Positions 1-64,000 of a stretch of 64,000 bases of DNA are shown here, in pieces. The notes beneath the pieces are model-generated. The model had not been told where the DNA came from, ran no database searches, and saw nothing but the letters and a program-made list of their open reading frames with translations. Origin of the DNA: Hymenobacter persicinus (GTDB taxonomy: Bacteria; Bacteroidota; Bacteroidia; Cytophagales; Hymenobacteraceae); contig NZ_SEWE01000008.1 of NCBI RefSeq assembly GCF_004167665.1, positions 62,001-126,000 on the forward strand, in the 5' to 3' direction. The stretch's first letter is position 1. Each line of letters starts with the position of its first letter. The position numbers were made by a program, and so were the translations under genes.

Positions 1-500
1 ACGCCGAGGATTTGCTGCGCCAATACCCCGACCTGACGCCCAAGCAGCGGGAGCACGAAGCTACCCGGCAGTACGGCGCCGTGTTCTTGATGGGCATCGG
101 CGGGGAGCTGACCCACGGCGAGCCCCACGACGGCCGTGCCCCCGACTACGACGACTGGAGCACCCCCAACGAAGACGGCCACCAGGGGCTCAACGGCGAC
201 ATTCTGCTCTGGCACCCGGTACTGCAAACCTCGTTTGAGGTGTCGTCGATGGGCATCCGGGTCGATAAGCACGCCCTGGCCCGGCAGCTCGAGCTGCGCG
301 GCTGCTCCGAGCGGAGCACCCTGCGCTTCCACGACCTGTTGCTCACCGACCAGCTGCCCCAGAGCATTGGCGGGGGCATCGGCCAGTCCCGGGTGTGCAT
401 GTTTATGCTGCGCAAGGCCCATATCGGTGAAGTGCAGGTCAGCATCTGGCCCGAGTCGGTCCGCCGGGAACTGGTGGGTACCGGCGTGGAGCTGCTGTAG
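1..500 (+). CDS. asnA: Aspartate--ammonia ligase (AsnA), 3' part
   Basis: C-terminal half of ammonia-dependent asparagine synthetase, which makes asparagine from aspartate, ammonia and ATP in the cytoplasm. The reading frame is open from base 3 to a TAG at 498-500, about 165 residues against roughly 330 for the whole family member, so the 5' half lies outside the window. Class II synthetase-like AsnA motifs are visible: [36 protein letters not shown] and, near the end, GGIGQSR. It is followed by a very strong hairpin and then a convergent gene. The family call is firm; only the missing start limits it. Confidence 0.95.
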
Positions 501-511
501 GCAGCGCCTTT

Positions 512-571
512 GCCGCAACGCCCAACGGGGAGAGCAGACCGTCGGCTGCTCTCCCCGTTGGGCGTTGCGGC
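512..571. terminator. Bidirectional hairpin terminator
   Basis: A perfect 26-bp inverted repeat (512-537 and 546-571) with an 8-nt loop lies between the convergent asnA and DUF2723 genes. There is no long T run on either side, so it may act partly through stem stability. Confidence 0.75.
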
Positions 572-590
572 GAAACCGAGGTTCGCGGCT

Positions 591-3581
591 TTACTGGCGC
601 AGATAGGGCTCCAGCAGTACCAGGGCCTGCCGGGCCCGGGCCGAGTCGCCGACCTGCTCGGCGGCTAGGTAGAGCTGCTGGGCCGTGCCCACGTGCTGGC
701 CCAGCTCCCGGTCGAACAAGGGGTGGGCGCCGTTGGCGTAGTACAGCAGCCCGCGCCGGGTCCGGTCGAGCAGTACGTCGAGCAGCTTGTTGGCCCGCTG
801 CCGCTCCCCGCCGACCACCAGGGCGGGCACGAGCTGGGGCGAGTAGTAGTCGTAGGCAATGGCCTGGTCGGGCATCACGGCCAGGCACCGGTCGGCCACG
901 CGCCGGGCTGTGGCCACGTCGCCGGCGGCCAGGTAGGCCGAAGCCAGGCGGGCAAACTTCTCGCGGTAATTGGCCGGAAACAGCAGGCTGTGCTCGTCGT
1001 GCAGCAGGCTGCCGTCGTTCAGACCCCGGAAGGCGAACTTCTGCATCAGGTTCCGGTAAAGCAGGTCTTTGGCCACGTAGCCGGGCTCCCCGCGCGGGGA
1101 ATAATCGGGGTTGTGCAGCGGCAGCACCCGCCAGGCCAGGCCTTCGAGCTGGAAGTAGGGCTCCAAGCCCAGGTGGTCTTCCGACCGGGCCACGGTGGTG
1201 GCAAAGTACACCGGCCGCTTCCACTGATTCGCCGCCAGCATATCGAGAATAAACAGCGTTTTCTTTTCCAGCGCCCCTTTGCCCAGGTTAAACTCCAGCC
1301 GGCTCACGAGCTGCCGGCGCCGGTCCTGCGGGATGATACCCAGGGCCTTCACGGCCGCCGTATCCACGGGTAGGTAGAAGTTGGGGGAGGGGAAAGACAG
1401 AAGCGGGTCGCCCTGGCCGTAGCTAACCTTCAGCAGGTCGCTGCGCTGCCCCACCAAGCCGATAAACTCCGGCAGGTTCACGCTCGGCACGGCCGGATTG
1501 GCCACGTAGGGTAGGTAGTCGTTGGTGCCCTGGGCGTAGTCGGCGGCCGGGAGCGTGCCGGGTAGCGGCGCCGACGCGTTGCTTTGTTGGCGCATCTGGT
1601 TGATGTACCAGTCGGTATTGAGGTAGCTGAGCACGGCCACGCGCACGTCGGTGCGGAAGCCCTCGACCTGCTGGGCGTACCAGAGCGGGAAGGTGTCGTT
1701 GTCGCCGTTGGTAAACAGAATGGCGTTCGGGGCGCAGGAGTTGAGCAGATTCTTGGCCGAGTCCACCGCCGTGTACCGGTCCGACCGGTCGTGGTCGTCC
1801 CAGCCCTGGGCGGCCATTAGCCCCGGGACTAGCAACCCCACGAGGGTCGCCACAGTAGCCCGGGTGGTATCCGCTTTCAGGATTGATTTGAGCAACTCCG
1901 CTAAGCCGAGCACGCCCAGGCCAATCCAGATGGCAAAGGCGTAGGTGCCGCCGGTGAAGGTGTAGTCCCGCTCCCGGGGCTCGATGGGCGGCTGGTTGAG
2001 GTAAATAACGATGGCCAGGCCGGTGAAGACAAACAGCAGACCCACGACAAAGGCGTTGCGCCCGTCGCGGCGGGCCTGGTAGAACAAACCCAGCAGGCCC
2101 AGAATCAGCGGAATAGCGTAGAAATTATTGCGGGATTTGCTGTCGGCAATGCGCTCCGGCAACTCGGCGCGGCTGCTTTCCCAGGGCCAGAGCACGCCGG
2201 CCTGCTGGACGTCACTTTCCCGGCCTACAAAGTTCCAGAGGAAGTAGCGCCAGTACATGTGGCCAACCTGGTACCTGAACAGAAAGCTCAGATTCTGGCC
2301 CATCGTGGGCTTCACGCCCTCCTGAAGGTCGACCCACTGCTGGTAGTAGGGCAGCCTGGACGGGCCGCCGTCGGCGTAGATGCGGGGCAGCAGCATCTGA
2401 TCTTCCGGGGCGTACACCAGCTCCTGCTTCCGCTCGGCCACCGCGTACCGGCCGTCCTGGCGCACGTAGCGCGGGCCGGCGTCCTGCTGGGCCACGGGCT
2501 GGGCAAAGATGTGCGGACCGTAGAGCAAAGGGCGGGACCCGTACTGCTCCCGCTTGAGGTAGCTCACGAAGCTGAGCACGTCGTCGGGCGCGTCCTGGTT
2601 GACCGGCGGGTGGTAGGAGCTGCGAATCGGGACAATCAGGTAGGAGGAGTAGCCAATCAGAATGAACACGAAGCTCAGCAGGGCCGTGTTCAGCAGCCGG
2701 TTGTGGGTGCGAAACGAGGTGCGAAACCCGAACCAGATCAGGCCCACGAACCCCACCAGGAAAATCACCAGCCCGAAGTTGAAGGGCAGCCCGATTGAAT
2801 TGACGAAGAACACCTCAAACGCGCCCGCCAGCGTGGGCAGGCCCGGGATGATGCCGGCCAGAATCAGGCCCACAATCACGCTGCTGACGACCAGCGTCAG
2901 CATGCCCCCGGCCAGGGTGGGGGCGGCATGGCGGCGGTAGTAGTAGATAAAGCCCAGGGCCGGAATGGCCAGCAGGTTGAGCAAGTGCACGCCGATGCTC
3001 AGGCCGATGACCAGCGCAATCAAGAGCAGCCACTTGTCCGAGTCGGGCTCGTCGGCGCGGTTTTCCCACTTGAGCATGATCCACACCACCACGGAGGTGC
3101 ACAGGGCCGACATGGCGTAGACCTCGGCCTCGACGGCATTAAACCAGAACGAGTCGGAGAAGGCGAAGGCCAGCGCCCCGACCGCGCCCGCGCCCAGAAT
3201 CAGCGCGGTCTGCCCGCCGGTGGGCTCGGCGAGGCGGTCGTTCGGCAGGCCGGGGCGGTGCAGCACGAGCTTTTTGGCCAGCATGGTGATGGTCCAGAAC
3301 AGAAACAGCACGGTAAAGGAGCTGCTCAGGGCCGAGAGCGTGTTGATCAGCACCGAGACCTTGGTCACGTCGCCGAAGGCGAAGAGCGAGAACAGGCGGC
3401 CCAGCAGCAGAAAGGTGGGCGCGCCGGGCGGGTGGGGCACCAGCAGCTTGTAGGAGCAGGCAATGAACTCGCCGCAGTCCCAGAACGAGGCCGTCGGCTC
3501 CAAGGTCAGCAGGTAAGTGAGGGTGGCCAGGGCAAACACCAGCCAGCCCACCAGATTATTCAAACGACGAAAGGAGCGCAT
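591..3581 (-). CDS. DUF2723 polytopic membrane protein (TMEM260/GT117-like)
   Basis: 996-residue membrane protein of the DUF2723 family, common in Bacteroidota and related to eukaryotic TMEM260 protein O-mannosyltransferases. The first membrane segment (about residues 10-27) is followed by the family signature FWDCGEF (33-39) and HPPGAP just after it. About a dozen hydrophobic segments occupy the first 600 residues, then comes a large soluble C-terminal part with helical-repeat character (about 850-996). Family knowledge suggests a glycosyl donor transferred to exported proteins; the donor and target cannot be read from sequence. It is a single gene, divergent from the histidine kinase, with the shared upstream region at 3582-3761. 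Confidence 0.9.
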   Translation of the reverse strand: MRSFRRLNNLVGWLVFALATLTYLLTLEPTASFWDCGEFIACSYKLLVPHPPGAPTFLLLGRLFSLFAFGDVTKVSVLINTLSALSSSFTVLFLFWTITMLAKKLVLHRPGLPNDRLAEPTGGQTALILGAGAVGALAFAFSDSFWFNAVEAEVYAMSALCTSVVVWIMLKWENRADEPDSDKWLLLIALVIGLSIGVHLLNLLAIPALGFIYYYRRHAAPTLAGGMLTLVVSSVIVGLILAGIIPGLPTLAGAFEVFFVNSIGLPFNFGLVIFLVGFVGLIWFGFRTSFRTHNRLLNTALLSFVFILIGYSSYLIVPIRSSYHPPVNQDAPDDVLSFVSYLKREQYGSRPLLYGPHIFAQPVAQQDAGPRYVRQDGRYAVAERKQELVYAPEDQMLLPRIYADGGPSRLPYYQQWVDLQEGVKPTMGQNLSFLFRYQVGHMYWRYFLWNFVGRESDVQQAGVLWPWESSRAELPERIADSKSRNNFYAIPLILGLLGLFYQARRDGRNAFVVGLLFVFTGLAIVIYLNQPPIEPRERDYTFTGGTYAFAIWIGLGVLGLAELLKSILKADTTRATVATLVGLLVPGLMAAQGWDDHDRSDRYTAVDSAKNLLNSCAPNAILFTNGDNDTFPLWYAQQVEGFRTDVRVAVLSYLNTDWYINQMRQQSNASAPLPGTLPAADYAQGTNDYLPYVANPAVPSVNLPEFIGLVGQRSDLLKVSYGQGDPLLSFPSPNFYLPVDTAAVKALGIIPQDRRRQLVSRLEFNLGKGALEKKTLFILDMLAANQWKRPVYFATTVARSEDHLGLEPYFQLEGLAWRVLPLHNPDYSPRGEPGYVAKDLLYRNLMQKFAFRGLNDGSLLHDEHSLLFPANYREKFARLASAYLAAGDVATARRVADRCLAVMPDQAIAYDYYSPQLVPALVVGGERQRANKLLDVLLDRTRRGLLYYANGAHPLFDRELGQHVGTAQQLYLAAEQVGDSARARQALVLLEPYLRQ

Positions 3582-3696
3582 ACGAGGACGAAAACGGTAC
3601 GGGGCCGGGGTGCCGGAAGTCGGCGGCGGCCACGGGGCAAAGGACCGCCGCCGGGGTGTAAACGACTGTTATTTTGTGTTAAGGAGTGTTAAGCGC

Positions 3697-3728
3697 TTGG
3701 TTGGGCCGGTCCCGCGCCCGTACCTTCG
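3697..3728 (+). promoter_or_regulatory. Predicted Bacteroidota-type promoter of the two-component operon
   Basis: TTG at 3697-3699 and TACCTTCG at 3721-3728, 21 bp apart, match the TTG-N(19-21)-TAnnTTTG pattern. They lie 33 bp before the kinase start. Confidence 0.45.
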
Positions 3729-3761
3729 AAGGACTGCCCGCTCACCCCTTGCCCCGTTGCC

Positions 3762-5147
3762 ATGAAAAGCCGCCTGCGTACCATCTTCTGGCTGATGAGC
3801 CTGTGCATGCTGGGCATCAACGGCTTCCAGGGCTACTGGCTCTACACCACCTACCAGCTCACCACGGCCCAGTTTGCCCGCACCGCCCACGAGGCCCTGC
3901 TCACCGTATTGCAGCGCCAGCAGCTGGCCGAGCTGCAAGCCCTGCTCCGGCCCGCCGCCGGGCCCGAAGCCTACGGGCGCGTGGCCCTGCCCGTGCGCCA
4001 GCTGGATGCTGCCGGCCGCACCCGACTGCGCCAGCTATTGCAGGTGGGCCGCCGGGTGCCGGCCAGCGCCGTGGCCGCCCGCCGGCAGGAGGACAGCGTG
4101 GCGCAGGCGCTGCTGCACTTTCTGCTCCAGAGTAGTGACACGGCTCCCACGCTCAACCTCTCGCACCTAGCCGCGGCCTACCAGACCGAGCTGCGCCTGC
4201 GCGGGGCCGAGGCTGCCTTCCGGTTTGATACCGTGGCCACGGCCGGCCCCCGGCGCGCCCTGGTTCTGCCCGCTGGCTACGCCGTGCAGACGCCCCCCGT
4301 GGCCCTGCCGGCCCTGCCTCGGGTGGCGGTGCAGGCCTCGTTTCAGCCCCCGGTATTCTACGCCCTGCGCCAGATGGGCGGTTTGTTGGCCGGTTCCGTG
4401 GCTTTGCTGGCCCTCACCACGGCCTGCTTCGGGCTGATGCTGGCCACCATTCTGCGCCAGAAGAAGCTCTCCGAAATCCGGGAGGACTTCGTCAATAATA
4501 TGACCCACGAGCTGAAAACCCCGCTGGCCACGGTGACGGCGGCCGTGGAGGCGCTCCAACATTTCGGCGCCCTGCAAGACCCTGCCAAGGCCCAGGCCTA
4601 CCTCGCCATTTCCCGGCACGAGCTGGAGCGCCTTTCCGGGCTGGTCGACCACGTGCTGCACATGGCCGTGGCCGAGCGGGAGCCGCTGCAGCTGGCGCCC
4701 GAAACGGTGCGCCCCGCCGAGCTGGTGGCTGAGCTCGTGGCCCAGCACCAGCTCACGGCCGCCAAAGCCGTGCGCTTCGCCGTGGAGGTGGCCCCGGCCG
4801 CCATCCGCTGCGACCGGCTCCACCTGCGCAACGTTATCAGCAACCTGATCGACAACGCCATCAAGTACTCCCGCGACCAGGTCACGATTACCATCCAGGG
4901 GCAGCCCGAAAGCGCGGGCTGGCGCCTGACGGTCACTGACGACGGCATCGGCATCCCGGCTGACTACCAGCCGGCCGTCTTCGACCGTTTTTTCCGGGTG
5001 CCCACCGGCAATCTGCACCTAGTGAAGGGCTTCGGGCTGGGGCTCTACTACGTGCGGCAGGTCATTGAGCGCCACGGCGGGCAGCTGCGCCTGCACAGCA
5101 GTCCGGGCCGGGGCAGCGCCTTTTCCTTCTGGCTTCCCGCCCTGTAA
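3762..5147 (+). CDS. Two-component sensor histidine kinase
   Basis: 461-residue inner-membrane kinase. Membrane segments lie at about 7-27 and 205-228 and flank a periplasmic sensor of roughly 180 residues with no recognised fold. A HisKA domain follows, with the phospho-acceptor His249 in NNMTHELKTPLA. The HATPase domain shows the N box NVISNLIDNAIKYS, the G1 box DDGIGIP and the G2 box GFGLGLYYV. The stop codon is directly followed by the response regulator gene, so the two form an operon and almost certainly a cognate pair. The signal sensed is unknown. Confidence 0.95.
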   Translation: MKSRLRTIFWLMSLCMLGINGFQGYWLYTTYQLTTAQFARTAHEALLTVLQRQQLAELQALLRPAAGPEAYGRVALPVRQLDAAGRTRLRQLLQVGRRVPASAVAARRQEDSVAQALLHFLLQSSDTAPTLNLSHLAAAYQTELRLRGAEAAFRFDTVATAGPRRALVLPAGYAVQTPPVALPALPRVAVQASFQPPVFYALRQMGGLLAGSVALLALTTACFGLMLATILRQKKLSEIREDFVNNMTHELKTPLATVTAAVEALQHFGALQDPAKAQAYLAISRHELERLSGLVDHVLHMAVAEREPLQLAPETVRPAELVAELVAQHQLTAAKAVRFAVEVAPAAIRCDRLHLRNVISNLIDNAIKYSRDQVTITIQGQPESAGWRLTVTDDGIGIPADYQPAVFDRFFRVPTGNLHLVKGFGLGLYYVRQVIERHGGQLRLHSSPGRGSAFSFWLPAL

Positions 5148-5156
5148 GTGCGCTCG

Positions 5157-5843
5157 ATGGCAACGGTTCTACTGGTGGAAGACGAGGCGGCGCTGGCCCT
5201 CATCGTGCAGGATAGCCTGGCCGTGCGCGGCTTTCGGGTGCAGCACGCCGCCGACGGGGAGCAGGGCCTGCGCCTGTTTCGGGAGCACGCCCCCGACATT
5301 GTGGTGGCCGACGTGATGCTGCCCCGCCTCGACGGCTTTGCATTGGCCGAGCAGGTGCGCCGCGAAAACCCGACCGTGCCCATCATTTTCCTCACGGCCC
5401 GGTCGCAGCCCGCCGACGTGGTGCGGGGCTTCGAGCTGGGCGGCAACGACTACCTGAAAAAGCCCTTCAGCATGGACGAGCTGGTGGTGCGCATCCGGGC
5501 CCTGCTCGGCCGCGCTGCCCTGGCGCCGCCGGCTCCGGCCGCCAGCCCTGAGCTGCTGCGCATTGGCCGCTACGAGTTTGCCTACGCCCAGCAGAAGCTG
5601 CGCCTGGCCGAGGCGGAGGTGCAACTCACCAACCGCGAAGCCGAGCTGCTCAAGCGCCTCCACGACCAGCGCAACCAGGTGCTCGAACGCTCGGCGGTGC
5701 TGCGGGAGCTCTGGGGCGACGACCACTTTTTCAACGGCCGCAGCCTCGACGTGTTCGTCACCCGCCTGCGCCGCTACCTGCGCGCCGACCCGGAGGTGCA
5801 AATTCTCAACATCCGCGGCATCGGCTACAAGCTGCTGTGTTGA
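5157..5843 (+). CDS. OmpR-family response regulator
   Basis: Receiver domain (residues 1-115, VLLVEDE start, phospho-acceptor Asp52 in VVADVMLP, conserved Lys in YLKKPF) followed by a winged-helix DNA-binding domain (about 135-229, with TNREAELLKRL and the ending IRGIGYKLLC). I chose the ATG at 5157 because it puts VLLVEDE at the usual distance from the N-terminus; an in-frame GTG at 5148, abutting the kinase stop, is the alternative. It is the output partner of the upstream kinase. No target operon is identifiable here. Confidence 0.95.
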   Translation: MATVLLVEDEAALALIVQDSLAVRGFRVQHAADGEQGLRLFREHAPDIVVADVMLPRLDGFALAEQVRRENPTVPIIFLTARSQPADVVRGFELGGNDYLKKPFSMDELVVRIRALLGRAALAPPAPAASPELLRIGRYEFAYAQQKLRLAEAEVQLTNREAELLKRLHDQRNQVLERSAVLRELWGDDHFFNGRSLDVFVTRLRRYLRADPEVQILNIRGIGYKLLC

Positions 5844-5848
5844 ACGGG

Positions 5849-5942
5849 TGTAGAGACGCAACCCTGGGTCTCGGGGTCCGCGCCGTCTGATCTTTGTAAC
5901 GATTGTCGTTCAACGAATGAGACGCAAGGTTGCGTCTCTACA
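5849..5942. repeat. Interspersed element with 15-bp terminal inverted repeats, copy 1
   Basis: TGTAGAGACGCAACC at 5849-5863 and its exact reverse complement at 5928-5942 bound a 94-bp element. A close relative lies at 42604-42702 and a half copy at 47080-47102. It has no coding content and resembles a REP/MITE-type intergenic repeat. Confidence 0.7.
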
Positions 5943-5971
5943 TCGGTCTGACTGCTGGTGATAAACAAAAA

Positions 5972-6009
5972 ACGTCCGTCAGGCGGAGCAAACTCAGCCT
6001 GACGGACGT
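5972..6009 (-). terminator. Rho-independent terminator of the S1/P1-type nuclease gene
   Basis: 13-bp perfect stem (5972-5984 with 5997-6009). Read on the minus strand it is followed by a run of six T and a T-rich stretch, 20 bp downstream of the gene stop. Confidence 0.8.
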
Positions 6010-6030
6010 CAGCAAGGGGCCGGGGCGGGC

Positions 6031-7056
6031 CTACTTCAGGGTTTCGAACTCCGGGAAGGAGGAGAAGTCCACGAGCTTGCCTTTCTGGATCAGCTTGAGC
6101 TCGGTCTTCAGGTTTTTCGCGTTGCTGCGGGTGGTGTACTCGGTATCAAGCTTGGCCAGGTCGGGCTTGCCGGCATTCACCCAGGCGGTGTACCAGTAGT
6201 CGGCCGCGGCCTGGGTGGCCGTGCGCAGCTGGCGCTCCACCATGTGCTTGAGGGCCGTGTGGTAGCTCGTGGCGTAGGGCAGGGCGTGCACTTGGCTGTT
6301 GAACACGTTCTTCTTGATCTGCCCCTGGGCATCCACGGCGTAGACCTGGGCGGCCGGGGTGGCGGCGGCCAGGGTTTTCTCGATGCTGAGCAGGGTGTCG
6401 GCGGCGGCGTGGCTCTGGGCCAGGATGCGCCAGGTTTCGGCTACCGGGTCAATGACCTTGGGCTGGGCCACCTTGAAATTGTAGCTGCTGCCAAACTGCT
6501 CCACCAGCTGCGACTCAAAAAAGGCGTGGATACCCTTCTGGCCGGTGAGCTGGCCGTCGTGGTTGGCGGAGGTGTGCAGGGGCTGCACGGCGTCGCCGAG
6601 GTAGTGGCCCAGGTCGGCGGCAATGAAGAGAATATCATCCTTGCGCCCGTTTTTCATGGCCTGGGTCAGCTTGCCCATCATGTCCTGAATGTACCAGGGT
6701 AGGCGGCCGCTCTTGTCCAGAAACGCCGGGTCGTACTTGGCGTAGGCTTCCTTCGAGGTCTGGGGCAGCTGGCTGATGGGGCCGGGGCCGTAGTCTTCCA
6801 GGTCAATGAAGTGGCGCGGAAACTCCGCCCGGTCGTTGATGGTGTACTTGCGCAGGTCCGGAATCACTGATTCCTCCACCATGAAGTCGATGTGGTTGTA
6901 GAAGAGCGTGCGCAAGGCCGGGGGCAGGGCCAGCACGGCGGCGCGGTTGATGCGCTGGTGCCCCCAGGTGCCCCAGGCCGACAACAGGGAAGGGGCGGCC
7001 ACGAGCAGGGCCGTGACGGGCAGCCAGCGGCGCACCCGACGAGAGAGGTTGAACAT
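6031..7056 (-). CDS. Secreted zinc-dependent S1/P1-type nuclease or phospholipase C-like protein
   Basis: 341 residues starting at the ATG at 7056, which gives a clean signal peptide (about 1-28, ending in LLSAWGTWGH). In the S1/P1 nuclease and zinc-phospholipase C superfamily the mature N-terminal Trp and later His/Asp residues bind three zinc ions. Here W-G-H follows the signal, and DLGHYLGDAVQPLHTSANHD (mid-protein) carries the expected His/Asp/QPLH ligand pattern. The likely role is phosphodiester hydrolysis outside the cytoplasm for nucleic-acid or phospholipid scavenging. The long in-frame extension upstream of 7056 has no signal character and was rejected. It is a single gene with its own terminator. 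Confidence 0.85.
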   Translation of the reverse strand: MFNLSRRVRRWLPVTALLVAAPSLLSAWGTWGHQRINRAAVLALPPALRTLFYNHIDFMVEESVIPDLRKYTINDRAEFPRHFIDLEDYGPGPISQLPQTSKEAYAKYDPAFLDKSGRLPWYIQDMMGKLTQAMKNGRKDDILFIAADLGHYLGDAVQPLHTSANHDGQLTGQKGIHAFFESQLVEQFGSSYNFKVAQPKVIDPVAETWRILAQSHAAADTLLSIEKTLAAATPAAQVYAVDAQGQIKKNVFNSQVHALPYATSYHTALKHMVERQLRTATQAAADYWYTAWVNAGKPDLAKLDTEYTTRSNAKNLKTELKLIQKGKLVDFSSFPEFETLK

Positions 7057-7279
7057 GAGAAAAGCGAGGCAAATAGGTGAGAAACGAAAAGCGAAGTTCT
7101 GCGCTTTGCGGGCAGGAACAAAGCCGGCCGCCTTGGAAAAATGCAGGCGGCCGGCAATTTTTCTACCGCACCTAACCCCCTGCGGCGGGCCGAAGCTCAA
7201 CCCGAGGCCGCGGCTTGCGTTGACGGAAAGCGGGCCAAGCGCCCATTCCGCCATTTCTTTCGCCTTCACTTCCCGCCCC

Positions 7280-7594
7280 ATGGACCCCAAGCCTCAGCAA
7301 CCCGCCACCCCGGCCCCCACCGGCCCGGCCACCAAGAGCACCGTCTACGACGACCACGCCCCCCAGCAGCCCGGCCCCGTCGTGCCCGCGCCCAACCTTC
7401 CCGACCCCACGCCCGACCCGGCGCCCGCGGCAGCCACTCCCGACCCCGCCCAGCCCCCGGTGCCGCCCACTCCCGAGCCCGAGGAGGCCGACGGCGAAGA
7501 GGCGCTGACCGACCCCACGACCCCCGTGCAGCCCGATACCAGCGGCGAAACCGACCCCGGCGCCAGCGCCACCAACGACGCCCACCCGCTGTAA
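7280..7594 (+). CDS. Small proline-rich acidic hypothetical protein
   Basis: 104 residues from the ATG at 7280, composed almost entirely of Pro, Ala, Thr, Asp and Glu, with no predicted globular domain, signal or membrane segment. It is most likely disordered. I do not recognise a family. It is divergent from the nuclease and runs into the 21-bp repeat array that starts 11 bp after its stop. The composition may partly reflect the high GC content, so it could be a spurious frame. Confidence 0.5.
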   Translation: MDPKPQQPATPAPTGPATKSTVYDDHAPQQPGPVVPAPNLPDPTPDPAPAAATPDPAQPPVPPTPEPEEADGEEALTDPTTPVQPDTSGETDPGASATNDAHPL

Positions 7595-7605
7595 GTCGCC
7601 CCGCC

Positions 7606-8046
7606 GCCTCTGCGCTCGTTTCCACCGGCCCTACGACCATTCACGTTGCCCCTACGTTGGTTCCCGGCGTCCCTACGCTCATTCCCACCGGCTCTACGCT
7701 CGTTCCCGGCGTCCCTAAGCTGGTTCACGGCCTTCCTGCGCTCATCCTCACCGCTCCTAAACCGGTTCACGCTTTCCCTGCGGTGGTTCCCACTGTCCCT
7801 GCGTTCGTTCACGCCCTTCCTGCGCTTATTCTCACGCTCCCTGCATTCGTTCCCGGCCGGCAGTAGCTCGTTCACACCGCACAGTAGGGCATTCAAGGCC
7901 CGCAGTAGTTCGTTCACGACGCTTCGCAGATGACTCACGCCGGCCAGTAGCTCCTTCACAGCCCGCGGTAAGTCGTTCACACCTATCAGTAGATGGTTCA
8001 CGCCCGCCAGTAAGCCAATCACACCCCACAGTAGGTCGTTCACGCC
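7606..8046. repeat. Degenerate 21-bp tandem repeat array, 21 units
   Basis: 441 bp made of 21 back-to-back 21-bp units. On the minus strand they read as 7-residue units of the type G-V-N-[ED]-[LR]-[LR]-x, from GVNDLLW and GVNHLLI at the 8046 end to GGNERRD and GGNERRG at the 7606 end, inside an ORF that begins at 8055. All three plus-strand frames are also periodic. The frame is open on the minus strand through the whole array, so it could encode a heptad-repeat protein or be a decayed minisatellite. Confidence 0.8.
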
Positions 8047-8099
8047 GCTTAGCACCCGGGCTCGGCAACGGTAGGAAGATAGTCCCCGAGTAAAAAGGC

Positions 8100-8132
8100 A
8101 AAAGCCCCGGCCGTAATGGTCGGGGCTTTTTT
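8100..8132. terminator. Bidirectional terminator
   Basis: AAAAGCCCCGGCC, a 5-nt loop, then GGTCGGGGCTTTTTT forms a stem with one G-T pair and A/T tails on both sides. It serves the minus-strand DinB gene 20 bp away. Confidence 0.8.
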
Positions 8133-8152
8133 GGTGAGCTTCGAGGCAGAAG

Positions 8153-8671
8153 CTAGAAGCTGGGCTCGTCGGCGGAGGGGCCGTAGATGTAGGGTACGGG
8201 CACGTCGAGCAGGCGCAGGTACACGCTCAGCTGCCCGCGGTGGTGGACGGTGTGGCTGATCAGGTGGCGCACGATTTCGGCCCGGGAGTGGCTCAGAATC
8301 GTGGTGTCGCCGTGGCGCAGGGTCCAGGTCTGGTCGAAATCCTCAGGCTCGGCGGCGGTCAGGGCGGCGCGGGCTTTGTCGCCGGCCGCGGCCAGGGTGT
8401 CGAGCAGCTGGGCCGTGGTGGTAGGCGCGGCGGGGCGCTGGTCCGCATAAGTGGCCAGGTCCAGCTCGGTGGAGTAGAGCGTGGTGGCAATGCCGCCCAG
8501 CAGGTCGGCGGTGTGGGAAGCCAAGTGGGCCAGGGTCATGGATTTGGGGTGGGGCTGCCAGCCGAAGTGGGCGGCGGGCACCCGTTTCAGCACGCGCCGG
8601 GTCAGCAGCAGCTCGTGGTCGAGTTCGGGAAGCAGGGTCTGGGCAAGCGGGGAAAGGGTGGCGGTCAGCAT
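8153..8671 (-). CDS. DinB-family protein
   Basis: 172 residues, a four-helix DinB/YfiT-like metalloprotein. Candidate metal-binding histidines are seen in LASHTADLLGG (mid N-terminal) and ISHTVHHRGQLSVYLR (C-terminal), the usual three-His arrangement of the superfamily. I chose the ATG at 8671 (MLTATLSPL); the frame extends 11 residues further upstream without family character. The family includes bacillithiol- and mycothiol-linked transferases and damage-inducible proteins of unknown role, so no substrate is assigned. The upstream gene on the same strand is a WYL regulator, a pairing often seen with DinB genes. Confidence 0.88.
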   Translation of the reverse strand: MLTATLSPLAQTLLPELDHELLLTRRVLKRVPAAHFGWQPHPKSMTLAHLASHTADLLGGIATTLYSTELDLATYADQRPAAPTTTAQLLDTLAAAGDKARAALTAAEPEDFDQTWTLRHGDTTILSHSRAEIVRHLISHTVHHRGQLSVYLRLLDVPVPYIYGPSADEPSF

Positions 8672-8787
8672 GGCTGGACAGAGGTTTGGTGGATGATAAG
8701 CCAAACCTAGGGCCGGGTACTGACAGCGGTATGTCAGCAGGAAAGTGGCCCAAGCCGTTTTTTTCCAACCAAGCCGCCGCTATCCGG

Positions 8788-9750
8788 CTAGTCCTCCGGC
8801 TCCCCGAAGGATTCCTGGGCGGCCTGGGCCAGCTGGCGCAGCTGGGCCCGCAGCCCGGCCGGCGACACAATACGCACCTGCCCGGCGAAGAGCAGCAGCC
8901 AGCGGGCCAGGTAGCCGGGGTGGCTGGTCAGAAACGTGACTTCGGTGTGGCCGTCGGCCACGGCATGCTCGTGAGCCCAGCCGAAGTGGTGCTTGTTTTC
9001 CTGCACGTGGGGCATGGCCCCGGGCGCAAACCGCACCACGACCGGCTCCACCTGCCGCTGCTGAGCCTGCTGAGCCCAGTACTCGTGCAAGGATTCGAGG
9101 CGGGGCACAAACTGCTCGGCGCGCAGGTGCAGGCCCGCAATCCGGTCGAGGCGGAAGTCGCGGTACTCCTGACGCAGGCGGCAGAAGGCCACCACGTGCC
9201 AGTACTGGCCGAAGTACAGGCTCATGGGCTCCACCTCCCGGTGCGTGGGCGCGCCGTGGTAGCCGGCCCGGTAGTCGAGGCCCACCACCCGCTTTTCGGC
9301 AATGCTGGTCAGCAGCAGCTGGTGGGTGTTGGGGGTGAGCGGCGGGGCCGCCTGCCGGCTGCGGGCGGGCAGGATGGTGATGTGCGGGCTGAGTTCCTCG
9401 AGGTAGTCCCGGTCGGGGCGGCGCAGCACGGCGCGCAGCTTGTCCATGGCCGCGCGGCTGAGCTGGGCGGTGTGGGCGTCGGTGAGCTGGCTGACGAGCT
9501 TTTCGGCCGTAATCAGGGCCGTGGCTTCCTCCCGGCTGAACATCACCGGCGGCAGGCGGTAGCCCTCGGCCAGGGAGTAGCCCACGCCGGCCTCCCCGCT
9601 CAGCGGCACCCCGGCTTCCTCGAGCGTGCGCAAGTCGCGGTACACGGTGCGCAGGCTCACCCCAAAACGCTCGGCCAGTTCTTGCCCCCGCACCACGCGC
9701 CGGGCCTGGAGCTGAATCAGAATGGCGGTGATACGGTCGAAGCGGTTCAT
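8788..9750 (-). CDS. YafY-type HTH/WYL-domain transcriptional regulator
   Basis: 320 residues. The N-terminal HTH_11 helix-turn-helix (about 1-60) contains ELAERFGVSLRTVYRDLRTL. The WYL domain (about 135-230) is recognisable from VVGLDYRAGY, the REVEPMSLYF segment and YWHVVAFCRLRQEYRDFRLDRI. A WCX-like C-terminal extension follows. WYL domains sense ligands, often nucleotides or ssDNA, and tune transcription. It probably controls the downstream DinB gene, 117 bp away on the same strand. Confidence 0.93.
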   Translation of the reverse strand: MNRFDRITAILIQLQARRVVRGQELAERFGVSLRTVYRDLRTLEEAGVPLSGEAGVGYSLAEGYRLPPVMFSREEATALITAEKLVSQLTDAHTAQLSRAAMDKLRAVLRRPDRDYLEELSPHITILPARSRQAAPPLTPNTHQLLLTSIAEKRVVGLDYRAGYHGAPTHREVEPMSLYFGQYWHVVAFCRLRQEYRDFRLDRIAGLHLRAEQFVPRLESLHEYWAQQAQQRQVEPVVVRFAPGAMPHVQENKHHFGWAHEHAVADGHTEVTFLTSHPGYLARWLLLFAGQVRIVSPAGLRAQLRQLAQAAQESFGEPED

Positions 9751-9910
9751 AGAGCCCGCAAAATAGCTATTCGCCCGGCAGCGCCGCCCCGACGGCCGCC
9801 CGCGAGCCCGCCGCTAGGGTTTTGGCCGCGGAAACTCTACCTTGACTCCGAACGGAATGCGCGGCGGGAGAGTCCACTCGAAATATTTCAAGCCTAAAAA
9901 CTGCAAGAAT

Positions 9911-10288
9911 ATGAGCCAGAACAATTCCTTACTGGGACCCATGCCCGGCGCTGAGCACCGCGAGGTCGGCGGCGTGCAGATTGACATGGTCCGCACCGGC
10001 GACGCGCGAGTGAAGCGGGTGGTGTACCCGGCCGGCTTCCGCTGGTCGCGGGACATGCGCCCCGTGGTAGGCACTGAGTTGTGCATGCACGCCCACGTGG
10101 GTTTCCTAGCCCAGGGCCAGATCAACATCGAGTACGCCGACGGCGAAGTGGTGGCGTTTGTGGCGCCCCAGGTTGTGGCCATTGCCCCGGGCCACGAGGG
10201 CTGGGTGGTCGGCGAGGTGGCCGCCGTGCTCATCGAGTTCGACTTCGAAGGCGAAACCGTCCAGCGCCTGGGGCTTATTCAGCGGTGA
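9911..10288 (+). CDS. Small cupin-like protein
   Basis: 125 residues from the ATG at 9911. The pattern fits a single cupin barrel: HAHVGFLAQGQINIEYADG resembles cupin motif 1 (H-x-H...G) and the second half ends in a motif-2-like AIAPGHEGWVVG segment. Small proteins of this type bind a metal and act as sensors, isomerases or dioxygenase-like enzymes; no substrate can be given. It is divergent from the WYL regulator, with TACCTTG about 70 bp upstream as a possible -7 element. Confidence 0.75.
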   Translation: MSQNNSLLGPMPGAEHREVGGVQIDMVRTGDARVKRVVYPAGFRWSRDMRPVVGTELCMHAHVGFLAQGQINIEYADGEVVAFVAPQVVAIAPGHEGWVVGEVAAVLIEFDFEGETVQRLGLIQR

Positions 10289-10410
10289 GGTGGTGAAGTG
10301 GTGAAATAGCGAGTTGTCGTTCAGCAGGGGCGGGTTTGCGCCAGCGGCGCCACTAGCGCCGCCCGAACATCAAACTCACCGCTTCACTATTTCACTATCT
10401 CACTATTGCG
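10289..10410. repeat. Intergenic repeats of the GTGAAATGGTGA type, opposed copies
   Basis: Imperfect tandem TGGTGAa units run forward at 10289-10315 and in the opposite sense at about 10376-10405, the latter overlapping the end of the AsmA-like gene. A longer relative sits at 43466-43505 and a short inverse one near 38255. Probably a species-typical intergenic repeat; the opposed copies can pair. Confidence 0.5.
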
Positions 10411-13400
10411 CAGCAGCCGCAGGGTCGTGTCGAGGCGCTGGGTGCGCAGGAGCTGGCGGCACTGTTCGAGGAGCTCGGCTTGCTGCTGGCGCTGCTCGGC
10501 GCGCTTAAACAGGCCCACTTTGTACTTGGTGCCGGGCTCGGTGCGGCGCAGGCTCAGGTAGGTGAGGCGGCCGGTACGGCGCACGGGCTCGTTGTTGCGG
10601 ATGCGCTCCACGCGCTTGGCGTTGTTGCCAAACAGGGCTTGGAGCGGGTTGAGGCCCACGAACAGGTCGGCGCGGCCGTCGAGGGAGTAGCGGCCGCTGA
10701 TCTGCAGGTTGCTCAGGTTGCTGTTCAGGTCGAGGTCGGGAATGAGCAGCTCGCCGCGGTTGAGCAGAAACTGGGTGCTCACGGGCTCGAAGAACAAGTG
10801 GCCGGTGCGTTCCTGCTTCATGAATTTGAGGGCCTGGCTGAGCGCCTCCACGTTGAGCAGCTCCAGGTCCCGGATGTCGGTTTTGAGGTAGCCCAGGGTG
10901 CGGTCGAAGACGGGCAGAAAGGTCGCGTCGAGGTCCGTGCGCACGTCGGCGGCGCAGCGCAGGGTCCCGCGGATGTTATCGGCGCCCAGCACGTTGAGCT
11001 TCATGGCGGTCAGGTCGCCAAACAGGTCCGTGAGCTGCATGTCCTGGAGCAGCATCTGCACGTGCAGGGGGTGGTGGTTGCGGCCGGCGTCGGTAATCAT
11101 GCGTCCCCGCAGCGAGAGCCGGCCCCGCAGGGCTTCGAGCGAGCAGTCGTCGAGGCGGGCCTCGCCCTTGCTCAGGTGCGACACAAGGCGGAAGTCGCGG
11201 CCGGTGAGGGCGGCGTAGCGCACATTGTCGGCCTGCACCCGCAGCACGGCCGTCAGGATGCCGTTGGAAATGATGGTGCCGGCGGGTTTGCGGGCCGGCT
11301 GGCTGTTGAGTTGGGCGCGGCGGGCCTGGCGGGCGGCGCGGCGGGCCTGGCGGTCCAGGCCCTGGGTGAGGGCCTGGCTGGTGCTGTCGGAGCCGGCCAG
11401 CAGCTCCTCGTCGTCTTCGTCGTCGGGGTCGGTTTTGGGGTTGAAGCTGGCCAGCAGCAGCAGCTTCTGCACGTCGAGGGTTTGGTAGCGCAGGTCGAGG
11501 CTGGCGTCGGCGGCCACCAGGCGGTTGCCTTCCACCCGGGCCGAAGCCGAGGCCCGGCCGGTGCCGCCGCGGGTAGTGGTGAAGCGCAGCAGCGGCAGCT
11601 GCACCGTGGAGCCGGCCTTGTTCAACGTCAGATGCAGCCCGCGCAGGTCCTCGCCGTCGGGCAGCTGCACCCGGGCCACGTCGCAGGTGAGGCGGCCGTT
11701 GGCGGCCAGCAGCAGTTCGCGCAGAGCGGGGCTGGCGGGAGCCTTAGCCGGCCGCTGGGGCGGGCGGGTGAGCTTGGCCAGAAAGCGCCGGTAGCTGATG
11801 GTGCCAAACCGGACGCCCAGCCGGAAGTTGATGGGCGCCACGCGGCGGGTGGTGTCGGTGGGCCAGAAGGCCGTGCCCTGCACCCGGCCGCCCCACAGCT
11901 CCCCGGCCAGGTCGGTGAGCTGCACGCTGCGGCCGTCGTGGCGCACGGTCACGGCCAGGTTGGTGAGCGTGTCGGCGGGCAGCAGCAGACGGCCGCAGCG
12001 CAGGTGCACGTTCAGCAGCATGCCCGGGGGCACCAGGCCACTGCCCAGGTTGGCCACCGACGCCGGGGCCGGGCGGGGGCGCCGCCGCTCGATGCCGCCG
12101 GGCAGCCGGCGCCGGGGAATGGGCCGCAGCAGCTCCCGCAGCTCGGCCACGCGCAGCTCGTCCACGGTGAAGTTGCCCCGGATACGGGTGGTGGCGTGCT
12201 GGTCGATGAGGTAGTCGAACAGGTCGGTGGTGGTGGCCGCGGCCCGAAACCGCATCCGGTTGAGCACTCCCGACGCGTTGGACAGCGTCCAGACGTTATT
12301 TTGCAGCCCAATGCGCACGTTTAGCGCCGACATATCGGCACCCCGGTCGGGCACCACGAAGGAAGCGTCGCGCAGCGTGACGGTGCCGCGCACGGCCATG
12401 CTTTTCTGCGCCGGTCCGGTCATGCGCTGGGTGGGGGCGGCCGGCAGCAGGCCGCGCAAACGCACGTCCAGCTCGGCCGTGCCCCGGCGGGCCCGCCACA
12501 CCCCCGGCGACACCAGGGCCGCCAGCTGGGCCAGCTCGGTGCGGCCCCGCACCCGGCCGCTCACGAAGGGCCGGGTGAAGTCGAGCAGCAGCATGGAGGC
12601 GTCGAGGGTGCCGGCCGAGGAGTTGATGCGGCAGTGGTTGAGGGTCAGGGAGGTCGTTTGGGGGCTGTGGCCGGGGCCGTTGTCGTAGGTGCCCAGCAAG
12701 TCCCAGTGGTTGATGCGGCGGGTGGAATCGGGCCAGAGCAGGCGGGCCCCGCGCAACCCGAACTTCAACACGTTGTGGGGGCTGACCGTGGGCCCGCTCA
12801 GTCCCTGAATGGTGTAACGCACGTGGGCCTTGCTGGGGCTGGTGGCCCCGGCCAGGTAGGGATGGATGGTTTTGGGCAACGCCGCCCGCAGTACTTCGGT
12901 CAGGGGCTGGTAGCCGGCAAACTCCAGGTGAAGGCGGGTGCCGGGCTGGTGGGGAGCCGTGGCGTGGGTGCCCCGGATGCGGATGGTGTCGCCGTTGAGC
13001 GTGGCGCGGGTGGCGTAGATGGTGCCCTGGTGGGGGCGGAAAGCGTATTGGTAGTGCACCCGGGCCCAGACCGGCTCCCGCTCAAACAACGTCCCGCCGG
13101 GGTTGCGCAGATAGTCCAGGGCGCCGTCGAGGGTGCCGGTGGTGTGGAGCACCCCGCGCCGAATCTGCACCGTGAGGCGGGCCAGCTTAACGCTCGCGCC
13201 AAAAGAGCTGCGGGCGTACTCGTTGCGCGAGGTGATGCGGAAGCGGTGCACGATGAGCGAGTCGAGCGCCAGGTCGAAGGTGGGGCCGCGGCCGGTCCGG
13301 TCGCCGCGCTTCTTGCCGTGCAGGCCCCAGCTGCGCCCGTGCACGTCGACCCGCTCGTTGAATTCCACATCCGACACGGTCAGGCGCGTCACGCGCACCC

Positions 13401-13722
13401 GGCCGCGCAGCAGGTCGGCCAGCTCCAGGCGCGCATCGGCCCGCCCCACCCGAAACACGGGCACGCGCTGCCGGTAGGCCGTATCGGTCAGGGCCAGGTG
13501 GCGCAGCGAGGCCGTGAGGTGGGGAAAGTCGCGCCAGGGGGAAAGCTCCACTTCGAAGGGTGCCAGCACCAACTCGGAGTTGCGGGCCAGCCGCTGCCGG
13601 AGCTGCTGGGCCAGGTAGCGGTGGCCGTAGCTTGAGCCCAGCAGCCACGCGCCCACCCCGAGGGCTAGTAACAGCAGCAGAAAGCCGGCGAGCAGCACGC
13701 GCCGCAGGGTTGACCATTTCAT
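10387..13722 (-). CDS. AsmA-family envelope protein
   Basis: 1111 residues. An uncleaved N-terminal membrane anchor (about 8-30, LLLLLALGVGAWLLG) is followed by long beta-rich repeats typical of AsmA/DUF748/TAM-like proteins that span the periplasm and are linked to lipid transport or outer-membrane homeostasis. The AsmA N-terminal segment LVLAPFEVELSPWRDFPHLT and the C-terminal AsmA_2-like stretch (DLFVGLNPLQALFG, about 1030-1050) are visible. A Gln/Arg-rich tail ends the protein. It is a single gene with about 380 bp of non-coding DNA upstream. Confidence 0.85.
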   Translation of the reverse strand: MKWSTLRRVLLAGFLLLLLALGVGAWLLGSSYGHRYLAQQLRQRLARNSELVLAPFEVELSPWRDFPHLTASLRHLALTDTAYRQRVPVFRVGRADARLELADLLRGRVRVTRLTVSDVEFNERVDVHGRSWGLHGKKRGDRTGRGPTFDLALDSLIVHRFRITSRNEYARSSFGASVKLARLTVQIRRGVLHTTGTLDGALDYLRNPGGTLFEREPVWARVHYQYAFRPHQGTIYATRATLNGDTIRIRGTHATAPHQPGTRLHLEFAGYQPLTEVLRAALPKTIHPYLAGATSPSKAHVRYTIQGLSGPTVSPHNVLKFGLRGARLLWPDSTRRINHWDLLGTYDNGPGHSPQTTSLTLNHCRINSSAGTLDASMLLLDFTRPFVSGRVRGRTELAQLAALVSPGVWRARRGTAELDVRLRGLLPAAPTQRMTGPAQKSMAVRGTVTLRDASFVVPDRGADMSALNVRIGLQNNVWTLSNASGVLNRMRFRAAATTTDLFDYLIDQHATTRIRGNFTVDELRVAELRELLRPIPRRRLPGGIERRRPRPAPASVANLGSGLVPPGMLLNVHLRCGRLLLPADTLTNLAVTVRHDGRSVQLTDLAGELWGGRVQGTAFWPTDTTRRVAPINFRLGVRFGTISYRRFLAKLTRPPQRPAKAPASPALRELLLAANGRLTCDVARVQLPDGEDLRGLHLTLNKAGSTVQLPLLRFTTTRGGTGRASASARVEGNRLVAADASLDLRYQTLDVQKLLLLASFNPKTDPDDEDDEELLAGSDSTSQALTQGLDRQARRAARQARRAQLNSQPARKPAGTIISNGILTAVLRVQADNVRYAALTGRDFRLVSHLSKGEARLDDCSLEALRGRLSLRGRMITDAGRNHHPLHVQMLLQDMQLTDLFGDLTAMKLNVLGADNIRGTLRCAADVRTDLDATFLPVFDRTLGYLKTDIRDLELLNVEALSQALKFMKQERTGHLFFEPVSTQFLLNRGELLIPDLDLNSNLSNLQISGRYSLDGRADLFVGLNPLQALFGNNAKRVERIRNNEPVRRTGRLTYLSLRRTEPGTKYKVGLFKRAEQRQQQAELLEQCRQLLRTQRLDTTLRLLRNSEIVK

Positions 13723-14102
13723 ACGGGGATGTTTCCGGGGAGCGGGCTTGGCGCCCTAAGTTAGGCAGCCGGAGTTGGTGGGCATACGGGGAAAGAGCCC
13801 GTTGTGGCTAAGCTGAACCGGAGTGGCCGGCCAGCCAGCCTTGGCTAAGCTTTTTCCCAGAACCCGCCGGGCGCCTGGGTCCGGCCCCCAGGCCCTGCCG
13901 GGCGGCCCACAGGCGGTGGTCCACGCCCGCGCAGCCCACCGACGTGAAAAATATTTTTTGAAGCGGAAACCTGCTTTGAAGCTCAGCAGAAGCGGATTTT
14001 TAACCGGAGGTAGGAGAAGTTGGGGGGAGGGTCCGCTACTTTTTTCGGCGCCCAACCAACCTTTGGGGGCCCAGGCTTCACTCTAGGCCAAAGCTCCCTC
14101 CC
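13723..14102. other. Intergenic region between the AsmA-like and sigma factor genes
   Basis: 380 bp without a supported gene. It holds two GGCTAAGCT copies (about 13807 and 13841), a G/C-rich stretch, and an A/T-rich block with TTTTTTGAAG and CTACTTTTTT near 13953 and 14035 that could carry the divergent promoters. No convincing hairpin terminator is seen. Confidence 0.5.
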
Positions 14103-14648
14103 GTGACCCTGTCCTACGCCTCCGACTCTTCCGCCGAACAGCAGTTGCTGGCGGGCTGCCTGGCCCAGAGCCGGCCGGCCCAGTACCAGCTCTACCAGCG
14201 GTACAAGTCGGCCATGTTTTCCACGGCCCTGCGCATTCTCAACGACCGGGACCTAGCCCAGGACGCGCTGCAGGAAGCTTTCGTGGAGGTGTTTCGGCAG
14301 CTGGCCTCGTTCCGGCAGGAGTCGACGCTGGGCGGCTGGATCAAGGTTATCGTGGTGCGGGCGGCCCTGCGGATTCTGCGGCGCGAGCAGCGCATGGAAG
14401 TCTACAGCCCGGAGCGCCACCCCGAGCCCCTGGTGGCCTGGCACGACAGCCTGACCGGTGAGGCCCTGGAAAAAGCCATTGGGGAGCTGCCGGCCGGCTA
14501 CCGGGCCGTGTTCTGCCTGATTGAGGTGGAAGGCTACCTGCACCGCGAAGTGGCCGAGCTGCTGGGTATTTCGGAGGGCACCAGCAAGTCGCAGCTCCAC
14601 AATGCCAAGCGCCTGCTCCAAGTCAAACTGCATCACCTCTACCTATGA
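14103..14648 (+). CDS. ECF-type RNA polymerase sigma factor
   Basis: 181 residues with region 2 (about 25-90, RALRILNDRDLAQDALQEAF-like, with the DLAQDALQEAFVEVF helix) and region 4 (about 120-175, GYRAVFCLIEVEGYLHREVA followed by ELLGISEGTSKSQLHNAKRL). The start is a GTG at 14103; no in-frame ATG precedes region 2. Its stop overlaps the next start as ATGA, so it is translationally coupled to a probable anti-sigma factor. Such pairs usually respond to envelope stress and often autoregulate. Confidence 0.95.
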   Translation: MTLSYASDSSAEQQLLAGCLAQSRPAQYQLYQRYKSAMFSTALRILNDRDLAQDALQEAFVEVFRQLASFRQESTLGGWIKVIVVRAALRILRREQRMEVYSPERHPEPLVAWHDSLTGEALEKAIGELPAGYRAVFCLIEVEGYLHREVAELLGISEGTSKSQLHNAKRLLQVKLHHLYL

Positions 14649-15343
14649 GCCAGACCCCGAATCATTTCGAAGCCGGGCGGCCGAACCTGCAGCGGGCCCT
14701 GGACCAGCTGCCCGCCCACGAGCCCGCCGACAGCCTCTGGGCGCGCATCGACGCCGAGCTGGGGGCGGAGGAGGCCATTGCCCGCGCCCTGCCCGCCCTG
14801 CCCGCCCACGAGCCCGCCGACGACCTCTGGGCCGCCATTACCGCCGAGCTCGATGCCGCGCCGGCCGCTTCCCCGCTGACCATTACGCCGGAACCCGCCC
14901 CGCTGGCCGTACGGCCGCTCTGGCCCGCCTACCGCCGCGTGGCCGGCCTGGCCGCCGCCATTCTGCTGCTGGCCGGAGTGTTCTGGGCCCAGTGGTCGCG
15001 CCCCGCGGCCTCCCGCGTCGTGCCTCGCGAAACCATCACCTACTCCGAAGAAGTGGTGGAAGAGCCCGCCGAGGCCCGGGCCGGGCTGGCCTCCTTCGAC
15101 CCGCTCGACGAGCAGGGCCTGGCCTTTATTGATGCCCACTGCACCTCCCTGCCCAGCGTGTGCCAGTCCGACGAGTTTCAGGAGCTGCGCACCCAGCTCA
15201 CGGAGCTTGAGGCCGAGGAGCAGCGCCTGCAGAAGGACGCCCGCCGCCTGGGTCCCACGCCCGAGCTGGTGCGCCACCAGGTGCAGGTAACCACCCTGAA
15301 AGCCTCCGTCACCCGGGAGCTAATTCAACTACTCATCTCATGA
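14645..15343 (+). CDS. Probable membrane anti-sigma factor
   Basis: 232 residues. The cytoplasmic part (1-95) carries a duplicated motif, LPAHEPADSLWARIDAEL near residue 22 and LPAHEPADDLWAAITAEL near 54. One membrane segment follows (about 100-118, AAAILLLAGVFWAQW), then a periplasmic part with a charged coiled-coil stretch (about 175-215). The role is inferred from ATGA coupling to the ECF sigma gene upstream and the single-pass topology. No zinc-binding anti-sigma H-x3-C-x2-C motif is visible, so it is not of the ZAS class. Confidence 0.7.
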   Translation: MSQTPNHFEAGRPNLQRALDQLPAHEPADSLWARIDAELGAEEAIARALPALPAHEPADDLWAAITAELDAAPAASPLTITPEPAPLAVRPLWPAYRRVAGLAAAILLLAGVFWAQWSRPAASRVVPRETITYSEEVVEEPAEARAGLASFDPLDEQGLAFIDAHCTSLPSVCQSDEFQELRTQLTELEAEEQRLQKDARRLGPTPELVRHQVQVTTLKASVTRELIQLLIS

Positions 15344-16290
15344 ATTCTCTGAATCACGTCATTCCCTCTGCCCCGGGCGCCTGGCTGGGCCGGCTGCTGC
15401 TGGCGCTGCTGCTCGGCGGCGCGGCCCTGAGTCCGGCCCGGGCCCAGCGCAAGGTGCAGGTGCTCACGCGCACCATCGAGCAGACCTTGCCCTGCCCGGT
15501 GGGTACGCTGGTGCGCATCCGGGCCGAAAAAGCCACCCTGCGGGTCCAGGGCTGGGACAAGCCCACCATGCAGGTGGTGCTGCGCCTGAGTGCCCGCCAC
15601 CCCGACCGGGCCATTGCCGAGCAGGAGCTGCCCGTGGCCCGCTACCAGATTGAGAAGGACGGCAGCGTCATTGACTTGGTCAACTACTTCGCCCTGCCCG
15701 CCGGGGCCCCGGCCATCCGCAGCGACCTGCGCGCCGAGTTTACCGTGCTGATGCCCGCGGCCAACGCCCTGCAGCTGGTGAATGCCTACGGGCAGACCAC
15801 CCTGCTCGACCTGACGGGCAAAATCAAGCTCGAGCAAAACTTCGGGCAGATTCAGCTCCAGAATTTGCGCGGCAGCCTCACGGCCACGGCCCGCTACGCC
15901 GACCTGACCGGCACCAACCTGAACCTGACTTTCGACTGCGAGGCCGATAAGTCGGCGGTGCGCCTGACCGGGGTGGGGGGGCGCTATTCCATCCGCAACC
16001 GCTACGGCAGCGTGCTGCTGGAGCCCACGGCCGAGCTGAAAAGTGCCTTCGTGGATGCCGAGCGCACCGAGGTAACCATCGGCGTGCCCCAACTGGGCGC
16101 GTTCAACTACCTGCTCAGCACTGCCCAAGGCCAGCTGACGGTGCCGGCCAGCCTGAGTGAGGGGCAGCGCAAAAGCCTGGGCCGCGCCGTGCTCGACGTC
16201 ACCAACCAAGCCCGCCTGCCCCTGATCCGGGTCGTGACTTCCTATGCGCCCGTCACGCTGCGGGTGCAGCCGCTGCTTATTCAACGCTGA
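15340..16290 (+). CDS. DUF4097-like beta-helical exported protein
   Basis: 316 residues with a signal peptide (about 1-36, ending SPARAQ). The body is a repetitive right-handed beta structure typical of DUF4097/putative adhesin proteins (INxYGxVxL-like strands: LVNAYGQTTLLDLTG, EQNFGQIQLQNLRG, SIRNRYGSVLLEP). Its start overlaps the anti-sigma stop as ATGA, so sigma, anti-sigma and this protein form one coupled operon. In Bacteroidota this trio is common, but its function is not established; it may be the sensor or effector of the pathway. Confidence 0.8.
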   Translation: MNSLNHVIPSAPGAWLGRLLLALLLGGAALSPARAQRKVQVLTRTIEQTLPCPVGTLVRIRAEKATLRVQGWDKPTMQVVLRLSARHPDRAIAEQELPVARYQIEKDGSVIDLVNYFALPAGAPAIRSDLRAEFTVLMPAANALQLVNAYGQTTLLDLTGKIKLEQNFGQIQLQNLRGSLTATARYADLTGTNLNLTFDCEADKSAVRLTGVGGRYSIRNRYGSVLLEPTAELKSAFVDAERTEVTIGVPQLGAFNYLLSTAQGQLTVPASLSEGQRKSLGRAVLDVTNQARLPLIRVVTSYAPVTLRVQPLLIQR

Positions 16291-16311
16291 TTTCTCTTCC
16301 GTTTCTGTTCG

Positions 16312-17091
16312 ATGTCCCCAACCCGCCTTTCCCGTTTTTGCCGCCTGGGCCGGCCGCTGCTGAGCAGTCTGCTGCTGAGCCTGGCCCGGCCTGCCGCCGC
16401 CCAAACCCCCGCCGCCCCCGACACGGCCCGCATCCGCTACAGCGAAGAAACCGCGCCCGACTCGGCGGGCTACGCCTTCGAGGCCAACCTGGGGCGGCAG
16501 CTGCGCCGCATCACCCGCGTTCAAATCGAGGAGCAGCAGCTCTGGAAAATCGGGCTGACGAACTTTGAGTTTGGCAGTCAGGGCACCACCGTGCTGGGCC
16601 TGCAGTTCAGCTACGAGCAGAAGCTGCGGCAGCATCCGAGCTGGTCGGTGCTGGGCGAGCTGACCCCGGAGTACCTGCGCTACCGCACCTCCACCGCCGA
16701 CCACTCGCGTCGGCAGGGCCTGAACCTGGAGTCGCAGCTGGCGGGGCGCTACTACTACAACCTTAACAAGCGGATTCGCAAGGGCAAAAGCGCCAGTAAC
16801 TTTTCCGCCAACTACCTGTCCCTGGCCTTGGGCACCGGCTACGGCCGCCACGGCCTGGGCACGCCCTTCTCCACCGATGGCCGCGGCCACGCCGTGCGGG
16901 CCTCGGTGGCGGTGGTATACGGACTACAGCGCCGGCTGGGCCGCTACGGCTTCGTCGACGTGAATGCCGCCCTGCCCTTGCCGCTGCTGCCCACGCTCGG
17001 ACCGCTGTTTCCCAGAAATACCCTGCACATTCTGCTCGACATCCGCCTGGGGCTGGCCCTAGGGCGCTCCGAACCCCAGCGCCACCGGTGA
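16312..17091 (+). CDS. Exported beta-rich hypothetical protein, probable outer-membrane barrel
   Basis: 259 residues, signal peptide about 1-30 (ARPAAAQ), then alternating amphipathic beta strands (TTVLGLQFSYEQKL, LNLESQLAGRYYYNLNKRI, FSANYLSLALGTGYG, AVRASVAVVYGLQRRLG) consistent with a small outer-membrane beta barrel. It follows the DUF4097 gene by 21 bp and probably belongs to the same operon. The C-terminus lacks a terminal aromatic residue: the last 10 codons (17063-17091) overlap, in another frame, a stranded T9SS sorting domain, so the present end may not be the ancestral one. Confidence 0.7.
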   Translation: MSPTRLSRFCRLGRPLLSSLLLSLARPAAAQTPAAPDTARIRYSEETAPDSAGYAFEANLGRQLRRITRVQIEEQQLWKIGLTNFEFGSQGTTVLGLQFSYEQKLRQHPSWSVLGELTPEYLRYRTSTADHSRRQGLNLESQLAGRYYYNLNKRIRKGKSASNFSANYLSLALGTGYGRHGLGTPFSTDGRGHAVRASVAVVYGLQRRLGRYGFVDVNAALPLPLLPTLGPLFPRNTLHILLDIRLGLALGRSEPQRHR

Positions 17092-17278
17092 GTTCCGACT
17101 GCCCGCGGCCCCGGCCACGGTCCGCGTGGTGGATGCCCTGGGCCGGCCGGTGCTGGAGGTTGCGGCAACCGGCGGCGCCGATCTGCCGCTGCATCTGCGC
17201 GGGCAGGTGCCGGGCGTCTATCTGCTCAGCGTGGAAACTGCCGCCGGCGTTGCCCGTCAGGCGCTGGTGGTGCAGTAA
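17063..17278 (+). pseudogene. Orphan T9SS type A sorting domain remnant
   Basis: An open frame from just after a TAG at 17060-17062 to a TAA at 17276-17278 translates as a full T9SS C-terminal sorting domain: PNPSATGEFRLP near the start, VRVVDALGRPVLEV, then GVYLLSVE and RQALVVQ at the end. It has no start codon and no passenger, and is in a different reading frame from the barrel protein it overlaps. It is most simply the 3' end of a lost secreted-protein gene. A frameshift that once joined it to the upstream gene cannot be excluded. Confidence 0.7.
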
Positions 17279-17327
17279 GTACCCGCGTTGATTGTTGCTG
17301 CTCGTTTTATTGTTCTGCTTTCGTTGT

Positions 17328-18059
17328 ATGAAATTCTTTTCCCGTTGCCTAGCCGGCCTGCTGCTGGCTTCTCTTGCCAGTGTTACCGCCCGCGCCCAGC
17401 GCCTGGAGGCCGTTGGGGTGGGGGCCAGCTTCAATATCAGCCAAACCTGGGCCCGGCAGCGCCTAATTCAGGTGGAGCAGTACACGCTGCAAACCGACAC
17501 TGACGGCTCCCGCCTCGACGACACCGGCAACCGCTTCAGCGCCTACGCCCGACTAAGGTTGGGTGAGGGCAAGGTCTTCGTGCAGCCCGAGCTGGCCTAC
17601 ACCTCGGTGCTGGGCAACCAGTCGAGCATCACGTACTTTTCCCAGCCTGATGTCAACATGGTCTACCCCGACGTGAGCTACCTCTACCCGCGGCTGCGGC
17701 GGACCGAGGTGGCCCTGCTGGGCGGCGCGCACCTGACCCGCCGCCTGTCCGTGCTGGCTGGGCCGCTGCTGGCGCTCAACCAGCGCGAGAAAGACCAGTA
17801 TGCCGCCAGCTTCAAGCCCGCTGAGCTCTACCGCAGCCTGGCCGCAAGTGTGGAACGGGTGCAGATACTGGGCCAGCTGGGCGTGGGCCTGCAGCTGGGC
17901 CGCTTCGATCTGACGGCCCGCTACGAGCACAGCCTGACGCCCTACACCCGGGAGTTTGCGTACCGGCAGCGCACCTACGCCTACCGGCAGCGCACGGGGC
18001 AGGCCATTTTCGGGCTGGGTTTCCTGGTGTACGACCGGCACCGGCCCTGGCGGAAGTAG
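17328..18059 (+). CDS. Exported outer-membrane beta-barrel hypothetical protein
   Basis: 243 residues from the ATG at 17328 (MKFFSRC), giving a signal peptide to about residue 23 (VTARAQ). The rest has short beta strands separated by polar turns (FSAYARLRLGEGKVFVQPELAYT, EVALLGGAHLTRRLSVLAGPLLAL, LGVGLQLGRFDLTARYEHSL) and a C-terminal F-L-V-Y strand, as in the outer-membrane beta-barrel (OMP_b-brl) superfamily. A small tandem duplication, YRQRTYAYRQRT, lies near residue 215. No function can be assigned. Confidence 0.75.
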   Translation: MKFFSRCLAGLLLASLASVTARAQRLEAVGVGASFNISQTWARQRLIQVEQYTLQTDTDGSRLDDTGNRFSAYARLRLGEGKVFVQPELAYTSVLGNQSSITYFSQPDVNMVYPDVSYLYPRLRRTEVALLGGAHLTRRLSVLAGPLLALNQREKDQYAASFKPAELYRSLAASVERVQILGQLGVGLQLGRFDLTARYEHSLTPYTREFAYRQRTYAYRQRTGQAIFGLGFLVYDRHRPWRK

Positions 18060-18267
18060 GCCGGGACCAGCCTCTCCGGCTCCGCGCCGGGCTGCGCACC
18101 TCGCCACGGATAACGTAGGGCCAGGTAAACGAGCACGCCCGGCATACCCAGCCACAACGTGAGGGCAAACCAGGCCCGCTACTCCCAGAGCGGCTGGCCC
18201 CGGCGGCGCAGGTCTAGGGGGCATGGGCAATAAGGGAAAAGCTTCCCCCCGGAGCGCTTTTTCCTTA

Positions 18268-18300
18268 TTGCCTGCTTCTGCCCAACTACGCCTACCTTTA
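18268..18300 (+). promoter_or_regulatory. Predicted promoter
   Basis: TTG at 18268-18270 and TACCTTTA at 18293-18300, 22 bp apart, 31 bp before the next gene. The TTG lies in the right arm of a short inverted repeat (GGCAATAAGG at 18226 with CCTTATTGCC at 18263), which may end transcription from upstream. Confidence 0.45.
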
Positions 18301-18331
18301 CAGCCTCCCCTGACCGAACACTACCCGCCCT

Positions 18332-18754
18332 ATGGCTACGGAACTGCTGAATGGATTTGGTAAAGTCTACCTGACCATTGCTTACGATGCGCCCAACGAG
18401 TGGGTCTACAACAACTGGATTGGCTACCAGACCTATACCGGCATCATGGCCGGGGCCGACGCGTGCCTGGTGCCCTTGCGCGAAAACCAGTGCGCCTACC
18501 TGCTCAACGACAACCGCCAGGTGATCGGGCCCTGGGACCACGCCGTGGAGTGGATTGTGACCACCTGGGCCAACAACGCCATTGCCCAAGGCCTGACGCA
18601 TTTTGCCCACGTAGTCAGCGTGGACTCGCTGGCGGCGCAGTCGGCCACGGCCATGTACATCGGCTTGGGTGAGCGGCTGCAAATGCGTATGTTCGACAAC
18701 GTGGACGAGGCCAAAGCGTGGCTGCGCGCCGCCCAGCGCGCCGCTACGGCTTAG
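18332..18754 (+). CDS. STAS/SpoIIAA-like hypothetical protein
   Basis: 140 residues. The length, alternating alpha/beta pattern and closing segment (GLGERLQMRMFDNVDEAKAW) resemble the SpoIIAA-like/STAS single-domain proteins frequent in Hymenobacter and relatives. No catalytic residues or export signal are seen. It stands alone behind its own promoter, 77 bp before a lipoprotein gene. The family call is by general likeness only. Confidence 0.55.
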   Translation: MATELLNGFGKVYLTIAYDAPNEWVYNNWIGYQTYTGIMAGADACLVPLRENQCAYLLNDNRQVIGPWDHAVEWIVTTWANNAIAQGLTHFAHVVSVDSLAAQSATAMYIGLGERLQMRMFDNVDEAKAWLRAAQRAATA

Positions 18755-18831
18755 CCGGGGGTGCCCACCGGGGAAAGCCTTTTCCACTCTTCACTTTGCA
18801 ACCACTTTTCCGACTTCTGCTTTTCTCGCGC

Positions 18832-19434
18832 ATGAAATCCGTTTCCCAAACTCTCCTGGCGGCCGCGCTGTGCGCACTGGCCGCTGGCTGCAACCAGACG
18901 CCGCCCGCCACCGAGCAGTCCGCCCCCGCCACCACGACTACAACCCCGGCCGCGCCGGCACCCACGCCCGACTCGGCCGCGGCCGCCAGCACGATTCCGG
19001 CCACCGAAACGCCGCCTCCCGCCACGGTCCCCGCCGCCGCCGCGCCCCAGACCGTGCGCGTGTCGTTCCGCTTCAAACCCGGCGCGGCCGCCGACGGCCC
19101 CAGCGGCCCCAAAACCAGTGCCCACCTGCTGCTGGCGGGCGGCAAAACCCAGGATATCGACCTGGGCCAGTTTACCGGCAAGCCCGACGTGGTAACGAAG
19201 GAAAAGGCCAAGCTGGCGGGTTTCCCCAGCGGCATGCTGCTGGGCTTCCGCAGCTACGACCCCGGCTCGGGCACCAGCCAGGATCTGGCCGTGATGAACG
19301 TGGGAGGGCGCCAGCTGCGCATTGTGCAGCGCCGGGTGGAGGAAAATGCCGAGAAAGTGCCCGAATTTCAGACGTCCCGGGAGCTGGATTTGCCTGCCAA
19401 CGCCTTAGTCGAGGTGGCCCCCACGAAGAAGTAG
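18832..19434 (+). CDS. Hypothetical lipoprotein
   Basis: 200 residues from the ATG at 18832 (MKSVSQ). A lipobox LAAGC places the lipidated Cys at residue 20, so the mature protein is membrane-anchored. Residues 21-75 are a Thr/Pro/Ala linker, and the C-terminal domain (about 75-190) is a compact beta-rich fold (VRVSFRFKPGAA, AHLLLAGGKTQDIDLGQF, RSYDPGSGTSQDLAVMNVGG) that I do not recognise. A strong terminator follows 29 bp after the stop. Confidence 0.8.
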   Translation: MKSVSQTLLAAALCALAAGCNQTPPATEQSAPATTTTTPAAPAPTPDSAAAASTIPATETPPPATVPAAAAPQTVRVSFRFKPGAAADGPSGPKTSAHLLLAGGKTQDIDLGQFTGKPDVVTKEKAKLAGFPSGMLLGFRSYDPGSGTSQDLAVMNVGGRQLRIVQRRVEENAEKVPEFQTSRELDLPANALVEVAPTKK

Positions 19435-19463
19435 CGCCGGCTGGTACTCTTACTATAAAATAT

Positions 19464-19498
19464 AAAAAGCCCCTTCTGCCGCGCAGAAGGGGCTTTTT
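19464..19498. terminator. Bidirectional terminator
   Basis: 16-bp perfect stem AAAAAGCCCCTTCTGC/GCAGAAGGGGCTTTTT with a 3-nt loop, between the convergent lipoprotein and multi-PAS kinase genes. Confidence 0.92.
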
Positions 19499-19519
19499 AT
19501 GCGGTTGGGGCCGCGCGGG

Positions 19520-22174
19520 CTAGGCCTGCCGGGCGCTTGGGGGCAGATGAATATGAAAAGTGCTGCCTTCGCCCACGGTGCTTTCGACTTCGATATGGCC
19601 CCCGGCCTGGCGCAGAATGCGGTTGACCAGGTACAGGCCCATGCCCGAGCCGGCGGTGTGGTCGTGGAAGCGGCGGAACATCTGGAACAGGTCGGCGCCG
19701 TAGCGGGCCACGTCCAAGCCCAGGCCGTTGTCGCGCACGCTCAGCACGGGCGCGCCCTCCGCACTCAGAGCGGTGCTGATGCGCACCCGCGGCGGCCGGT
19801 CGGGGTGGGCGTACTTCAGGGCGTTGCTGAGCAAATTATACAGAATGCTTTGCAGGTTGAGGCGGGCGAAGTGGACGGCGGGCACGGCCGTGAAGTCGAG
19901 TTCGAAGCCGGCGTGCAGACCCGTGGCCTGGTGGTGCAGGCTCTGGAGCACGCTCTGGGTCAGGGGCAGCAGCTCCACGGTTTCGGTCGGAATCTGCCCG
20001 CTCAGCCGCTCGGTCTGCACCACGGCCGTCAGGCCCTGAATGGTGCCGTCGATCTGGCGCAGGGCCTCCTCAAACATGCCAATCATGAGCGTGGCCTGCG
20101 GGTCGTGGAAAGTAGCGCTGTGCTTGAGTTCGTCAAACAGCCCGGCCATATTATCGACGGGCTGCTTGAGGTCGTGGGAGGCGGTGTAGACGAAGTTGTC
20201 GAGGTCCTGGTTGGTGCGCGTGAGCTGCTGGTTGAGCAAATCCAGGGCGGTGTTGCTGACCGTGAGTTCGTCGTTGGCAATGCCCAGCAGCTGCCGGGCC
20301 GCCACGTGCTCGGTCACGTCGATGGCCACCACCGTGATGCCGGTAATCTGGCCCTGCTCGTCGCGCATGGGGTGGTACACGAAGTTCAGAAAGATGTCTT
20401 CCTGCTGGCCGTGGCGGGCCAGTGTGGTCGGGTGCTCCTGGGCCACGTAGGGAATCCCGGTCTGATACACGCCGTCGAGCAAAGCCACGAAGCCTTGTTC
20501 TTCCACTTCGGGCAGGGCTTCCACCAGGGGCAGCCCGAGCACCTGGGCCGGGCTGCGGCCCCAGATGGCGCAGATGGCGGGGTTGGCCAGCTCCACCACG
20601 TGGCCGGGACCGTAAAACACGGCAATGGCGACCGGGGCCTGCTCAAACAACGCCCGCAGCTGTTCCTGCTGAGCCGAGGCCTGCTGGCGCGCCAGAGTCT
20701 GCTCGGTTACTTCGAGGGCAAACACCATCACGCCGTCGATGCGGCCCTGCTCGTCGAAGCGGGCCTGCTGGATGTAGTTGAAGTAGCGGTCCTCCAGCTG
20801 CCCGGTTTTCGGGTTGCGGATGGGAACCAGCCGGCTGCTTTCCTCGTGGGTGCTGCCCGTGTCGAACACCTGCCGCAGCGTGGTATAAGCCGGGTGACCC
20901 AGGATTTCGGGCAGCACTTCCAGCAGGGGCCGCCCCAGCAGCTGGCGCGCGGCAAACATCTGCTGAAAGGCGGCGTTAACGAGCTCAAACACCAGGTCGG
21001 GGCCGTCGAAGATGCAGATGGCGGCCGGGGCCTGCATGAAGAAGCGGTACAGGCGGGCGCGGTGCCGCTCGGCCTCGGCCTGGGCGTTGCGCAGCTGGGC
21101 CGTACGGTCGGCCACGCGCGACTCCAGCTTCAGGTTCAGCTCCCGCAGCAGCTGCTCAGTGCGGTAGAGCTCCTCATTGTTGGCCAGGGCTTCCTCATTG
21201 GCGGCGTGCAGCTCTTCATTGGCCGCGGCCAGCTCCTCGTTGATGTCGTCGGATTGGGTGTAGAGCACGCGCAGCTCCCGTTCCTTGTCCTCAATCAGCT
21301 GGCGGGCCTGCACCTGCGGGCTCACGTCGTAGGCGAAGACCATGATGCCGTCGGGCTGGCCGTCGGTACCCCGGCGGGGCTGGTAGATGAAGTTGTAGTA
21401 GCGCTTTTCCAGCTCCTGCCGGCCCTCGTTGTCGTGGTCGAGCTGAACCAGCATCTCAGTGGCGTGAAAGGGCTGCCCGGTGCGGTACACGGCATCGAGG
21501 AGCTCGAAGATGGGCTGGCCGGCCAGCTCGGGCATGGCCTCCCGGATCGGGCGGCCCAGCAGGGGGCGGTTGCCCACGAGCTGCTGGTAGGGCGGATTGA
21601 CGAGCTCGAAAACGTGCTCGGGACCATCGAAAATGCAGATCATGGCCGGGGCCTGCATAAACGTGTCGTGCAGGCGGGTGCGCTGCCGCTCGGCTTCGGC
21701 CCGGGCCGCCCGCTCCCGCGCCTGGCTTTCGCGCAGGGCCTGCTCCACGCCGGAGCGCGTCTCGTCGGCCGTGTCGGTGAAGCTTACCAGCACGAGCCGG
21801 CCCACCCGGCAGGCCGAGAGGCGGAAGTAATTGTCGAGGCCGTCGGCCTGGTAGTTGAGGCTGAGGCGCTCGGGCTGCCCGGTATGAAACACGCGGCAGT
21901 GAAAGTCGAACACGCCGGTGCTCAGCGTGCCGGGGAAATAATGCAGGTACAACTCGGGCGGCTGGGCCGGTAGCTGCAGAATGCGCCGGGCCACCGGGTT
22001 GAGCAGCACAATGCGAAAATCAACGATGGTGTCGTTGCCGGCCGGTCCAAACACGGGCTCGTAGAGGGCTACGGCCGTCAGGGAAACTTCCAGCATCCCC
22101 GCCAGCAGCTCCTCGGGCAGCACCAGCGCGGACAAGTCGGCTGGCAGGCCAGCGGGAACGAAGGAATCAGGCAT
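19520..22174 (-). CDS. Multi-PAS sensor histidine kinase
   Basis: 884 residues from the ATG at 22174 (MPDSFVPAG); a TTG 25 codons upstream is the less likely alternative. Four PAS-type domains are spaced along the protein: one N-terminal, and three beginning at similar segments (AICIFDGPDLVFELVN-like). They are followed by a coiled coil rich in E-E-L-x-A-A-N-E-E-L, a HisKA-type domain (FVYTASHDLKQPVDNM, with the phospho-acceptor His) and a HATPase domain (ILYNLLSNALKYAHPDRPPR, SVRDNGLGLD, GSGMGLYLVNRIL). No membrane segment is seen, so it is probably cytoplasmic. No response regulator is adjacent, which makes it an orphan kinase. Confidence 0.92.
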   Translation of the reverse strand: MPDSFVPAGLPADLSALVLPEELLAGMLEVSLTAVALYEPVFGPAGNDTIVDFRIVLLNPVARRILQLPAQPPELYLHYFPGTLSTGVFDFHCRVFHTGQPERLSLNYQADGLDNYFRLSACRVGRLVLVSFTDTADETRSGVEQALRESQARERAARAEAERQRTRLHDTFMQAPAMICIFDGPEHVFELVNPPYQQLVGNRPLLGRPIREAMPELAGQPIFELLDAVYRTGQPFHATEMLVQLDHDNEGRQELEKRYYNFIYQPRRGTDGQPDGIMVFAYDVSPQVQARQLIEDKERELRVLYTQSDDINEELAAANEELHAANEEALANNEELYRTEQLLRELNLKLESRVADRTAQLRNAQAEAERHRARLYRFFMQAPAAICIFDGPDLVFELVNAAFQQMFAARQLLGRPLLEVLPEILGHPAYTTLRQVFDTGSTHEESSRLVPIRNPKTGQLEDRYFNYIQQARFDEQGRIDGVMVFALEVTEQTLARQQASAQQEQLRALFEQAPVAIAVFYGPGHVVELANPAICAIWGRSPAQVLGLPLVEALPEVEEQGFVALLDGVYQTGIPYVAQEHPTTLARHGQQEDIFLNFVYHPMRDEQGQITGITVVAIDVTEHVAARQLLGIANDELTVSNTALDLLNQQLTRTNQDLDNFVYTASHDLKQPVDNMAGLFDELKHSATFHDPQATLMIGMFEEALRQIDGTIQGLTAVVQTERLSGQIPTETVELLPLTQSVLQSLHHQATGLHAGFELDFTAVPAVHFARLNLQSILYNLLSNALKYAHPDRPPRVRISTALSAEGAPVLSVRDNGLGLDVARYGADLFQMFRRFHDHTAGSGMGLYLVNRILRQAGGHIEVESTVGEGSTFHIHLPPSARQA

Positions 22175-22457
22175 GAAAGAGCAGACGAAGAGGCCGGCGG
22201 CGGTGGGCGGGGCTAGGCGCCCCGGCAACGGGTCCAGCAAGGTACTCAAATCAGTACTGCCCCCAACCGGAAAAGTTGGGAAAAACCCGGTTCCGGCGCG
22301 TCAGCGCCGGTATTGAGCGGCGCCGACGCTGGTGGCGGCTTATCCCCGGCGGCCGGGAGCCGTAAACCTGCGGGCCCCGGCCCGGTTTCTTTGCCTCAGC
22401 GGGGCCCCGCGGCCGGTTGTGGGCCGCACTTCCCCCGCTTTTCCCTTTCCCTCGATT

Positions 22458-24059
22458 ATGGCGCAGTCCCTTTTGCAGTTTGACCAGGTTGATTTCTCGA
22501 ATTCTTTCGTGGACGAGCTCCGCGGCGAGGTAGCCGCCGACGCCCGGCCCCGGCAGGTGCCCGGCTACTGCTACTCCCGCATTGCGCCCACGCCGGTCGC
22601 GGCGCCCCGGCTGCTGGCCTGGTCGGTGCCGCTGGCCGACTTTCTGGGCCTGGCCCGGCCCGCCGCGCAGGGGCCGGCCGTGGACGCGTTGGCCGGCAAC
22701 CGCGTGACGGAATCCATGAAGCCCTTCGCGGCCCGCTACGGAGGGCATCAGTTCGGCAACTGGGCCGGGCAGCTCGGCGACGGGCGGGCCATTTCCCTGG
22801 GGGAGCTCACGGCCCGGGACGGCAGCCGCTGGGAAGTGCAGCTCAAGGGCGCCGGCCCCACGCCCTACTCCCGGCGGGCCGACGGCCGGGCCGTGCTGCG
22901 CTCCTCGGTGCGGGAGTTTCTGTGCTCGGAGGCCATGCACGCCCTGGGCGTGCCCACTACCCGGGCCCTGAGCCTGGTCGGCACTGGCGACGTGGTGGTG
23001 CGCGACATGTTCTACAGTGGCAACCCGCTGCCCGAGCCCGGGGCCATTGTGGCGCGGGTGGCGCCCACGTTCGTGCGCTTCGGCAACTTTCAGCTGATGA
23101 CGGCCGCCGCCGAGTTCGACAACCTGCGCGCCCTAGCCGACTACGTTATCCGCCACCACTACCCCGAGCTCGGGGAGCCCTCTGCGGCCGTGTACGGGCA
23201 CTGGTTTGCGGAAGTGTGCCGCCGCACGGCCGTGATGGTGGCCCACTGGATGAGCGTGGGCTTCGTGCACGGAGTCATGAACACCGACAACATGTCGATT
23301 CTGGGTTTGACCATCGACTACGGCCCCTACGGCTGGCTGGAGCCCTACGACCCGAGCTGGACGCCCAACACCACCGACTTCAGCCAGCACCGCTACGCCT
23401 TCGGGCAGCAGCCCCAGGTGGCGCTCTGGAACCTGGCTCAGCTGGCCCGGGCCCTCACCCCGCTGGTGCCCGACGTGGCCGGCCTCAACGCGGCGCTGGA
23501 AGGGTACCGCACTACGTTCACCGAAACCCGGGAGAGCCTGCTGCGCCGCAAGCTAGGCCTCACTGCCACCCAGCCCGACGATGCAGCGCTGCTGGCTGAC
23601 ATTCACCAGGGCCTCATCACCTCCGAGGTGGACATGACCGTGTTTTTCCGCCGTCTGTCGCACCTGGCGGCCGAGCTGCGGGAAGGGGAAGCGGGAGAGG
23701 AAGTGAAGTTTCAGGAGCTGGTGGCGGCCGCTTCCTACGTGCCGGTGCCGGGCCCGGTGCACGAAACCCTGCTGGCCTGGCTGGGGCGCTACGCCCGGCG
23801 CCTGCGGCAGGAGCCGGCTTCGGGAGTTGAAATCCGGGACGCTATGCTGGCCGTCAACCCCAAGTACGTGCTGCGCAACTACCTGGCCCAGCAGGCCATT
23901 GAAGCGGCCGAGGGCGGCGACCTGAGCGGAATTGAGCGGCTGCTGCACGTGCTCCAGACGCCCTTTGCCGAACAGCCCGAGCACGAGGAGCTGGCGGCCA
24001 AGCGCCCCGACTGGGCCCGCGACAAACCTGGCAGCGCCACGCTTTCGTGCAGTTCCTAA
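22458..24059 (+). CDS. selO: SelO/YdiU pseudokinase, protein AMPylase
   Basis: 533 residues from the ATG at 22458 (MAQSLLQFDQ); the frame runs further upstream but only this start fits the family length (about 480-550). SelO proteins have a kinase-like fold that transfers AMP to Ser/Thr/Tyr of redox proteins. Family motifs are present: RYGGHQFGNWAGQLGDGRA, QLKGAGPTPYSRRADGRAVL, REFLCSEAMHALGVPTTRAL and HGVMNTDNMS. The protein ends in SCSS, the family's conserved C-terminal redox Cys, which is selenocysteine in animals. It is a single gene with its own terminator. Confidence 0.95.
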   Translation: MAQSLLQFDQVDFSNSFVDELRGEVAADARPRQVPGYCYSRIAPTPVAAPRLLAWSVPLADFLGLARPAAQGPAVDALAGNRVTESMKPFAARYGGHQFGNWAGQLGDGRAISLGELTARDGSRWEVQLKGAGPTPYSRRADGRAVLRSSVREFLCSEAMHALGVPTTRALSLVGTGDVVVRDMFYSGNPLPEPGAIVARVAPTFVRFGNFQLMTAAAEFDNLRALADYVIRHHYPELGEPSAAVYGHWFAEVCRRTAVMVAHWMSVGFVHGVMNTDNMSILGLTIDYGPYGWLEPYDPSWTPNTTDFSQHRYAFGQQPQVALWNLAQLARALTPLVPDVAGLNAALEGYRTTFTETRESLLRRKLGLTATQPDDAALLADIHQGLITSEVDMTVFFRRLSHLAAELREGEAGEEVKFQELVAAASYVPVPGPVHETLLAWLGRYARRLRQEPASGVEIRDAMLAVNPKYVLRNYLAQQAIEAAEGGDLSGIERLLHVLQTPFAEQPEHEELAAKRPDWARDKPGSATLSCSS

Positions 24060-24103
24060 AAGAGCACTGCGGCAAATTCAGTAAGGCCGGTGAAGCAGGT
24101 ACA

Positions 24104-24145
24104 AAAACCCGCCCCAAACCATTGACAGGTTTGGGGCGGGATTTT
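24104..24145. terminator. Bidirectional terminator
   Basis: 13-bp stem CCCGCCCCAAACC/GGTTTGGGGCGGG with A and T tails, between the convergent selO and universal stress genes. Confidence 0.9.
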
Positions 24146-24170
24146 GTGGGATGGGGCAGAAATTCAGCAC

Positions 24171-25022
24171 TCAATGGGGGTGAAACGTGAGCACCGGGGC
24201 GGCCGTCTGCACGGCGACGCTTTCGGCAATGTTGTGCTGCAGCAGGTGCCGTAAGCCGCTGTGGCCGTGGGTGAGCATCACGACCAAGTCGGCGTGGGCC
24301 TGCTCGACGTAGCGCGGAATGCCGGCCTGCACCTGGGGCGCATCGAATACGTCGGGCTCGTAGGCGGCCAGCTGGTGACGACTGGCAAAGGCGTGAATCC
24401 GGTCCAGGGCCGTGGCGTAGTCCTCGGCCCGGGTCACGATGTCGAGCAGGTGGAGCGTGGCTTCGGGAAAGGCTTGTCCGAGCTGGCGCAGGTAAGGCAC
24501 AAGCTGGTCAGCTTCGGCGGAAAAATCGGAGGCGAAAACGATGGAGTGCACTTCGAAAGCAGGGGCGGGATGCTTCACGGTGAGCACCGGGCAGGGCGCC
24601 AGCCGCACGAGCCGCTCGGCGTGGGAGTCGGGCGTGAGCAGGTGAAAGGCCGGGGCGTGCTCCCGGGTGCCCACTACCACCAGGTCGATGTGCTGCTCCC
24701 GGATAACGCCCAGGATGGCCTCGTCTACGGGGGCGGTGGCAATGGCGTCGTGGACGGGCACCCCGAGGTGAGTGCGGGCCACTTCGGCCATCAGCTCGTG
24801 CATGCGGCGCTTGGTGCGCTGGAGCAGCTGCACCATAAAGACCCCGTCGCGGGAGGAGCCGTGGGCCACGCCGCCGGTCGAAACCAGCCCTGCCGCGCTG
24901 GGGGCTTCAACCACGTGCAGCAGCGTGATGCGGCCCCCGGTGCGGTAGGCCAGCTGCACGGCAACCTCCAGCGCGTTGTGCGCTTCGGAAGTGAAATCAG
25001 TGGGAACAAGAATGTTTTGCAT
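24171..25022 (-). CDS. Tandem universal stress protein (UspA family)
   Basis: 283 residues with two Usp domains: 1-150 (ILVPTDFTSEAHNALEVAVQ, VVVGTREHAPAFHLLTPDS) and about 155-283 (SIVFASDFSAEADQLVPYL, VVMLTHGHSGLRHLLQHNIA). The first has a G-x2-x9-S-like ATP-site loop that is imperfect, and the second resembles the usual Bacteroidota THGHSGL form. Such proteins bind nucleotides and respond to growth arrest. It stands alone with an A/T-rich promoter region upstream. Confidence 0.93.
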   Translation of the reverse strand: MQNILVPTDFTSEAHNALEVAVQLAYRTGGRITLLHVVEAPSAAGLVSTGGVAHGSSRDGVFMVQLLQRTKRRMHELMAEVARTHLGVPVHDAIATAPVDEAILGVIREQHIDLVVVGTREHAPAFHLLTPDSHAERLVRLAPCPVLTVKHPAPAFEVHSIVFASDFSAEADQLVPYLRQLGQAFPEATLHLLDIVTRAEDYATALDRIHAFASRHQLAAYEPDVFDAPQVQAGIPRYVEQAHADLVVMLTHGHSGLRHLLQHNIAESVAVQTAAPVLTFHPH

Positions 25023-25094
25023 GGCCAGGGCTAGTAAGGAGGAAGCCGAGCCCAGGCGGCGCGCCTGAGCAGTGCCGGGACAATTAAATTACAA

Positions 25095-25122
25095 AAAAAT
25101 TATGGTATAAATCTAGTCGCAA
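25095..25122 (-). promoter_or_regulatory. Predicted promoter of the universal stress gene
   Basis: On the minus strand TTG (25122-25120) and TAATTTTT (25102-25095) are 17 bp apart in a locally A/T-rich block about 75 bp upstream of the start. Confidence 0.35.
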
Positions 25123-25129
25123 TGTGAGG

Positions 25130-25419
25130 TGAAATCAGGTCCCCACGTACGAATCAGTGAAACCTCTGAACTGGGAAGCTACAGCTGCAGCACCAGGGCG
25201 TGGTTGCTCAGGGAGTCGATTTCAACTTCCGCAGTTTGCCAGAGGGCCTTTTTCGTGCAGCAGGCGTCCCTCCGCCCTGAAGGCCGTGGCATCTACCCGG
25301 GCGGCCCCGACAGGCAGACTGTGGGCGGGGCAAGATTATCTACCCGAAGATGCCCCGGGAGTTCAACCAAGGCCTTGTGTAAGTGGCTGCCGGCCGGTTT
25401 ACGCCGATGCGCCGTTCTT
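25130..25419 (-). other. Intergenic stretch with a possible decayed coding relic
   Basis: No intact gene. On the minus strand three short segments in different frames look protein-like: LVELPGHLRVDNLAPPTV, VDATAFRAEGRLLHEKGPLA and EIDSLSNHALVLQL ending in a TAG at 25182-25184. This could be the frameshifted 3' end of a lost gene. No family is recognised and the evidence is weak. Confidence 0.25.
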
Positions 25420-26199
25420 TTAGCTCCGCGGCCGGGCGGCGGGCTCGTGGTCCAGGGCCAGAATTTTGGCTTTGTAGGCCGGGGGCAGCAGGGCCGCCCG
25501 GGCCCAGCGGCCCGGAGCCAGATGCTGGGTGTAGCGGTACAGGGGCAGCACCGGCCGCAGCCAGGAGCGGCGCCCGAGCCCCAGCAGGTCGCGCACCAGC
25601 GCCGGCACCACCAGACGCTGAGCGTGCCGCAGCAGCCAGTAGCGCACCGGCCCCAGGTGGCGGCGGTACTGCCGGTAAAGGTCGGCGGTGAAGCGGCTGG
25701 GCTCGAGGTCGGCCACGAGGTGCTGCTCGCGCACGAGCAGCCAGGCGGGGTGGGAGGCGGGCACCTGCTCAACCCCCATGCGCCGACCTACGCGGGCAAA
25801 TACGTCGAACACCTCCTCTTTTTCCGCCGCCGTGAGCGGGCGCTCCAACGCTTCAAAGGAGCGAATGGAATAGTCGATGAGCAGAAACAGCACGTCGCGG
25901 TAGGCCCAGGCCGGAATGGCCATGCCACGCTGGGCTTCTACGGCCCCGTGAATGGCGGCAATGGTGTCAATGGCCCGCTCGGCGCCCGCGCGCTCAGCAA
26001 ACACAATCTGGCGGGCGTACTCAACGGTGGAAAACAGGCGGGCCAGCGGGTCGGCCGGCAGGCGGCCGGTGAAGTAGAGCCAGTCCACAGCCTTGTTGAG
26101 GGCAAACTCGGCCGCCGCGCCGGCGAAGATGAACAGCACCGTGTCGGCCTTGCCCCAAATGGTGCGCACGATGGAGCCCGGCGGCACGAAGTATTCCAT
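25420..26199 (-). CDS. MpaB-like oxygenase family protein (DUF2236)
   Basis: 259 residues of the DUF2236/MpaB/latex-clearing-protein superfamily, haem-type oxygenases acting on hydrophobic substrates. The N-terminal SIVRTIWGKADTVLFIFAGA, the central R-x-I-x-x-IHG segment (IDTIAAIHGAVEAQ) with the likely haem His, and WAYRDVLFLLIDYSIRSFEAL fit the family. The substrate is unknown and no signal peptide is seen. It lies 135 bp downstream of the pirin gene on the same strand and could share its transcript. Confidence 0.8.
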   Translation of the reverse strand: MEYFVPPGSIVRTIWGKADTVLFIFAGAAAEFALNKAVDWLYFTGRLPADPLARLFSTVEYARQIVFAERAGAERAIDTIAAIHGAVEAQRGMAIPAWAYRDVLFLLIDYSIRSFEALERPLTAAEKEEVFDVFARVGRRMGVEQVPASHPAWLLVREQHLVADLEPSRFTADLYRQYRRHLGPVRYWLLRHAQRLVVPALVRDLLGLGRRSWLRPVLPLYRYTQHLAPGRWARAALLPPAYKAKILALDHEPAARPRS

Positions 26200-26334
26200 G
26201 ATAAAGCGTAAAGCTGACGGTGAGTTCGAGAATGAGTAATAACCGCGCGTGCGCCAGCTTTAGGAGGCTCATGCCAGGGCCCGTATGGTGCGTGGGCATA
26301 GGCTCGGTGCGCCGGCGCCGGGCTCTTGCACTGG

Positions 26335-27252
26335 CTACGACAACGCCTGCGGGGCGGGCGAGGAGCCGGCGGGGCGGGTGCGGTCCTGGGGCAGGGGCAC
26401 AAATTCGGCGTTGTCGGTGGGCGGCAGCTCGATACGGCCGGCCTGCCAGTCGGCCTTGGCCTGCTCAATTCGGTCGCGCCGCGACGAGACGAAGTTCCAC
26501 CAGATAAACCGCTCCCCCAGCGGTTCCCCGCCCAGCAGCATCAGCGTGCTGGCCTCACGGGCCACCAGCACCGGGTCGATGCCGGGCGTGAAGACCAGCA
26601 GCTTCCCGGCCGAATAGGTGCGGCCGGCCACTTCCACGCTGCCCTTGGCCACGTAGGCGCCGCGCTCGGGGTAGCCCCGGGGTAGGCCGAAGCGGGCGCC
26701 GGGCTGGAGCACCACGTGCAGGTAAAACAGCGGGGAATGGGTCTTGACGTCGTTGCGCAGGCCGAAGGCGTCGCCGGCAATCAGGCGCATCCACACGCCC
26801 GTGTCGGTGAAGATGGGCAGCTGCTGGGGCTGGTAGTTGGCAAAGGTGGGAGCCTGTTCTTCGTCGGCCTCGGGCAGGGCCACCCAGGTCTGAATCATTT
26901 CCAGGGCGCCGCCGGCCAGCGTAGCCGGGTCCTCAAACCGCTCGGAGTGGGCAATGCCGCGGCCGGCCGTCATCCAGTTCACCTCCCCGGGCTTGATGAT
27001 CTGCTCCACGCCCAGACTGTCGCGGTGGGTGACCTGCCCGCCAAATAGGTAGCTGACCGTGCTCAGGCCGATGTGGGGGTGGGGTAGCACGTCCAGGCTG
27101 GGCAGCAGCTCGGGCGCGACCTGCACGGGGCCGGCGTGGTCCATGAAGATAAACGGGCCCAGCATCCGGCGCAGGCGGTAGGGCAGGATGCGGCGCACCT
27201 CGAAACCGGGGCTCAGGGCCGCGGGGCGGGCGTCGATGATGAGGTCGAGCAT
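26335..27252 (-). CDS. Pirin family protein
   Basis: 305 residues from the ATG at 27252 (MLDLIIDARP). It is a bicupin pirin. The N-terminal domain carries the metal-site motifs FIFMDHAGPVQ, HPHIGLSTVSYLFGG, HRDSLG and the MTAGRGIAHSE box typical of pirins; the C-terminal domain ends with GEPLGERFIWWNFVSSRRDR. Bacterial pirins include quercetinases and redox-linked regulators, so the activity here is open. It is flanked by an MpaB-like oxygenase downstream and a SulP transporter upstream, all on the minus strand. Confidence 0.93.
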   Translation of the reverse strand: MLDLIIDARPAALSPGFEVRRILPYRLRRMLGPFIFMDHAGPVQVAPELLPSLDVLPHPHIGLSTVSYLFGGQVTHRDSLGVEQIIKPGEVNWMTAGRGIAHSERFEDPATLAGGALEMIQTWVALPEADEEQAPTFANYQPQQLPIFTDTGVWMRLIAGDAFGLRNDVKTHSPLFYLHVVLQPGARFGLPRGYPERGAYVAKGSVEVAGRTYSAGKLLVFTPGIDPVLVAREASTLMLLGGEPLGERFIWWNFVSSRRDRIEQAKADWQAGRIELPPTDNAEFVPLPQDRTRPAGSSPAPQALS

Positions 27253-27339
27253 GGCAAAGGGAAAATGAAAGGCCGAAGCGCGTTGGAAGAGCAATATACC
27301 GGATGCCGGGCGAAGCGAACCGTGCCCGCCGGGACTAGC

Positions 27340-28878
27340 CTAGCCCGCGCTGGTGGCCACGCGGTACTCGGGGTCTTCCAGGATATTGACTTCAATCAGG
27401 GCACCGGCGTTGCGCAGCAGCTGGCGGCAGTCGGGGCTGAGGTGGCGCAGGCGCAGCGTTTTGCCCGCCCGCTGGTAGCGCTCCGTGAGCTTGTGCAGGG
27501 CGTCGATGCCGGACATGTCGGCCACCCGGCTCTCGCGGAAGTCGACCACCACCTCGGCCGGGTCCTGGGCCACGTCGAACTTGTCGGTGAAAGCCTGCAC
27601 CGAGCCAAAAAACAGCGGCCCGTAGATTTCGTAGTGCCGTACCCCGGCCGCGTCCAGGTGCTTGCGGGCCCGGATGCGCTTGGCGTTTTCCCAGGCGAAG
27701 GCCAGCGCCGACACCACTACGCCCAGCAGCACGGCCAGGGCCAGGTTCTGGGAAATGGCCGTCACCAGCGTCACGAGTACCATCACCAGCACGTCGGTCA
27801 GGGGCATGCGCCGCAGAATGCGCAGGCTGGCCCACTCAAACGTGCCGATGACGACCATGAACATCACGCCCACCAGCGCCGCCAGCGGCAGCCGCTCAAT
27901 GAGGGAAGAGCCCGCCACCACGAACAGAGCCAGGGCCCCGGCCGCCACCACGCCCGAGAGCCGTCCGCGTCCCCGCGACTCCAGGTTCACCATGGTCTGC
28001 CCGATCATGGCGCAGCCGCCCATGCCCCCGAACAGCCCCGAGGTGACGTTGGCCAGGCCCTGGGCCACGCAGTCCTGGTTGCCCCGGCCGCGGGAGTCGG
28101 TCATCTCGTCTACCACCGTCAGCGTGAGCAGGCTTTCGGTGAGGCCCACCAGCGCCATAATCACGGCGTAGGGCAGCACTAGGGCAAGCGTAGCCCAGCT
28201 CAGCGGCACCTGCGGCACATGAAACGAGGGCAGCCCGCCGGCAATGGAGGCAATGTCGCCCACCGACTTCGTGTCGAGCCCGCCCAGCATCACCAGCGCC
28301 GACACCACGACAATGGCCGTGAGCGAAGCCGGGACGGCCTTGGTCAGGCGGGGCAGCAGGTACACAATGGCCATGGTCAGGGCCACCAAACCCAGCATCA
28401 GCAGCAACGGCGGGCCGGTCAGCCAGTGCAGGGTGCCGGCCGCGTCGGGCACCTTGAACTGCTCGAGCTGGGCCATGAAGATGATAAAGGCCAGCCCATT
28501 GACGAACCCGTAGACCACCGGCTGGGGCACGAGCCGGATAAACTTACCCAGCCGCAGCAGCCCGATGCCAATCTGAATCAGGCCCATCAGCACCACGGCC
28601 ACAAACAGGTATTCCACCCCGTGCTGCACCACCAGGCTGACAATGACGACGGCCACCGAGCCGGCCGCCCCCGAAATCATACCCGGCCGGCCGCCGAACA
28701 GGCTCGTGACCAGGCAGATGATAAAGGCCGAGCCGATGCCGACCAGCGGGCTGATGTGGGCCAGCAGCGCAAAGGCCACCACCTCCGGCACCAGGGCCAG
28801 GGCGGTGGTCAGGCCAGCCAGGATTTCATTTTTAACGTTGAGTTTATACTGCGCGAAGTAGGGCAGGACCTGAAGCAT
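27340..28878 (-). CDS. SulP family anion transporter with STAS domain
   Basis: 512 residues from the ATG at 28878 (MLQVLPYF). A GTG at 28899 is possible but would begin right at the end of the upstream hairpin's T run. About 10-12 membrane segments (residues 20-395) carry SulP signatures (ILAGLTTALALVPEVVAFAL, GGRPGMISGAAGSVAVVIVSL), followed by a cytoplasmic STAS domain (about 405-505, VDFRESRVADMSGIDALHKL). SulP proteins carry sulfate, bicarbonate or other anions; the substrate is not determined. A terminator-like hairpin sits in its leader. Confidence 0.93.
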   Translation of the reverse strand: MLQVLPYFAQYKLNVKNEILAGLTTALALVPEVVAFALLAHISPLVGIGSAFIICLVTSLFGGRPGMISGAAGSVAVVIVSLVVQHGVEYLFVAVVLMGLIQIGIGLLRLGKFIRLVPQPVVYGFVNGLAFIIFMAQLEQFKVPDAAGTLHWLTGPPLLLMLGLVALTMAIVYLLPRLTKAVPASLTAIVVVSALVMLGGLDTKSVGDIASIAGGLPSFHVPQVPLSWATLALVLPYAVIMALVGLTESLLTLTVVDEMTDSRGRGNQDCVAQGLANVTSGLFGGMGGCAMIGQTMVNLESRGRGRLSGVVAAGALALFVVAGSSLIERLPLAALVGVMFMVVIGTFEWASLRILRRMPLTDVLVMVLVTLVTAISQNLALAVLLGVVVSALAFAWENAKRIRARKHLDAAGVRHYEIYGPLFFGSVQAFTDKFDVAQDPAEVVVDFRESRVADMSGIDALHKLTERYQRAGKTLRLRHLSPDCRQLLRNAGALIEVNILEDPEYRVATSAG

Positions 28879-28900
28879 ACTAAACTGAGAAATAGGCACG

Positions 28901-28935
28901 AAAAAAGCCGGCCGCTTCCGGCCGGAAGCGGCGGC
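28901..28935 (-). promoter_or_regulatory. Attenuator-like hairpin in the sulP leader
   Basis: A 20-bp perfect palindrome (28912-28931) is followed, in the direction of sulP transcription, by six T (28906-28901) and then after 22 nt by the sulP ATG. No minus-strand gene precedes it, so the structure would end transcription inside the sulP 5' leader. Confidence 0.5.
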
Positions 28936-29226
28936 ACCAGGCAGCGGAGCCAGTCCTCAGGGTGGGGTGAGCTTGAAGGGCAGGGAAGGGAAGTAGCGCA
29001 TGAGCAGCTGCAAAAGTACGAGCCCCAGGACACAACCCCGGAATTCGTCGGAGGCCGGTACGCGAATAAAAGCCGGGCGCCGCCGCGGGGAGGGCCTTTC
29101 GCCGGAGTGCTGCCCCGGCGCTCATGGTTCAGGTTAGGAAGTAGCCCGCTAAATGCCGACCTTCCCGGAACTGACCCCCGTCAGGAGTAGCGCCTGGTGC
29201 TGCTGCGCCCACCTGCTCTTTTCTTC

Positions 29227-29521
29227 ATGGCTTCCTACTATCAGCCCTCCGCCGAGCTGTTGCGCGCGTGTGGCTTTACGCGGTACTCGGCCCCGGCCGG
29301 CCAGGCCCGCTACAGCCGTCCCAGCGCCTGCGGGCAGGAGAAACCATCGTGCTCTACGACGACGCCGAAATGACGCTGCTGGAAGACGTGGAAAGCCGGC
29401 TGCTGTACAGCTTCCAGGGGCGCCTGGCTTCCGAGGCGGAGTTTCGAGTGCTGCTGCGGCAGGTAAACTGGCCCGCCGAAACGCCGGTTCCCCCCAATCC
29501 CCTTTTTCCCAACTGCCATGA
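29227..29521 (+). pseudogene. Frameshifted small hypothetical gene
   Basis: Coding signal begins at the ATG at 29227 (MASYYQPSAELLRACGFTRY) in one frame, then moves to another near 29320 (RAGETIVLYDDAEMTLLEDV through EAEFRVLLRQVNWPAETP). The gene probably ended at the TGA at 29519-29521, which forms an ATGA overlap with the next start, in the third frame. At least one single-base deletion, and possibly two, breaks it, or the assembly has indel errors here. The protein, about 95 residues, is not recognised. Its style matches the next gene, suggesting a small-protein operon. Confidence 0.5.
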
Positions 29522-29904
29522 CGGATGCCTACCTGCGGAGCCTCGGCTTTGCGACCACCGAGTCGGAGCCGGATGCCGGCCGGCCCGCGTTCAGCCACGC
29601 CTGGCGCTACCAGCACGAGCAAATGACCTCGGATGGTCACCGGCTGTTTATTGAGCACCCGCTGGGAATCGACAGCTGCCGGCTGAGCACGATGCCGGCG
29701 CCCCTGGTGCCGCAGGACGTGTTTGCGGCCGTGGCCCTGCACGACCGGTCCGCGCTGGAAACGGCTATCTGTGCCTTTTACGCGGCCCACGGCGGGCGCG
29801 GGGCGGTAGCACCGTACCAGCAGGCCGTCCCCACTACTACCGCCGCCCCGCGCCTGATCTACGGGCGGGTTGTTGACTTCACTACTTCAGATTCAAGCGT
29901 ATGA
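29518..29904 (+). CDS. Hypothetical protein
   Basis: 128 residues, no signal peptide or membrane segment, no recognised family. The N-terminal MTDAYLRSLGFATTES and the central WRYQHEQMTSDGHRLFIEHPLG suggest a compact alpha/beta protein. The stop overlaps the next gene as ATGA (29901-29904), and its own start has the same overlap with the upstream frameshifted gene, so three small genes form a coupled unit. Confidence 0.65.
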   Translation: MTDAYLRSLGFATTESEPDAGRPAFSHAWRYQHEQMTSDGHRLFIEHPLGIDSCRLSTMPAPLVPQDVFAAVALHDRSALETAICAFYAAHGGRGAVAPYQQAVPTTTAAPRLIYGRVVDFTTSDSSV

Positions 29905-30212
29905 ACGAGGACTTGCAGCTTCGCCTGGCCGACAACGCCAAGGCCTGGCAGGAGCTTTCCCTTTCCATCACCACCACGGAAAAGGAAGCATTTGACCGCA
30001 TGCACGACGGGCTGTTTGCGGCCCATGGCTCGCACTTTATGGCGCACGTGTACCGCCTGGCCTTCGAGAAGGTACTGCAGAACATGCCCGACGCGGAGCG
30101 CAGCAAGCTGCTGGCCGCGTTTCAGCAGGCCACTGAAAGCGCCGTGGCCCAGCATTTCTCCACGTATCCCTCGGTGGCGGCCTGCCTGGCCTGCCACGCC
30201 CGTAAGCCCTGA
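29901..30212 (+). CDS. Hypothetical small helical protein
   Basis: 103 residues, predicted mostly helical (AKAWQELSLSITTTEKEAFD, HVYRLAFEKVLQNMPDAERS), ending in a CLACHARKP tail. CLACH has the C-x-x-C-H form of a haem c site, but there is no signal peptide, so covalent haem is unlikely; it may be chance or a metal site. It is coupled to the upstream gene by ATGA and followed by a strong terminator. No family is recognised. Confidence 0.65.
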   Translation: MNEDLQLRLADNAKAWQELSLSITTTEKEAFDRMHDGLFAAHGSHFMAHVYRLAFEKVLQNMPDAERSKLLAAFQQATESAVAQHFSTYPSVAACLACHARKP

Positions 30213-30229
30213 ACGCGCTGCCTCGTTAG

Positions 30230-30269
30230 CCCATAGAAAAGGCCCCGGATCCGGGGCCTTTTCTATGGG
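30230..30269. terminator. Bidirectional terminator, 40-bp perfect palindrome
   Basis: A 20+20 bp perfect palindrome centred on GGATCC with A4/T4 tracts inside the arms, between convergent genes. Confidence 0.9.
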
Positions 30270-30281
30270 TTTAGGCTTGGG

Positions 30282-32393
<2,112 letters not shown>

Positions 32394-32586
32394 AAAAACG
32401 GTGCAATGGGTGAGAAACGTAGGCTTGGTATTAAAGTGCTATTTATAAATAAAATAGTTACATACAAGCTCAAGTAATATTTGTGGGGAAATATTATTGC
32501 CCAGCCCGCCGCTAAACGGCTCTTCGCAGCAAGCCGCCCCGCGGGCTGGCACCCGGGTTTTGCGCCGGGTGCCCCATCTTTGCGCC

Positions 32587-33495
32587 ATGAATCCAGCTCT
32601 CACCACCGTCCTGCCTTCGCCACCGCCCGTGCCCGCCGCCCTGCGCCGACTGCGGCTGGGGTTGCGGCTGCTGTCGGCCGTATCTACGAAGCTGGCGTTT
32701 CGGGCCGCGTGGCGAGTGTTTACCACTCCGCGTCGGCTGCCCCCCAAAAAGTGGGAAGCGGCGACCCTGGCTACGGCCCGGCCGTTTCAGGTGCCTTTCG
32801 GACCGGGGCAGTTAGCCGCCTACGAGTGGGGCCCCGCGGCCGGCCCGGCCATCCTGCTCGTGCACGGCTGGGAGCACCGGGCCAGCTTCTGGGGGGCGTT
32901 TGCCACGGCTCTGAGCGCGGCCGGCTACCGCGTCATTGCCTTCGACGGCCCGGCCCACGGCGCTTCCCCCGGCCGCCGCACCACCCTGCCCGAGTTCGGG
33001 GCCGCCATTCAGGCCGTGGCCGAAGCCGTGGGGCCGGTCTGGGGCGTGGTGGCGCACTCGTTCGGGGCGGCGGCCACGGCGGGCCTGCCGGTACGGTTCA
33101 ACCAGGATCAGGGTCTGCCGCGGCTGGTGCTGCTGAGCGTGCCGGGCAGCACCCCGGCCGTGTTTGAGCGGTTTGCCGAACTGCTGCAGCTATCGGCTTC
33201 CGTGACGCACCGCATGCTGGCGTTTGTGGAACAGCAGGGCGGCCGCCGGGTCGAGAGCTTTAGCCTAACCCGGCCGGACCACGCCGTGCCCGCCCACCGG
33301 GCCCTGCTTTTCCACGACCGCGCCGACGACACCATCCCGTTTGCGGAGGCCGAGGCCATTGCCCGCCACTGGCCCGGCCTCGACTTTCGCCCCACCATCG
33401 GCCTGGGCCACAACCGCATTCTGCGCGACGCCGCCGTGATAGAGCAGACGCTGGCTTTTCTACGTCCCGAAAACTCCGCGGAGCGGCCGGAATAA
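32587..33495 (+). CDS. Alpha/beta hydrolase
   Basis: 302 residues from the ATG at 32587 (MNPALTTVLP). Alpha/beta hydrolase fold: oxyanion/HG motif ILLVHGWEHRASFW, a second strand VIAFDGPAHGAS, nucleophile elbow VVAHSFGAAA (Ser in AHSFG), a late acid strand LLFHDRADDTIPF and the catalytic His in GLGHNRILRD. The substrate is unknown, and a signal peptide is not evident. The upstream 190 bp are A/T-rich and carry a TCTTTGC element just before the start. Confidence 0.9.
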   Translation: MNPALTTVLPSPPPVPAALRRLRLGLRLLSAVSTKLAFRAAWRVFTTPRRLPPKKWEAATLATARPFQVPFGPGQLAAYEWGPAAGPAILLVHGWEHRASFWGAFATALSAAGYRVIAFDGPAHGASPGRRTTLPEFGAAIQAVAEAVGPVWGVVAHSFGAAATAGLPVRFNQDQGLPRLVLLSVPGSTPAVFERFAELLQLSASVTHRMLAFVEQQGGRRVESFSLTRPDHAVPAHRALLFHDRADDTIPFAEAEAIARHWPGLDFRPTIGLGHNRILRDAAVIEQTLAFLRPENSAERPE

Positions 33496-33569
33496 GGCCC
33501 GTCGGGGCACAATTACGTATGAGCAGAAATATCCGCCCTAAGTTTTCCCCAACCACACTTCCGACACCT

Positions 33570-34034
33570 ATGAATCGTCCGTACCCGGCCCCGCGCGGCA
33601 CCGTTTTGCTGCTGAGTTGCATGGACCTGCGCCTGCTCGATGAAACCGTGCAGTTTATGGCTGGCGACAACCTGCTCAACCGCTACGACCAGTTTATCCT
33701 GGCCGGCTGCTCTTTGGGCGCCGACATGAACCAGCACTGGGAAACGGCCTTTTTCGACCACCTCGACGTGGCCTGCAAGCTCCACAACATTCAGGACGTG
33801 TATTTGCTCGAACACCGCCACTGCGGGGCCTACCAGGTGTTTTTGGGCGAAGCCGGTACCTTCGACGACTCGGCCCCCGGCCAGGAGCAGGAACGCCTCA
33901 AACACCGCGACTACGCCCACAAGCTGGCCGAGAAAATCAACGCCTGGGGCCAGCAGCACGGCCGCCCCTTGCGCGTGCGCAGCTTCCTGATGGACCTGCG
34001 CGGCCACGTGGAGCTGCTCGACGCGGTGATATAA
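33570..34034 (+). CDS. Beta-carbonic-anhydrase-like protein
   Basis: 154 residues from the ATG at 33570. It carries the zinc-site pattern of beta-carbonic anhydrases: a Cys-x-Asp-x-Arg motif (CMDLRL), and a His-x2-Cys motif (EHRHCGAY) after a hydrophobic strand (DVYLLEHRHC). It is shorter than classical enzymes, and the GCSLGADMNQHW segment replaces the usual RNAG region, so activity is uncertain. It lies 74 bp after the hydrolase gene in the same direction. Confidence 0.75.
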   Translation: MNRPYPAPRGTVLLLSCMDLRLLDETVQFMAGDNLLNRYDQFILAGCSLGADMNQHWETAFFDHLDVACKLHNIQDVYLLEHRHCGAYQVFLGEAGTFDDSAPGQEQERLKHRDYAHKLAEKINAWGQQHGRPLRVRSFLMDLRGHVELLDAVI

Positions 34035-34121
34035 GTGGTGCTTCAGTGGGTTCTCATTGTAAGGGCGAGGCAAAGACAGCACGTCACCCCCACCAAGCTG
34101 CTAACTCACTAGAGCATTACG

Positions 34122-35096
34122 CTAAATCGTGTCCTGGCCGGCGGCGCTGAGCTGGCGCAGCACGTCGCGCAGGCCTTCGACCGACTGGAGGACCTGGCCG
34201 AGGTGGTGGAGGTAGTCGGTTTCGGCGCGCAGGCCACGCTTGATCTGGCGAAGCTCCTGTTCCTGCTTTTTGCCGGTGGCGGCAAAGGCGCTGGTGGTGC
34301 CGTACTTGATTTCGTTCATGCGCTGCTTGAGCTCGTCCTGCTGCTGGCGCAGAGCGCGGGTGTAGCTGGTCAGCAGGTTTTCCGACTCCGAATCGGTGTG
34401 GCCCGGGGCGTGCTCCGACAGTAGCTGCAGCAGCGTGTATAGGTCATTGGCCTCGTAAGCCCGGGTTATCTGCTGCATCCGCGCGGTCTTTTCCTGAGCC
34501 ACCGCCGGGTCGCGCTCCAGGTCGGGGTGGTTGGCCCGGGCCAGCTGCCGGTACAGGGTTTTGGTGTTGCCCAAGAGCTGGTTCTGCTCGGCCTGGGCCG
34601 CGGCTTCCTTGGCTTTCTGCTTCTTGGTTTTGCGCGGACCAGGAGCCGCGTCCGCCGTGTCCGGTTCGGGTGCGGCGTGGGGCCGGGCCTCGGGGCTTGG
34701 GGAAGCAGAAGCGGGGGCGTGGCGCCGCAGAATATCGGTTACGTCCTCCCCAAACCGGTCGCGCAGGGCGTGGGCATTGCTGACGATGAGCTCCTCAATC
34801 TGCCCCAACTCGGCCCGGCTGAAGTAGGGCAGCAGCAGGGCTTCTTCCAGCGGAGCAAACAGGCTACGGCGGGCCGCTACCACGGTTTGGGCCAGGGGCC
34901 CGACCTGCTGCCAGTAGCGGCGGCGCGCTTCGGCCTGGCCGTTTTCAAGCTCCTGCAGCCGTTCCCGCAGGTTTTCCACGGCGAGCACGGCCTGGCGGAA
35001 TGCCTGCTGAGCCGGGGTGCCCGGGGCCGGGGCCGGGGCGGGCGTGGGCAGGGAATTGGCGGCGGGCAGGTCGGTGGCAGGGTTGTGCAGGTTCAT
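34122..35096 (-). CDS. J-domain-like hypothetical protein
   Basis: 324 residues from the ATG at 35096 (MNLHNPATDL). Residues 25-110 are helical coiled coil. A Lys/Ala-rich linker (about 145-180) leads to a J-domain-like segment (about 185-240) containing the HPD signature in YRQLARANHPDLERDP. The C-terminal third is again coiled coil. The HPD tripeptide suggests stimulation of a DnaK-type chaperone; the client is unknown. The frame extends upstream of 35096 but without sensible composition. Confidence 0.7.
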   Translation of the reverse strand: MNLHNPATDLPAANSLPTPAPAPAPGTPAQQAFRQAVLAVENLRERLQELENGQAEARRRYWQQVGPLAQTVVAARRSLFAPLEEALLLPYFSRAELGQIEELIVSNAHALRDRFGEDVTDILRRHAPASASPSPEARPHAAPEPDTADAAPGPRKTKKQKAKEAAAQAEQNQLLGNTKTLYRQLARANHPDLERDPAVAQEKTARMQQITRAYEANDLYTLLQLLSEHAPGHTDSESENLLTSYTRALRQQQDELKQRMNEIKYGTTSAFAATGKKQEQELRQIKRGLRAETDYLHHLGQVLQSVEGLRDVLRQLSAAGQDTI

Positions 35097-35140
35097 GGGG
35101 CAAAGATACGCCGGCCCGCTTGCTGCCGCCCGGCCGCGCC

Positions 35141-36043
35141 TCAGCCGTAGAGCTCGTAGGCCACCCGAAACGTGTTGCAGTGCGCGTCCACGATGTCGGC
35201 CAGCCGCTCGGAGTAGCCCCCACCCATGCTCACGGCCACCGGCAGGCTCCGCTGCCGGCACAAGCCCAGCACCACCTCGTCCCGGGCCCGGCAGCCGGCT
35301 TTGGTCAGGGCCAGCTTGCCGAGCTTGTCGGTGGCCAGTACGTCGACACCGGCCTGGAAAAACACGAAATCCGGCCGCACGCTATCCAGCAGGCCGGGCA
35401 GAGTCGCCGTGAGCTGGGCCAAATACTCGGCGTCGGTGGTGCCCAGGGCCAGGGCCACGTCCAGGTCCGACTTCTCTTTGCGCAGCGGGTAGTTGGCCCC
35501 GGCGTGCATACTGAAGGTAAATACCCGGGGCTCGGCGCGGAAAATGCTGGCCGTGCCGTCGCCCTGGTGCACGTCGAGGTCGACTACGAGGATTTGTCGG
35601 GCCAGGCCGTGGTGCAGCAGGTGGGCAGCGGCAATGGCAATGTCGTTGAGCACGCAAAACCCTTCGCCCCGGTCGGCAAAGGCGTGGTGGGTGCCGCCGG
35701 CCAGGTTCAGGGCCACCCCGTCGCGCAGGGCGTGCCGCGCCGACTCCACCGTGCCCGCCGAGCTGCTCAACGACCGAAGCACCAGTCGCTCACTCTGGGG
35801 TAAGCCCAGCCGCCGCACTTCCGCCACTGAGAGCTGCTGGTCGCGCACCTTGCGCCAGTAGTCGGCCGTGTGCACCCGCAGCACGTCGGCTTCGGCGCAC
35901 AGGCCGGGGTCGTAGAAATCCTGGGCCGGGGCCACGCCTTGCCAGAGCAGCTGCTCCCGAATCAGCTCGTACTTGGCAATGGGGAAGCGGTGACCGGTGG
36001 GCAGCTCGAGGGTGTAGCGGGCGGAAGTGGCAAGGCAAGGCAT
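35141..36043 (-). CDS. Histone deacetylase family protein (AcuC/acetoin-utilisation-like)
   Basis: 300 residues. Class II HDAC-like zinc amidohydrolase: GGTHHAFADRGEGFCVLNDI has the paired catalytic His, ILVVDLDVHQGDGTASIF has the Asp/His zinc ligands, and SMHAGANYP and the late GGGYSERL (the Tyr region) follow. Bacterial relatives deacetylate small molecules or protein lysines. It is transcribed towards the J-domain gene, 44 bp apart, possibly as one unit. Confidence 0.93.
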   Translation of the reverse strand: MPCLATSARYTLELPTGHRFPIAKYELIREQLLWQGVAPAQDFYDPGLCAEADVLRVHTADYWRKVRDQQLSVAEVRRLGLPQSERLVLRSLSSSAGTVESARHALRDGVALNLAGGTHHAFADRGEGFCVLNDIAIAAAHLLHHGLARQILVVDLDVHQGDGTASIFRAEPRVFTFSMHAGANYPLRKEKSDLDVALALGTTDAEYLAQLTATLPGLLDSVRPDFVFFQAGVDVLATDKLGKLALTKAGCRARDEVVLGLCRQRSLPVAVSMGGGYSERLADIVDAHCNTFRVAYELYG

Positions 36044-36281
36044 GGGTCAAAGAAGCGGCAACAATACGCCCCCTCTACGAGCTGCGGGCGGAAACGGCGG
36101 CTGACGGAGCCGGCGTGGTTTCACCAAAAGAAACGTTTCAAGCGTAGTAGAGCACAATAATAGCTGCCGGGATTAAAGGGATAATTGCTGAATCAAGGAA
36201 TGCATAAGCTAGTTAAAACAATGCATTGGTTGCGTTGAATTATTCTAAACAATAAAATAATTAAAATATTTTTCGAACTTA

Positions 36282-36313
36282 TTTGGTGGATACAAAAAGT
36301 CCCTCCATATTTG
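36282..36313 (+). promoter_or_regulatory. Predicted promoter of a short transcription unit
   Basis: TTTG at 36282-36285 and CATATTTG at 36306-36313, 20 bp apart, in an A/T-rich block. Opposed AATGCAT and ATGCATT boxes near 36198 and 36223 may be an operator. Confidence 0.45.
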
Positions 36314-36345
36314 CATCACTCAACCACAGAACAACACCCCAAACC

Positions 36346-36423
36346 ATGCTACGCCACTTTAACTACACCAGCAAACAAGAGGATATGAAGCCGCGGGCTT
36401 CGGTCCTGGTTCGGTATAGCTAA
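36346..36423 (+). CDS. Putative 25-residue small protein or leader peptide
   Basis: ATG at 36346 to TAA at 36421-36423 encodes 25 residues starting MLRHFNYTSK and ending SVLVRYS. It lies 33 bp after a good promoter-like element and 30 bp before a strong terminator, so promoter, ORF and terminator form a self-contained unit of about 170 bp. I recognise no family. The transcript may act as a small RNA rather than as an mRNA. Confidence 0.35.
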   Translation: MLRHFNYTSKQEDMKPRASVLVRYS

Positions 36424-36452
36424 GTAGCTCAGGTTTTTCCCTGATACTTCCG

Positions 36453-36489
36453 CCACCCGAACTCCAGAAGGTTCGGGTGGTTTGTTTTT
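36453..36489 (+). terminator. Rho-independent terminator
   Basis: 10-bp perfect stem CCACCCGAAC/GTTCGGGTGG with an 8-nt loop, followed by TTTGTTTTT. Confidence 0.85.
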
Positions 36490-36920
36490 CAGCCCCTTAT
36501 TCCCTTCGGCCATGCTCCGCCTCCAGGACTGCTCTTATGCCCACCCACTGCCCAAACGGCCAATATGCCGGGAGTGGAACGGGTACGGCCGGGATTTTTT
36601 GTCGAACGATTCGCGTAGGTAGATTCCTCGTGACGCATTCGTGAAAAAGGCCCGGCTCTCCCCAGATGCCGGGCCTTTTTCATAGTATTTATTCGCTGAA
36701 AAATAATTTTCGGCGTCGTGGAAAAACTACGTCTTTTTGATAATTATTAAATAGATAAAATTAATTCAGTTTGTCGTCGTTGTAAATTAATACATCCGCT
36801 CAAAAATAACGCTGCTATGTACGAAAGCTTCCGCCTCCTGCTTCACCCGCCTCTTTCGGCTGCCTCCGCCAGCCCCGTTTCTTCACTCGGTAACCGCCCC
36901 CGCCAGGGGCACCCCCACCG
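36490..36920 (+). other. Non-coding leader region of the RNA-repair locus
   Basis: 431 bp without a confident gene. A second terminator (listed separately) lies at 36644-36680. From 36685 to 36816 the DNA is strongly A/T-rich and probably carries the promoter of the PcfJ gene (TTTG at 36770-36773). Two short frames, at 36512-36622 and from 36817 onward overlapping the PcfJ start, have no support. Confidence 0.5.
36644..36680. terminator. Bidirectional terminator
   Basis: 13-bp perfect stem AAAAAGGCCCGGC/GCCGGGCCTTTTT with an 11-nt loop. What it terminates is unclear, as no gene with good support lies immediately upstream. Confidence 0.8.
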
Positions 36921-38222
36921 ATGGCCAACCGCCTCAAACCCCTATCCCACGCGGCCTGGCAAGCCCAGCAAGCCCGCATAGTTCTCTCGGCGGCCAGGCG
37001 TCTTGACTGGCGCCGCTGGTCGCTGCCCCAGCAAGTCGATTACCTGCTCGCCCTGCGCGGTTCCCTGCCCGCCCTCGAAGCCCAGCTCGGCGACAACTCG
37101 GTGCTGACGGTATTTTACCGCCACTGCCTGCACGAGCAGCAAGAGCCGGTGCGCCAGCAGTGCGCCGGGCTGCTGCGCGGCCTGGCCGCCAAGCGCACCG
37201 AACTGCTCTGGCGACCCGAGCTGGCCCCGGCGTTGGCGGCCGTGGCCCGCAATCTGCCCCGGCGCTGCCGGGAGCTGGCCGACTGGCAGCCCCGCAGCCG
37301 CAACCCGTTTCGGCAGCTGGAAAGCCTGGTGCGCCACCTGTTCGACCACTACCACGACGTGCCGGCCTGGGTGCTCAACTCCTGGACCGCCGGCCGCCTC
37401 CGCGACGGGCTCAGCATTGCGGACCTGACCGTGTATTTGGGCCGGGGACAAGCCCTGCGCACTTTCCCGGGGCTGCCGGTGCCGCTCAGCCGCCGGGTCG
37501 AGCACTACCTGCGCCTCGCCCCGGCCGGCTACACCTTCCTGCAGGCCCTGCGCTACGCCCAGCTCGCCGCCCGCGGGCAGCTGGCCTGGCTCGGGCCGGT
37601 GCTCGACTCCCGCCTGGGCCGCTGCCTGGGCCGCGACGACGAATTCTGGCTGCGGGTCGTGGATTTCTTTGCCGCCGCCCCCATGGTAGACCCCTACCAG
37701 CTGGGCCCCGTGTGCGACTGGATTCACCAGAAGCGGACGGTGGGTTTCGGCGACGAGCCGGCCCAGCCGGGCTTCTCGCTGAAGGGCCGCTCCATGAGCA
37801 GCCTTCTGATCCAGACGGCGCAGTGGCACCGGCAGCTAAGTCAGGCGGCCCACCGGCCGGCTGAGCCCAGCCTCACGCTGGCCACCACTTGGGCGCCGCT
37901 GCCGGTGCCCGACTTCAGCGGGGGGCACCAGTGCCCGGTGCGCATCACCCAGCTGCGCACCTACGGCGACCTGGTTGAGGAGGGGCGGGGGCTGCGGCAC
38001 TGCGTGGCGTCTTACCTCGACTCCTGTCGGCGCGGCCGCAGCGGCATCTTCTCGCTCACGCTCAACGGTCTGCGTCGGGTAACGCTGGAAGTGCAGGCCA
38101 ACCGCACCGTGGTGCAGGCCCGGGGCGTGTTTAACCGCCGCCCCAACGACGAGGAAGGCGCCTGGATTCAACGCTGGGCCGCCGACCACCGCCTGCTCGT
38201 GCCCAAGCACTTGCTGGGCTAA
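36921..38222 (+). CDS. PcfJ-domain protein of the Ro60/RtcB locus
   Basis: 433 residues. The C-terminal part (about 330-425) matches the PcfJ domain: EEGRGLRHCVASYLDSCRRG around His360, then IFSLTLNGLRRVTLEVQANR and VVQARGVFNRRPN. PcfJ proteins are known from conjugative plasmids and phages, but their biochemical role is unknown. The N-terminal 300 residues are helical and Arg/Leu-rich, with no named domain. The TROVE gene follows after 59 bp in the same direction, so a role with Ro60, Y RNA or RtcB is inferred from position only. Confidence 0.8.
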   Translation: MANRLKPLSHAAWQAQQARIVLSAARRLDWRRWSLPQQVDYLLALRGSLPALEAQLGDNSVLTVFYRHCLHEQQEPVRQQCAGLLRGLAAKRTELLWRPELAPALAAVARNLPRRCRELADWQPRSRNPFRQLESLVRHLFDHYHDVPAWVLNSWTAGRLRDGLSIADLTVYLGRGQALRTFPGLPVPLSRRVEHYLRLAPAGYTFLQALRYAQLAARGQLAWLGPVLDSRLGRCLGRDDEFWLRVVDFFAAAPMVDPYQLGPVCDWIHQKRTVGFGDEPAQPGFSLKGRSMSSLLIQTAQWHRQLSQAAHRPAEPSLTLATTWAPLPVPDFSGGHQCPVRITQLRTYGDLVEEGRGLRHCVASYLDSCRRGRSGIFSLTLNGLRRVTLEVQANRTVVQARGVFNRRPNDEEGAWIQRWAADHRLLVPKHLLG

Positions 38223-38281
38223 AGCGCCCGCCGCGGCCAATTGAATAACTCATTGTTTCACCACCTCACCCTTCCCACCGC

Positions 38282-39808
38282 ATGCGCTTCAACTTTACTT
38301 TCCGCAAAGCCAAGACCGTTCTCAACCACGAGGGGGCGGTAGCCTATACCCTCACGCCCCAGCTGGAGCTCTACGCGGCCGTCGCCACGGCGGCCCTCAG
38401 CGACCAGTTCTACGAAACGGCCGATGCCCGCCTGCTCCGTTTGCGGGAGCTGGTGGCTCGCAACGACCCCGAATTTGTGGCCCGGCTGGCCGTCTACGCC
38501 CGGGAGCAGCTCTACCTGCGCACCGTGCCCCTGGTGCTCACCGTGGAGCTGGCCCGCCGCCACCGCGGCACCAGCCTGGTGAGCCGCCTCGTGGCCCGGG
38601 TGGTGCAGCGCGCCGATGAAATCACCGAATTGCTGGCCTACTACGCCCAGGCCAACGAGCGGGACGGGGTGAAAACCCTGGGCCGCCTCTCCAAGCAGGT
38701 GCAGAAAGGCCTGGCCCGGTCGTTCAACAACTTCGACGGCTACCAGCTGGCCAAGTACGACCGCGCCGGCCGGGTGCGCCTCCGCGACGCGCTGTTCTTA
38801 GTGCACCCCACCGCGAAAAGCGCGGAGCAGCAGCATCTGTTCGACCAGCTCGTGCAGGGTACGCTGCCCACGCCCTACACCTGGGAAACCGAGCTGTCGG
38901 CCCTGGGGCAGCAGCAGTTTGCTTCGGCCCAGGCCCGCACCGCGGCCTTCCGCACGGCCTGGGAAACGCTCATCGGCTCGGGCAAGCTGGGCTACATGGC
39001 CCTGCTGCGCAACCTGCGCAACATCCTCGAAGCCGACGTATCGGCCCGGGCGGTGGAGCGGGTGTGCGCCACCCTGGCCGATGCCGGGGCGGTGGCCCGG
39101 GCCAAGCAGCTGCCCTTCCGCTTCCTGGCCGCGTACCGCGAGGTGCTGCTGGTGCAGTCGGGCTACGTAGCGGTGGTGCTCGAGGCGCTAGAAACGGCCA
39201 TCGGACACAGCGCCGCCAACCTGCGGGGCTTCGGCCTCGATACCCGGGTGGTGGTGGCCTGCGACGTGTCGGGCTCGATGCAGACGCCCGTATCGGCCCG
39301 CAGCAAGGTGCTGCTCTACGACGTGGGCCTGGTGCTGGGCATGCTGCTGCAAAGCCGCTGCGGCCACGTGACCACCGGTATGTTCGGCGACACCTGGAAG
39401 CGCGTCAGCCTGCCCCGGGGCCGGGTGCTGCACAACGTGCAGGAGTTCTACCGCCGCGAAGGCGAGGTCGGCTACAGCACCAACGGCTACCTGGTGATTC
39501 AGGACCTGCTGCGCCGCCGCGAGGTGGTGGATAAGGTCATGATTTTCACCGACTGCCAGCTCTGGAACAGCACTGGCGACGGTGGCACTCTGGCTCAGGC
39601 CTGGATTGACTACCGCCGCACGGTGGCGCCCCGGGCCCGGCTCTACCTCTTCGATCTGGCCGGCCACGGCGCCGCGCCCGTCGAAGTGCGCGAGGGCCAC
39701 GGCGCGGCCCTGATTGCCGGCTGGTCCGACAAAGTGTTCGACGTGCTGGCGGCCCTGGAAAACGGCGGCTCGGCCCTGACCGAAATCGGGAAAATCGAGC
39801 TGGCGTAG
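38282..39808 (+). CDS. Ro60-like TROVE/vWA RNA-binding protein (Rsr type)
   Basis: 508 residues. The N-terminal TROVE domain (about 1-310) is a HEAT-like ring that binds Y RNA and the ends of misfolded RNA (FYETADARLLRLRELVARND, FVARLAVYAREQLYLRTVPL, LGYMALLRNLRNILEADVS). The C-terminal von Willebrand A domain (about 320-500) has an intact MIDAS DVSGSM at 328-333 and a later TDCQLWN strand. In other bacteria Rsr binds Y RNA, aids rRNA maturation and joins exonucleases. It sits directly before an array of Y-RNA-like modules and rtcB, which supports the assignment strongly. Confidence 0.95.
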   Translation: MRFNFTFRKAKTVLNHEGAVAYTLTPQLELYAAVATAALSDQFYETADARLLRLRELVARNDPEFVARLAVYAREQLYLRTVPLVLTVELARRHRGTSLVSRLVARVVQRADEITELLAYYAQANERDGVKTLGRLSKQVQKGLARSFNNFDGYQLAKYDRAGRVRLRDALFLVHPTAKSAEQQHLFDQLVQGTLPTPYTWETELSALGQQQFASAQARTAAFRTAWETLIGSGKLGYMALLRNLRNILEADVSARAVERVCATLADAGAVARAKQLPFRFLAAYREVLLVQSGYVAVVLEALETAIGHSAANLRGFGLDTRVVVACDVSGSMQTPVSARSKVLLYDVGLVLGMLLQSRCGHVTTGMFGDTWKRVSLPRGRVLHNVQEFYRREGEVGYSTNGYLVIQDLLRRREVVDKVMIFTDCQLWNSTGDGGTLAQAWIDYRRTVAPRARLYLFDLAGHGAAPVEVREGHGAALIAGWSDKVFDVLAALENGGSALTEIGKIELA

Positions 39809-39854
39809 GGCTTCGCTACCGGACTGTCTACTTCATTTTATTCACCATTCATCA

Positions 39855-39917
39855 CCCCAAGGTCGGGGGCCTAAATGCCCAGCCAATCGGGCTGGGCCTG
39901 CCTCCGGCCACTTGGGG
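39855..39917 (+). ncRNA. Long structured hairpin after the Ro60-like gene
   Basis: 63 nt fold into one rod: CCCCAA/TTGGGG (39855-39860 with 39912-39917), a 2-nt bulge, a 10-bp stem GGTCGGGGGC/GCCTCCGGCC with two G-U pairs, a 5-nt bulge and an 8-bp hairpin GCCCAGCC/GGCTGGGC. No T run follows, so it is not a simple terminator. It may protect or process the mRNA end, or be a divergent Y RNA. Confidence 0.6.
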
Positions 39918-39925
39918 AAAACACC

Positions 39926-40076
39926 GGGAAAGGTGCCGTAGGCTGGCGATACTTCGTGGTTAACGTTTTCGGTTACTGCTGCTTCGGCGGCGGTATCGCG
40001 CGGGTTCGAGTCCCGCATCCGGCCTTCCGGGGGCGGATGACGAAAACACTTCGCCGCCCGCCCGTTGCCCTTTTCT
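39926..40076 (+). ncRNA. Y-RNA-like module 1
   Basis: 5' motif GGTGCCGTAGG at 39932-39942, 3' motif GTTGCCC at 40064-40070, the latter followed by TTTT. A GCGATAC/GTATCGC stem precedes a tRNA-like T arm (40000-40016, 5-bp stem, loop TTCGAGT). An acceptor-like stem ATCCG/CGGAT follows, with a TTCC loop region. The D-arm position holds only a CGAA/TTCG mini-hairpin. Confidence 0.75.
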
Positions 40077-40097
40077 GATTGTAATAGCCCGCTCTTT

Positions 40098-40229
40098 GGC
40101 GTGGTGCCGTAGCCGGGCGTTCCTTCGCTTGGTGAAGCCGGTGGTCTGCGGACTGTCCGGCCTGGGTTCGAGTCCCGCTGGGCTGCCTTCGGGTAGCCCA
40201 GACGACGCCCGGCGCCTGTTGCCCTCGCT
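40098..40229 (+). ncRNA. Y-RNA-like module 2
   Basis: 5' motif GGTGCCGTAG at 40103 and 3' motif GTTGCCC at 40218-40224. An 8-bp CCGGGCGT/ACGCCCGG stem links the two halves. The T arm (40163-40177, TTCGAGT loop) leads to a 7-bp acceptor-like stem CTGGGCT/AGCCCAG extended by 3 bp and capped by a TTCG tetraloop (40178-40201). The D arm is reduced. Confidence 0.8.
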
Positions 40230-40257
40230 CGACGAGTGGAGCTGTTGCAAAAAACTC

Positions 40258-40385
40258 CCGCCGGGTGTCGTCGGGAAGCGTTCCTTCGGGTTACGGGTTC
40301 GAATCCTGGCGGGCACCGGTCCTGGCGGCCGGTGCCGGCAGCTCAGCTTGGTAGAGCACGCGCTTTCCTCTTTTTACCCCGGTGG
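40258..40385 (+). ncRNA. Y-RNA-like module 3
   Basis: Variant motifs GGTGTCG (40264-40270) and TTACCCC (40374-40380). Outer stem CCGCCGGG/CCCGGTGG and inner 8-bp stem GGGAAGCG/CGCTTTCC. The T arm (40294-40308, TTCGAAT loop) is followed by an acceptor stem (CGGGCAC with GTGCCGG, six of seven pairs) capped by a short hairpin, then a canonical D arm GCTCAGCTTGGTAGAGC (40341-40357). Confidence 0.85.
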
Positions 40386-40395
40386 AATTGATCTA

Positions 40396-40545
40396 CTGTT
40401 CTGTTCGGGTGCCGTAGGGGCGCAATCCTTCGAACCTTACTGACGGGGACCCTTGTCTACCGCGCTGCTGGTGAGCGGCGGCGAGTGGTGGAAGGTGGCT
40501 GCGCCAGGGGGTGGGGCGCTTCGCTGGTTGCCCCGAACGGAACAG
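40396..40545 (+). ncRNA. Y-RNA-like module 4, without a T arm
   Basis: 5' motif GGTGCCGTAGG (40408-40418) and 3' motif GTTGCCC (40527-40533). The outer stem is the longest of the array, 14 bp (40396-40409 with 40532-40545, one G-U). An inner GGCGCA/TGCGCC stem follows. There is no TTCGAAT T loop; the interior instead folds into G/C-rich hairpins. Confidence 0.7.
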
Positions 40546-40552
40546 AGAATAC

Positions 40553-40697
40553 CTCGTTGGGTGCCGTAGCTCAGCCTTACTTCGCACTGTTAATGCCCGG
40601 GTCGGGGGTTCGAATCCCTCCCGTCGGTGGTCAAGCCGGCGGTAGCTCAGCTGGTTAGAGCAGGATAACGGGCTGGGCGCTTTGTTGCCCCAACGAG
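40553..40697 (+). ncRNA. Y-RNA-like module 5
   Basis: Outer stem CTCGTTGGG/CCCAACGAG (9 bp, perfect). Motifs GGTGCCGTAG (40560) and GTTGCCC (40684-40690). T arm 40604-40620 (GGGGG, TTCGAAT, CCCTC), acceptor stem CCGTCGG/CCGGCGG (7 bp, one G-U) closed by an 8-nt loop, then a fully canonical D arm GCTCAGCTGGTTAGAGC (40645-40661). It is the best example of a permuted tRNA-like fold here. Confidence 0.88.
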
Positions 40698-40709
40698 CTG
40701 TTACAACTG

Positions 40710-40832
40710 CTTACCGGGTGCCGTCGGACGGCGCTACTTCGGTGAGGCTCCGCTGCGGAGCCGAGCGGGTTCAACTCCCGCACCCCGGGGCCTGGTCCCC
40801 GGGCGTCGCCCTCCGCCCGTTGCCCCGGTAGG
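40710..40832 (+). ncRNA. Y-RNA-like module 6
   Basis: Outer stem CTTACCGGG/CCCGGTAGG (9 bp with one T-G pair). Motifs GGTGCCGTCGG (40717) and GTTGCCC (40819). An inner GGACGGCG/CGCCCTCC stem has one mismatch. A GGCTCCG/CGGAGCC hairpin precedes the T arm (40765-40781, loop TTCAACT), which leads to a 7-bp acceptor stem CCCGGGG/CCCCGGG. No D arm. Confidence 0.8.
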
Positions 40833-40844
40833 CAGCTTTGTTTT

Positions 40845-40979
40845 CCTGCGTGGTGCCGTAGGGTCGCCTTCCTTCGGGATACTGAGGTCGTGGGTTCGAA
40901 TCCCACCTGCCGCAAGGGCAGTAGCCTAGGGGTTAGGGCGCAGTGTAATGGTGGCGGCCCGCCTGGTTGCCCACGCGGG
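40845..40979 (+). ncRNA. Y-RNA-like module 7
   Basis: Outer stem CCTGCGTGG/CCACGCGGG (9 bp, one G-U). Motifs GGTGCCGTAGG (40852) and GTTGCCC (40966). Inner stem GGGTCGCC/GGCGGCCC (8 bp, one G-U). T arm 40890-40906 (GTGGG, TTCGAAT, CCCAC, perfect), acceptor CTGCC/GGCAG with a GCAAG loop, and a D arm GCCTAGGGGTTAGGGC (40924-40939). Confidence 0.88.
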
Positions 40980-40988
40980 GGCCGGGCC

Positions 40989-41060
40989 GTAAACGGTGTC
41001 GTGGGGGAGTCTTACTTAGAACTCAACATCCGAAGGCTTCCCGCCTAATTACCCGTTTGC
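40989..41060 (+). ncRNA. Y-RNA-like module 8, stem-only mini-module
   Basis: Outer stem GTAAACGG/CCGTTTGC (8 bp), variant motifs GGTGTCG (40995) and TTACCC (41049-41054), inner stem GGGGAGTC/GGCTTCCC. The 72-nt module has no T or D arm, only a short loop, and is followed by a T6 run at 41076-41081. Confidence 0.7.
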
Positions 41061-41098
41061 GCGCTTTGGCAACGCTTTTTTCACTTAACAACGCGGCC

Positions 41099-41130
41099 GG
41101 CGGCGGCACCGGAATCTGGGTGCCGCCGCC
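41099..41130 (+). promoter_or_regulatory. 12-bp hairpin in the rtcB leader
   Basis: GGCGGCGGCACC (41099-41110) pairs perfectly with GGTGCCGCCGCC (41119-41130), leaving an 8-nt loop, 61 nt before the chosen rtcB start. There is no T run after it. Its 3' arm contains the GGTGCCG string of the array motifs, so it may affect processing or translation of rtcB. Confidence 0.5.
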
Positions 41131-41190
41131 TTGCAAGAGGCCGTCTTTCTTCTTTCAATGAACTCAACGGTCCTCAGGACCACGCTTTTT

Positions 41191-42591
41191 ATGGCCAATC
41201 AACTACGCGGCAACGACCTTCGGCAGCTCGGCTTCCCCGAAGGCCGCGCCATCGGCCTTGCCCTGGCGCAGCTCCAGCGCAAGCACCTGAAAAAACTCTC
41301 TCACTCCGACCAGCTGGCGTTGCTCCAGCGCCTGCTGGCCGCCCCCCAGGAGTACGCCACCCACCTCGACTGGAGCCACGTGGCGGCGGCCCTGCTGCCC
41401 CCGCCTTCCCGCCACCTCGAGCTGGTGGCCCGCAAACCCTACGCCCTCTACGGGGCCGAGCACATCGAGCCCGGGGCCCTGCACCAGATGGATACGGCCA
41501 TGAAGCTGCCCGTGACGGTGGCCGGGGCGCTGATGCCCGACGCCCACCACGGCTACGGCCTGCCCATCGGGGGCGTGCTGGCGACGGACAACGCCGTGAT
41601 TCCCTACGCCGTGGGCGTCGACATCGGCTGCCGGATGGCGCTGTCGGTGTTTGCTTTGCCGCCCAAGTTTATCGGGCAGCGGGTGCAGGAGCTCCAGAAG
41701 CTGCTGCTCGACAACACCCGCTTCGGCAACCGTACCGGCTTCGACCGGGGCAAAAAGCTCACCCACGAAGTGCTGGAGAGTGACACCTTCCGCGACGTGC
41801 CCTTCCTGCGCAACAAGCAGGCAACGGCCGCCGAGCAGATTGGCACTTCGGGCTCCGGCAACCACTTCGTGGAGTTCGGTATCGTGGATATCACCGACCC
41901 CTCGAATGAAATGGGTTTGGCGGTGGGTCAGTACGTGGGGCTGCTTTCGCACTCCGGCTCCCGGGGCCTGGGCGCCTCGGTGGCCAACCACTACACCAAG
42001 CTGGCCATGGAAAACTGCCAGCTGCCCGCCGAAGCCAAGCACCTGGCCTGGCTCGGCCTCGACGGGGAGCTGGGGCAGGAGTACTGGGCGGCCATGACCC
42101 TGGCCGGCGACTACGCCTCGGCCTGCCACGAGCACATCCACCAGCGCCTGGCCAAGGCCCTCGGGGAACGGCCATTGGCGAAAGTGGAAAACCACCACAA
42201 CTTCGCCTGGAAAGAGCGCCTGCAGGACGGCCGGGAGGTGATTGTGCACCGCAAGGGCGCTACCCCGGCCGGGGCGAGCGTGCTGGGCATCATCCCCGGC
42301 TCGATGACGGCCCCCGGCTTTATCGTTCGGGGGCGGGGCGTGGCGGAGTCGCTCGGGTCGGCCTCGCACGGGGCCGGGCGGCTGATGTCGCGCACCCGGG
42401 CCAAGCAGGAGCTCAGCGAAGCCCAGGTGCGGCAGTACCTGAAGGCCCACGACGTGGCCTTGCAGGGCGGGGGCGTCGATGAGGCGCCCATGGCCTACAA
42501 GGACATTCACGCCGTGATGCAGAGCCAGCGGGAGCTGGTGGACGTGCTCGGCTCCTTCACCCCGAAAATCGTGCGCATGGACGGGGCATAA
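41191..42591 (+). CDS. rtcB: RtcB RNA ligase (3'-phosphate/5'-OH)
   Basis: 466 residues from the ATG at 41191 (MANQLRGNDL); an ATG 33 bp upstream is possible. RtcB seals 2',3'-cyclic-phosphate or 3'-phosphate ends to 5'-OH ends with Mn2+ and GTP. Family motifs are intact: MPDAHHGYGLPIGGVLA, GVDIGCRM (Mn-ligand Cys), GTSGSGNHFVEFG, LLSHSGSRGLG, NHHNFAWKE and the guanylated His in LGSASHGAGRLMSRTRAK. It is the last gene of the PcfJ/TROVE/Y-RNA locus. No rtcA or archease is nearby, so it may work without an accessory factor or use one elsewhere. Confidence 0.97.
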   Translation: MANQLRGNDLRQLGFPEGRAIGLALAQLQRKHLKKLSHSDQLALLQRLLAAPQEYATHLDWSHVAAALLPPPSRHLELVARKPYALYGAEHIEPGALHQMDTAMKLPVTVAGALMPDAHHGYGLPIGGVLATDNAVIPYAVGVDIGCRMALSVFALPPKFIGQRVQELQKLLLDNTRFGNRTGFDRGKKLTHEVLESDTFRDVPFLRNKQATAAEQIGTSGSGNHFVEFGIVDITDPSNEMGLAVGQYVGLLSHSGSRGLGASVANHYTKLAMENCQLPAEAKHLAWLGLDGELGQEYWAAMTLAGDYASACHEHIHQRLAKALGERPLAKVENHHNFAWKERLQDGREVIVHRKGATPAGASVLGIIPGSMTAPGFIVRGRGVAESLGSASHGAGRLMSRTRAKQELSEAQVRQYLKAHDVALQGGGVDEAPMAYKDIHAVMQSQRELVDVLGSFTPKIVRMDGA

Positions 42592-42603
42592 GGTCAGCGC
42601 GGC

Positions 42604-42702
42604 TGTAGGGACGCAACCTTGCGTCTCGTCGTCCGTGCCGGCCGGCCCCGGCATTGCCCCGTTTATCGTTCAACGATTGAGACGCAGGTATGCGTCTCTA
42701 CA
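42604..42702. repeat. Interspersed inverted-repeat element, copy 2
   Basis: Starts TGTAGGGACGCAACC and ends TGCGTCTCTACA. It shares the internal TCGTTCAACGA(A/T)TGAGACGCA block with the copy at 5849-5942. Confidence 0.7.
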
Positions 42703-42712
42703 CCCTTACCCC

Positions 42713-42748
42713 AAACACCCGTCGGGCTTTCCGGCGGGTGTTTTTTCT
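42713..42748 (+). terminator. Rho-independent terminator after rtcB
   Basis: AAACACCCGTCGG/CCGGCGGGTGTTTTTT with one G-T pair, a 5-nt loop and a T6 run. Confidence 0.85.
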
Positions 42749-42814
42749 ATATAACGCCGCCCGCATATGCAGAACCACTACTTTTAGGGCCTGAACCAAC
42801 CCACCCGCCGCGCT

Positions 42815-43465
42815 ATGAGTAACATGATTCAGTTTGTGGCCAACCACGACGACCTGTCCACCGACAAGGGCTTCCAGTTCAAGTTCTACTGCGACAAGTG
42901 CCACAACGGCCACATGTCGCGGTTTCAGATCAACAAGATGGGCATGGCCACGAGCCTGCTCAATGCGGCCGGCAGCCTGTTTGGGGGCATGTTTCACGAC
43001 GCGGGCAACGCGGCCTACCAGATGCAGCGCGCCGTGGGCGGCCCGGCCCACGACGAGGCCCTGAAAAGCGCCGTGCTCGAAGGCAAGCAGTTCTTCAAAC
43101 AGTGCACCCGCTGCGGGCACTGGGTGTGCCCCGACGTGTGCTGGAACGGCAAGGCCGGCCTCTGCGAAGACTGCGCCCCCGACGAGCACGAGGAGTTGGC
43201 CTCCCAGCAGGCCCAGGCCGCCCGGGAGCAGATCTACACCAAAACCCGCGCCCAGGACTACACCCAGGACCTCGACTTCATCGGCCGCGGCAGCATCAGC
43301 CAGTGCAAGAACTGCCAGGCCAAGCTCGGGCCCGACCAGAAGTTCTGTCCTACCTGCGGTACGCCCAACGTCACGGCCCAGGTCAAAGACAAGTTCTGCG
43401 CCGACTGCGGCACCAGCGTGAAAGCCGACCAGAAGTTCTGCGCCGGCTGCGGCAAGCAGCAGTAG
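42815..43465 (+). CDS. Multi-zinc-ribbon hypothetical protein
   Basis: 216 residues, no export signal. It carries four Cys clusters: FYCDKCHNGH near 30, a CTRCGHWVCPDVCW...LCEDCAP cluster near 108-130, and two C-terminal zinc ribbons, CKNCQAKLGPDQKFCPTCG and CADCGTSVKADQKFCAGCG. The middle has a Gly/Ala/Met-rich helix (SLLNAAGSLFGGMFHDAG). Such proteins act in protein or nucleic-acid binding; the role here is unknown. It is separated from rtcB by a terminator, so it is not part of that operon. Confidence 0.75.
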   Translation: MSNMIQFVANHDDLSTDKGFQFKFYCDKCHNGHMSRFQINKMGMATSLLNAAGSLFGGMFHDAGNAAYQMQRAVGGPAHDEALKSAVLEGKQFFKQCTRCGHWVCPDVCWNGKAGLCEDCAPDEHEELASQQAQAAREQIYTKTRAQDYTQDLDFIGRGSISQCKNCQAKLGPDQKFCPTCGTPNVTAQVKDKFCADCGTSVKADQKFCAGCGKQQ

Positions 43466-43626
43466 GTGGTGAGATGGTGAACTTGTGAAATGGTGAAATG
43501 GTGAGTTGTCGTTCTGGCGGCCCGGTCTGCTCCTGTCCGACCTTAGCCGGCCCTATCCGGTTCTGTCATTGCGAGGCGAAGCCGAAGCAATCCGTCCTCT
43601 CAAGTGTAGAAGACTCCTTTTAAGCG
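43466..43626. repeat. Intergenic repeat-rich stretch
   Basis: Tandem TGGTGAAa units (43466-43505), then TGTCATTGCGAGGCGAAGCC at 43565, a form of intergenic repeat seen in many bacteria. No gene. Confidence 0.5.
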
Positions 43627-43661
43627 AAAAGCCCCGACGTTGTCCTGACGTCGGGGCTTTT
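43627..43661. terminator. Bidirectional terminator
   Basis: 14-bp perfect stem AAAAGCCCCGACGT/ACGTCGGGGCTTTT, loop 7 nt, between convergent genes. Confidence 0.9.
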
Positions 43662-43778
43662 TAGTTTGACCAGGCTTAGCGCATTGTCCGGGACGGATAG
43701 CTTCGCGCCGCCCGTCATGAGCGGCTGCACGGCAGAACGATGTCCCGGCCGGAGCGAAGGCTGGGGCCGGCTGCCGGA

Positions 43779-44201
43779 CTAGCCGGGCAGGTGCAGCTCG
43801 CCTTCGTCCTCGTCCTGCCAGTACTTGATGTAGCGGGCCTGCACCCGTACCAGCACGATGCCGGGCGTGTCGATGCCGTCCTTGTACCAGCGCTCCACGT
43901 CGGGCACCCAGTGCTTCTGCAGGGTGGGCTTGTGGCGAATGAGCGTGGCGGTGCCGGCCACCGACACGTACAGGCGCTTGGGCCCCTCGAAGGTGAGCCC
44001 CACGTGGGGGTTCTGCTCGATGTCGTGGACGGTGCGGGAGCCGTCGTAGGTGAAGAAGTAGGAGTTGCCGTCGTAGGTCACGTCCCCGTTGTTGCTCATG
44101 GGGCGGCTGCTGAACTGCCCGCGGCTGGTTTGGGTGGTGAGCATGGCAATGTCAAGCTTGGCCAGCTTGGCGGCAATGTCGGCGAGGGTTTTGGTGGGCA
44201 T
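43779..44201 (-). CDS. Pyridoxamine 5'-phosphate oxidase-like general stress protein
   Basis: 140 residues with the split-barrel flavin-binding fold of general stress protein 26: IAMLTTQTSRGQFSSRPMS, a YFFTYDGSRTVHDIEQNPHV strand pair and a W-Y region (HWVPDVERWYKDG). This family binds FMN or F420-like cofactors. It is probably cytoplasmic and monocistronic, divergent from the META-domain lipoprotein gene. Confidence 0.9.
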   Translation of the reverse strand: MPTKTLADIAAKLAKLDIAMLTTQTSRGQFSSRPMSNNGDVTYDGNSYFFTYDGSRTVHDIEQNPHVGLTFEGPKRLYVSVAGTATLIRHKPTLQKHWVPDVERWYKDGIDTPGIVLVRVQARYIKYWQDEDEGELHLPG

Positions 44202-44345
44202 CGGAGCGGAGTTGGTGGGGAATACGGGAGGTACGCAGCCCCGGGGGCTTGGTTGAGCCGACGCTGCGCCCGCGCCACCAATCCGGCCCGGCTGCGTACA
44301 GCCGGGGAGTAGTCACTGCCACCCCTCACGCCAACGCCCGTCGCC

Positions 44346-44831
44346 ATGCCCCTTGCCTTTCGCCTCCCTGCGGCCGCCGCCGCTTTGCTGCTGCTTGCTC
44401 CGGCCTGCAGCTACGATTTGAGTGAGCGGCCCAACGCGGGCTCCACCGCCAACTCGGCCGACCGACCCGTGCCCACCAGTGCTCCGCTGCGCAACGTGCG
44501 CTGGGAGCTGCGCGAGCTGGACGGGCAGCCCGCCCCGGCCACCGAGCAGCGTCCCTTCCTGGTGCTGCGCGACGGCCGGGCCCGGGCCGAGGGGCGAGCG
44601 GCCTGCAACCGCTTCTCGGGCCCCTACACCCTGGCGGCCGAAGGACGGCTGCGGCTGGGACCCCTGGTCACGACCCGCAGCGCCTGCCCCGACCTGGCCA
44701 CGGAGGGCGCCTTCATGCGGGCCCTGAACCAGGCCCAGCGCTACCGCATTCAGGGCAATACGCTGAGCCTCTACGCCGCCGATACCCGGGAAGTGCCCCT
44801 GGCCACGCTCCAGGCCACGGCCGGGGAGTAG
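44346..44831 (+). CDS. META-domain lipoprotein (HslJ-like)
   Basis: 161 residues. The lipobox LAPAC puts the lipidated Cys at 21. The META domain (about 52-155) shows RWELRELDGQPA, the GRAACNRFSGPYTL motif and LGPLVTTRSACPDLATEGAF. HslJ-type META proteins are linked to heat or antibiotic stress in the envelope. The gene is monocistronic, facing a terminator shared with the minus-strand gene downstream. Confidence 0.88.
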   Translation: MPLAFRLPAAAAALLLLAPACSYDLSERPNAGSTANSADRPVPTSAPLRNVRWELRELDGQPAPATEQRPFLVLRDGRARAEGRAACNRFSGPYTLAAEGRLRLGPLVTTRSACPDLATEGAFMRALNQAQRYRIQGNTLSLYAADTREVPLATLQATAGE

Positions 44832-44873
44832 GCCGCACGCTGCCGGCGGTTCCGCGGGAAACGGGGGAGCAGG

Positions 44874-44913
44874 ACAAAAAAATAAAGCCTTCCCCCGGCG
44901 CAGGGGAAGGCTT
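44874..44913 (-). terminator. Terminator for the minus-strand gene at 44953
   Basis: Stem AAGCCTTCCCC/GGGGAAGGCTT (44885-44895, 44903-44913); the minus strand then reads TTTATTTTTT. Confidence 0.75.
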
Positions 44914-44952
44914 ATAGCAATAGGAGTGGTAGCGGTAAGCGTACTCGGAAGG

Positions 44953-45366
44953 CTACAGGGCCGCTTTGCTGGCCGTGACTTCCGTTACGAAGGAGTTGAT
45001 TTCGGCAATCTGGACTTGCACCTGCCGCAGGTCGAGGGCCCGGTTCAGGGCCGCCACGGGGCCGCGCAGCTGCTGGCTGGCCGTCAGATTTTGGTGGCGC
45101 TGGGTGGCGCGGCGCAGGTCGGCCTCGGTGTTGATGCGCGCCCGGCTCCCGGTGGGCAGCGTGGCCACGACCGGGGTGAGGGCACTGATAATGGCCGCCT
45201 GGGCCGCCAGGTCGGCGGTGGTGTCGGTGGCATTTTCGCTGGTTCGCTCGCCCTGGGCACTCAGCACGGTTTCGCGCACGCGCAGGTCGCGCAGCTCCTG
45301 TTGGGCTGCTTCCAGCAAGGTGTCGCACTAGGCGACGGAAGTCAATAATTGAACGGGATAAGCCAT
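44953..45366 (-). pseudogene. Hypothetical protein gene with an in-frame amber codon
   Basis: From an ATG at 45366 the frame reads MAYPVQLLTSVA, then TAG at 45328-45330, then continues open as CDTLLEAAQQELRDLRVRET to a stop at 44953. The sequence on both sides of the TAG is coherent, so a single nonsense change is more likely than a new start at the TTG at 45318. The protein (137 codons) is helical and of unknown function. If the short form is made it lacks the first 16 residues. Confidence 0.6.
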
Positions 45367-45517
45367 TGGTAGTAGTGGTTAGAAAGTGAAGAGAAACAAC
45401 CGCCCGGCCTTCGCGCCGCGACCAAGCTGCTCGATAGTTACTAACATATCCGGTAGCCTGTATGCCGAAGGGCCTGAATAGTTTAGACAACCCCGATCGG
45501 CGCTTGATCCGGGGGCC

Positions 45518-46159
45518 TCAGGCAGCCTTGGTCAGCAGCTGGGCCAGGGTGGCGGCCTCGGCTTCCACGGCCGCCAGCCGCACCAGCAGCAGGGCCAGGG
45601 CCGTGGCGGTATCGGGCCGTAGGGCGGGGGCCGGGGGGAGGGTGGCGGCCAGCTCAGTCAGCCAGTGCTCCAGGTGCGCCAGCTCGGCGGGCGTCGCCGG
45701 GTCGGTAGGCGCTGCCGTGAGGGCCGTCGGCAGCACGGCCAGGGCCCAGCGCCGACGCTCGTGCGCGGTGGCCCGCTGGCCGAGCACGTGCAGGTCGCGC
45801 CGCAGCAGCCCGATGCGGCGGCTGCACTGCCGCTGCCGCTTCAACAGGGCCGCCGCCGCCAGCGGACCGGGCAGGGCCTGCTCGGGGCCAAACAACCGGG
45901 TGGGCACGGCGGGCGGGGCGTAGGCTTCGGCCGGCGCCGCCGACCCCACGCCCTCCGGCGGGGGCAGCAGGCGGGCCAGCCGGGCCAGGCGCAGGGTGCC
46001 CTGGGGCGTGGTGGTACGGCGGCCTGCCTCTATATTGCCGATGTGCTGCTCGCTTACTCCCAGGTAGCGGCCCAGCTCCGCCTGGGTAAGCCCAAAGTGC
46101 TTCCGCACGGCCATCGAGAGGCTGGTTGAGGGAATGGAGTTGCGCAGGGCATGGGCCAT
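45518..46159 (-). CDS. XRE-family HTH regulator
   Basis: 213 residues. An N-terminal Cro/C1-type HTH (about 12-65, MAVRKHFGLTQAELGRYLGV with GVSEQHIGNIEAGRR) is followed by a long Ala/Leu-rich helical region that is not recognised. The upstream 100 bp contain three copies of a 17-bp motif, a likely operator, so autoregulation is expected. Stand-alone XRE proteins with a helical tail often control mobile or defence genes, but no partner is certain here. Confidence 0.8.
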   Translation of the reverse strand: MAHALRNSIPSTSLSMAVRKHFGLTQAELGRYLGVSEQHIGNIEAGRRTTTPQGTLRLARLARLLPPPEGVGSAAPAEAYAPPAVPTRLFGPEQALPGPLAAAALLKRQRQCSRRIGLLRRDLHVLGQRATAHERRRWALAVLPTALTAAPTDPATPAELAHLEHWLTELAATLPPAPALRPDTATALALLLVRLAAVEAEAATLAQLLTKAA

Positions 46160-46169
46160 AGCTAGCTGG

Positions 46170-46249
46170 TTGAAGGGAATGTGAAAAAATATTTCAGATT
46201 CCCTTCAACGCTGAAGGGGAATTGAAGTTTTATTTCACATTCCCTTCAA
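46170..46249. promoter_or_regulatory. Operator-like repeats upstream of the XRE gene
   Basis: TTGAAGGGAATGTGAAA (46170-46186) is repeated in inverse orientation at 46192-46208 (one mismatch) and 46233-46249 (exact), with a poorer copy between. The A/T-rich spacers suit a promoter. Confidence 0.65.
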
Positions 46250-46289
46250 GATACCCAGAGGGAATCGTGTTGTATTTCCTGAACTGCGA

Positions 46290-46983
46290 CTACTCCGCTG
46301 CTGGCTGTACACTGTCGAACAAGGCCAATTGACGTGCTATTTCGTTGCGCAACGGTGAGGAGTGAGGAGGCTGTCCATGCACATTTCGATATTCGTCCGC
46401 ATCGTAAGCTAGCTGTTCGAAGTTGGCATGAAGCAGCCGCCGCAAGGGCATGAAATAGACGGCCCGGAACATGCCTAGAATGGCGCGATGCAGTCTAGGG
46501 GGCAGAGGTGATGCGTTGTTTTGGAAAGCCTCAAAAAAGCTGAGACTAGCCCGTAGGTCCTGAAGTGCGAACCAGCGTTCTTGCGTGTCTTCCGTTTCTT
46601 CCATGTAGTCAAAGGCGTCGGGGTCCAGCAAGCTAAGCTGGTCTTCTTCCTGCAATAGGTGTTCGAGATTCTGACGGATATCATTCCATGAGGAACGGAT
46701 TTCGTCTACCAGGCGCAGGGCTATGTTGTAGGAAGCTTCCTTCTGTTGCCCACGGCGCTGGTCACGGCTAGCTACGAATTGCTCCCGCAGAGAATATATA
46801 GAGTACCAGTAAGCCGGTCAGGTTAAGAGCTGGGCCCAGGATGCCGCCAATGGTGTCCCCGACGTGGGCTGTGTGCTCATCAAACACCACAAGACCGCCA
46901 GTTCGGGTAACAACAAAGAGTGTAATTAGGGAGAAGATGCTACCCGTCCATAAGACCTGAGCAGCTTTTTTCTTGTTGTTCAT
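46290..46983 (-). pseudogene. Frameshifted membrane-anchored hypothetical gene
   Basis: The N-terminal part (46983 to about 46790) encodes MNNKKKAAQVLWTGSIFSLI and two membrane segments ending in LNLTGLLVLYI. The frame then stops, but one base over it continues without a break as SLREQFVASRDQRRGQQKEA through ALRLVDEIRSSWNDIRQ and LLQEEDQLSLLDPDAF to 46290. One extra T in the TATATATTCTC tract near 46790 explains it. The intact protein would have about 230 residues with a cytoplasmic helical domain. GC content is lower than in the neighbours, suggesting transfer. Confidence 0.6.
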
Positions 46984-47079
46984 TCTTTCAACTCAGTAAT
47001 AGAAAAATCTTTTGGGCAATCACTTAAGCATAGTAATGCTAGTAGGGTGGTGCCTACAGTAAATCGGTAATGCGCACGA

Positions 47080-47102
47080 CGAGACGCAAGTATGCGTCCC
47101 TT
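47080..47102. repeat. Half copy of the interspersed inverted-repeat element
   Basis: GAGACGCAAGTATGCGTCCC matches the right end of the elements at 5849-5942 and 42604-42702. It abuts the 3' end of the methyltransferase gene. Confidence 0.5.
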
Positions 47103-49857
47103 ATGCGGCGTAGCCCTCGGGCGTGAGGCGAATCAGGCTCAGGGCGGCCAGGGTGGCCAGCAGGGGCTCCACCTTGTCGGCTTTGAGGCGCTTGAAGCGG
47201 GCGGCGACCTGGGCGGCGGTCAGGGGCTGGCCGGCCTGCTGGAGGGCGTCGCGCAGGGTCTGCATCTGCTGGGCCAGCTCGGTGGGGAAGGGTGCCTCAC
47301 CCCCCGTCCCCCTCTCCGGAAGAGAGGGGGAGCCAGCCGACTTCCCTTTTGCGGGCTTGGCGGCCTGCTCGGCCAGGGCGATGCTGGTTTGCACGGTGTC
47401 GGGGGCCTGGTAGGCGGGGCGCAGGTAGCGGACGGTGCCGGCGGCTTCCTCGGCGGCGCGCTCGTGGTTGAGGCGGACCAGGCGGGTGAGGATATCGGCG
47501 TCGGGCAGGGCGGGGGGCCAGCCGTAGGCTTCGGCCACGGCCGCGTCGAGCTGCTGGTGCAGGCTGAGGACCACGGAGGCCAGGCCCTGCTGGTTCACGG
47601 TCTGGTCTTTGGCCGACAAGGGCTGGGCGGCGCGCAGCTTCTCCACCACGGTGTAGAGGTCGGTGAGGGTGAGGCCGGGGTGCTGGGTTTGCTGGCGCTT
47701 GCGGTGGGCGTCGAGCTGCTCGGCCAGCTCCCGGATGCGGGCCTGCTGCGCGGGCGTGGCGGCGGGGAAGGGGAACGGGTCGAAGCAGCGGGTTTTGTTG
47801 TAGATGAGGTCATTCCCGACGCCCATTCTTCCTCCAGTAGCAGCAGCCCAAACTGTATGAAAACGGCTCATCAATACGCCCAAATAGTAAGCATCGTCTA
47901 GTGCAACGACTACTAGCCGATTGTCAGGTAATACCTGCCCATCAATAAATTGAAAGAACCGGTGCTTTGATGTTTCAATAGTTGCTATGTATCGTTGAAG
48001 CCCAGCTAATGCAGCCCTAAGGTCGTCCCTCGTTCTTCCGTGAAGCCACCAATTTGCTTTAACACGAGGCTCCTTGCTTAGGTCACGCTCGGGTTTTACT
48101 CTCTCTAAAATATGCTGGAAAACCGAAGGGTGTTTCTCTAATGCTTCTCCTTCATTTAATCCGAAGAAGTCTATAACTAATGCACCTCTAGAATTACCAG
48201 CTAAATCACGGCCGTTTAAGTAGGGTCGGATTACACTGTCTGTATGGGCATTTTGAAATGCTGCTGCTTCCTCTTTCGTTAGAATGAAGCCAGCGCCATA
48301 CAACTGGACACCTCTATTAGATAAACCATCATTGCTTTTCAACGCATTAGCACTATCCAGTGCAGCACCAATCGACAAGTCAGAAAGAATCAAGCCTTTC
48401 TGTTCCTCAAAAGTCACTTCCGCCGCTTCGTCGCCTTCCGCTACGGATTCCGTTTTCAGAATCCAGAGCTGGCCGGGCGCGGCTACGGTGAGGGTGCGTT
48501 CGGCTACCGTCATGGCGATGCGCACGGCGGCTCCTTCGGCGGCATCGACCCAGGGGTGGTCGGGAATGGCGAAGGTGAGGGTGAGCGGGGCCGGGTCGCC
48601 TTCCAGGAAGGGCTGCATCACGCGGCGGTTGAAGGTTTGCTTGAGGCTGTTGGTGGTGATGAAGCCGAACCGCTCGGCGGGGCCGCGCTGCACGGCGGCC
48701 GCGGCGTTGTACCACCAGTACATCACCAAATCGGCCGAGTCGGGCACCTTGCCCTTGTAGGCTTTGCGCAGGGCTTCGGTGTAGCCGTCACCGAGGGCGT
48801 CGCGCATGCGGGCCGGCCCCACAAACGGCGGGTTGCCCACGATGAAATCAGCTTCGGGCCACTCGGCGGGGCGGGGGTTGGGGTAGTCGAGCACGGGGGT
48901 GCGGGCGGTTTCGTCGGGCACGGGCTGGCCGGTGGCGGGGTGCAGGCGGGTAGTGCCGTCCCAGCGCGTAACGGGCTGGCCGTGGGCGTCGAGGCGGGGC
49001 GTGGGCGGGTCGTGGCGCAGGGCGGCGTCCTGCTGGCGGATGTTCTGGTACTCGTCGAGCAGGGGCTCGGAGAGCTGGGTGATGCCGTGGGTGCGCAGGT
49101 GCCATTGCAGGTAGCCGATGCGCAGCACCACGTCGGCAATGGCCGCCGCGCGCGGGTTCAGCTCCAGGCCCAGCAGCTGCCGGGGCGAGACGGTGGTGCC
49201 CCCGCCCAGGTCGAGCAGGCCGGTGTGGCCGAAGGCGTTGATGGCGGCCAATACCTCGCCCTCCAGGCGCTTGAGGTGCTCCAGCGTGACGTAGAGGAAG
49301 TTGCCGGAGCCGCAGGCGGGGTCGAGGATGCGCAGCCCGGTGAGGCGGGTGAGGAAGCGCACCAGCTCCTGGCGGGCTTCCCGGGGCTGGCCTTCGTCGA
49401 GGCGGCGGGCGCTGGCGGCCTGGGCGGCCGTCCACTCCCGGCGCAGGGGTTCGAGCACGGTGGGCAGCACCAGGCGCTCCACGTAGCGGCGCGGGGTGTA
49501 GTGGGCGCCCAGGCTGTGCCGCTCCCGGGGGTCGAGGGCGCGCTCCAGCAGGGTGCCGAAGATGGCGGGCTCCACCTCGGTCCAGTCGGCTTCGGCGGCT
49601 TTGAGCAGCAGGGCCATCTGGTCGGGGGTGAGGGGCAGGGCGGTGGCGTCGTGGAAGAGCTTGCCGTTGAAGCGCCGCAGCCGGGCCTTGAGGTCGGGGG
49701 AGAAGCCGCCGGTATCCATCGTATGCCAGAGGCCGCTCAGGGCATCGGGCAGAAACTCGCGCATCTCGGGGGTGGAGTAGGTGCGCAGCATACCCGTGAA
49801 GCTCGTCTTGGGAATCAGCCCCACGTCCTCGGAGAACATCGTGAACAGGCAGCGCAT
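47101..49857 (-). CDS. MmeI-like restriction-modification protein, methyltransferase and specificity part
   Basis: 918 residues. A helical spacer (1-110) precedes an N6-adenine methyltransferase domain: motif I in LRILDPACGSGNFLYVTLEH (about 176-195) and motif IV GNPPFVG (about 341-347). A target-recognition region (about 480-680) is followed by a C-terminal region. It starts two codons after the TAG that ends the nuclease ORF and is in the same frame, so both parts were one protein of about 1160 residues. The DNA for the recognition region (about 47830-48420) is much more A/T-rich than the rest. Confidence 0.85.
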   Translation of the reverse strand: MRCLFTMFSEDVGLIPKTSFTGMLRTYSTPEMREFLPDALSGLWHTMDTGGFSPDLKARLRRFNGKLFHDATALPLTPDQMALLLKAAEADWTEVEPAIFGTLLERALDPRERHSLGAHYTPRRYVERLVLPTVLEPLRREWTAAQAASARRLDEGQPREARQELVRFLTRLTGLRILDPACGSGNFLYVTLEHLKRLEGEVLAAINAFGHTGLLDLGGGTTVSPRQLLGLELNPRAAAIADVVLRIGYLQWHLRTHGITQLSEPLLDEYQNIRQQDAALRHDPPTPRLDAHGQPVTRWDGTTRLHPATGQPVPDETARTPVLDYPNPRPAEWPEADFIVGNPPFVGPARMRDALGDGYTEALRKAYKGKVPDSADLVMYWWYNAAAAVQRGPAERFGFITTNSLKQTFNRRVMQPFLEGDPAPLTLTFAIPDHPWVDAAEGAAVRIAMTVAERTLTVAAPGQLWILKTESVAEGDEAAEVTFEEQKGLILSDLSIGAALDSANALKSNDGLSNRGVQLYGAGFILTKEEAAAFQNAHTDSVIRPYLNGRDLAGNSRGALVIDFFGLNEGEALEKHPSVFQHILERVKPERDLSKEPRVKANWWLHGRTRDDLRAALAGLQRYIATIETSKHRFFQFIDGQVLPDNRLVVVALDDAYYLGVLMSRFHTVWAAATGGRMGVGNDLIYNKTRCFDPFPFPAATPAQQARIRELAEQLDAHRKRQQTQHPGLTLTDLYTVVEKLRAAQPLSAKDQTVNQQGLASVVLSLHQQLDAAVAEAYGWPPALPDADILTRLVRLNHERAAEEAAGTVRYLRPAYQAPDTVQTSIALAEQAAKPAKGKSAGSPSLPERGTGGEAPFPTELAQQMQTLRDALQQAGQPLTAAQVAARFKRLKADKVEPLLATLAALSLIRLTPEGYAA

Positions 49858-49863
49858 CAGGAA

Positions 49864-50586
49864 CTAGGCCACCACCTCGGGCGCGTGCCCGGCCCGCTCG
49901 AGCTGGGCACTCACGCCGGCCAGGTAGCCGGCCAGCTCCCGCGTGACGCGGGCGGCGCGGCGGCTGGGGTCCAGCTCCCGGGGCTCCAGCCAGATGCCGC
50001 GCAGCAGGGCGCGGGTGCCCTCGTCGGCCAGGGCCGAAAGCGGCAGGCGGAAGCGGGCCTGGTCGGGGAAGGGCACGAAGGAGTCGCCGACCCCGGCGAA
50101 GTTCGAGTACACGTCGAGGCAGTAGCCCACGTCCACGACCAGCACAAACAGGGGCCGGGGCTCGTCGGCGGGCAGGGCGCGCACGTAGCCCAGGGCCTGC
50201 TGGCGGGCGGCCTGCATCATCTGCTCCCACTTCACGCTGCCGCGCAGGGCGTGGCCCTTGCGGCGCTTTTCGGCGGGGAGGCCCAGCTCGGCGCGGTCGG
50301 CCTGCTGGGCTTTCTGCTGGGCGTCGGCCGAGTCGGTGCCCTGCTTGGTTTCCAGGATAAAGCAGCCGCGCTTATACAGGTCGATGCGGCCGGTGCTCTT
50401 CTTGGCCCCGTCCTGGAACTGCACGGCGCGCTCCAGCACGTACTGGTCCTGGGCGGGGGAGTCGGTGGTGGGGTCGGGGCGGGGTACGCCGAGCAGGTCG
50501 CAGAGGTCTTGCAGAAACAGGCCGTAGTTGGCCCGCTCGGCGCCGCCGGATTTCTGCCAGCGGGCTTCGAAGTCGGAGTAAGTCAA
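49864..50586 (-). CDS. MmeI-like restriction-modification protein, nuclease part (split by TAG)
   Basis: 240 residues from a TTG at 50586; no ATG exists in this frame before an upstream stop. The start SGGAERANYGLFLQDLCDLL is typical of MmeI/type IIG-like single-chain enzymes, and GRIDLYKRGCFILETKQG contains the D...E-x-K nuclease motif. The ORF ends HAPEVVA-TAG, and after the amber codon (49864-49866) the frame continues FLMRCLFTMFSEDVG without shift. As it stands the enzyme is split or inactive unless the stop is read through or the two pieces associate. Confidence 0.8.
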   Translation of the reverse strand: MTYSDFEARWQKSGGAERANYGLFLQDLCDLLGVPRPDPTTDSPAQDQYVLERAVQFQDGAKKSTGRIDLYKRGCFILETKQGTDSADAQQKAQQADRAELGLPAEKRRKGHALRGSVKWEQMMQAARQQALGYVRALPADEPRPLFVLVVDVGYCLDVYSNFAGVGDSFVPFPDQARFRLPLSALADEGTRALLRGIWLEPRELDPSRRAARVTRELAGYLAGVSAQLERAGHAPEVVA

Positions 50587-50731
50587 GGGGGAAGTAGCTA
50601 GGATAGATAGTTAGCGGTGGGGAAGATAAGCAGCCGGGACGGTACGGAGCCCAGAAAAGACGGCGGGCCGGCCTCGGCTTGGCGCGAAGCTGCTACCTTG
50701 TTGCCGTTTCGCCCCTCCATACCACCTGCCG

Positions 50732-51151
50732 ATGAACCGCTACCCACTTGCCCGGCTGGCCCTGGCCGTTGTCCTCGCCCCGGCCCTGGGCGCCTGCTTC
50801 TCCAACGCCCCCGACGAGGCCGACCAGGAAACGCACACCACCATCGAGGCCGGCAACAAGCACGGGGCCGTGGTGGTCGACAGCGACGGGGAAATCGTCA
50901 TTACGGGCGACAAAACCGTGCAGACCCGGGCCTGTACCGGGCAGGACGTGCAGGTGGTGGGCAACGCCAACCAAGCCACCTTCACCGGCCGCTGCGGGGA
51001 GGCCACCGTCATGGGCGCCGACAACCGGGTGAGCCTGGAAAACGTGACTTCCATCAGCCTGATTGGCAGCAACAACACCGTGACCTGGCGCGGCACCAAG
51101 CCGGAAATCAGCAACGTGGGCACCGGTAACCGTATCCTTAAGGCCGAATAG
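50732..51151 (+). CDS. DUF3060 lipoprotein
   Basis: 139 residues. Lipobox LGAC with Cys at 22, then a short acidic linker and a DUF3060 beta-helix-like domain (about 60-137) built of G-x-N/D turns: VVVDSDGEIVITGDKTV, VQVVGNANQATFTG, LIGSNNTVTWRG. The function is unknown; it is anchored in a cell-envelope membrane. It is the first of three envelope-type genes in the same direction, divergent from the R-M gene. Confidence 0.85.
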   Translation: MNRYPLARLALAVVLAPALGACFSNAPDEADQETHTTIEAGNKHGAVVVDSDGEIVITGDKTVQTRACTGQDVQVVGNANQATFTGRCGEATVMGADNRVSLENVTSISLIGSNNTVTWRGTKPEISNVGTGNRILKAE

Positions 51152-51212
51152 CCGGTAGACGGGCTGTTCCTTTCTGCTTTCCACCCTTTAGTCGCCATCC
51201 TCCTCTTTCCCC

Positions 51213-51842
51213 ATGATTATTTACGGAACCAAGGCCACGCTGCGGCGCACCGAGGCCGCCCCCGGCCTGACCTGCCCCGCCTGCTCCACCACCGACCAGA
51301 TGTGGCTGAACGTGTTCAGCCGCTACGCCCACGTGTACTGGGTACCTCTGTTCCCGTTTAGCAAGCCCGCCGTGGCCCACTGCGCGCACTGCAAGGGGAC
51401 CTGGGCCGAAAAGGAGCTGCCCGCCGAAGCCGCCGAGCTCAAGCAGGCCGCCGAGCTGCTGCGCCAGCACACCACGGCGCCCTGGTGGCAGTGGTCGGGC
51501 CTGGTGGTGCTGGCCCTGGGCCTGGTGGTAGCCCTGGTGGCCGGCCGCCGCCACGACCAGGACAGCGCCACGTTCCTGGCCGCGCCCCGGGCCGGCGACG
51601 TCTACACCGTCCACGACAGCGACACGGCCCGGCGCTACTCCCTGCTGAAGGTGGTGGCCGCCCACGGCAACACCGTGGAGCTGGTGGCCAACAACTACGA
51701 CATCGACGACCGGCACCCACTCGAGGAGCTCAACCAAACCGACAAGTACAGCAAGGAGCCCTTCACCCTCACCCAGCTCGACCTGACCATCATGCGCAAC
51801 AAGGGCCAGCTCACCGACGTGGACCGCCCGGAGCAGGAGTAA
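51213..51842 (+). CDS. Single-pass membrane protein with zinc-ribbon-like N-terminus
   Basis: 209 residues. The N-terminal cytoplasmic part has two Cys pairs, LTCPACSTTDQ and AHCAHCKGTW, forming a probable zinc ribbon (about 20-65). One membrane segment (about 93-110, GLVVLALGLVVALVAG) is followed by a soluble C-terminal domain (115-209, beta-rich, YTVHDSDTARRYSLLKVVAA). No family is recognised. It follows the DUF3060 gene by 61 bp. Confidence 0.75.
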   Translation: MIIYGTKATLRRTEAAPGLTCPACSTTDQMWLNVFSRYAHVYWVPLFPFSKPAVAHCAHCKGTWAEKELPAEAAELKQAAELLRQHTTAPWWQWSGLVVLALGLVVALVAGRRHDQDSATFLAAPRAGDVYTVHDSDTARRYSLLKVVAAHGNTVELVANNYDIDDRHPLEELNQTDKYSKEPFTLTQLDLTIMRNKGQLTDVDRPEQE

Positions 51843-51927
51843 AGGCACGAGCCGCTAGGTCCGCGTCGGCGTGGTTTGTGGAGGCCGTAGCGTACCTTCG
51901 TGACCCGTATCTACCACCACGCCCACG

Positions 51928-52698
51928 ATGAACAACGTACTACGCCTCGCGCTGGCCGCCGGGGCCCTGGCAGTTGCCCGCCCGGCGCTGGCCCAGACGC
52001 CCGGCACCTGGGGCAACTGGTACATCGGCACGGTGGTGCTGCCGGGCAGCGTGGAAAAGAAGTGGGGCGGCTACGTGGAAGTGCAGGCCCGCAGCAACGG
52101 CCTGCTGCGGCAGTACTTCTACAACGAGCTCAAGGGGGGCCTGAGCTACGACCTCGACAAGAACTTCACGGTGCTGGTCGGGGCCGGGCGCTACAGCACC
52201 TTCGATGAGCCCGGGCCCGTGAACGTGGAAAAGCGGGTGTGGCAGCAGCTGGTGCTCCACCAGTTTATGAGCCGGCTCAAGCTTGAGCACCGCTACCGGG
52301 TGGAGCAGCGCTGGCTGACCTACAAGGCCGAGGACAGCACCGCGTTTCGGCAGCGCCTGCGCTACCGGCTCAACGCCTTTCTGCCCCTGAACCACACCAC
52401 CATCACCGACCATACCGTGTTCGTGTCGGTCTACGACGAAATCTTTCTCAACCCCAAGGGGCCGGTGTTTGAGCGCAACCGCGTGTACGCCGGCCTAGGC
52501 TACCAGCTCAACAGCCGCCTGAACGTGCAGCTCGGCTGGGTGCGCCAGGCCAGCTACGCCCAGCCCCGCCTCAAGCAGGGCCAGCTGGTGCCGCTGGGTA
52601 CTTCCGCCAAAAACAACGTGGTGCTGGCCCTGACTTACCGGCTGGCCCACCGTCACGCCACCCCGCGGCCCGAAACCATGCCCGCCCACCAGGACTAG
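51928..52698 (+). CDS. DUF2490 outer-membrane beta-barrel protein
   Basis: 256 residues, signal peptide about 1-22 (ARPALAQ). DUF2490 pattern: GTWGNWYIGTVVLPGSVEKK, then alternating strands with HRYRVEQRWL and RLRYRLNAFLPLNH, and the DEIFLN and FERNRVYAGLGYQL segments. It is a predicted outer-membrane barrel of unknown role. TACCTTCG at 51894-51901 is a possible -7 element. Its last four bases overlap the end of the convergent MOSC gene. Confidence 0.88.
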   Translation: MNNVLRLALAAGALAVARPALAQTPGTWGNWYIGTVVLPGSVEKKWGGYVEVQARSNGLLRQYFYNELKGGLSYDLDKNFTVLVGAGRYSTFDEPGPVNVEKRVWQQLVLHQFMSRLKLEHRYRVEQRWLTYKAEDSTAFRQRLRYRLNAFLPLNHTTITDHTVFVSVYDEIFLNPKGPVFERNRVYAGLGYQLNSRLNVQLGWVRQASYAQPRLKQGQLVPLGTSAKNNVVLALTYRLAHRHATPRPETMPAHQD

Positions 52699-53240
52699 GC
52701 ATCAGCTGGCAGGGCGGCCGGCGCCGTGGGCAGCACCCGCACCACGTCGCCCAGGCGCAGCACGCCGCCCCGCAGGATGCGGGCCGTCAGGCCGCCGTGC
52801 CCGCGCATGGCGTTGTAGCCGCCGGGGCCCAGCTCTTCCTCCATGCGGGAGCAGGGGTGGCACTCCCCGGTTATTTCCAGCACCACCTCGTCGCCGACCT
52901 GGACCTGCCGGTTTTTCAGCGCCAGCAGGTTCAGTCCGCTCACCACCAGATTGCGCCGCAGCCGGCCCGGGTCCAGGGCTTCCGGCAGACCCAGAAACCC
53001 GGCCACGGCCGTCAGGTGCTCGTGCTGCAAGAGGGTTACCTGCCGCTTGCCGCCGGCCTTCACCCGGGCATGGTCGCCGGCCAGGTGGCGGTCGGTTTCG
53101 GCCGTGGCCTCGGGCACGGCCAGCAGGGGCTCCCGCCGGGCGGGGCGCAGGCCAATCCACTCCAGGCGGCCGGTTTGGGGCAGGGTGGCGAGCATCTGCG
53201 CAATCTTGGACTTATCGTCGCCGAAGAAGGGGAAGGGCAT
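52695..53240 (-). CDS. MOSC-domain protein
   Basis: 181 residues from the ATG at 53240 (MPFPFFGDD). The MOSC beta barrel is recognised from LRRNLVVSGLNLLALKNRQV and the conserved Cys in ITGECHPCSRMEEELG, followed by RGHGGLTARILRGG. MOSC domains bind sulfur or molybdenum-cofactor-linked groups, as in YiiM/YuaD-like detoxification proteins. A stand-alone form like this is probably a cytoplasmic enzyme of that kind. Confidence 0.9.
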   Translation of the reverse strand: MPFPFFGDDKSKIAQMLATLPQTGRLEWIGLRPARREPLLAVPEATAETDRHLAGDHARVKAGGKRQVTLLQHEHLTAVAGFLGLPEALDPGRLRRNLVVSGLNLLALKNRQVQVGDEVVLEITGECHPCSRMEEELGPGGYNAMRGHGGLTARILRGGVLRLGDVVRVLPTAPAALPADA

Positions 53241-53426
53241 GGGCGGGCAGGATCGGGGGCAGCCGGAGTCAGCTGCCCTAGGGCGTACTGCGGCGGGGGC
53301 GGCGTGGTTACGGGCGCGCCGCAAGCGAAGGGGGCGGAGCAACAGAAAAAATAGACAATACGTCCCGGGTTTTTGAGTAACTATACCCCTTCATTGCTCA
53401 TCCATCCTTCTCTTACCCACGATTCT

Positions 53427-55034
53427 ATGCTTAAACCCTTACTCATCACGCGTTGGATTCTACTGCTTATCGGCCTGCTGGGAGCCTCGAATCTGTACGC
53501 TACCCACATTCAGGCCGGGGAAATCTCCTACCAGAGCCTGGGTGCCAACCGCTACAAAGTGCTGTTTCGGGTGTACCGCGACTGTGGGGGCGCCATGTTT
53601 CCCGCCTCGGTCGACCTGGAGTACCGGACCACCGGCTGCACGGGCGTGCCCTGGCCCCGGGCGGCGATGACGCTGGTGCCGGGCTCCCAGCGCATCGGCA
53701 ACAACTACTGCGCCACCATTGGGTCGCCCTGCGGCGTTGGGCGGCCCACCAATTACGAAACCGGGGAGTTTACCACCACCGTGACCCTGGCCCCGGGGCA
53801 GTGGACGCTCAGCGTGTTTCTGAATGCCCGGCCGGATGTGGGCAACATCGTAACCGGCACCGGCAACTTCTATACCGAAGCCACTCTCGACACCCGCACC
53901 GTGGCCACGAACTCGTCCCCCGTGTTCAGCAGCAACTCCCAGGTGGTATCGTTCGTGGGCTGGCGGCTGCCGACCAGCTTCAGCGAAATGGCCCTGGACC
54001 CCGACGGCGACTCGCTGACCTACGAACTGGTGGCACCCCTGGAAAGCTGCGGCACGGCCGTGCAGTACGCGGTGGCCCCCCAGCAGCTCGTGCCCGACCC
54101 CAGCGCCCCGGGCTGCTTCGTCAACCTGCCGTCCCTGGTGTATTCGCCCGGGTTTCCCATGCCCTCCTACGGCATCACCGGTGCCTGCCCGCTCCGCCAG
54201 GCCCAGCCCTACTTCTCCCTCGACCCGGCCAGCGGCTCGATTGCCATGGTGCCGGCCCTGTACGATCCGGCCGTCAATAGCGCCCTCAACAAGAACGTGG
54301 TGGCCGTGAAAGTGTCGGAGTACCGCTACCGCCAGAACCCCGGCGGGAGCCGCACGGCCGTGCTAGTCGGCACCCTGCGCCGCGACATGCTGTTTACCGT
54401 CGTGGACTGCGGCAACAATCAGAACCCGCTGCCCAGCCCCGTGCTGGTGAATGGGAGCAGCGCCCCCCAGGCCGCCACGACGCCCATTGCCGTGGTGCCC
54501 GGCCAGCTCGTGACCGTGCGCCTGGCCGGCGCCGACCCCAACGCCACCCAGCTGCTGACCATGACCAGCAACGTGGAGCAGGTGCTGCCCAACTCCGAGC
54601 TGACCATCACGGGGCCGTCCGCGCACCCCACCGCGCAGATTGACTGGATTCCGCCCCTGACCCTGGCTCCAGGCCTCTACTACTGCACCGTGACCACCAC
54701 CGACGACGCCTGCCCCATCAAGGGCGTGCAGACCCAGACCCTGACTTTCCGCGTCGGCAACCGGGCCCGGGCCACCGCCCCGGCCCGGCAGCTGACGACC
54801 CTGGCGGCCACGCCCACGCCGTTTCAGAGCCAGGTGCGTTTCACGCTCAGTAAGCCCGGCGTGCAGACCGTGCTGGTTTTCGACCACCTGGGTCGGCAGG
54901 TAGCTACGCTCCAAAGCCAGCCTTCGGGAGAAGTGCAGTGGCACCCCGCCGCCGGGCAGCCCGCCGGCCTCTACCTGGCCCGCACCGCCGATGGCCGGCA
55001 GGTGGCCCGCCTGCTGCGCACGGCAGGCGAGTAG
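53427..55034 (+). CDS. Large secreted protein with T9SS-type C-terminal domain
   Basis: 535 residues from the ATG at 53427; signal peptide about 1-26 (ASNLYATH). The start of the mature part, THIQAGEISYQSLGANRYKV, is typical of a recurrent Bacteroidota gliding/adhesin-type secreted family. It continues with Ig-like beta modules and a NSSPVFSSNSQ...DPDGDSLTYEL segment. The end (about 460-535) resembles a T9SS sorting domain (PTPFQSQVRFTLSKPGVQTV, GLYLARTADGR). The role is unknown; adhesion is a guess. A strong terminator follows. Confidence 0.8.
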   Translation: MLKPLLITRWILLLIGLLGASNLYATHIQAGEISYQSLGANRYKVLFRVYRDCGGAMFPASVDLEYRTTGCTGVPWPRAAMTLVPGSQRIGNNYCATIGSPCGVGRPTNYETGEFTTTVTLAPGQWTLSVFLNARPDVGNIVTGTGNFYTEATLDTRTVATNSSPVFSSNSQVVSFVGWRLPTSFSEMALDPDGDSLTYELVAPLESCGTAVQYAVAPQQLVPDPSAPGCFVNLPSLVYSPGFPMPSYGITGACPLRQAQPYFSLDPASGSIAMVPALYDPAVNSALNKNVVAVKVSEYRYRQNPGGSRTAVLVGTLRRDMLFTVVDCGNNQNPLPSPVLVNGSSAPQAATTPIAVVPGQLVTVRLAGADPNATQLLTMTSNVEQVLPNSELTITGPSAHPTAQIDWIPPLTLAPGLYYCTVTTTDDACPIKGVQTQTLTFRVGNRARATAPARQLTTLAATPTPFQSQVRFTLSKPGVQTVLVFDHLGRQVATLQSQPSGEVQWHPAAGQPAGLYLARTADGRQVARLLRTAGE

Positions 55035-55047
55035 GCGCTTAGGTATT

Positions 55048-55092
55048 CCACCAAAAAAGCCGCGGCCAGCCAGCCGCGGCTTTTTTTGGTGG
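55048..55092. terminator. Bidirectional terminator
   Basis: CCACCAAAAAAGCCGCGGC/GCCGCGGCTTTTTTTGGTGG with a 6-nt loop, between convergent genes. Confidence 0.92.
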
Positions 55093-55119
55093 GTTGGGGC
55101 TGGTGCCAGCCGGCCGGTT

Positions 55120-55824
55120 CTACTCACTGATCAGGCGGGCCACGAAGAAGGCGGCGGCGGCGGCCAGGGCGCCCACGCCGGCCATTTTCACGGCTCCCCA
55201 CACCGGGGGCTGCCCGGTCATGCGGCTTTTCAGGTAGCCAAACAGCAGCAGGCAGACCAGCGTTATCACCGCCGACCACAGCAGGCCCTGGGCCGGGGTG
55301 CTGGTGAAAAAGTAGGCGCTCAGCGGAATCAGGCCGCCCAAGGCGTAGGCCAGGCTGATGGTGGCGGCACTCTTGGGCGCCTGCCGGGGGTCGGGCTTTT
55401 CCAGGCCCAGCTCGTACTTCATCATAAACCGCACCCACTGCTCGGGGTCGGCGGTGAGCTCCTGCACGGCCAGTTCCCGGGTCTTTTCCGACAGCCCGAT
55501 TTCGGCCAGCAGGTCGCGCACCTCGGCCCGCTCCACCTCCGGCACCTCCCGCACTTCGCGGTGCTCCCGGGCCAGCTCGGCGTCGTAGTGCTCTACCTCG
55601 GTGCGCCCGGCCAGGTAGCCGCCCAGTCCCATGGCAATGGAGCCGGCCACGATTTCGGCCAGCCCCGCCGTAATGACCAGCGCCGACGACTGCACGGCTC
55701 CGCTCAGGCCCGCGGCCAGGGCGAAGGGTACGGTCAGCCCGTCGGAAAGGCCGATGACGATATCCTGGAGCATGGCCGAGCTGGTCAGGTGGTCCTCGGC
55801 GTGGGGATGGTGGTGCGGGTGCAT
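55120..55824 (-). CDS. VIT1/CCC1-family iron/manganese transporter-like protein
   Basis: 234 residues. The His-rich N-terminus (MHPHHHPHAEDH) precedes five predicted membrane segments: IVIGLSDGLTVPFALAAGLS, ITAGLAEIVAGSIAMGLGGY and three at the C-terminus. A cytoplasmic helical, acidic Glu-rich region lies between segments 2 and 3 (about 75-130), as in the metal-binding domain of VIT1. The family moves Fe2+ or Mn2+ out of the cytoplasm. Its neighbours, Dps-like and iron permease-like, fit an iron-handling group. Confidence 0.92.
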   Translation of the reverse strand: MHPHHHPHAEDHLTSSAMLQDIVIGLSDGLTVPFALAAGLSGAVQSSALVITAGLAEIVAGSIAMGLGGYLAGRTEVEHYDAELAREHREVREVPEVERAEVRDLLAEIGLSEKTRELAVQELTADPEQWVRFMMKYELGLEKPDPRQAPKSAATISLAYALGGLIPLSAYFFTSTPAQGLLWSAVITLVCLLLFGYLKSRMTGQPPVWGAVKMAGVGALAAAAAFFVARLISE

Positions 55825-56060
55825 GAACGGGGAGAAGTTATGAAGAGAAGAAAAGTGCTTGGTAGTCCCCTACGCAGATTCTGACCCGAGGGTAAGCTCC
55901 GGGGGCGGCGCGGACCCGGGACCGGGGTAGGGCCGCCGAAAGCTGGGGCTGAGGATGGCCGGGTCGCTGAAAAATGCCAACCTGAACCGTTTTCGTGCGT
56001 AAAGCAGGCAGCGAAACGCCTGGCGCTTCGTCTCTTCCGCCCCATCCAGCTTCCAACCTC

Positions 56061-56723
56061 ATGGCTACCAAAGACACCACCAAAAAACCTTCCGCCAAAG
56101 CCGCCGCGCCCGCCAAAGCGGCCCAGGCCCCTTCGGCCAACGGCACCGCCCGCGTGAGCGTGCAGCCCATCCTGAATCAGCAGGTAAATGCCCCCGCGGC
56201 CCTGCAGAAATACGGCACCGTGTCGCAGCGCCTGCCCATCGGCCTGTCGGAGAGCGTACGCCAAGACAGCGTGACGATGCTCAACCAGTTGCTGGCCGAC
56301 ACCATCACCCTGCGTGACCTCTACAAAAAGCACCACTGGCAGGTCGTGGGCCCCACGTTCTACCAGCTGCACCTGCTCTACGACAAGCACTATGAAGAGC
56401 AGAGCACCCTAGTCGATACCATTGCCGAGCGGATCCAGATTCTGGGCGGCGTGGCCATTGCCATGGCTGCCGACGTGGCGGAGCTGACCACCATTCCACG
56501 TCCGCCCAAGGACCGCGAAGAAGCGCCGGTCCAGGTGTCGCGCCTGCTCGAAGCCCACCAAATCATGCTCAAGAACTGCCACGAATTTGCCAAGCGCGCC
56601 GATGACAGCGGCGACGACGGTACCAACGACTTGGTGGTCAGTGACGTGATGCGCACCAACGAGCTGCAAGTGTGGTTTGTGTCCGAGCACGTGGTCGATA
56701 CGCCCCTGACCCGCGCCCAGTAG
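56061..56723 (+). CDS. dps: Dps-family ferritin-like DNA-protection protein
   Basis: 220 residues from the ATG at 56061. A Lys/Ala/Pro-rich basic N-terminal extension (1-45), as used by some Dps proteins to bind DNA, precedes the ferritin-like four-helix domain. Ferroxidase-site residues appear in LYKKHHWQVVGPTFYQLHLL (His pair) and LYDKHYEEQSTLVDTIAERI (Asp/Glu). Dps stores iron by oxidising Fe2+ with H2O2 and shields DNA. It is divergent from the VIT1-like gene. Confidence 0.92.
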   Translation: MATKDTTKKPSAKAAAPAKAAQAPSANGTARVSVQPILNQQVNAPAALQKYGTVSQRLPIGLSESVRQDSVTMLNQLLADTITLRDLYKKHHWQVVGPTFYQLHLLYDKHYEEQSTLVDTIAERIQILGGVAIAMAADVAELTTIPRPPKDREEAPVQVSRLLEAHQIMLKNCHEFAKRADDSGDDGTNDLVVSDVMRTNELQVWFVSEHVVDTPLTRAQ

Positions 56724-56756
56724 CAGCGCCTGCTTGCGGCTATTCCCAGCTAAAGC

Positions 56757-56792
56757 AAAAAAGCCCGGTATCGACAGATGCCGGGCTTTTTT
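56757..56792. terminator. Bidirectional terminator
   Basis: AAAAAAGCCCGGTAT/ATGCCGGGCTTTTTT with a short loop, between convergent genes. Confidence 0.9.
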
Positions 56793-56804
56793 GTGGGCTG
56801 TAGG

Positions 56805-57314
56805 CTACGAATGATGGGGTGTGCCCTGGTGGCGGGTGTGCCGGGCCTCGACCTTCTCCTGGTGGTTTTCTTCGGCTTCCTCCACCGTGTGGGTCTTGCC
56901 CAGGTCATTCTCCTTCTTGGCTTTCTCGGCCAGCAGGCAGAAATACTCGTGGAGCAGGTTGATTTCGTTTTCCGAGAAGTCCTGGGCGTTGATCAGGCGG
57001 TTGCTGGCGCCTTTCGTCACGGCCAGCAGCTCGTTGAGCTTGAGGTGGAGCACCAGGGAATCCTTGTTTTGGGCCCGCTGGATAAGAAATACCATCAAAA
57101 AGGTGATGATGGTGGTGCTGGTGTTGATGACCAGCTGCCAGGTTTCGGAGTAGTGGAAAATCGGACCCGTCAGGGCCCAGAGCAGCACCAGCCCCAAGGC
57201 CACGCAGAAAGCCAGCGTCGTGCCCGAAAACTTGGTGATAAACTCAGCCAGATGGGCAAAAAAGGCGGCCGTTTTACTAGTGGGCTTGCCCAGCACTTCC
57301 TTGACATGATCCAT
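56805..57314 (-). CDS. Low-affinity iron permease family protein
   Basis: 169 residues. Two membrane segments (about 31-50, LAFCVALGLVLLWALTG, and 63-82, LVINTSTTIITFLMVFLIQRAQNKD) carry the family signature, with an N-terminal F-A-H-L-A-E-F helix and a C-terminal charged helix. It belongs to the FET4-like low-affinity iron permease family (PF04120), although transport has rarely been shown for bacterial members. It groups with Dps and VIT1-like genes. Confidence 0.9.
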   Translation of the reverse strand: MDHVKEVLGKPTSKTAAFFAHLAEFITKFSGTTLAFCVALGLVLLWALTGPIFHYSETWQLVINTSTTIITFLMVFLIQRAQNKDSLVLHLKLNELLAVTKGASNRLINAQDFSENEINLLHEYFCLLAEKAKKENDLGKTHTVEEAEENHQEKVEARHTRHQGTPHHS

Positions 57315-57695
57315 AGGGCGGGAAAGACAAAAGGGGAAATAGTGAAATTAAAATACTTAAAATCGACGGCTTTTCAGCGGCCGGGCAGGTTGTCCGCCCC
57401 AAGTTGAGCGAGGGTGCATGAGAAAACGGTGAACCAGCCCGCTAGCCGGGAAAGGGTGGTCACGACGCAGGGTCTCAGAAACTGCCAGGTTAGTTACATC
57501 CTCGACTAAAGCCAGATGGCCGTTGCTGCCACTCTTTCCCGTGCCTTACCTACTCCGGCCGGCCAGTCGGGACGGTGGCGGCCGGGCTATAGCCTAAGGC
57601 TATTGTCAGTCTTGCGGGGTGGCTCTACGTTTGCCGCAGCTGCAGACGAAGCCCGGGCAAACAGCAGCGGGCGGGTAGCTGCGGCACCCTATCGA
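57315..57695. other. Intergenic region before the lanthipeptide-type gene
   Basis: 381 bp with no supported gene. An A/T-rich stretch near 57340-57365 probably carries the divergent promoter of the iron-permease gene. An in-frame extension of the lanthipeptide ORF back to 57516 has composition unlike a leader peptide and was not accepted. Confidence 0.5.
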
Positions 57696-57893
57696 GTGAA
57701 AAAAGTAAACACCAAAATCACCCTCAACAAGCAGACGCTGGCTAGCTTAGACCAGCAGCAGATGGCCACCGCCAAGGGTGGATTCACGTATTCGTTGTCG
57801 CTGGGAATAGCGTGTCGCTACTCCGAACAGGTGGAGCAAGCAACGACCGGTGCCGTCAAGATTGATCATGCCAGTGAGTGCATCTTAAGCTAG
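57696..57893 (+). CDS. Orphan class I lanthipeptide-type precursor
   Basis: 65 residues from a GTG at 57696 (MKKVNTKITLNKQTLASLDQ). The leader matches the Bacteroidota class I lanthipeptide type (KK...LxLxKxTLAxLxxxxM...GG), with the double-Gly cleavage site at 28-29. The core of 36 residues starts FTYSLSLGIACRYSE and holds two Cys and many Ser/Thr. No LanB, LanC or export gene is in the window, so it is an orphan or uses enzymes elsewhere. Non-lanthionine RiPP use of the same leader is possible. Confidence 0.7.
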   Translation: MKKVNTKITLNKQTLASLDQQQMATAKGGFTYSLSLGIACRYSEQVEQATTGAVKIDHASECILS

Positions 57894-57924
57894 GTTGTCT
57901 GGTGGCTGTTTAGAAGTCCAGGTT

Positions 57925-57988
57925 TCCCCCGACAGGGCTCACCACGAAGTAGGCACTTGCCTACTTCGTGGTGAGCCCTGTCGGGGGA
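57925..57988. repeat. 31-bp perfect inverted repeat
   Basis: 57925-57955 and 57958-57988 are exact reverse complements with a 2-nt gap, 32 bp after the precursor stop. No T run follows. It could be a very stable transcript end or a transposition scar. Confidence 0.85.
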
Positions 57989-58175
57989 TTCAAGGCGAAA
58001 ACAAACCCTGCGAGAAAAGCGGAGCGGGCCTGGTGGAGCGCTGGAAGGCGAAAATTGGCTTAAAGCCCCGAAAACAGCGAAAATTTATTTTTCGGCTTTG
58101 CTCCTGAGTATTAGCCGCTCAGCCCTCGCAGGCTGATTGAGGAGCGCCTTTTTCCAAGAAAAATCGTCTTTGCGC

Positions 58176-58206
58176 TTGCGCTGCTTGGCTTAACCGGCTA
58201 CTTTTG
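58176..58206 (+). promoter_or_regulatory. Predicted promoter of tRNA-Leu
   Basis: TTG (58176-58178), 20 bp, TACTTTTG (58199-58206), an exact match to the Bacteroidota TTG/TAnnTTTG pattern, 74 bp before the tRNA. Confidence 0.6.
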
Positions 58207-58280
58207 TCCCCACTTCACCGCCTCAGTGAAGTCAGGGGCTGAAACGCTGCCGCTGGAAGTACCGCTTAGCTTACCCAACC

Positions 58281-58362
58281 GCGCACGTGGTGAAACTGGT
58301 AGACACGCCATCTTGAGGGGGTGGTGCCTTCGGGTGTGGGAGTTCGAATCTCCCCGCGCGCA
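58281..58362 (+). tRNA. tRNA-Leu(GAG)
   Basis: 82-nt class II tRNA: acceptor GCGCACG/CGCGCGC (one A-C mismatch), D arm GGTGAAACTGGTAGACAC, anticodon stem CCATC/GGTGG with loop TTGAGGG giving anticodon GAG, long variable arm with a CCTTCGGG hairpin, T arm GGGAG-TTCGAAT-CTCCC. CCA is not encoded. The arm order is normal, unlike the permuted modules near 40 kb. Confidence 0.95.
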
Positions 58363-58367
58363 CACTA

Positions 58368-58404
58368 AGAAAACCCTGCTTCAGCTTGCTGAGGCAGGGT
58401 TTTC
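58368..58404. terminator. Terminator after tRNA-Leu
   Basis: AGAAAACCCTGC/GCAGGGTTTTCT closing a CTTCAGC/GCTGAGG inner stem, with T-rich tail. Confidence 0.85.
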
Positions 58405-58431
58405 TGCTTTTACGGCCGTCGGGTGCGTCGG

Positions 58432-59985
58432 CTAGCTGGCCCGCTCAAACGGGTTGGCGGGCACGACCAGCACCACCCGCTCGCGCTCCACCACCACCTG
58501 GCCGGCCACGGCACCCTTGCGCTTGCGCACAAACTTCTTGGGCGTGACGATAACGGGGCAGAGCGAGTCGTTTTTGCGGCGCGAGTACCAGGCCGCCAGC
58601 TGGGCCGCCCGCTCCACCACGGGCTCCGGTACGGTTTGTCCGGGCTTGTGCTTGATGACCACGTGGGAGCCGGTCACGTCCTTGGCGTGCAGCCAGAGGT
58701 CGTCTTTGTGGGCGTAGCGCTGGGTGAGCAGGTCGTTGTTCTGAGCATTACGCCCCACCAGAATGGTGAAGCCCGCGTCGGTAAACACCTTGAAGGGCAG
58801 CTCGGCGGCTTCCTGGGCTTTGGTGGCGGGCAGCAGATCGTGCTCTTTGCGCCAGGCCCGCAGGGCGCGCAGCTCGGTGATGCCGGCCAATTCCTCCAGG
58901 CGTTCCAGGCACCAGAAGGCCTCGGCTTCGCGCCGCTCACTGCGCTCGAGCAGCTCCTTGGTTTCGATCTGCTGATTCTTGGCCTTGCGGTACAGGTTCT
59001 GGGCCGTGCGCTGGGGCGTCTCGGTGGGCTTGAGCTTGATGACGCGGGGCTGGTCGTGCTGATAGAAGTCGAGTACCTCCACGGAAGCCGCCCCGGCCGG
59101 AATCTGGCTCAGGTTGGCCATAATCAAGTCCGCCGTCTGGCGGTAGCCCACGGTGTGCTCCAGGGCATGCAAGCGGGTGCGGGCGTGGGCGGCGCTGGTG
59201 GTGGCCTCGTCGGCGCGCTTTTCCAGCTGCTGGCGCACTTGGCGCAGCTCGGTTTCGTAAGCCCGGCGGCCCAGCGTGAGGCGCACAAACAGGCGCAGGG
59301 CGGCAATCGGGTCGGGCGGCAGGGTCTGCTCAATTTCGCCCACCGGTAGCAGCGTCAGCCGGGTCTTGCCCTCGATGGCCGTTAGGTAGAAGTGGGCCGG
59401 GTTTTCCAGCTCCGCCACCACGTCGTGCACCATCTGATGGCGCGTGGCCTCGTCGGCCTGGTCGTAGCCGTGGGCGCGCAGGTAGCGCGGGGGCACGTCG
59501 CCCAGGGCCGGGAATGCCCGTAGCGGGTTGGCGGAGTCAGGAGGTGGCGCGGTGGGGGCGGGGGCTAGGTCGGCGTCGGCAGTGTAGCGCTGGTGAAACA
59601 GCTGGGCGGGCGCGTCCGGGCCGGGACGGAAGATGACGTTGGGGCGGGGGCCGTAGAGCTTGAAGAGCAAGGTTGCGTCGCCCTGGAAGTGCAGCTGCAG
59701 CACCCGGTCGTGCAGAAATACGCTGGCCCGCATCACTACTTTGCCCAGCAGGTCGGGCAGCAAGTCCACGGAATTGGCCCGGGCCCGGTTGAAGGTTTCG
59801 GGCAAGGCCAGCAGCGGAAACGCGGCCGAGAGCTGGGCCTTGAGCCAGAATTCCTGCTCGTCCTTCACCAGCCCGACGACCAGCTCATCCTTTTCCTGGG
59901 AAAAGCACGCCGCCACCCGAAAGCCGGCCAGGGCCTTGGACAGGGCTGGGGCCAGCTGGCGCAGGAAATAATAGTTGTTGTGCAC
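58432..59985 (-). CDS. NFACT/RqcH-like ribosome-associated quality control protein
   Basis: 517 residues. NFACT-N domain (about 1-200), coiled coil (about 240-420) and NFACT-R domain at the C-terminus (about 410-505) with KDDLWLHAKDVTGSHVVIKH, the family hallmark. RqcH/NEMF proteins bind stalled large ribosomal subunits and recruit tRNA-Ala for C-terminal tailing. The N-terminal MHNNYYFLRQLAPALSKALA is a Bacteroidota variant. Activity in Ala tailing is inferred from the family. Confidence 0.9.
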   Translation of the reverse strand: MHNNYYFLRQLAPALSKALAGFRVAACFSQEKDELVVGLVKDEQEFWLKAQLSAAFPLLALPETFNRARANSVDLLPDLLGKVVMRASVFLHDRVLQLHFQGDATLLFKLYGPRPNVIFRPGPDAPAQLFHQRYTADADLAPAPTAPPPDSANPLRAFPALGDVPPRYLRAHGYDQADEATRHQMVHDVVAELENPAHFYLTAIEGKTRLTLLPVGEIEQTLPPDPIAALRLFVRLTLGRRAYETELRQVRQQLEKRADEATTSAAHARTRLHALEHTVGYRQTADLIMANLSQIPAGAASVEVLDFYQHDQPRVIKLKPTETPQRTAQNLYRKAKNQQIETKELLERSERREAEAFWCLERLEELAGITELRALRAWRKEHDLLPATKAQEAAELPFKVFTDAGFTILVGRNAQNNDLLTQRYAHKDDLWLHAKDVTGSHVVIKHKPGQTVPEPVVERAAQLAAWYSRRKNDSLCPVIVTPKKFVRKRKGAVAGQVVVERERVVLVVPANPFERAS

Positions 59986-60006
59986 GTAGGTAGGGCGCCG
60001 ACGATG

Positions 60007-60519
60007 TTAGGTTGGGTCTTCCAGCTTCAACAGTTTCACCAGCAGCGGCCGGGATTGGCGCACTTCCAGCCAGAAAGGCACGGTAAACAAGAGCAATCCT
60101 ATTGCAAACATCCCAAACGGGGCGAGCAAATCGGAATCAAAGTATCCACTGTCCAGAAGCTTTAAGGACAGAGGAAGGTTATCCAAACTCAGTAGCCCTA
60201 CTATACACAACCAGATAAGGTTGACTAGCAATACAAAAGGGTGCAGGCGGTGCTGGATTATAACCCAGCAGCCCTGCTCATCTGGCGTGGGCTCTACTGT
60301 ACCCTTGATCTGGGGTAGCCAAGAATTACGGTAGCCAATAACGCGCTGGATACGGAAACCATGAACATCAGCATCCCCACTGAAGGAAGCCGATGCCCTG
60401 GATTCAAGCAGTCCCTGCCACGTAGCCTTTGGAGCTAGGCTTCCCTGTAGTCGTTGACAGACTTCTTTAGGTGAGAAGGGAGAGTAAAACTGCTCCGTGA
60501 TAGAAGGAAAAAAACGCAT
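60007..60519 (-). CDS. Small membrane hypothetical protein
   Basis: 170 residues with two membrane segments (about 98-115 and 133-152, MFAIGLLLFTVPFWL) after an N-terminal soluble part with a conserved-looking GFRIQRVIGYRNSWLPQIKG stretch. GC content is lower than in neighbours. It is squeezed between the NFACT and MBL genes on the same strand, three bases from the latter, so it may share a transcript. Family not recognised. Confidence 0.6.
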   Translation of the reverse strand: MRFFPSITEQFYSPFSPKEVCQRLQGSLAPKATWQGLLESRASASFSGDADVHGFRIQRVIGYRNSWLPQIKGTVEPTPDEQGCWVIIQHRLHPFVLLVNLIWLCIVGLLSLDNLPLSLKLLDSGYFDSDLLAPFGMFAIGLLLFTVPFWLEVRQSRPLLVKLLKLEDPT

Positions 60520-60522
60520 TAT

Positions 60523-61290
60523 CTACACTTCTACCCGCAGCCCGTCATACGCCAAGCGGATGAAGTCGGGCAGAGTGGCTTCCACTTCCCGGTGCTTGCC
60601 GAGCTGGTGGCCGATGTGGGTGATGTAGGCTTGCTGCGGCGCTAAGTCGGTCAGGATATCCACCGCTTCCGACAAACTGAAGTGGGAAATATGCTGCTCG
60701 TGGCGCAGGGCGTTGAGCACCACCACGTCCGAGCCCCGCACCAGCTCCAGGGATTCCGGCGAGAGAAAATTGGCGTCGGTGATGTAGGTGAAATTTTCGA
60801 TGCGGAAGCCCAGCACGGGCAGCTTGTAGTGCAGGGCCCGGATGGGCTGCACCCGCACGCCTTCCACCTCAAACACGTCGGTGTCGCTTAGAATCGGCAT
60901 GGTCTGCACCTTGGGCACGCCGGGATACTTGTGCTCGGCGAAGATGTAGGCGTACTCGCGCCGGAGCTGGTCGAGCACCCGGGGCTCGGCGTACACGGGC
61001 ATGTCCTGCTGCTGGCGGAAGTTGTAGGCCCGAATGTCGTCAAGGCCGGCCGTGTGGTCTTTGTGCTCGTGGGTGAATATCAGCGCATCGAGGTGGTCGA
61101 TCCGCTCGCGCAGCACCTGCTGACGAAAGTCGGGGCCGGAGTCGATAATGATGCTTTTACCCTGCACCTGCACGTGCACCGACACCCGCAGCCGCTTGTC
61201 GCGGTAGTCCAAGGACCGGCACACCGGGCAATAGCAGCCAATCATCGGCACGCCCTGCGACGTGCCGGTGCCGAGGAAGGTTATTTGCAT
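60523..61290 (-). CDS. MBL-fold metallo-hydrolase (PhnP-like)
   Basis: 255 residues. The metallo-beta-lactamase fold has metal-site motifs THEHKDHTAGLDDIR, ITDANFLSPESLELV and HIGHQLG, and the start MQITFLGTGTSQGVPMIGCY is typical of the PhnP/phosphodiesterase-like group. The CPVC near residue 21 may bind a structural zinc. The likely role is hydrolysis of a cyclic phosphodiester or related phosphate ester. No phn genes are adjacent. Confidence 0.92.
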   Translation of the reverse strand: MQITFLGTGTSQGVPMIGCYCPVCRSLDYRDKRLRVSVHVQVQGKSIIIDSGPDFRQQVLRERIDHLDALIFTHEHKDHTAGLDDIRAYNFRQQQDMPVYAEPRVLDQLRREYAYIFAEHKYPGVPKVQTMPILSDTDVFEVEGVRVQPIRALHYKLPVLGFRIENFTYITDANFLSPESLELVRGSDVVVLNALRHEQHISHFSLSEAVDILTDLAPQQAYITHIGHQLGKHREVEATLPDFIRLAYDGLRVEV

Positions 61291-61301
61291 AAGTAGTTGT
61301 T

Positions 61302-61375
61302 AGTTATTCGTTGTCAGTTGGTGGTCAGGCGCTAATCGCCAAATAGAACGACCTAACAACTGACAACGAATAACT
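61302..61375. repeat. Inverted repeat, 19-bp arms
   Basis: AGTTATTCGTTGTCAGTTG at 61302-61320 pairs with its exact complement at 61357-61375, spanning the gap between the MBL and response regulator genes. A likely terminator or intergenic repeat. Confidence 0.6.
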
Positions 61376-61387
61376 GACACCTAAATC

Positions 61388-61765
61388 CTAGCCCACGTAC
61401 TGCTTCACCACGCGCACCAGCGCGTCAAAATCGAGGGGCTTGGGCAGATAGTCGGTTACGCCGGCCTCGCGGAACTGCTCCATGGAGTAGTTGTTGGCGT
61501 TGCCGGTGATGGCAATGATGGGAATGGCGGCGATGCGCGGGTCCGCGTTGCGGCGGATTTCGCGGGTGCACTCCATGCCGTCCTTCACCGGAATGTTGAT
61601 GTCCATCAGCACGCAGTCGATGGGCTGGCTCTCGACCTGCTTGATCACCTCGCCCCCGTTTTTGGCCGATACAATGCGGTATTGTTGGAGCTCCAGGATC
61701 TTCTTGGTCAGGTTCAGAATCACGGAGCTGTCCTCGGCAATCAGAATTGTTTTAGCGTCGGCCAT
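61388..61765 (-). CDS. Single-domain response regulator (CheY-like)
   Basis: 125 residues, receiver domain only: TILIAEDSSVILNLT start, phospho-acceptor Asp53 in DCVLMDINIPVKDG, Thr/Lys switch residues in AITGNANN and LPKPLDFDALV. No output domain. It lies downstream of the hybrid kinase on the same strand, so it is probably a phosphorelay partner or regulator of it. Confidence 0.95.
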   Translation of the reverse strand: MADAKTILIAEDSSVILNLTKKILELQQYRIVSAKNGGEVIKQVESQPIDCVLMDINIPVKDGMECTREIRRNADPRIAAIPIIAITGNANNYSMEQFREAGVTDYLPKPLDFDALVRVVKQYVG

Positions 61766-61827
61766 GGGATGGAAAGTTTGTGGGGTCAGAGTGAGGTGAG
61801 AGGACGGAAAGGACCAGGCGGCAGGGG

Positions 61828-64000
<2,173 letters not shown>

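Follow-up and report, generated by a model that had tools for sequence, protein, structure and literature searches.

The 64-kb stretch of Hymenobacter DNA analysed here (the window) carries, between its Ro60 and rtcB genes, a tandem array of eight modules that are predicted to be Y RNAs of the YrlA type. This identity, proposed in an initial annotation of the DNA, is supported by covariation in five module sets, by matches with the Rfam YrlA family in both search directions, those in the window being below the Rfam cut-off, and by co-occurrence with Ro60. What was established directly comprises the covarying stem common to the modules, their domains resembling tRNA, the orthologous relation of modules in different species and the association with Ro60. 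Beyond this, we consider it probable that the eight predicted Y RNAs originate from one precursor, each docking onto Ro60 and presenting a different effector domain.

Module array and neighbouring genes

The array spans positions 39925-41061 of the plus strand. All eight modules open with GGTG[CT]CG and close with GTTGCCC (six) or TTACCC (two), at the places given in the initial annotation. The signature TGYCGT-N(4-22)-TMCTTM was found eight times on the plus strand of the window and not on the minus strand. The features of the locus are listed below with the scores of two covariance models, R1 and R2, which are described in the following sections; z refers to folding against shuffles.

36921..38222, plus strand: PcfJ-like protein directly 5' of Ro60 (Pfam PcfJ, E 4.3e-11)
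38282..39808, plus strand: Ro60 orthologue (Pfam TROVE, E 1.1e-30; vWA_Ro60, E 1.4e-6)
39855..39917, plus strand: M0, long hairpin with CCTAAATGC (GGGGGCCTAAATGC...) just 5' of M1, not a Ro-stem module
39925..40077, plus strand: M1, T arm and acceptor-side hairpin, no D arm; R2 52.0 bits, E 6.9e-10; z -2.04
40096..40231, plus strand: M2, T arm and capped acceptor stem, no D arm; R2 35.9 bits, E 4.6e-6; z -3.39
40257..40386, plus strand: M3, full permuted tRNA domain, GGTGTCG/TTACCC type; R2 60.0, R1 44.7, YrlA 27.6 bits
40401..40540, plus strand: M4, no T or D arm; R2 34.6 bits, E 9.4e-6; z -2.34
40553..40697, plus strand: M5, full permuted tRNA domain, most conserved module; YrlA 35.5 bits; in the R2 training set
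40710..40832, plus strand: M6, T arm and capped acceptor stem, no D arm; R1 36.1, R2 31.7 bits
40845..40979, plus strand: M7, full permuted tRNA domain; R2 82.4, R1 47.1, YrlA 38.6 bits
40988..41061, plus strand: M8, short, Ro stem and small loop only; R1 58.6 bits (in the R1 training set); z -2.61
41131..42591, plus strand: RtcB RNA ligase (Pfam RtcB, E 2.1e-81); longest open frame, the true start codon being probably further in

Six module bodies are 123-145 nt long, M1 has 153 nt and M8 74 nt; six of the eight lie within the length of about 90-150 nt given for YrlA-type Y RNAs (PMC8394870). Folding of each module, a check that the initial annotation had proposed, gave structures better than shuffles for all eight (z -2.0 to -3.4). 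In M3 both the T arm and the D arm, and in M5 the D arm, are absent from the single-sequence minimum-energy folds, so these arms rest on the alignments described below.

For comparison, genome contigs were scanned for the Ro60 protein, which yielded 367 relatives. The best 80 of these were analysed; they are mostly from Hymenobacter, and also from Pontibacter, Cesiribacter, Chryseobacterium, Mucilaginibacter, Saprospiraceae and others. Together with a 13-kb piece of the window they make up 81 sequences of 1.04 Mb in total.

The M0 motif stands at the same place in five close relatives among the best 80 of 367 (L033-L037), that is, in 6 of 81 loci with the window. Between M8 and rtcB, a strong GC-rich hairpin at 41097-41130 is perhaps a terminator or a regulatory element. 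Further downstream, a large gene for an MmeI-type restriction-methylase lies on the minus strand at 47101-49857.

A shared stem with covariation

The common stem consists of an outer helix, a U bulge, a covarying C-G/U-A pair, an internal loop and a second helix, followed by UACUUCG. For 317 of 442 modules, pairing alone identified a good 3' partner for the outer strand; ahead of this partner stand T in 91% (position -4) and C in 92% (position -1), the motif not having been used in the choice. The TTGC motif sits in fixed register with this stem defined by pairing alone. With TTRC as the anchor, offset 4 fitted 318 modules, and offsets 2, 3, 5 and 6 fitted 0, 15, 15 and 9. A register with the 3' strand right after TTR was rejected, as it fitted 20 of 442 modules against 318 when moved by one base.

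Mutual information recovered the outer helix, a biased result, as that helix had been selected, and also two unselected elements. These were the pair 2/-2 (C-G 202, U-A 55, U-G 29, others 31; n=317) and the second helix (positions 8-14 with -11 to -17), for which the top list contains six of the seven pairs. R1 was trained on 28 short modules, most of them from the 80 loci. In these, 92.1% of cells are paired, compared with 42-51% when the partner is slid, and 17 of 19 pairs have compensatory changes; RNAalifold gives the same 19 pairs. Altogether, compensatory base changes were seen in five module sets. The 5' and 3' ends of the modules form a conserved bulged stem, as in YrlA, and this shared covarying stem is likely the Ro60-binding stem.

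The outer stems had been described as pairing only within their own module. They do pair there, at 7-9 of the inner 9 positions, but not exclusively: five cross-pairings (M2-M7, M3-M6, M5-M3, M5-M6 and M6-M3) reach 8 of 9, with self-pairing at 7 for M2 and 8 for M3. Nor, contrary to the initial annotation, are the stems specially orthogonal. Across all loci, cross-pairing of the outer 6 positions is 2.83 within an array and 2.57 between arrays; since it is not lower within arrays, the outer stems show no selection against cross-pairing, and the idea of orthogonal outer stems was abandoned.

tRNA-like domains of the modules

R2 was built from M5 and 38 relatives, nearly all of them reciprocal best matches. 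In these 39 sequences, 40 pairs in seven helices are 96.1% paired (36-46% when slid) and 21 pairs are compensated, providing the covariation among homologues that the initial annotation had demanded of itself. None of 500 shuffles equalled the alignment in any of the five measures used. Pairs of the D arm and of the stub are almost invariant in this set and therefore say little by themselves.

The M5 domain runs in the order variable loop (AGGUC type), 5-bp T arm, 7-bp loop-closed acceptor, U8-A9 and 4-bp D arm, with a CC/GG stub in place of the anticodon stem; U8-A9 follows the usual tRNA numbering. As judged from the alignment, this is the geometry of a tRNA whose ends have been moved to the Ro stem, a circular permutation. 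Compensation was also found in the sets of M7 (16 sequences; 17 of 33 pairs) and M3 (14 sequences; 15 of 29 pairs), both of which keep the D arm, and of M6 (13 sequences; 14 of 35 pairs), which keeps the T arm and capped acceptor and has no D arm.

As the initial annotation had counted, six modules (M1, M2, M3, M5, M6 and M7) have a T arm and three (M3, M5 and M7) a D arm; a further D arm flagged by pattern in M2 proved on reading to be part of the M2 acceptor hairpin. The circularly permuted YrlA layout that it had recognised was borne out by the M5, M7 and M3 alignments and is complete in these three modules only. It is partial, lacking the D arm, in M1, M2 and M6, and M4 and M8 have no tRNA features. 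R2 matches M1 to M7 in the window and R1 matches M8; as M5 and M8 belong to the training sets, the R2-M5 and R1-M8 matches arise by construction.

The T and D arms resemble tRNA, so tRNA gene debris, or recent repeats, had to be weighed as an origin of the modules. The acceptor is loop-capped and the anticodon arm is absent, where a tRNA gene would have free acceptor ends and an anticodon arm. ARAGORN called no tRNA in the array, and Rfam at gathering scores gave no match anywhere in the 64-kb window, tRNA included. The acceptor strands agree at 1-5 of 7 positions with the best-scoring host tRNAs among the matches listed, and no particular host tRNA resembles the six T-arm modules (30 of 50 tRNA loci, 28 isoacceptors compared). 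Capture of particular host tRNAs was rejected, no ancestor having been found among these 28 isoacceptors. In the window's own genome, R1 matches at E <0.02 are confined to the array and the next has E 0.68 (150 of 1878 candidates scored), which is the opposite of the scattered tRNA gene fragments that the initial annotation had named as its possible undoing. Stems that are relaxed and uncompensated, as debris would show, were not seen either. With the compensatory changes and the conserved module order (see below), debris or recent repeats are an extremely improbable explanation.

Association with Ro60 and with rtcB

In the 81 sequences, the signature has 445 matches on the Ro60 strand, compared with 10 on the opposite strand; 442 of the 445 are located 3' of Ro60, no more than 5 kb away from it. 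The modules are thus encoded beside the Ro60 (TROVE) gene, as YrlA is. The 52 Hymenobacter-type loci, including the window, have 2-11 modules by signature (median 6), and the other 29 have 1-11 (median 4); at least three modules are present in 76 of 81 loci (best 80 of 367 and the window), with a maximum of 11. Arrays are therefore usual beside Ro60 in the loci examined and not peculiar to the genome of the window. All 266 R1 matches at E <=0.01 in the best 80 of 367 loci are on the Ro60 strand.

Among 204 genomes of the family, 108 contain Ro60 or part of it and 100 have R1 matches, all inside the 108; none of the 96 genomes without Ro60 had an R1 match. Eight Ro60 genomes were R1-negative. 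Four of them, with full-length Ro60 (G042, G043, G111 and G203), have four R2 matches each, and in the remaining four (G038, G075, G130 and G167) Ro60 appears as fragments, broken frames or a weak match. Two genomes, G054 and G093, have only Ro60 remnants, yet an R1 match is present, which may be decay in progress.

In a phylum sample of 395 genomes, TROVE was present in 28 and R1 in 18, 17 being shared. R1 thus matched in 17 of 28 TROVE-positive and 1 of 367 TROVE-negative genomes, and 33 of 34 R1 matches, among the matches listed, lie within 2.5 kb of a TROVE match. The exception is the match in G333: at most 2 kb separate it from the end of the contig, and the adjacent gene has a PcfJ-like reading, so that the Ro60 gene of this genome may lie on a different contig. 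Among the eleven genomes with TROVE only, two (G042 and G043) have modules and the other nine may have none.

Other genes also recur in the best 80 of 367 loci. A PcfJ-like relative is near the Ro60 arrays in 28 of them, a microbial PARG in 23 and Hen1 in 5. Further sites of these recurrent neighbours (PcfJ-like, PARG or Hen1) are as follows.

L033, 7659-8504
L062, 7659-8591
L070, 10293-11591
L089, 8602-10008

RtcB is present in 62 of the best 80 of 367 loci, namely 51 of 51 Hymenobacter-type and 11 of 29 others. As a general partner of the arrays it was discarded, since it is unsupported outside Hymenobacter-type loci. The array precedes rtcB in the window, and an RtcB gene is in the fetched stretch of all 51 Hymenobacter-type relatives, as would be expected if the array were a cis-regulatory leader of rtcB that senses damaged tRNA. 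However, the arrays do not regularly precede rtcB: among the best 80 of 367 loci it is downstream in 58, upstream in 4 and not found in 18, some contigs ending early, which also bears on the 11 of 29. At least one module is present in all 80, including those where RtcB was not found, and module presence tracks Ro60. We regard a leader function as very unlikely.

Differentiated paralogues and a common precursor

By global alignment, M5 of the window and its counterpart are each other's best match in 47 of 48 Hymenobacter-type loci. For M8, M1, M3, M6, M2, M7 and M4 the counts are 23, 22, 22, 21, 18, 17 and 7 of 48; weak reciprocal matches can be due to chance, so that those for the less conserved modules are upper limits. 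Module order is kept in 27 of 36 loci with at least three such pairs, whereas no more than about 6 of 36 would be expected from random order (1/3! = 1/6). Module-module scores within the window do not exceed 0.42, but the M5 score is higher than 0.42 at 46 of 48 loci, which speaks against recent duplication. Judging from these alignments, the paralogous modules are old and differentiated, and their order is often conserved.

The linkers between the modules are 8-25 nt long in the window, and 166 linkers have a median of 12 (quartiles 10 and 16) and an AT content of 62%, compared with 42% in the modules. In some 12 AT-rich bases a promoter for each module would overlap its neighbour, which makes a common transcript cut at the linkers likely. 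A scan of 38100-41300 for sigma-70 promoters and of 38001-41250 for the Bacteroidota -33/-7 promoter pattern found none, and terminator-like sites were not in excess (4 found, 3.0 expected). We infer from linker length that one precursor RNA is likely processed at the linkers, and a processed polymer, as envisaged in the initial annotation, is plausible given the same 8-25 nt linkers.

The array might instead stay one long RNA and serve as a multivalent scaffold, bringing several Ro60 rings and, perhaps, RtcB together on one molecule. The closeness of the modules and the lack of a promoter between them in the scans would suit such a scaffold, but the AT-rich linkers look like cut sites rather than structure, and some loci have no more than one or two modules by signature. 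We consider the scaffold improbable.

Possible functions

Under the preferred reading of separate Y RNAs from one precursor, the modules would be transcribed together and then cut at the AT-rich linkers, and the shared covarying stem of each would be its likely Ro60 dock. By analogy with YrlA, M3, M5 and M7, and in part M1, M2 and M6, could link Ro60 to a nuclease, for example PNPase, or to tRNA elbow-binding proteins, and the main role of M4 and M8 may be to fill the Ro60 ring or control access to it. Which Y RNA is chosen would then determine the action of each Ro60 particle in RNA damage or repair. YrlA of other bacteria is described as a tether between Ro60 and PNPase and as a modification substrate (PMC8394870). 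YrlA-type Y RNAs are bound by Ro60 and contain pseudouridine and dihydrouridine.

A different role has been proposed for Salmonella YrlA, that of a decoy or competitor for an anticodon nuclease or other tRNA-attacking enzyme (PMC7790460), and the tRNA-like modules could likewise be decoys or competitive inhibitors held by Ro60. M5 keeps the tRNA elbow geometry, and RNA-repair genes are common as neighbours. On the other hand, the modules lack an anticodon arm, no particular host tRNA was matched among the 28 isoacceptors, M4 and M8 have no tRNA domain, and the nuclease does not cut Salmonella YrlA (PMC7790460). The decoy role therefore appears unlikely. The reports on the function of bacterial Y RNAs that are cited here rest on Deinococcus and Salmonella. 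In an array of module types kept across a genus, removing one head at a time would make Y RNA function testable.

Modules in phages and other phyla

R2 gave one match in Deinococcus gobiensis (E 3e-19), six in Caulobacter phage CcrColossus, and four and three in two Brevundimonas phages. On a Rhizobium etli plasmid it matched the RNA called YrlA by Rfam (98.4 bits, E 9e-11), a second RNA (E 4e-16) and a weak third (E 0.002). Weak matches in a haloarchaeal plasmid (E 0.002-0.004) overlap tRNA genes, and Allomeiothermus gave no R2 match. As in the window, the R2 modules of the R. etli plasmid, D. gobiensis, CcrColossus and the two Brevundimonas phages are beside Ro60; unlike in the window, those of the three phages and D. 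gobiensis are before Ro60, not after it. The predicted Y RNA arrays before phage Ro60 are the following.

L162 (CcrColossus), 1339-2446
L153 (Brevundimonas phage), 2334-2938
L163 (Brevundimonas phage), 1787-2434

Modules of these phages overlap an annotated tRNA-Gln (L162 1661-1728) and an annotated tRNA-Ser (L153 2802-2876); phage records were thus found in which such RNAs overlap tRNA annotations. Among IMG/VR contigs with Ro60, R1 matched at E <=0.01 in 5 of 7.

In crAss001, whose TROVE gene is transcribed early according to a review (PMC10136315), the 905-base gap after this gene contains several UUACUUC motifs in stem-like modules. Two of its RNAs read as un-permuted tRNAs (7-bp acceptor, D-side and T arm) in which a UUACUUC capped stem replaces the anticodon arm. 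The pattern script found both hybrids in PhiCrAssBcn5 and the first in cr106_1, and cr112_1 has a fitting 142-nt tRNA match. The candidate un-permuted tRNAs 3' of crAss-like phage TROVE genes are located as follows.

L150 (crAss001), 4477-4619
L150 (crAss001), 4732-4869
L154, 4391-4531
L157, 4458-4600
L157, 4713-4850

The remaining anticodon-stem pairs of the hybrids are GTA/TAC in crAss001 and GCAG/CTGC in cr106_1. Like the window modules, the RNAs of crAss001, cr106_1 and PhiCrAssBcn5 combine a tRNA-like domain with a UUACUUC stem directly 3' of TROVE; unlike them, they have normal tRNA ends and a Ro-like stem that is capped and stands in the place of the anticodon arm, and R1 misses them. 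At E <=0.1, R1 found nothing in four phage loci including crAss001 (the best being a partial match of E 0.68 in L152) or in eleven further phage and plasmid loci. R2 at E 0.1 found nothing in L155, L156, L157 and L161, and one weak match (E 0.0024) in L154. The reading of the crAss RNAs therefore draws on the sequences themselves, long-span tRNA matches and the pattern script. For the crAss001 hybrids, folding energies are in the ordinary range (z -1.67 and -0.49, the second having been cut five bases late), so with the R1 result they represent a sequence reading rather than a proven family. The script also returned spans in nine other loci, of which we read six as the separate RNA described next and the rest as chance spans over several modules.

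This separate, conserved tRNA-like RNA of about 195 nt is near Ro60 in 6 of the best 80 of 367 loci.

L087, 6440-6629
L090, 4715-4910
L098, 4032-4228
L104, 7564-7766
L108, 5717-5911
L111, 7750-7949

It has an acceptor, a D-like arm, a T arm and a long insert with GTGCACCGAAATA-like and GGAAGCGYATTT motifs; the RNA of L087 gave no Rfam match at E 0.01.

A wider reading, which we put forward tentatively, would join the bacterial and phage observations. The arrays could be a polycistronic toolkit in which a single precursor gives rise to as many as eleven RNAs that share the dock and bear separately conserved heads, the choice of RNA programming Ro60. The tRNA head would come in two topologies, the permuted one of bacteria and caulobacter-type phages and the un-permuted one of crAss-like phages, in which the dock replaces the anticodon arm and the RNA may be a living intermediate between tRNA and Y RNA. 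Such un-permuted hybrids would bear on how tRNA became Y RNA.

Comparison with known Y RNAs

At a looser threshold, Rfam YrlA (RF02553) matched M7, M5 and M3 with 38.6, 35.5 and 27.6 bits (E 1.4e-6, 1e-5 and 0.0021), the gathering score being 69; at gathering, YrlA was not called in the window or in 11 relatives. The array supplies covariation for RNAs that are uncalled by the Rfam YrlA cut-off in the loci checked. The parts of the modules match YrlA-type Y RNAs as described in PMC8394870 and PMC7790460, so the class is already known. Among the papers listed by the searches, none deals with Y RNA arrays in tandem or with the Y RNAs of Hymenobacter or of crAss-like phages; the main reports on bacterial Y RNAs, outside this search, may describe multi-Y loci. 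Among those papers, no account was found of an array whose members are differentiated, of the usual occurrence of such arrays next to Ro60 in the loci examined, or of the phage variants.

Like YrlA in the rsr-yrlBA-rtcBA locus of Salmonella, the modules of the window adjoin Ro60 and rtcB, form the Ro stem from the two ends of the RNA and carry a permuted T arm, loop-capped acceptor and D arm (PMC7790460, PMC8394870). In contrast to the two RNAs of the Salmonella locus, the window has eight differentiated modules. They also differ from YrlA in their conserved GGUGCCGUAG, UACUUCG and UUGCC motifs, in the lack of a D arm or of the whole tRNA domain in several modules, and in scores under the Rfam cut-off. 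The vertebrate Y RNA likewise forms a bulged Ro60-binding stem from both of its ends and, unlike the tRNA-like modules of the window, has no tRNA-like domain.
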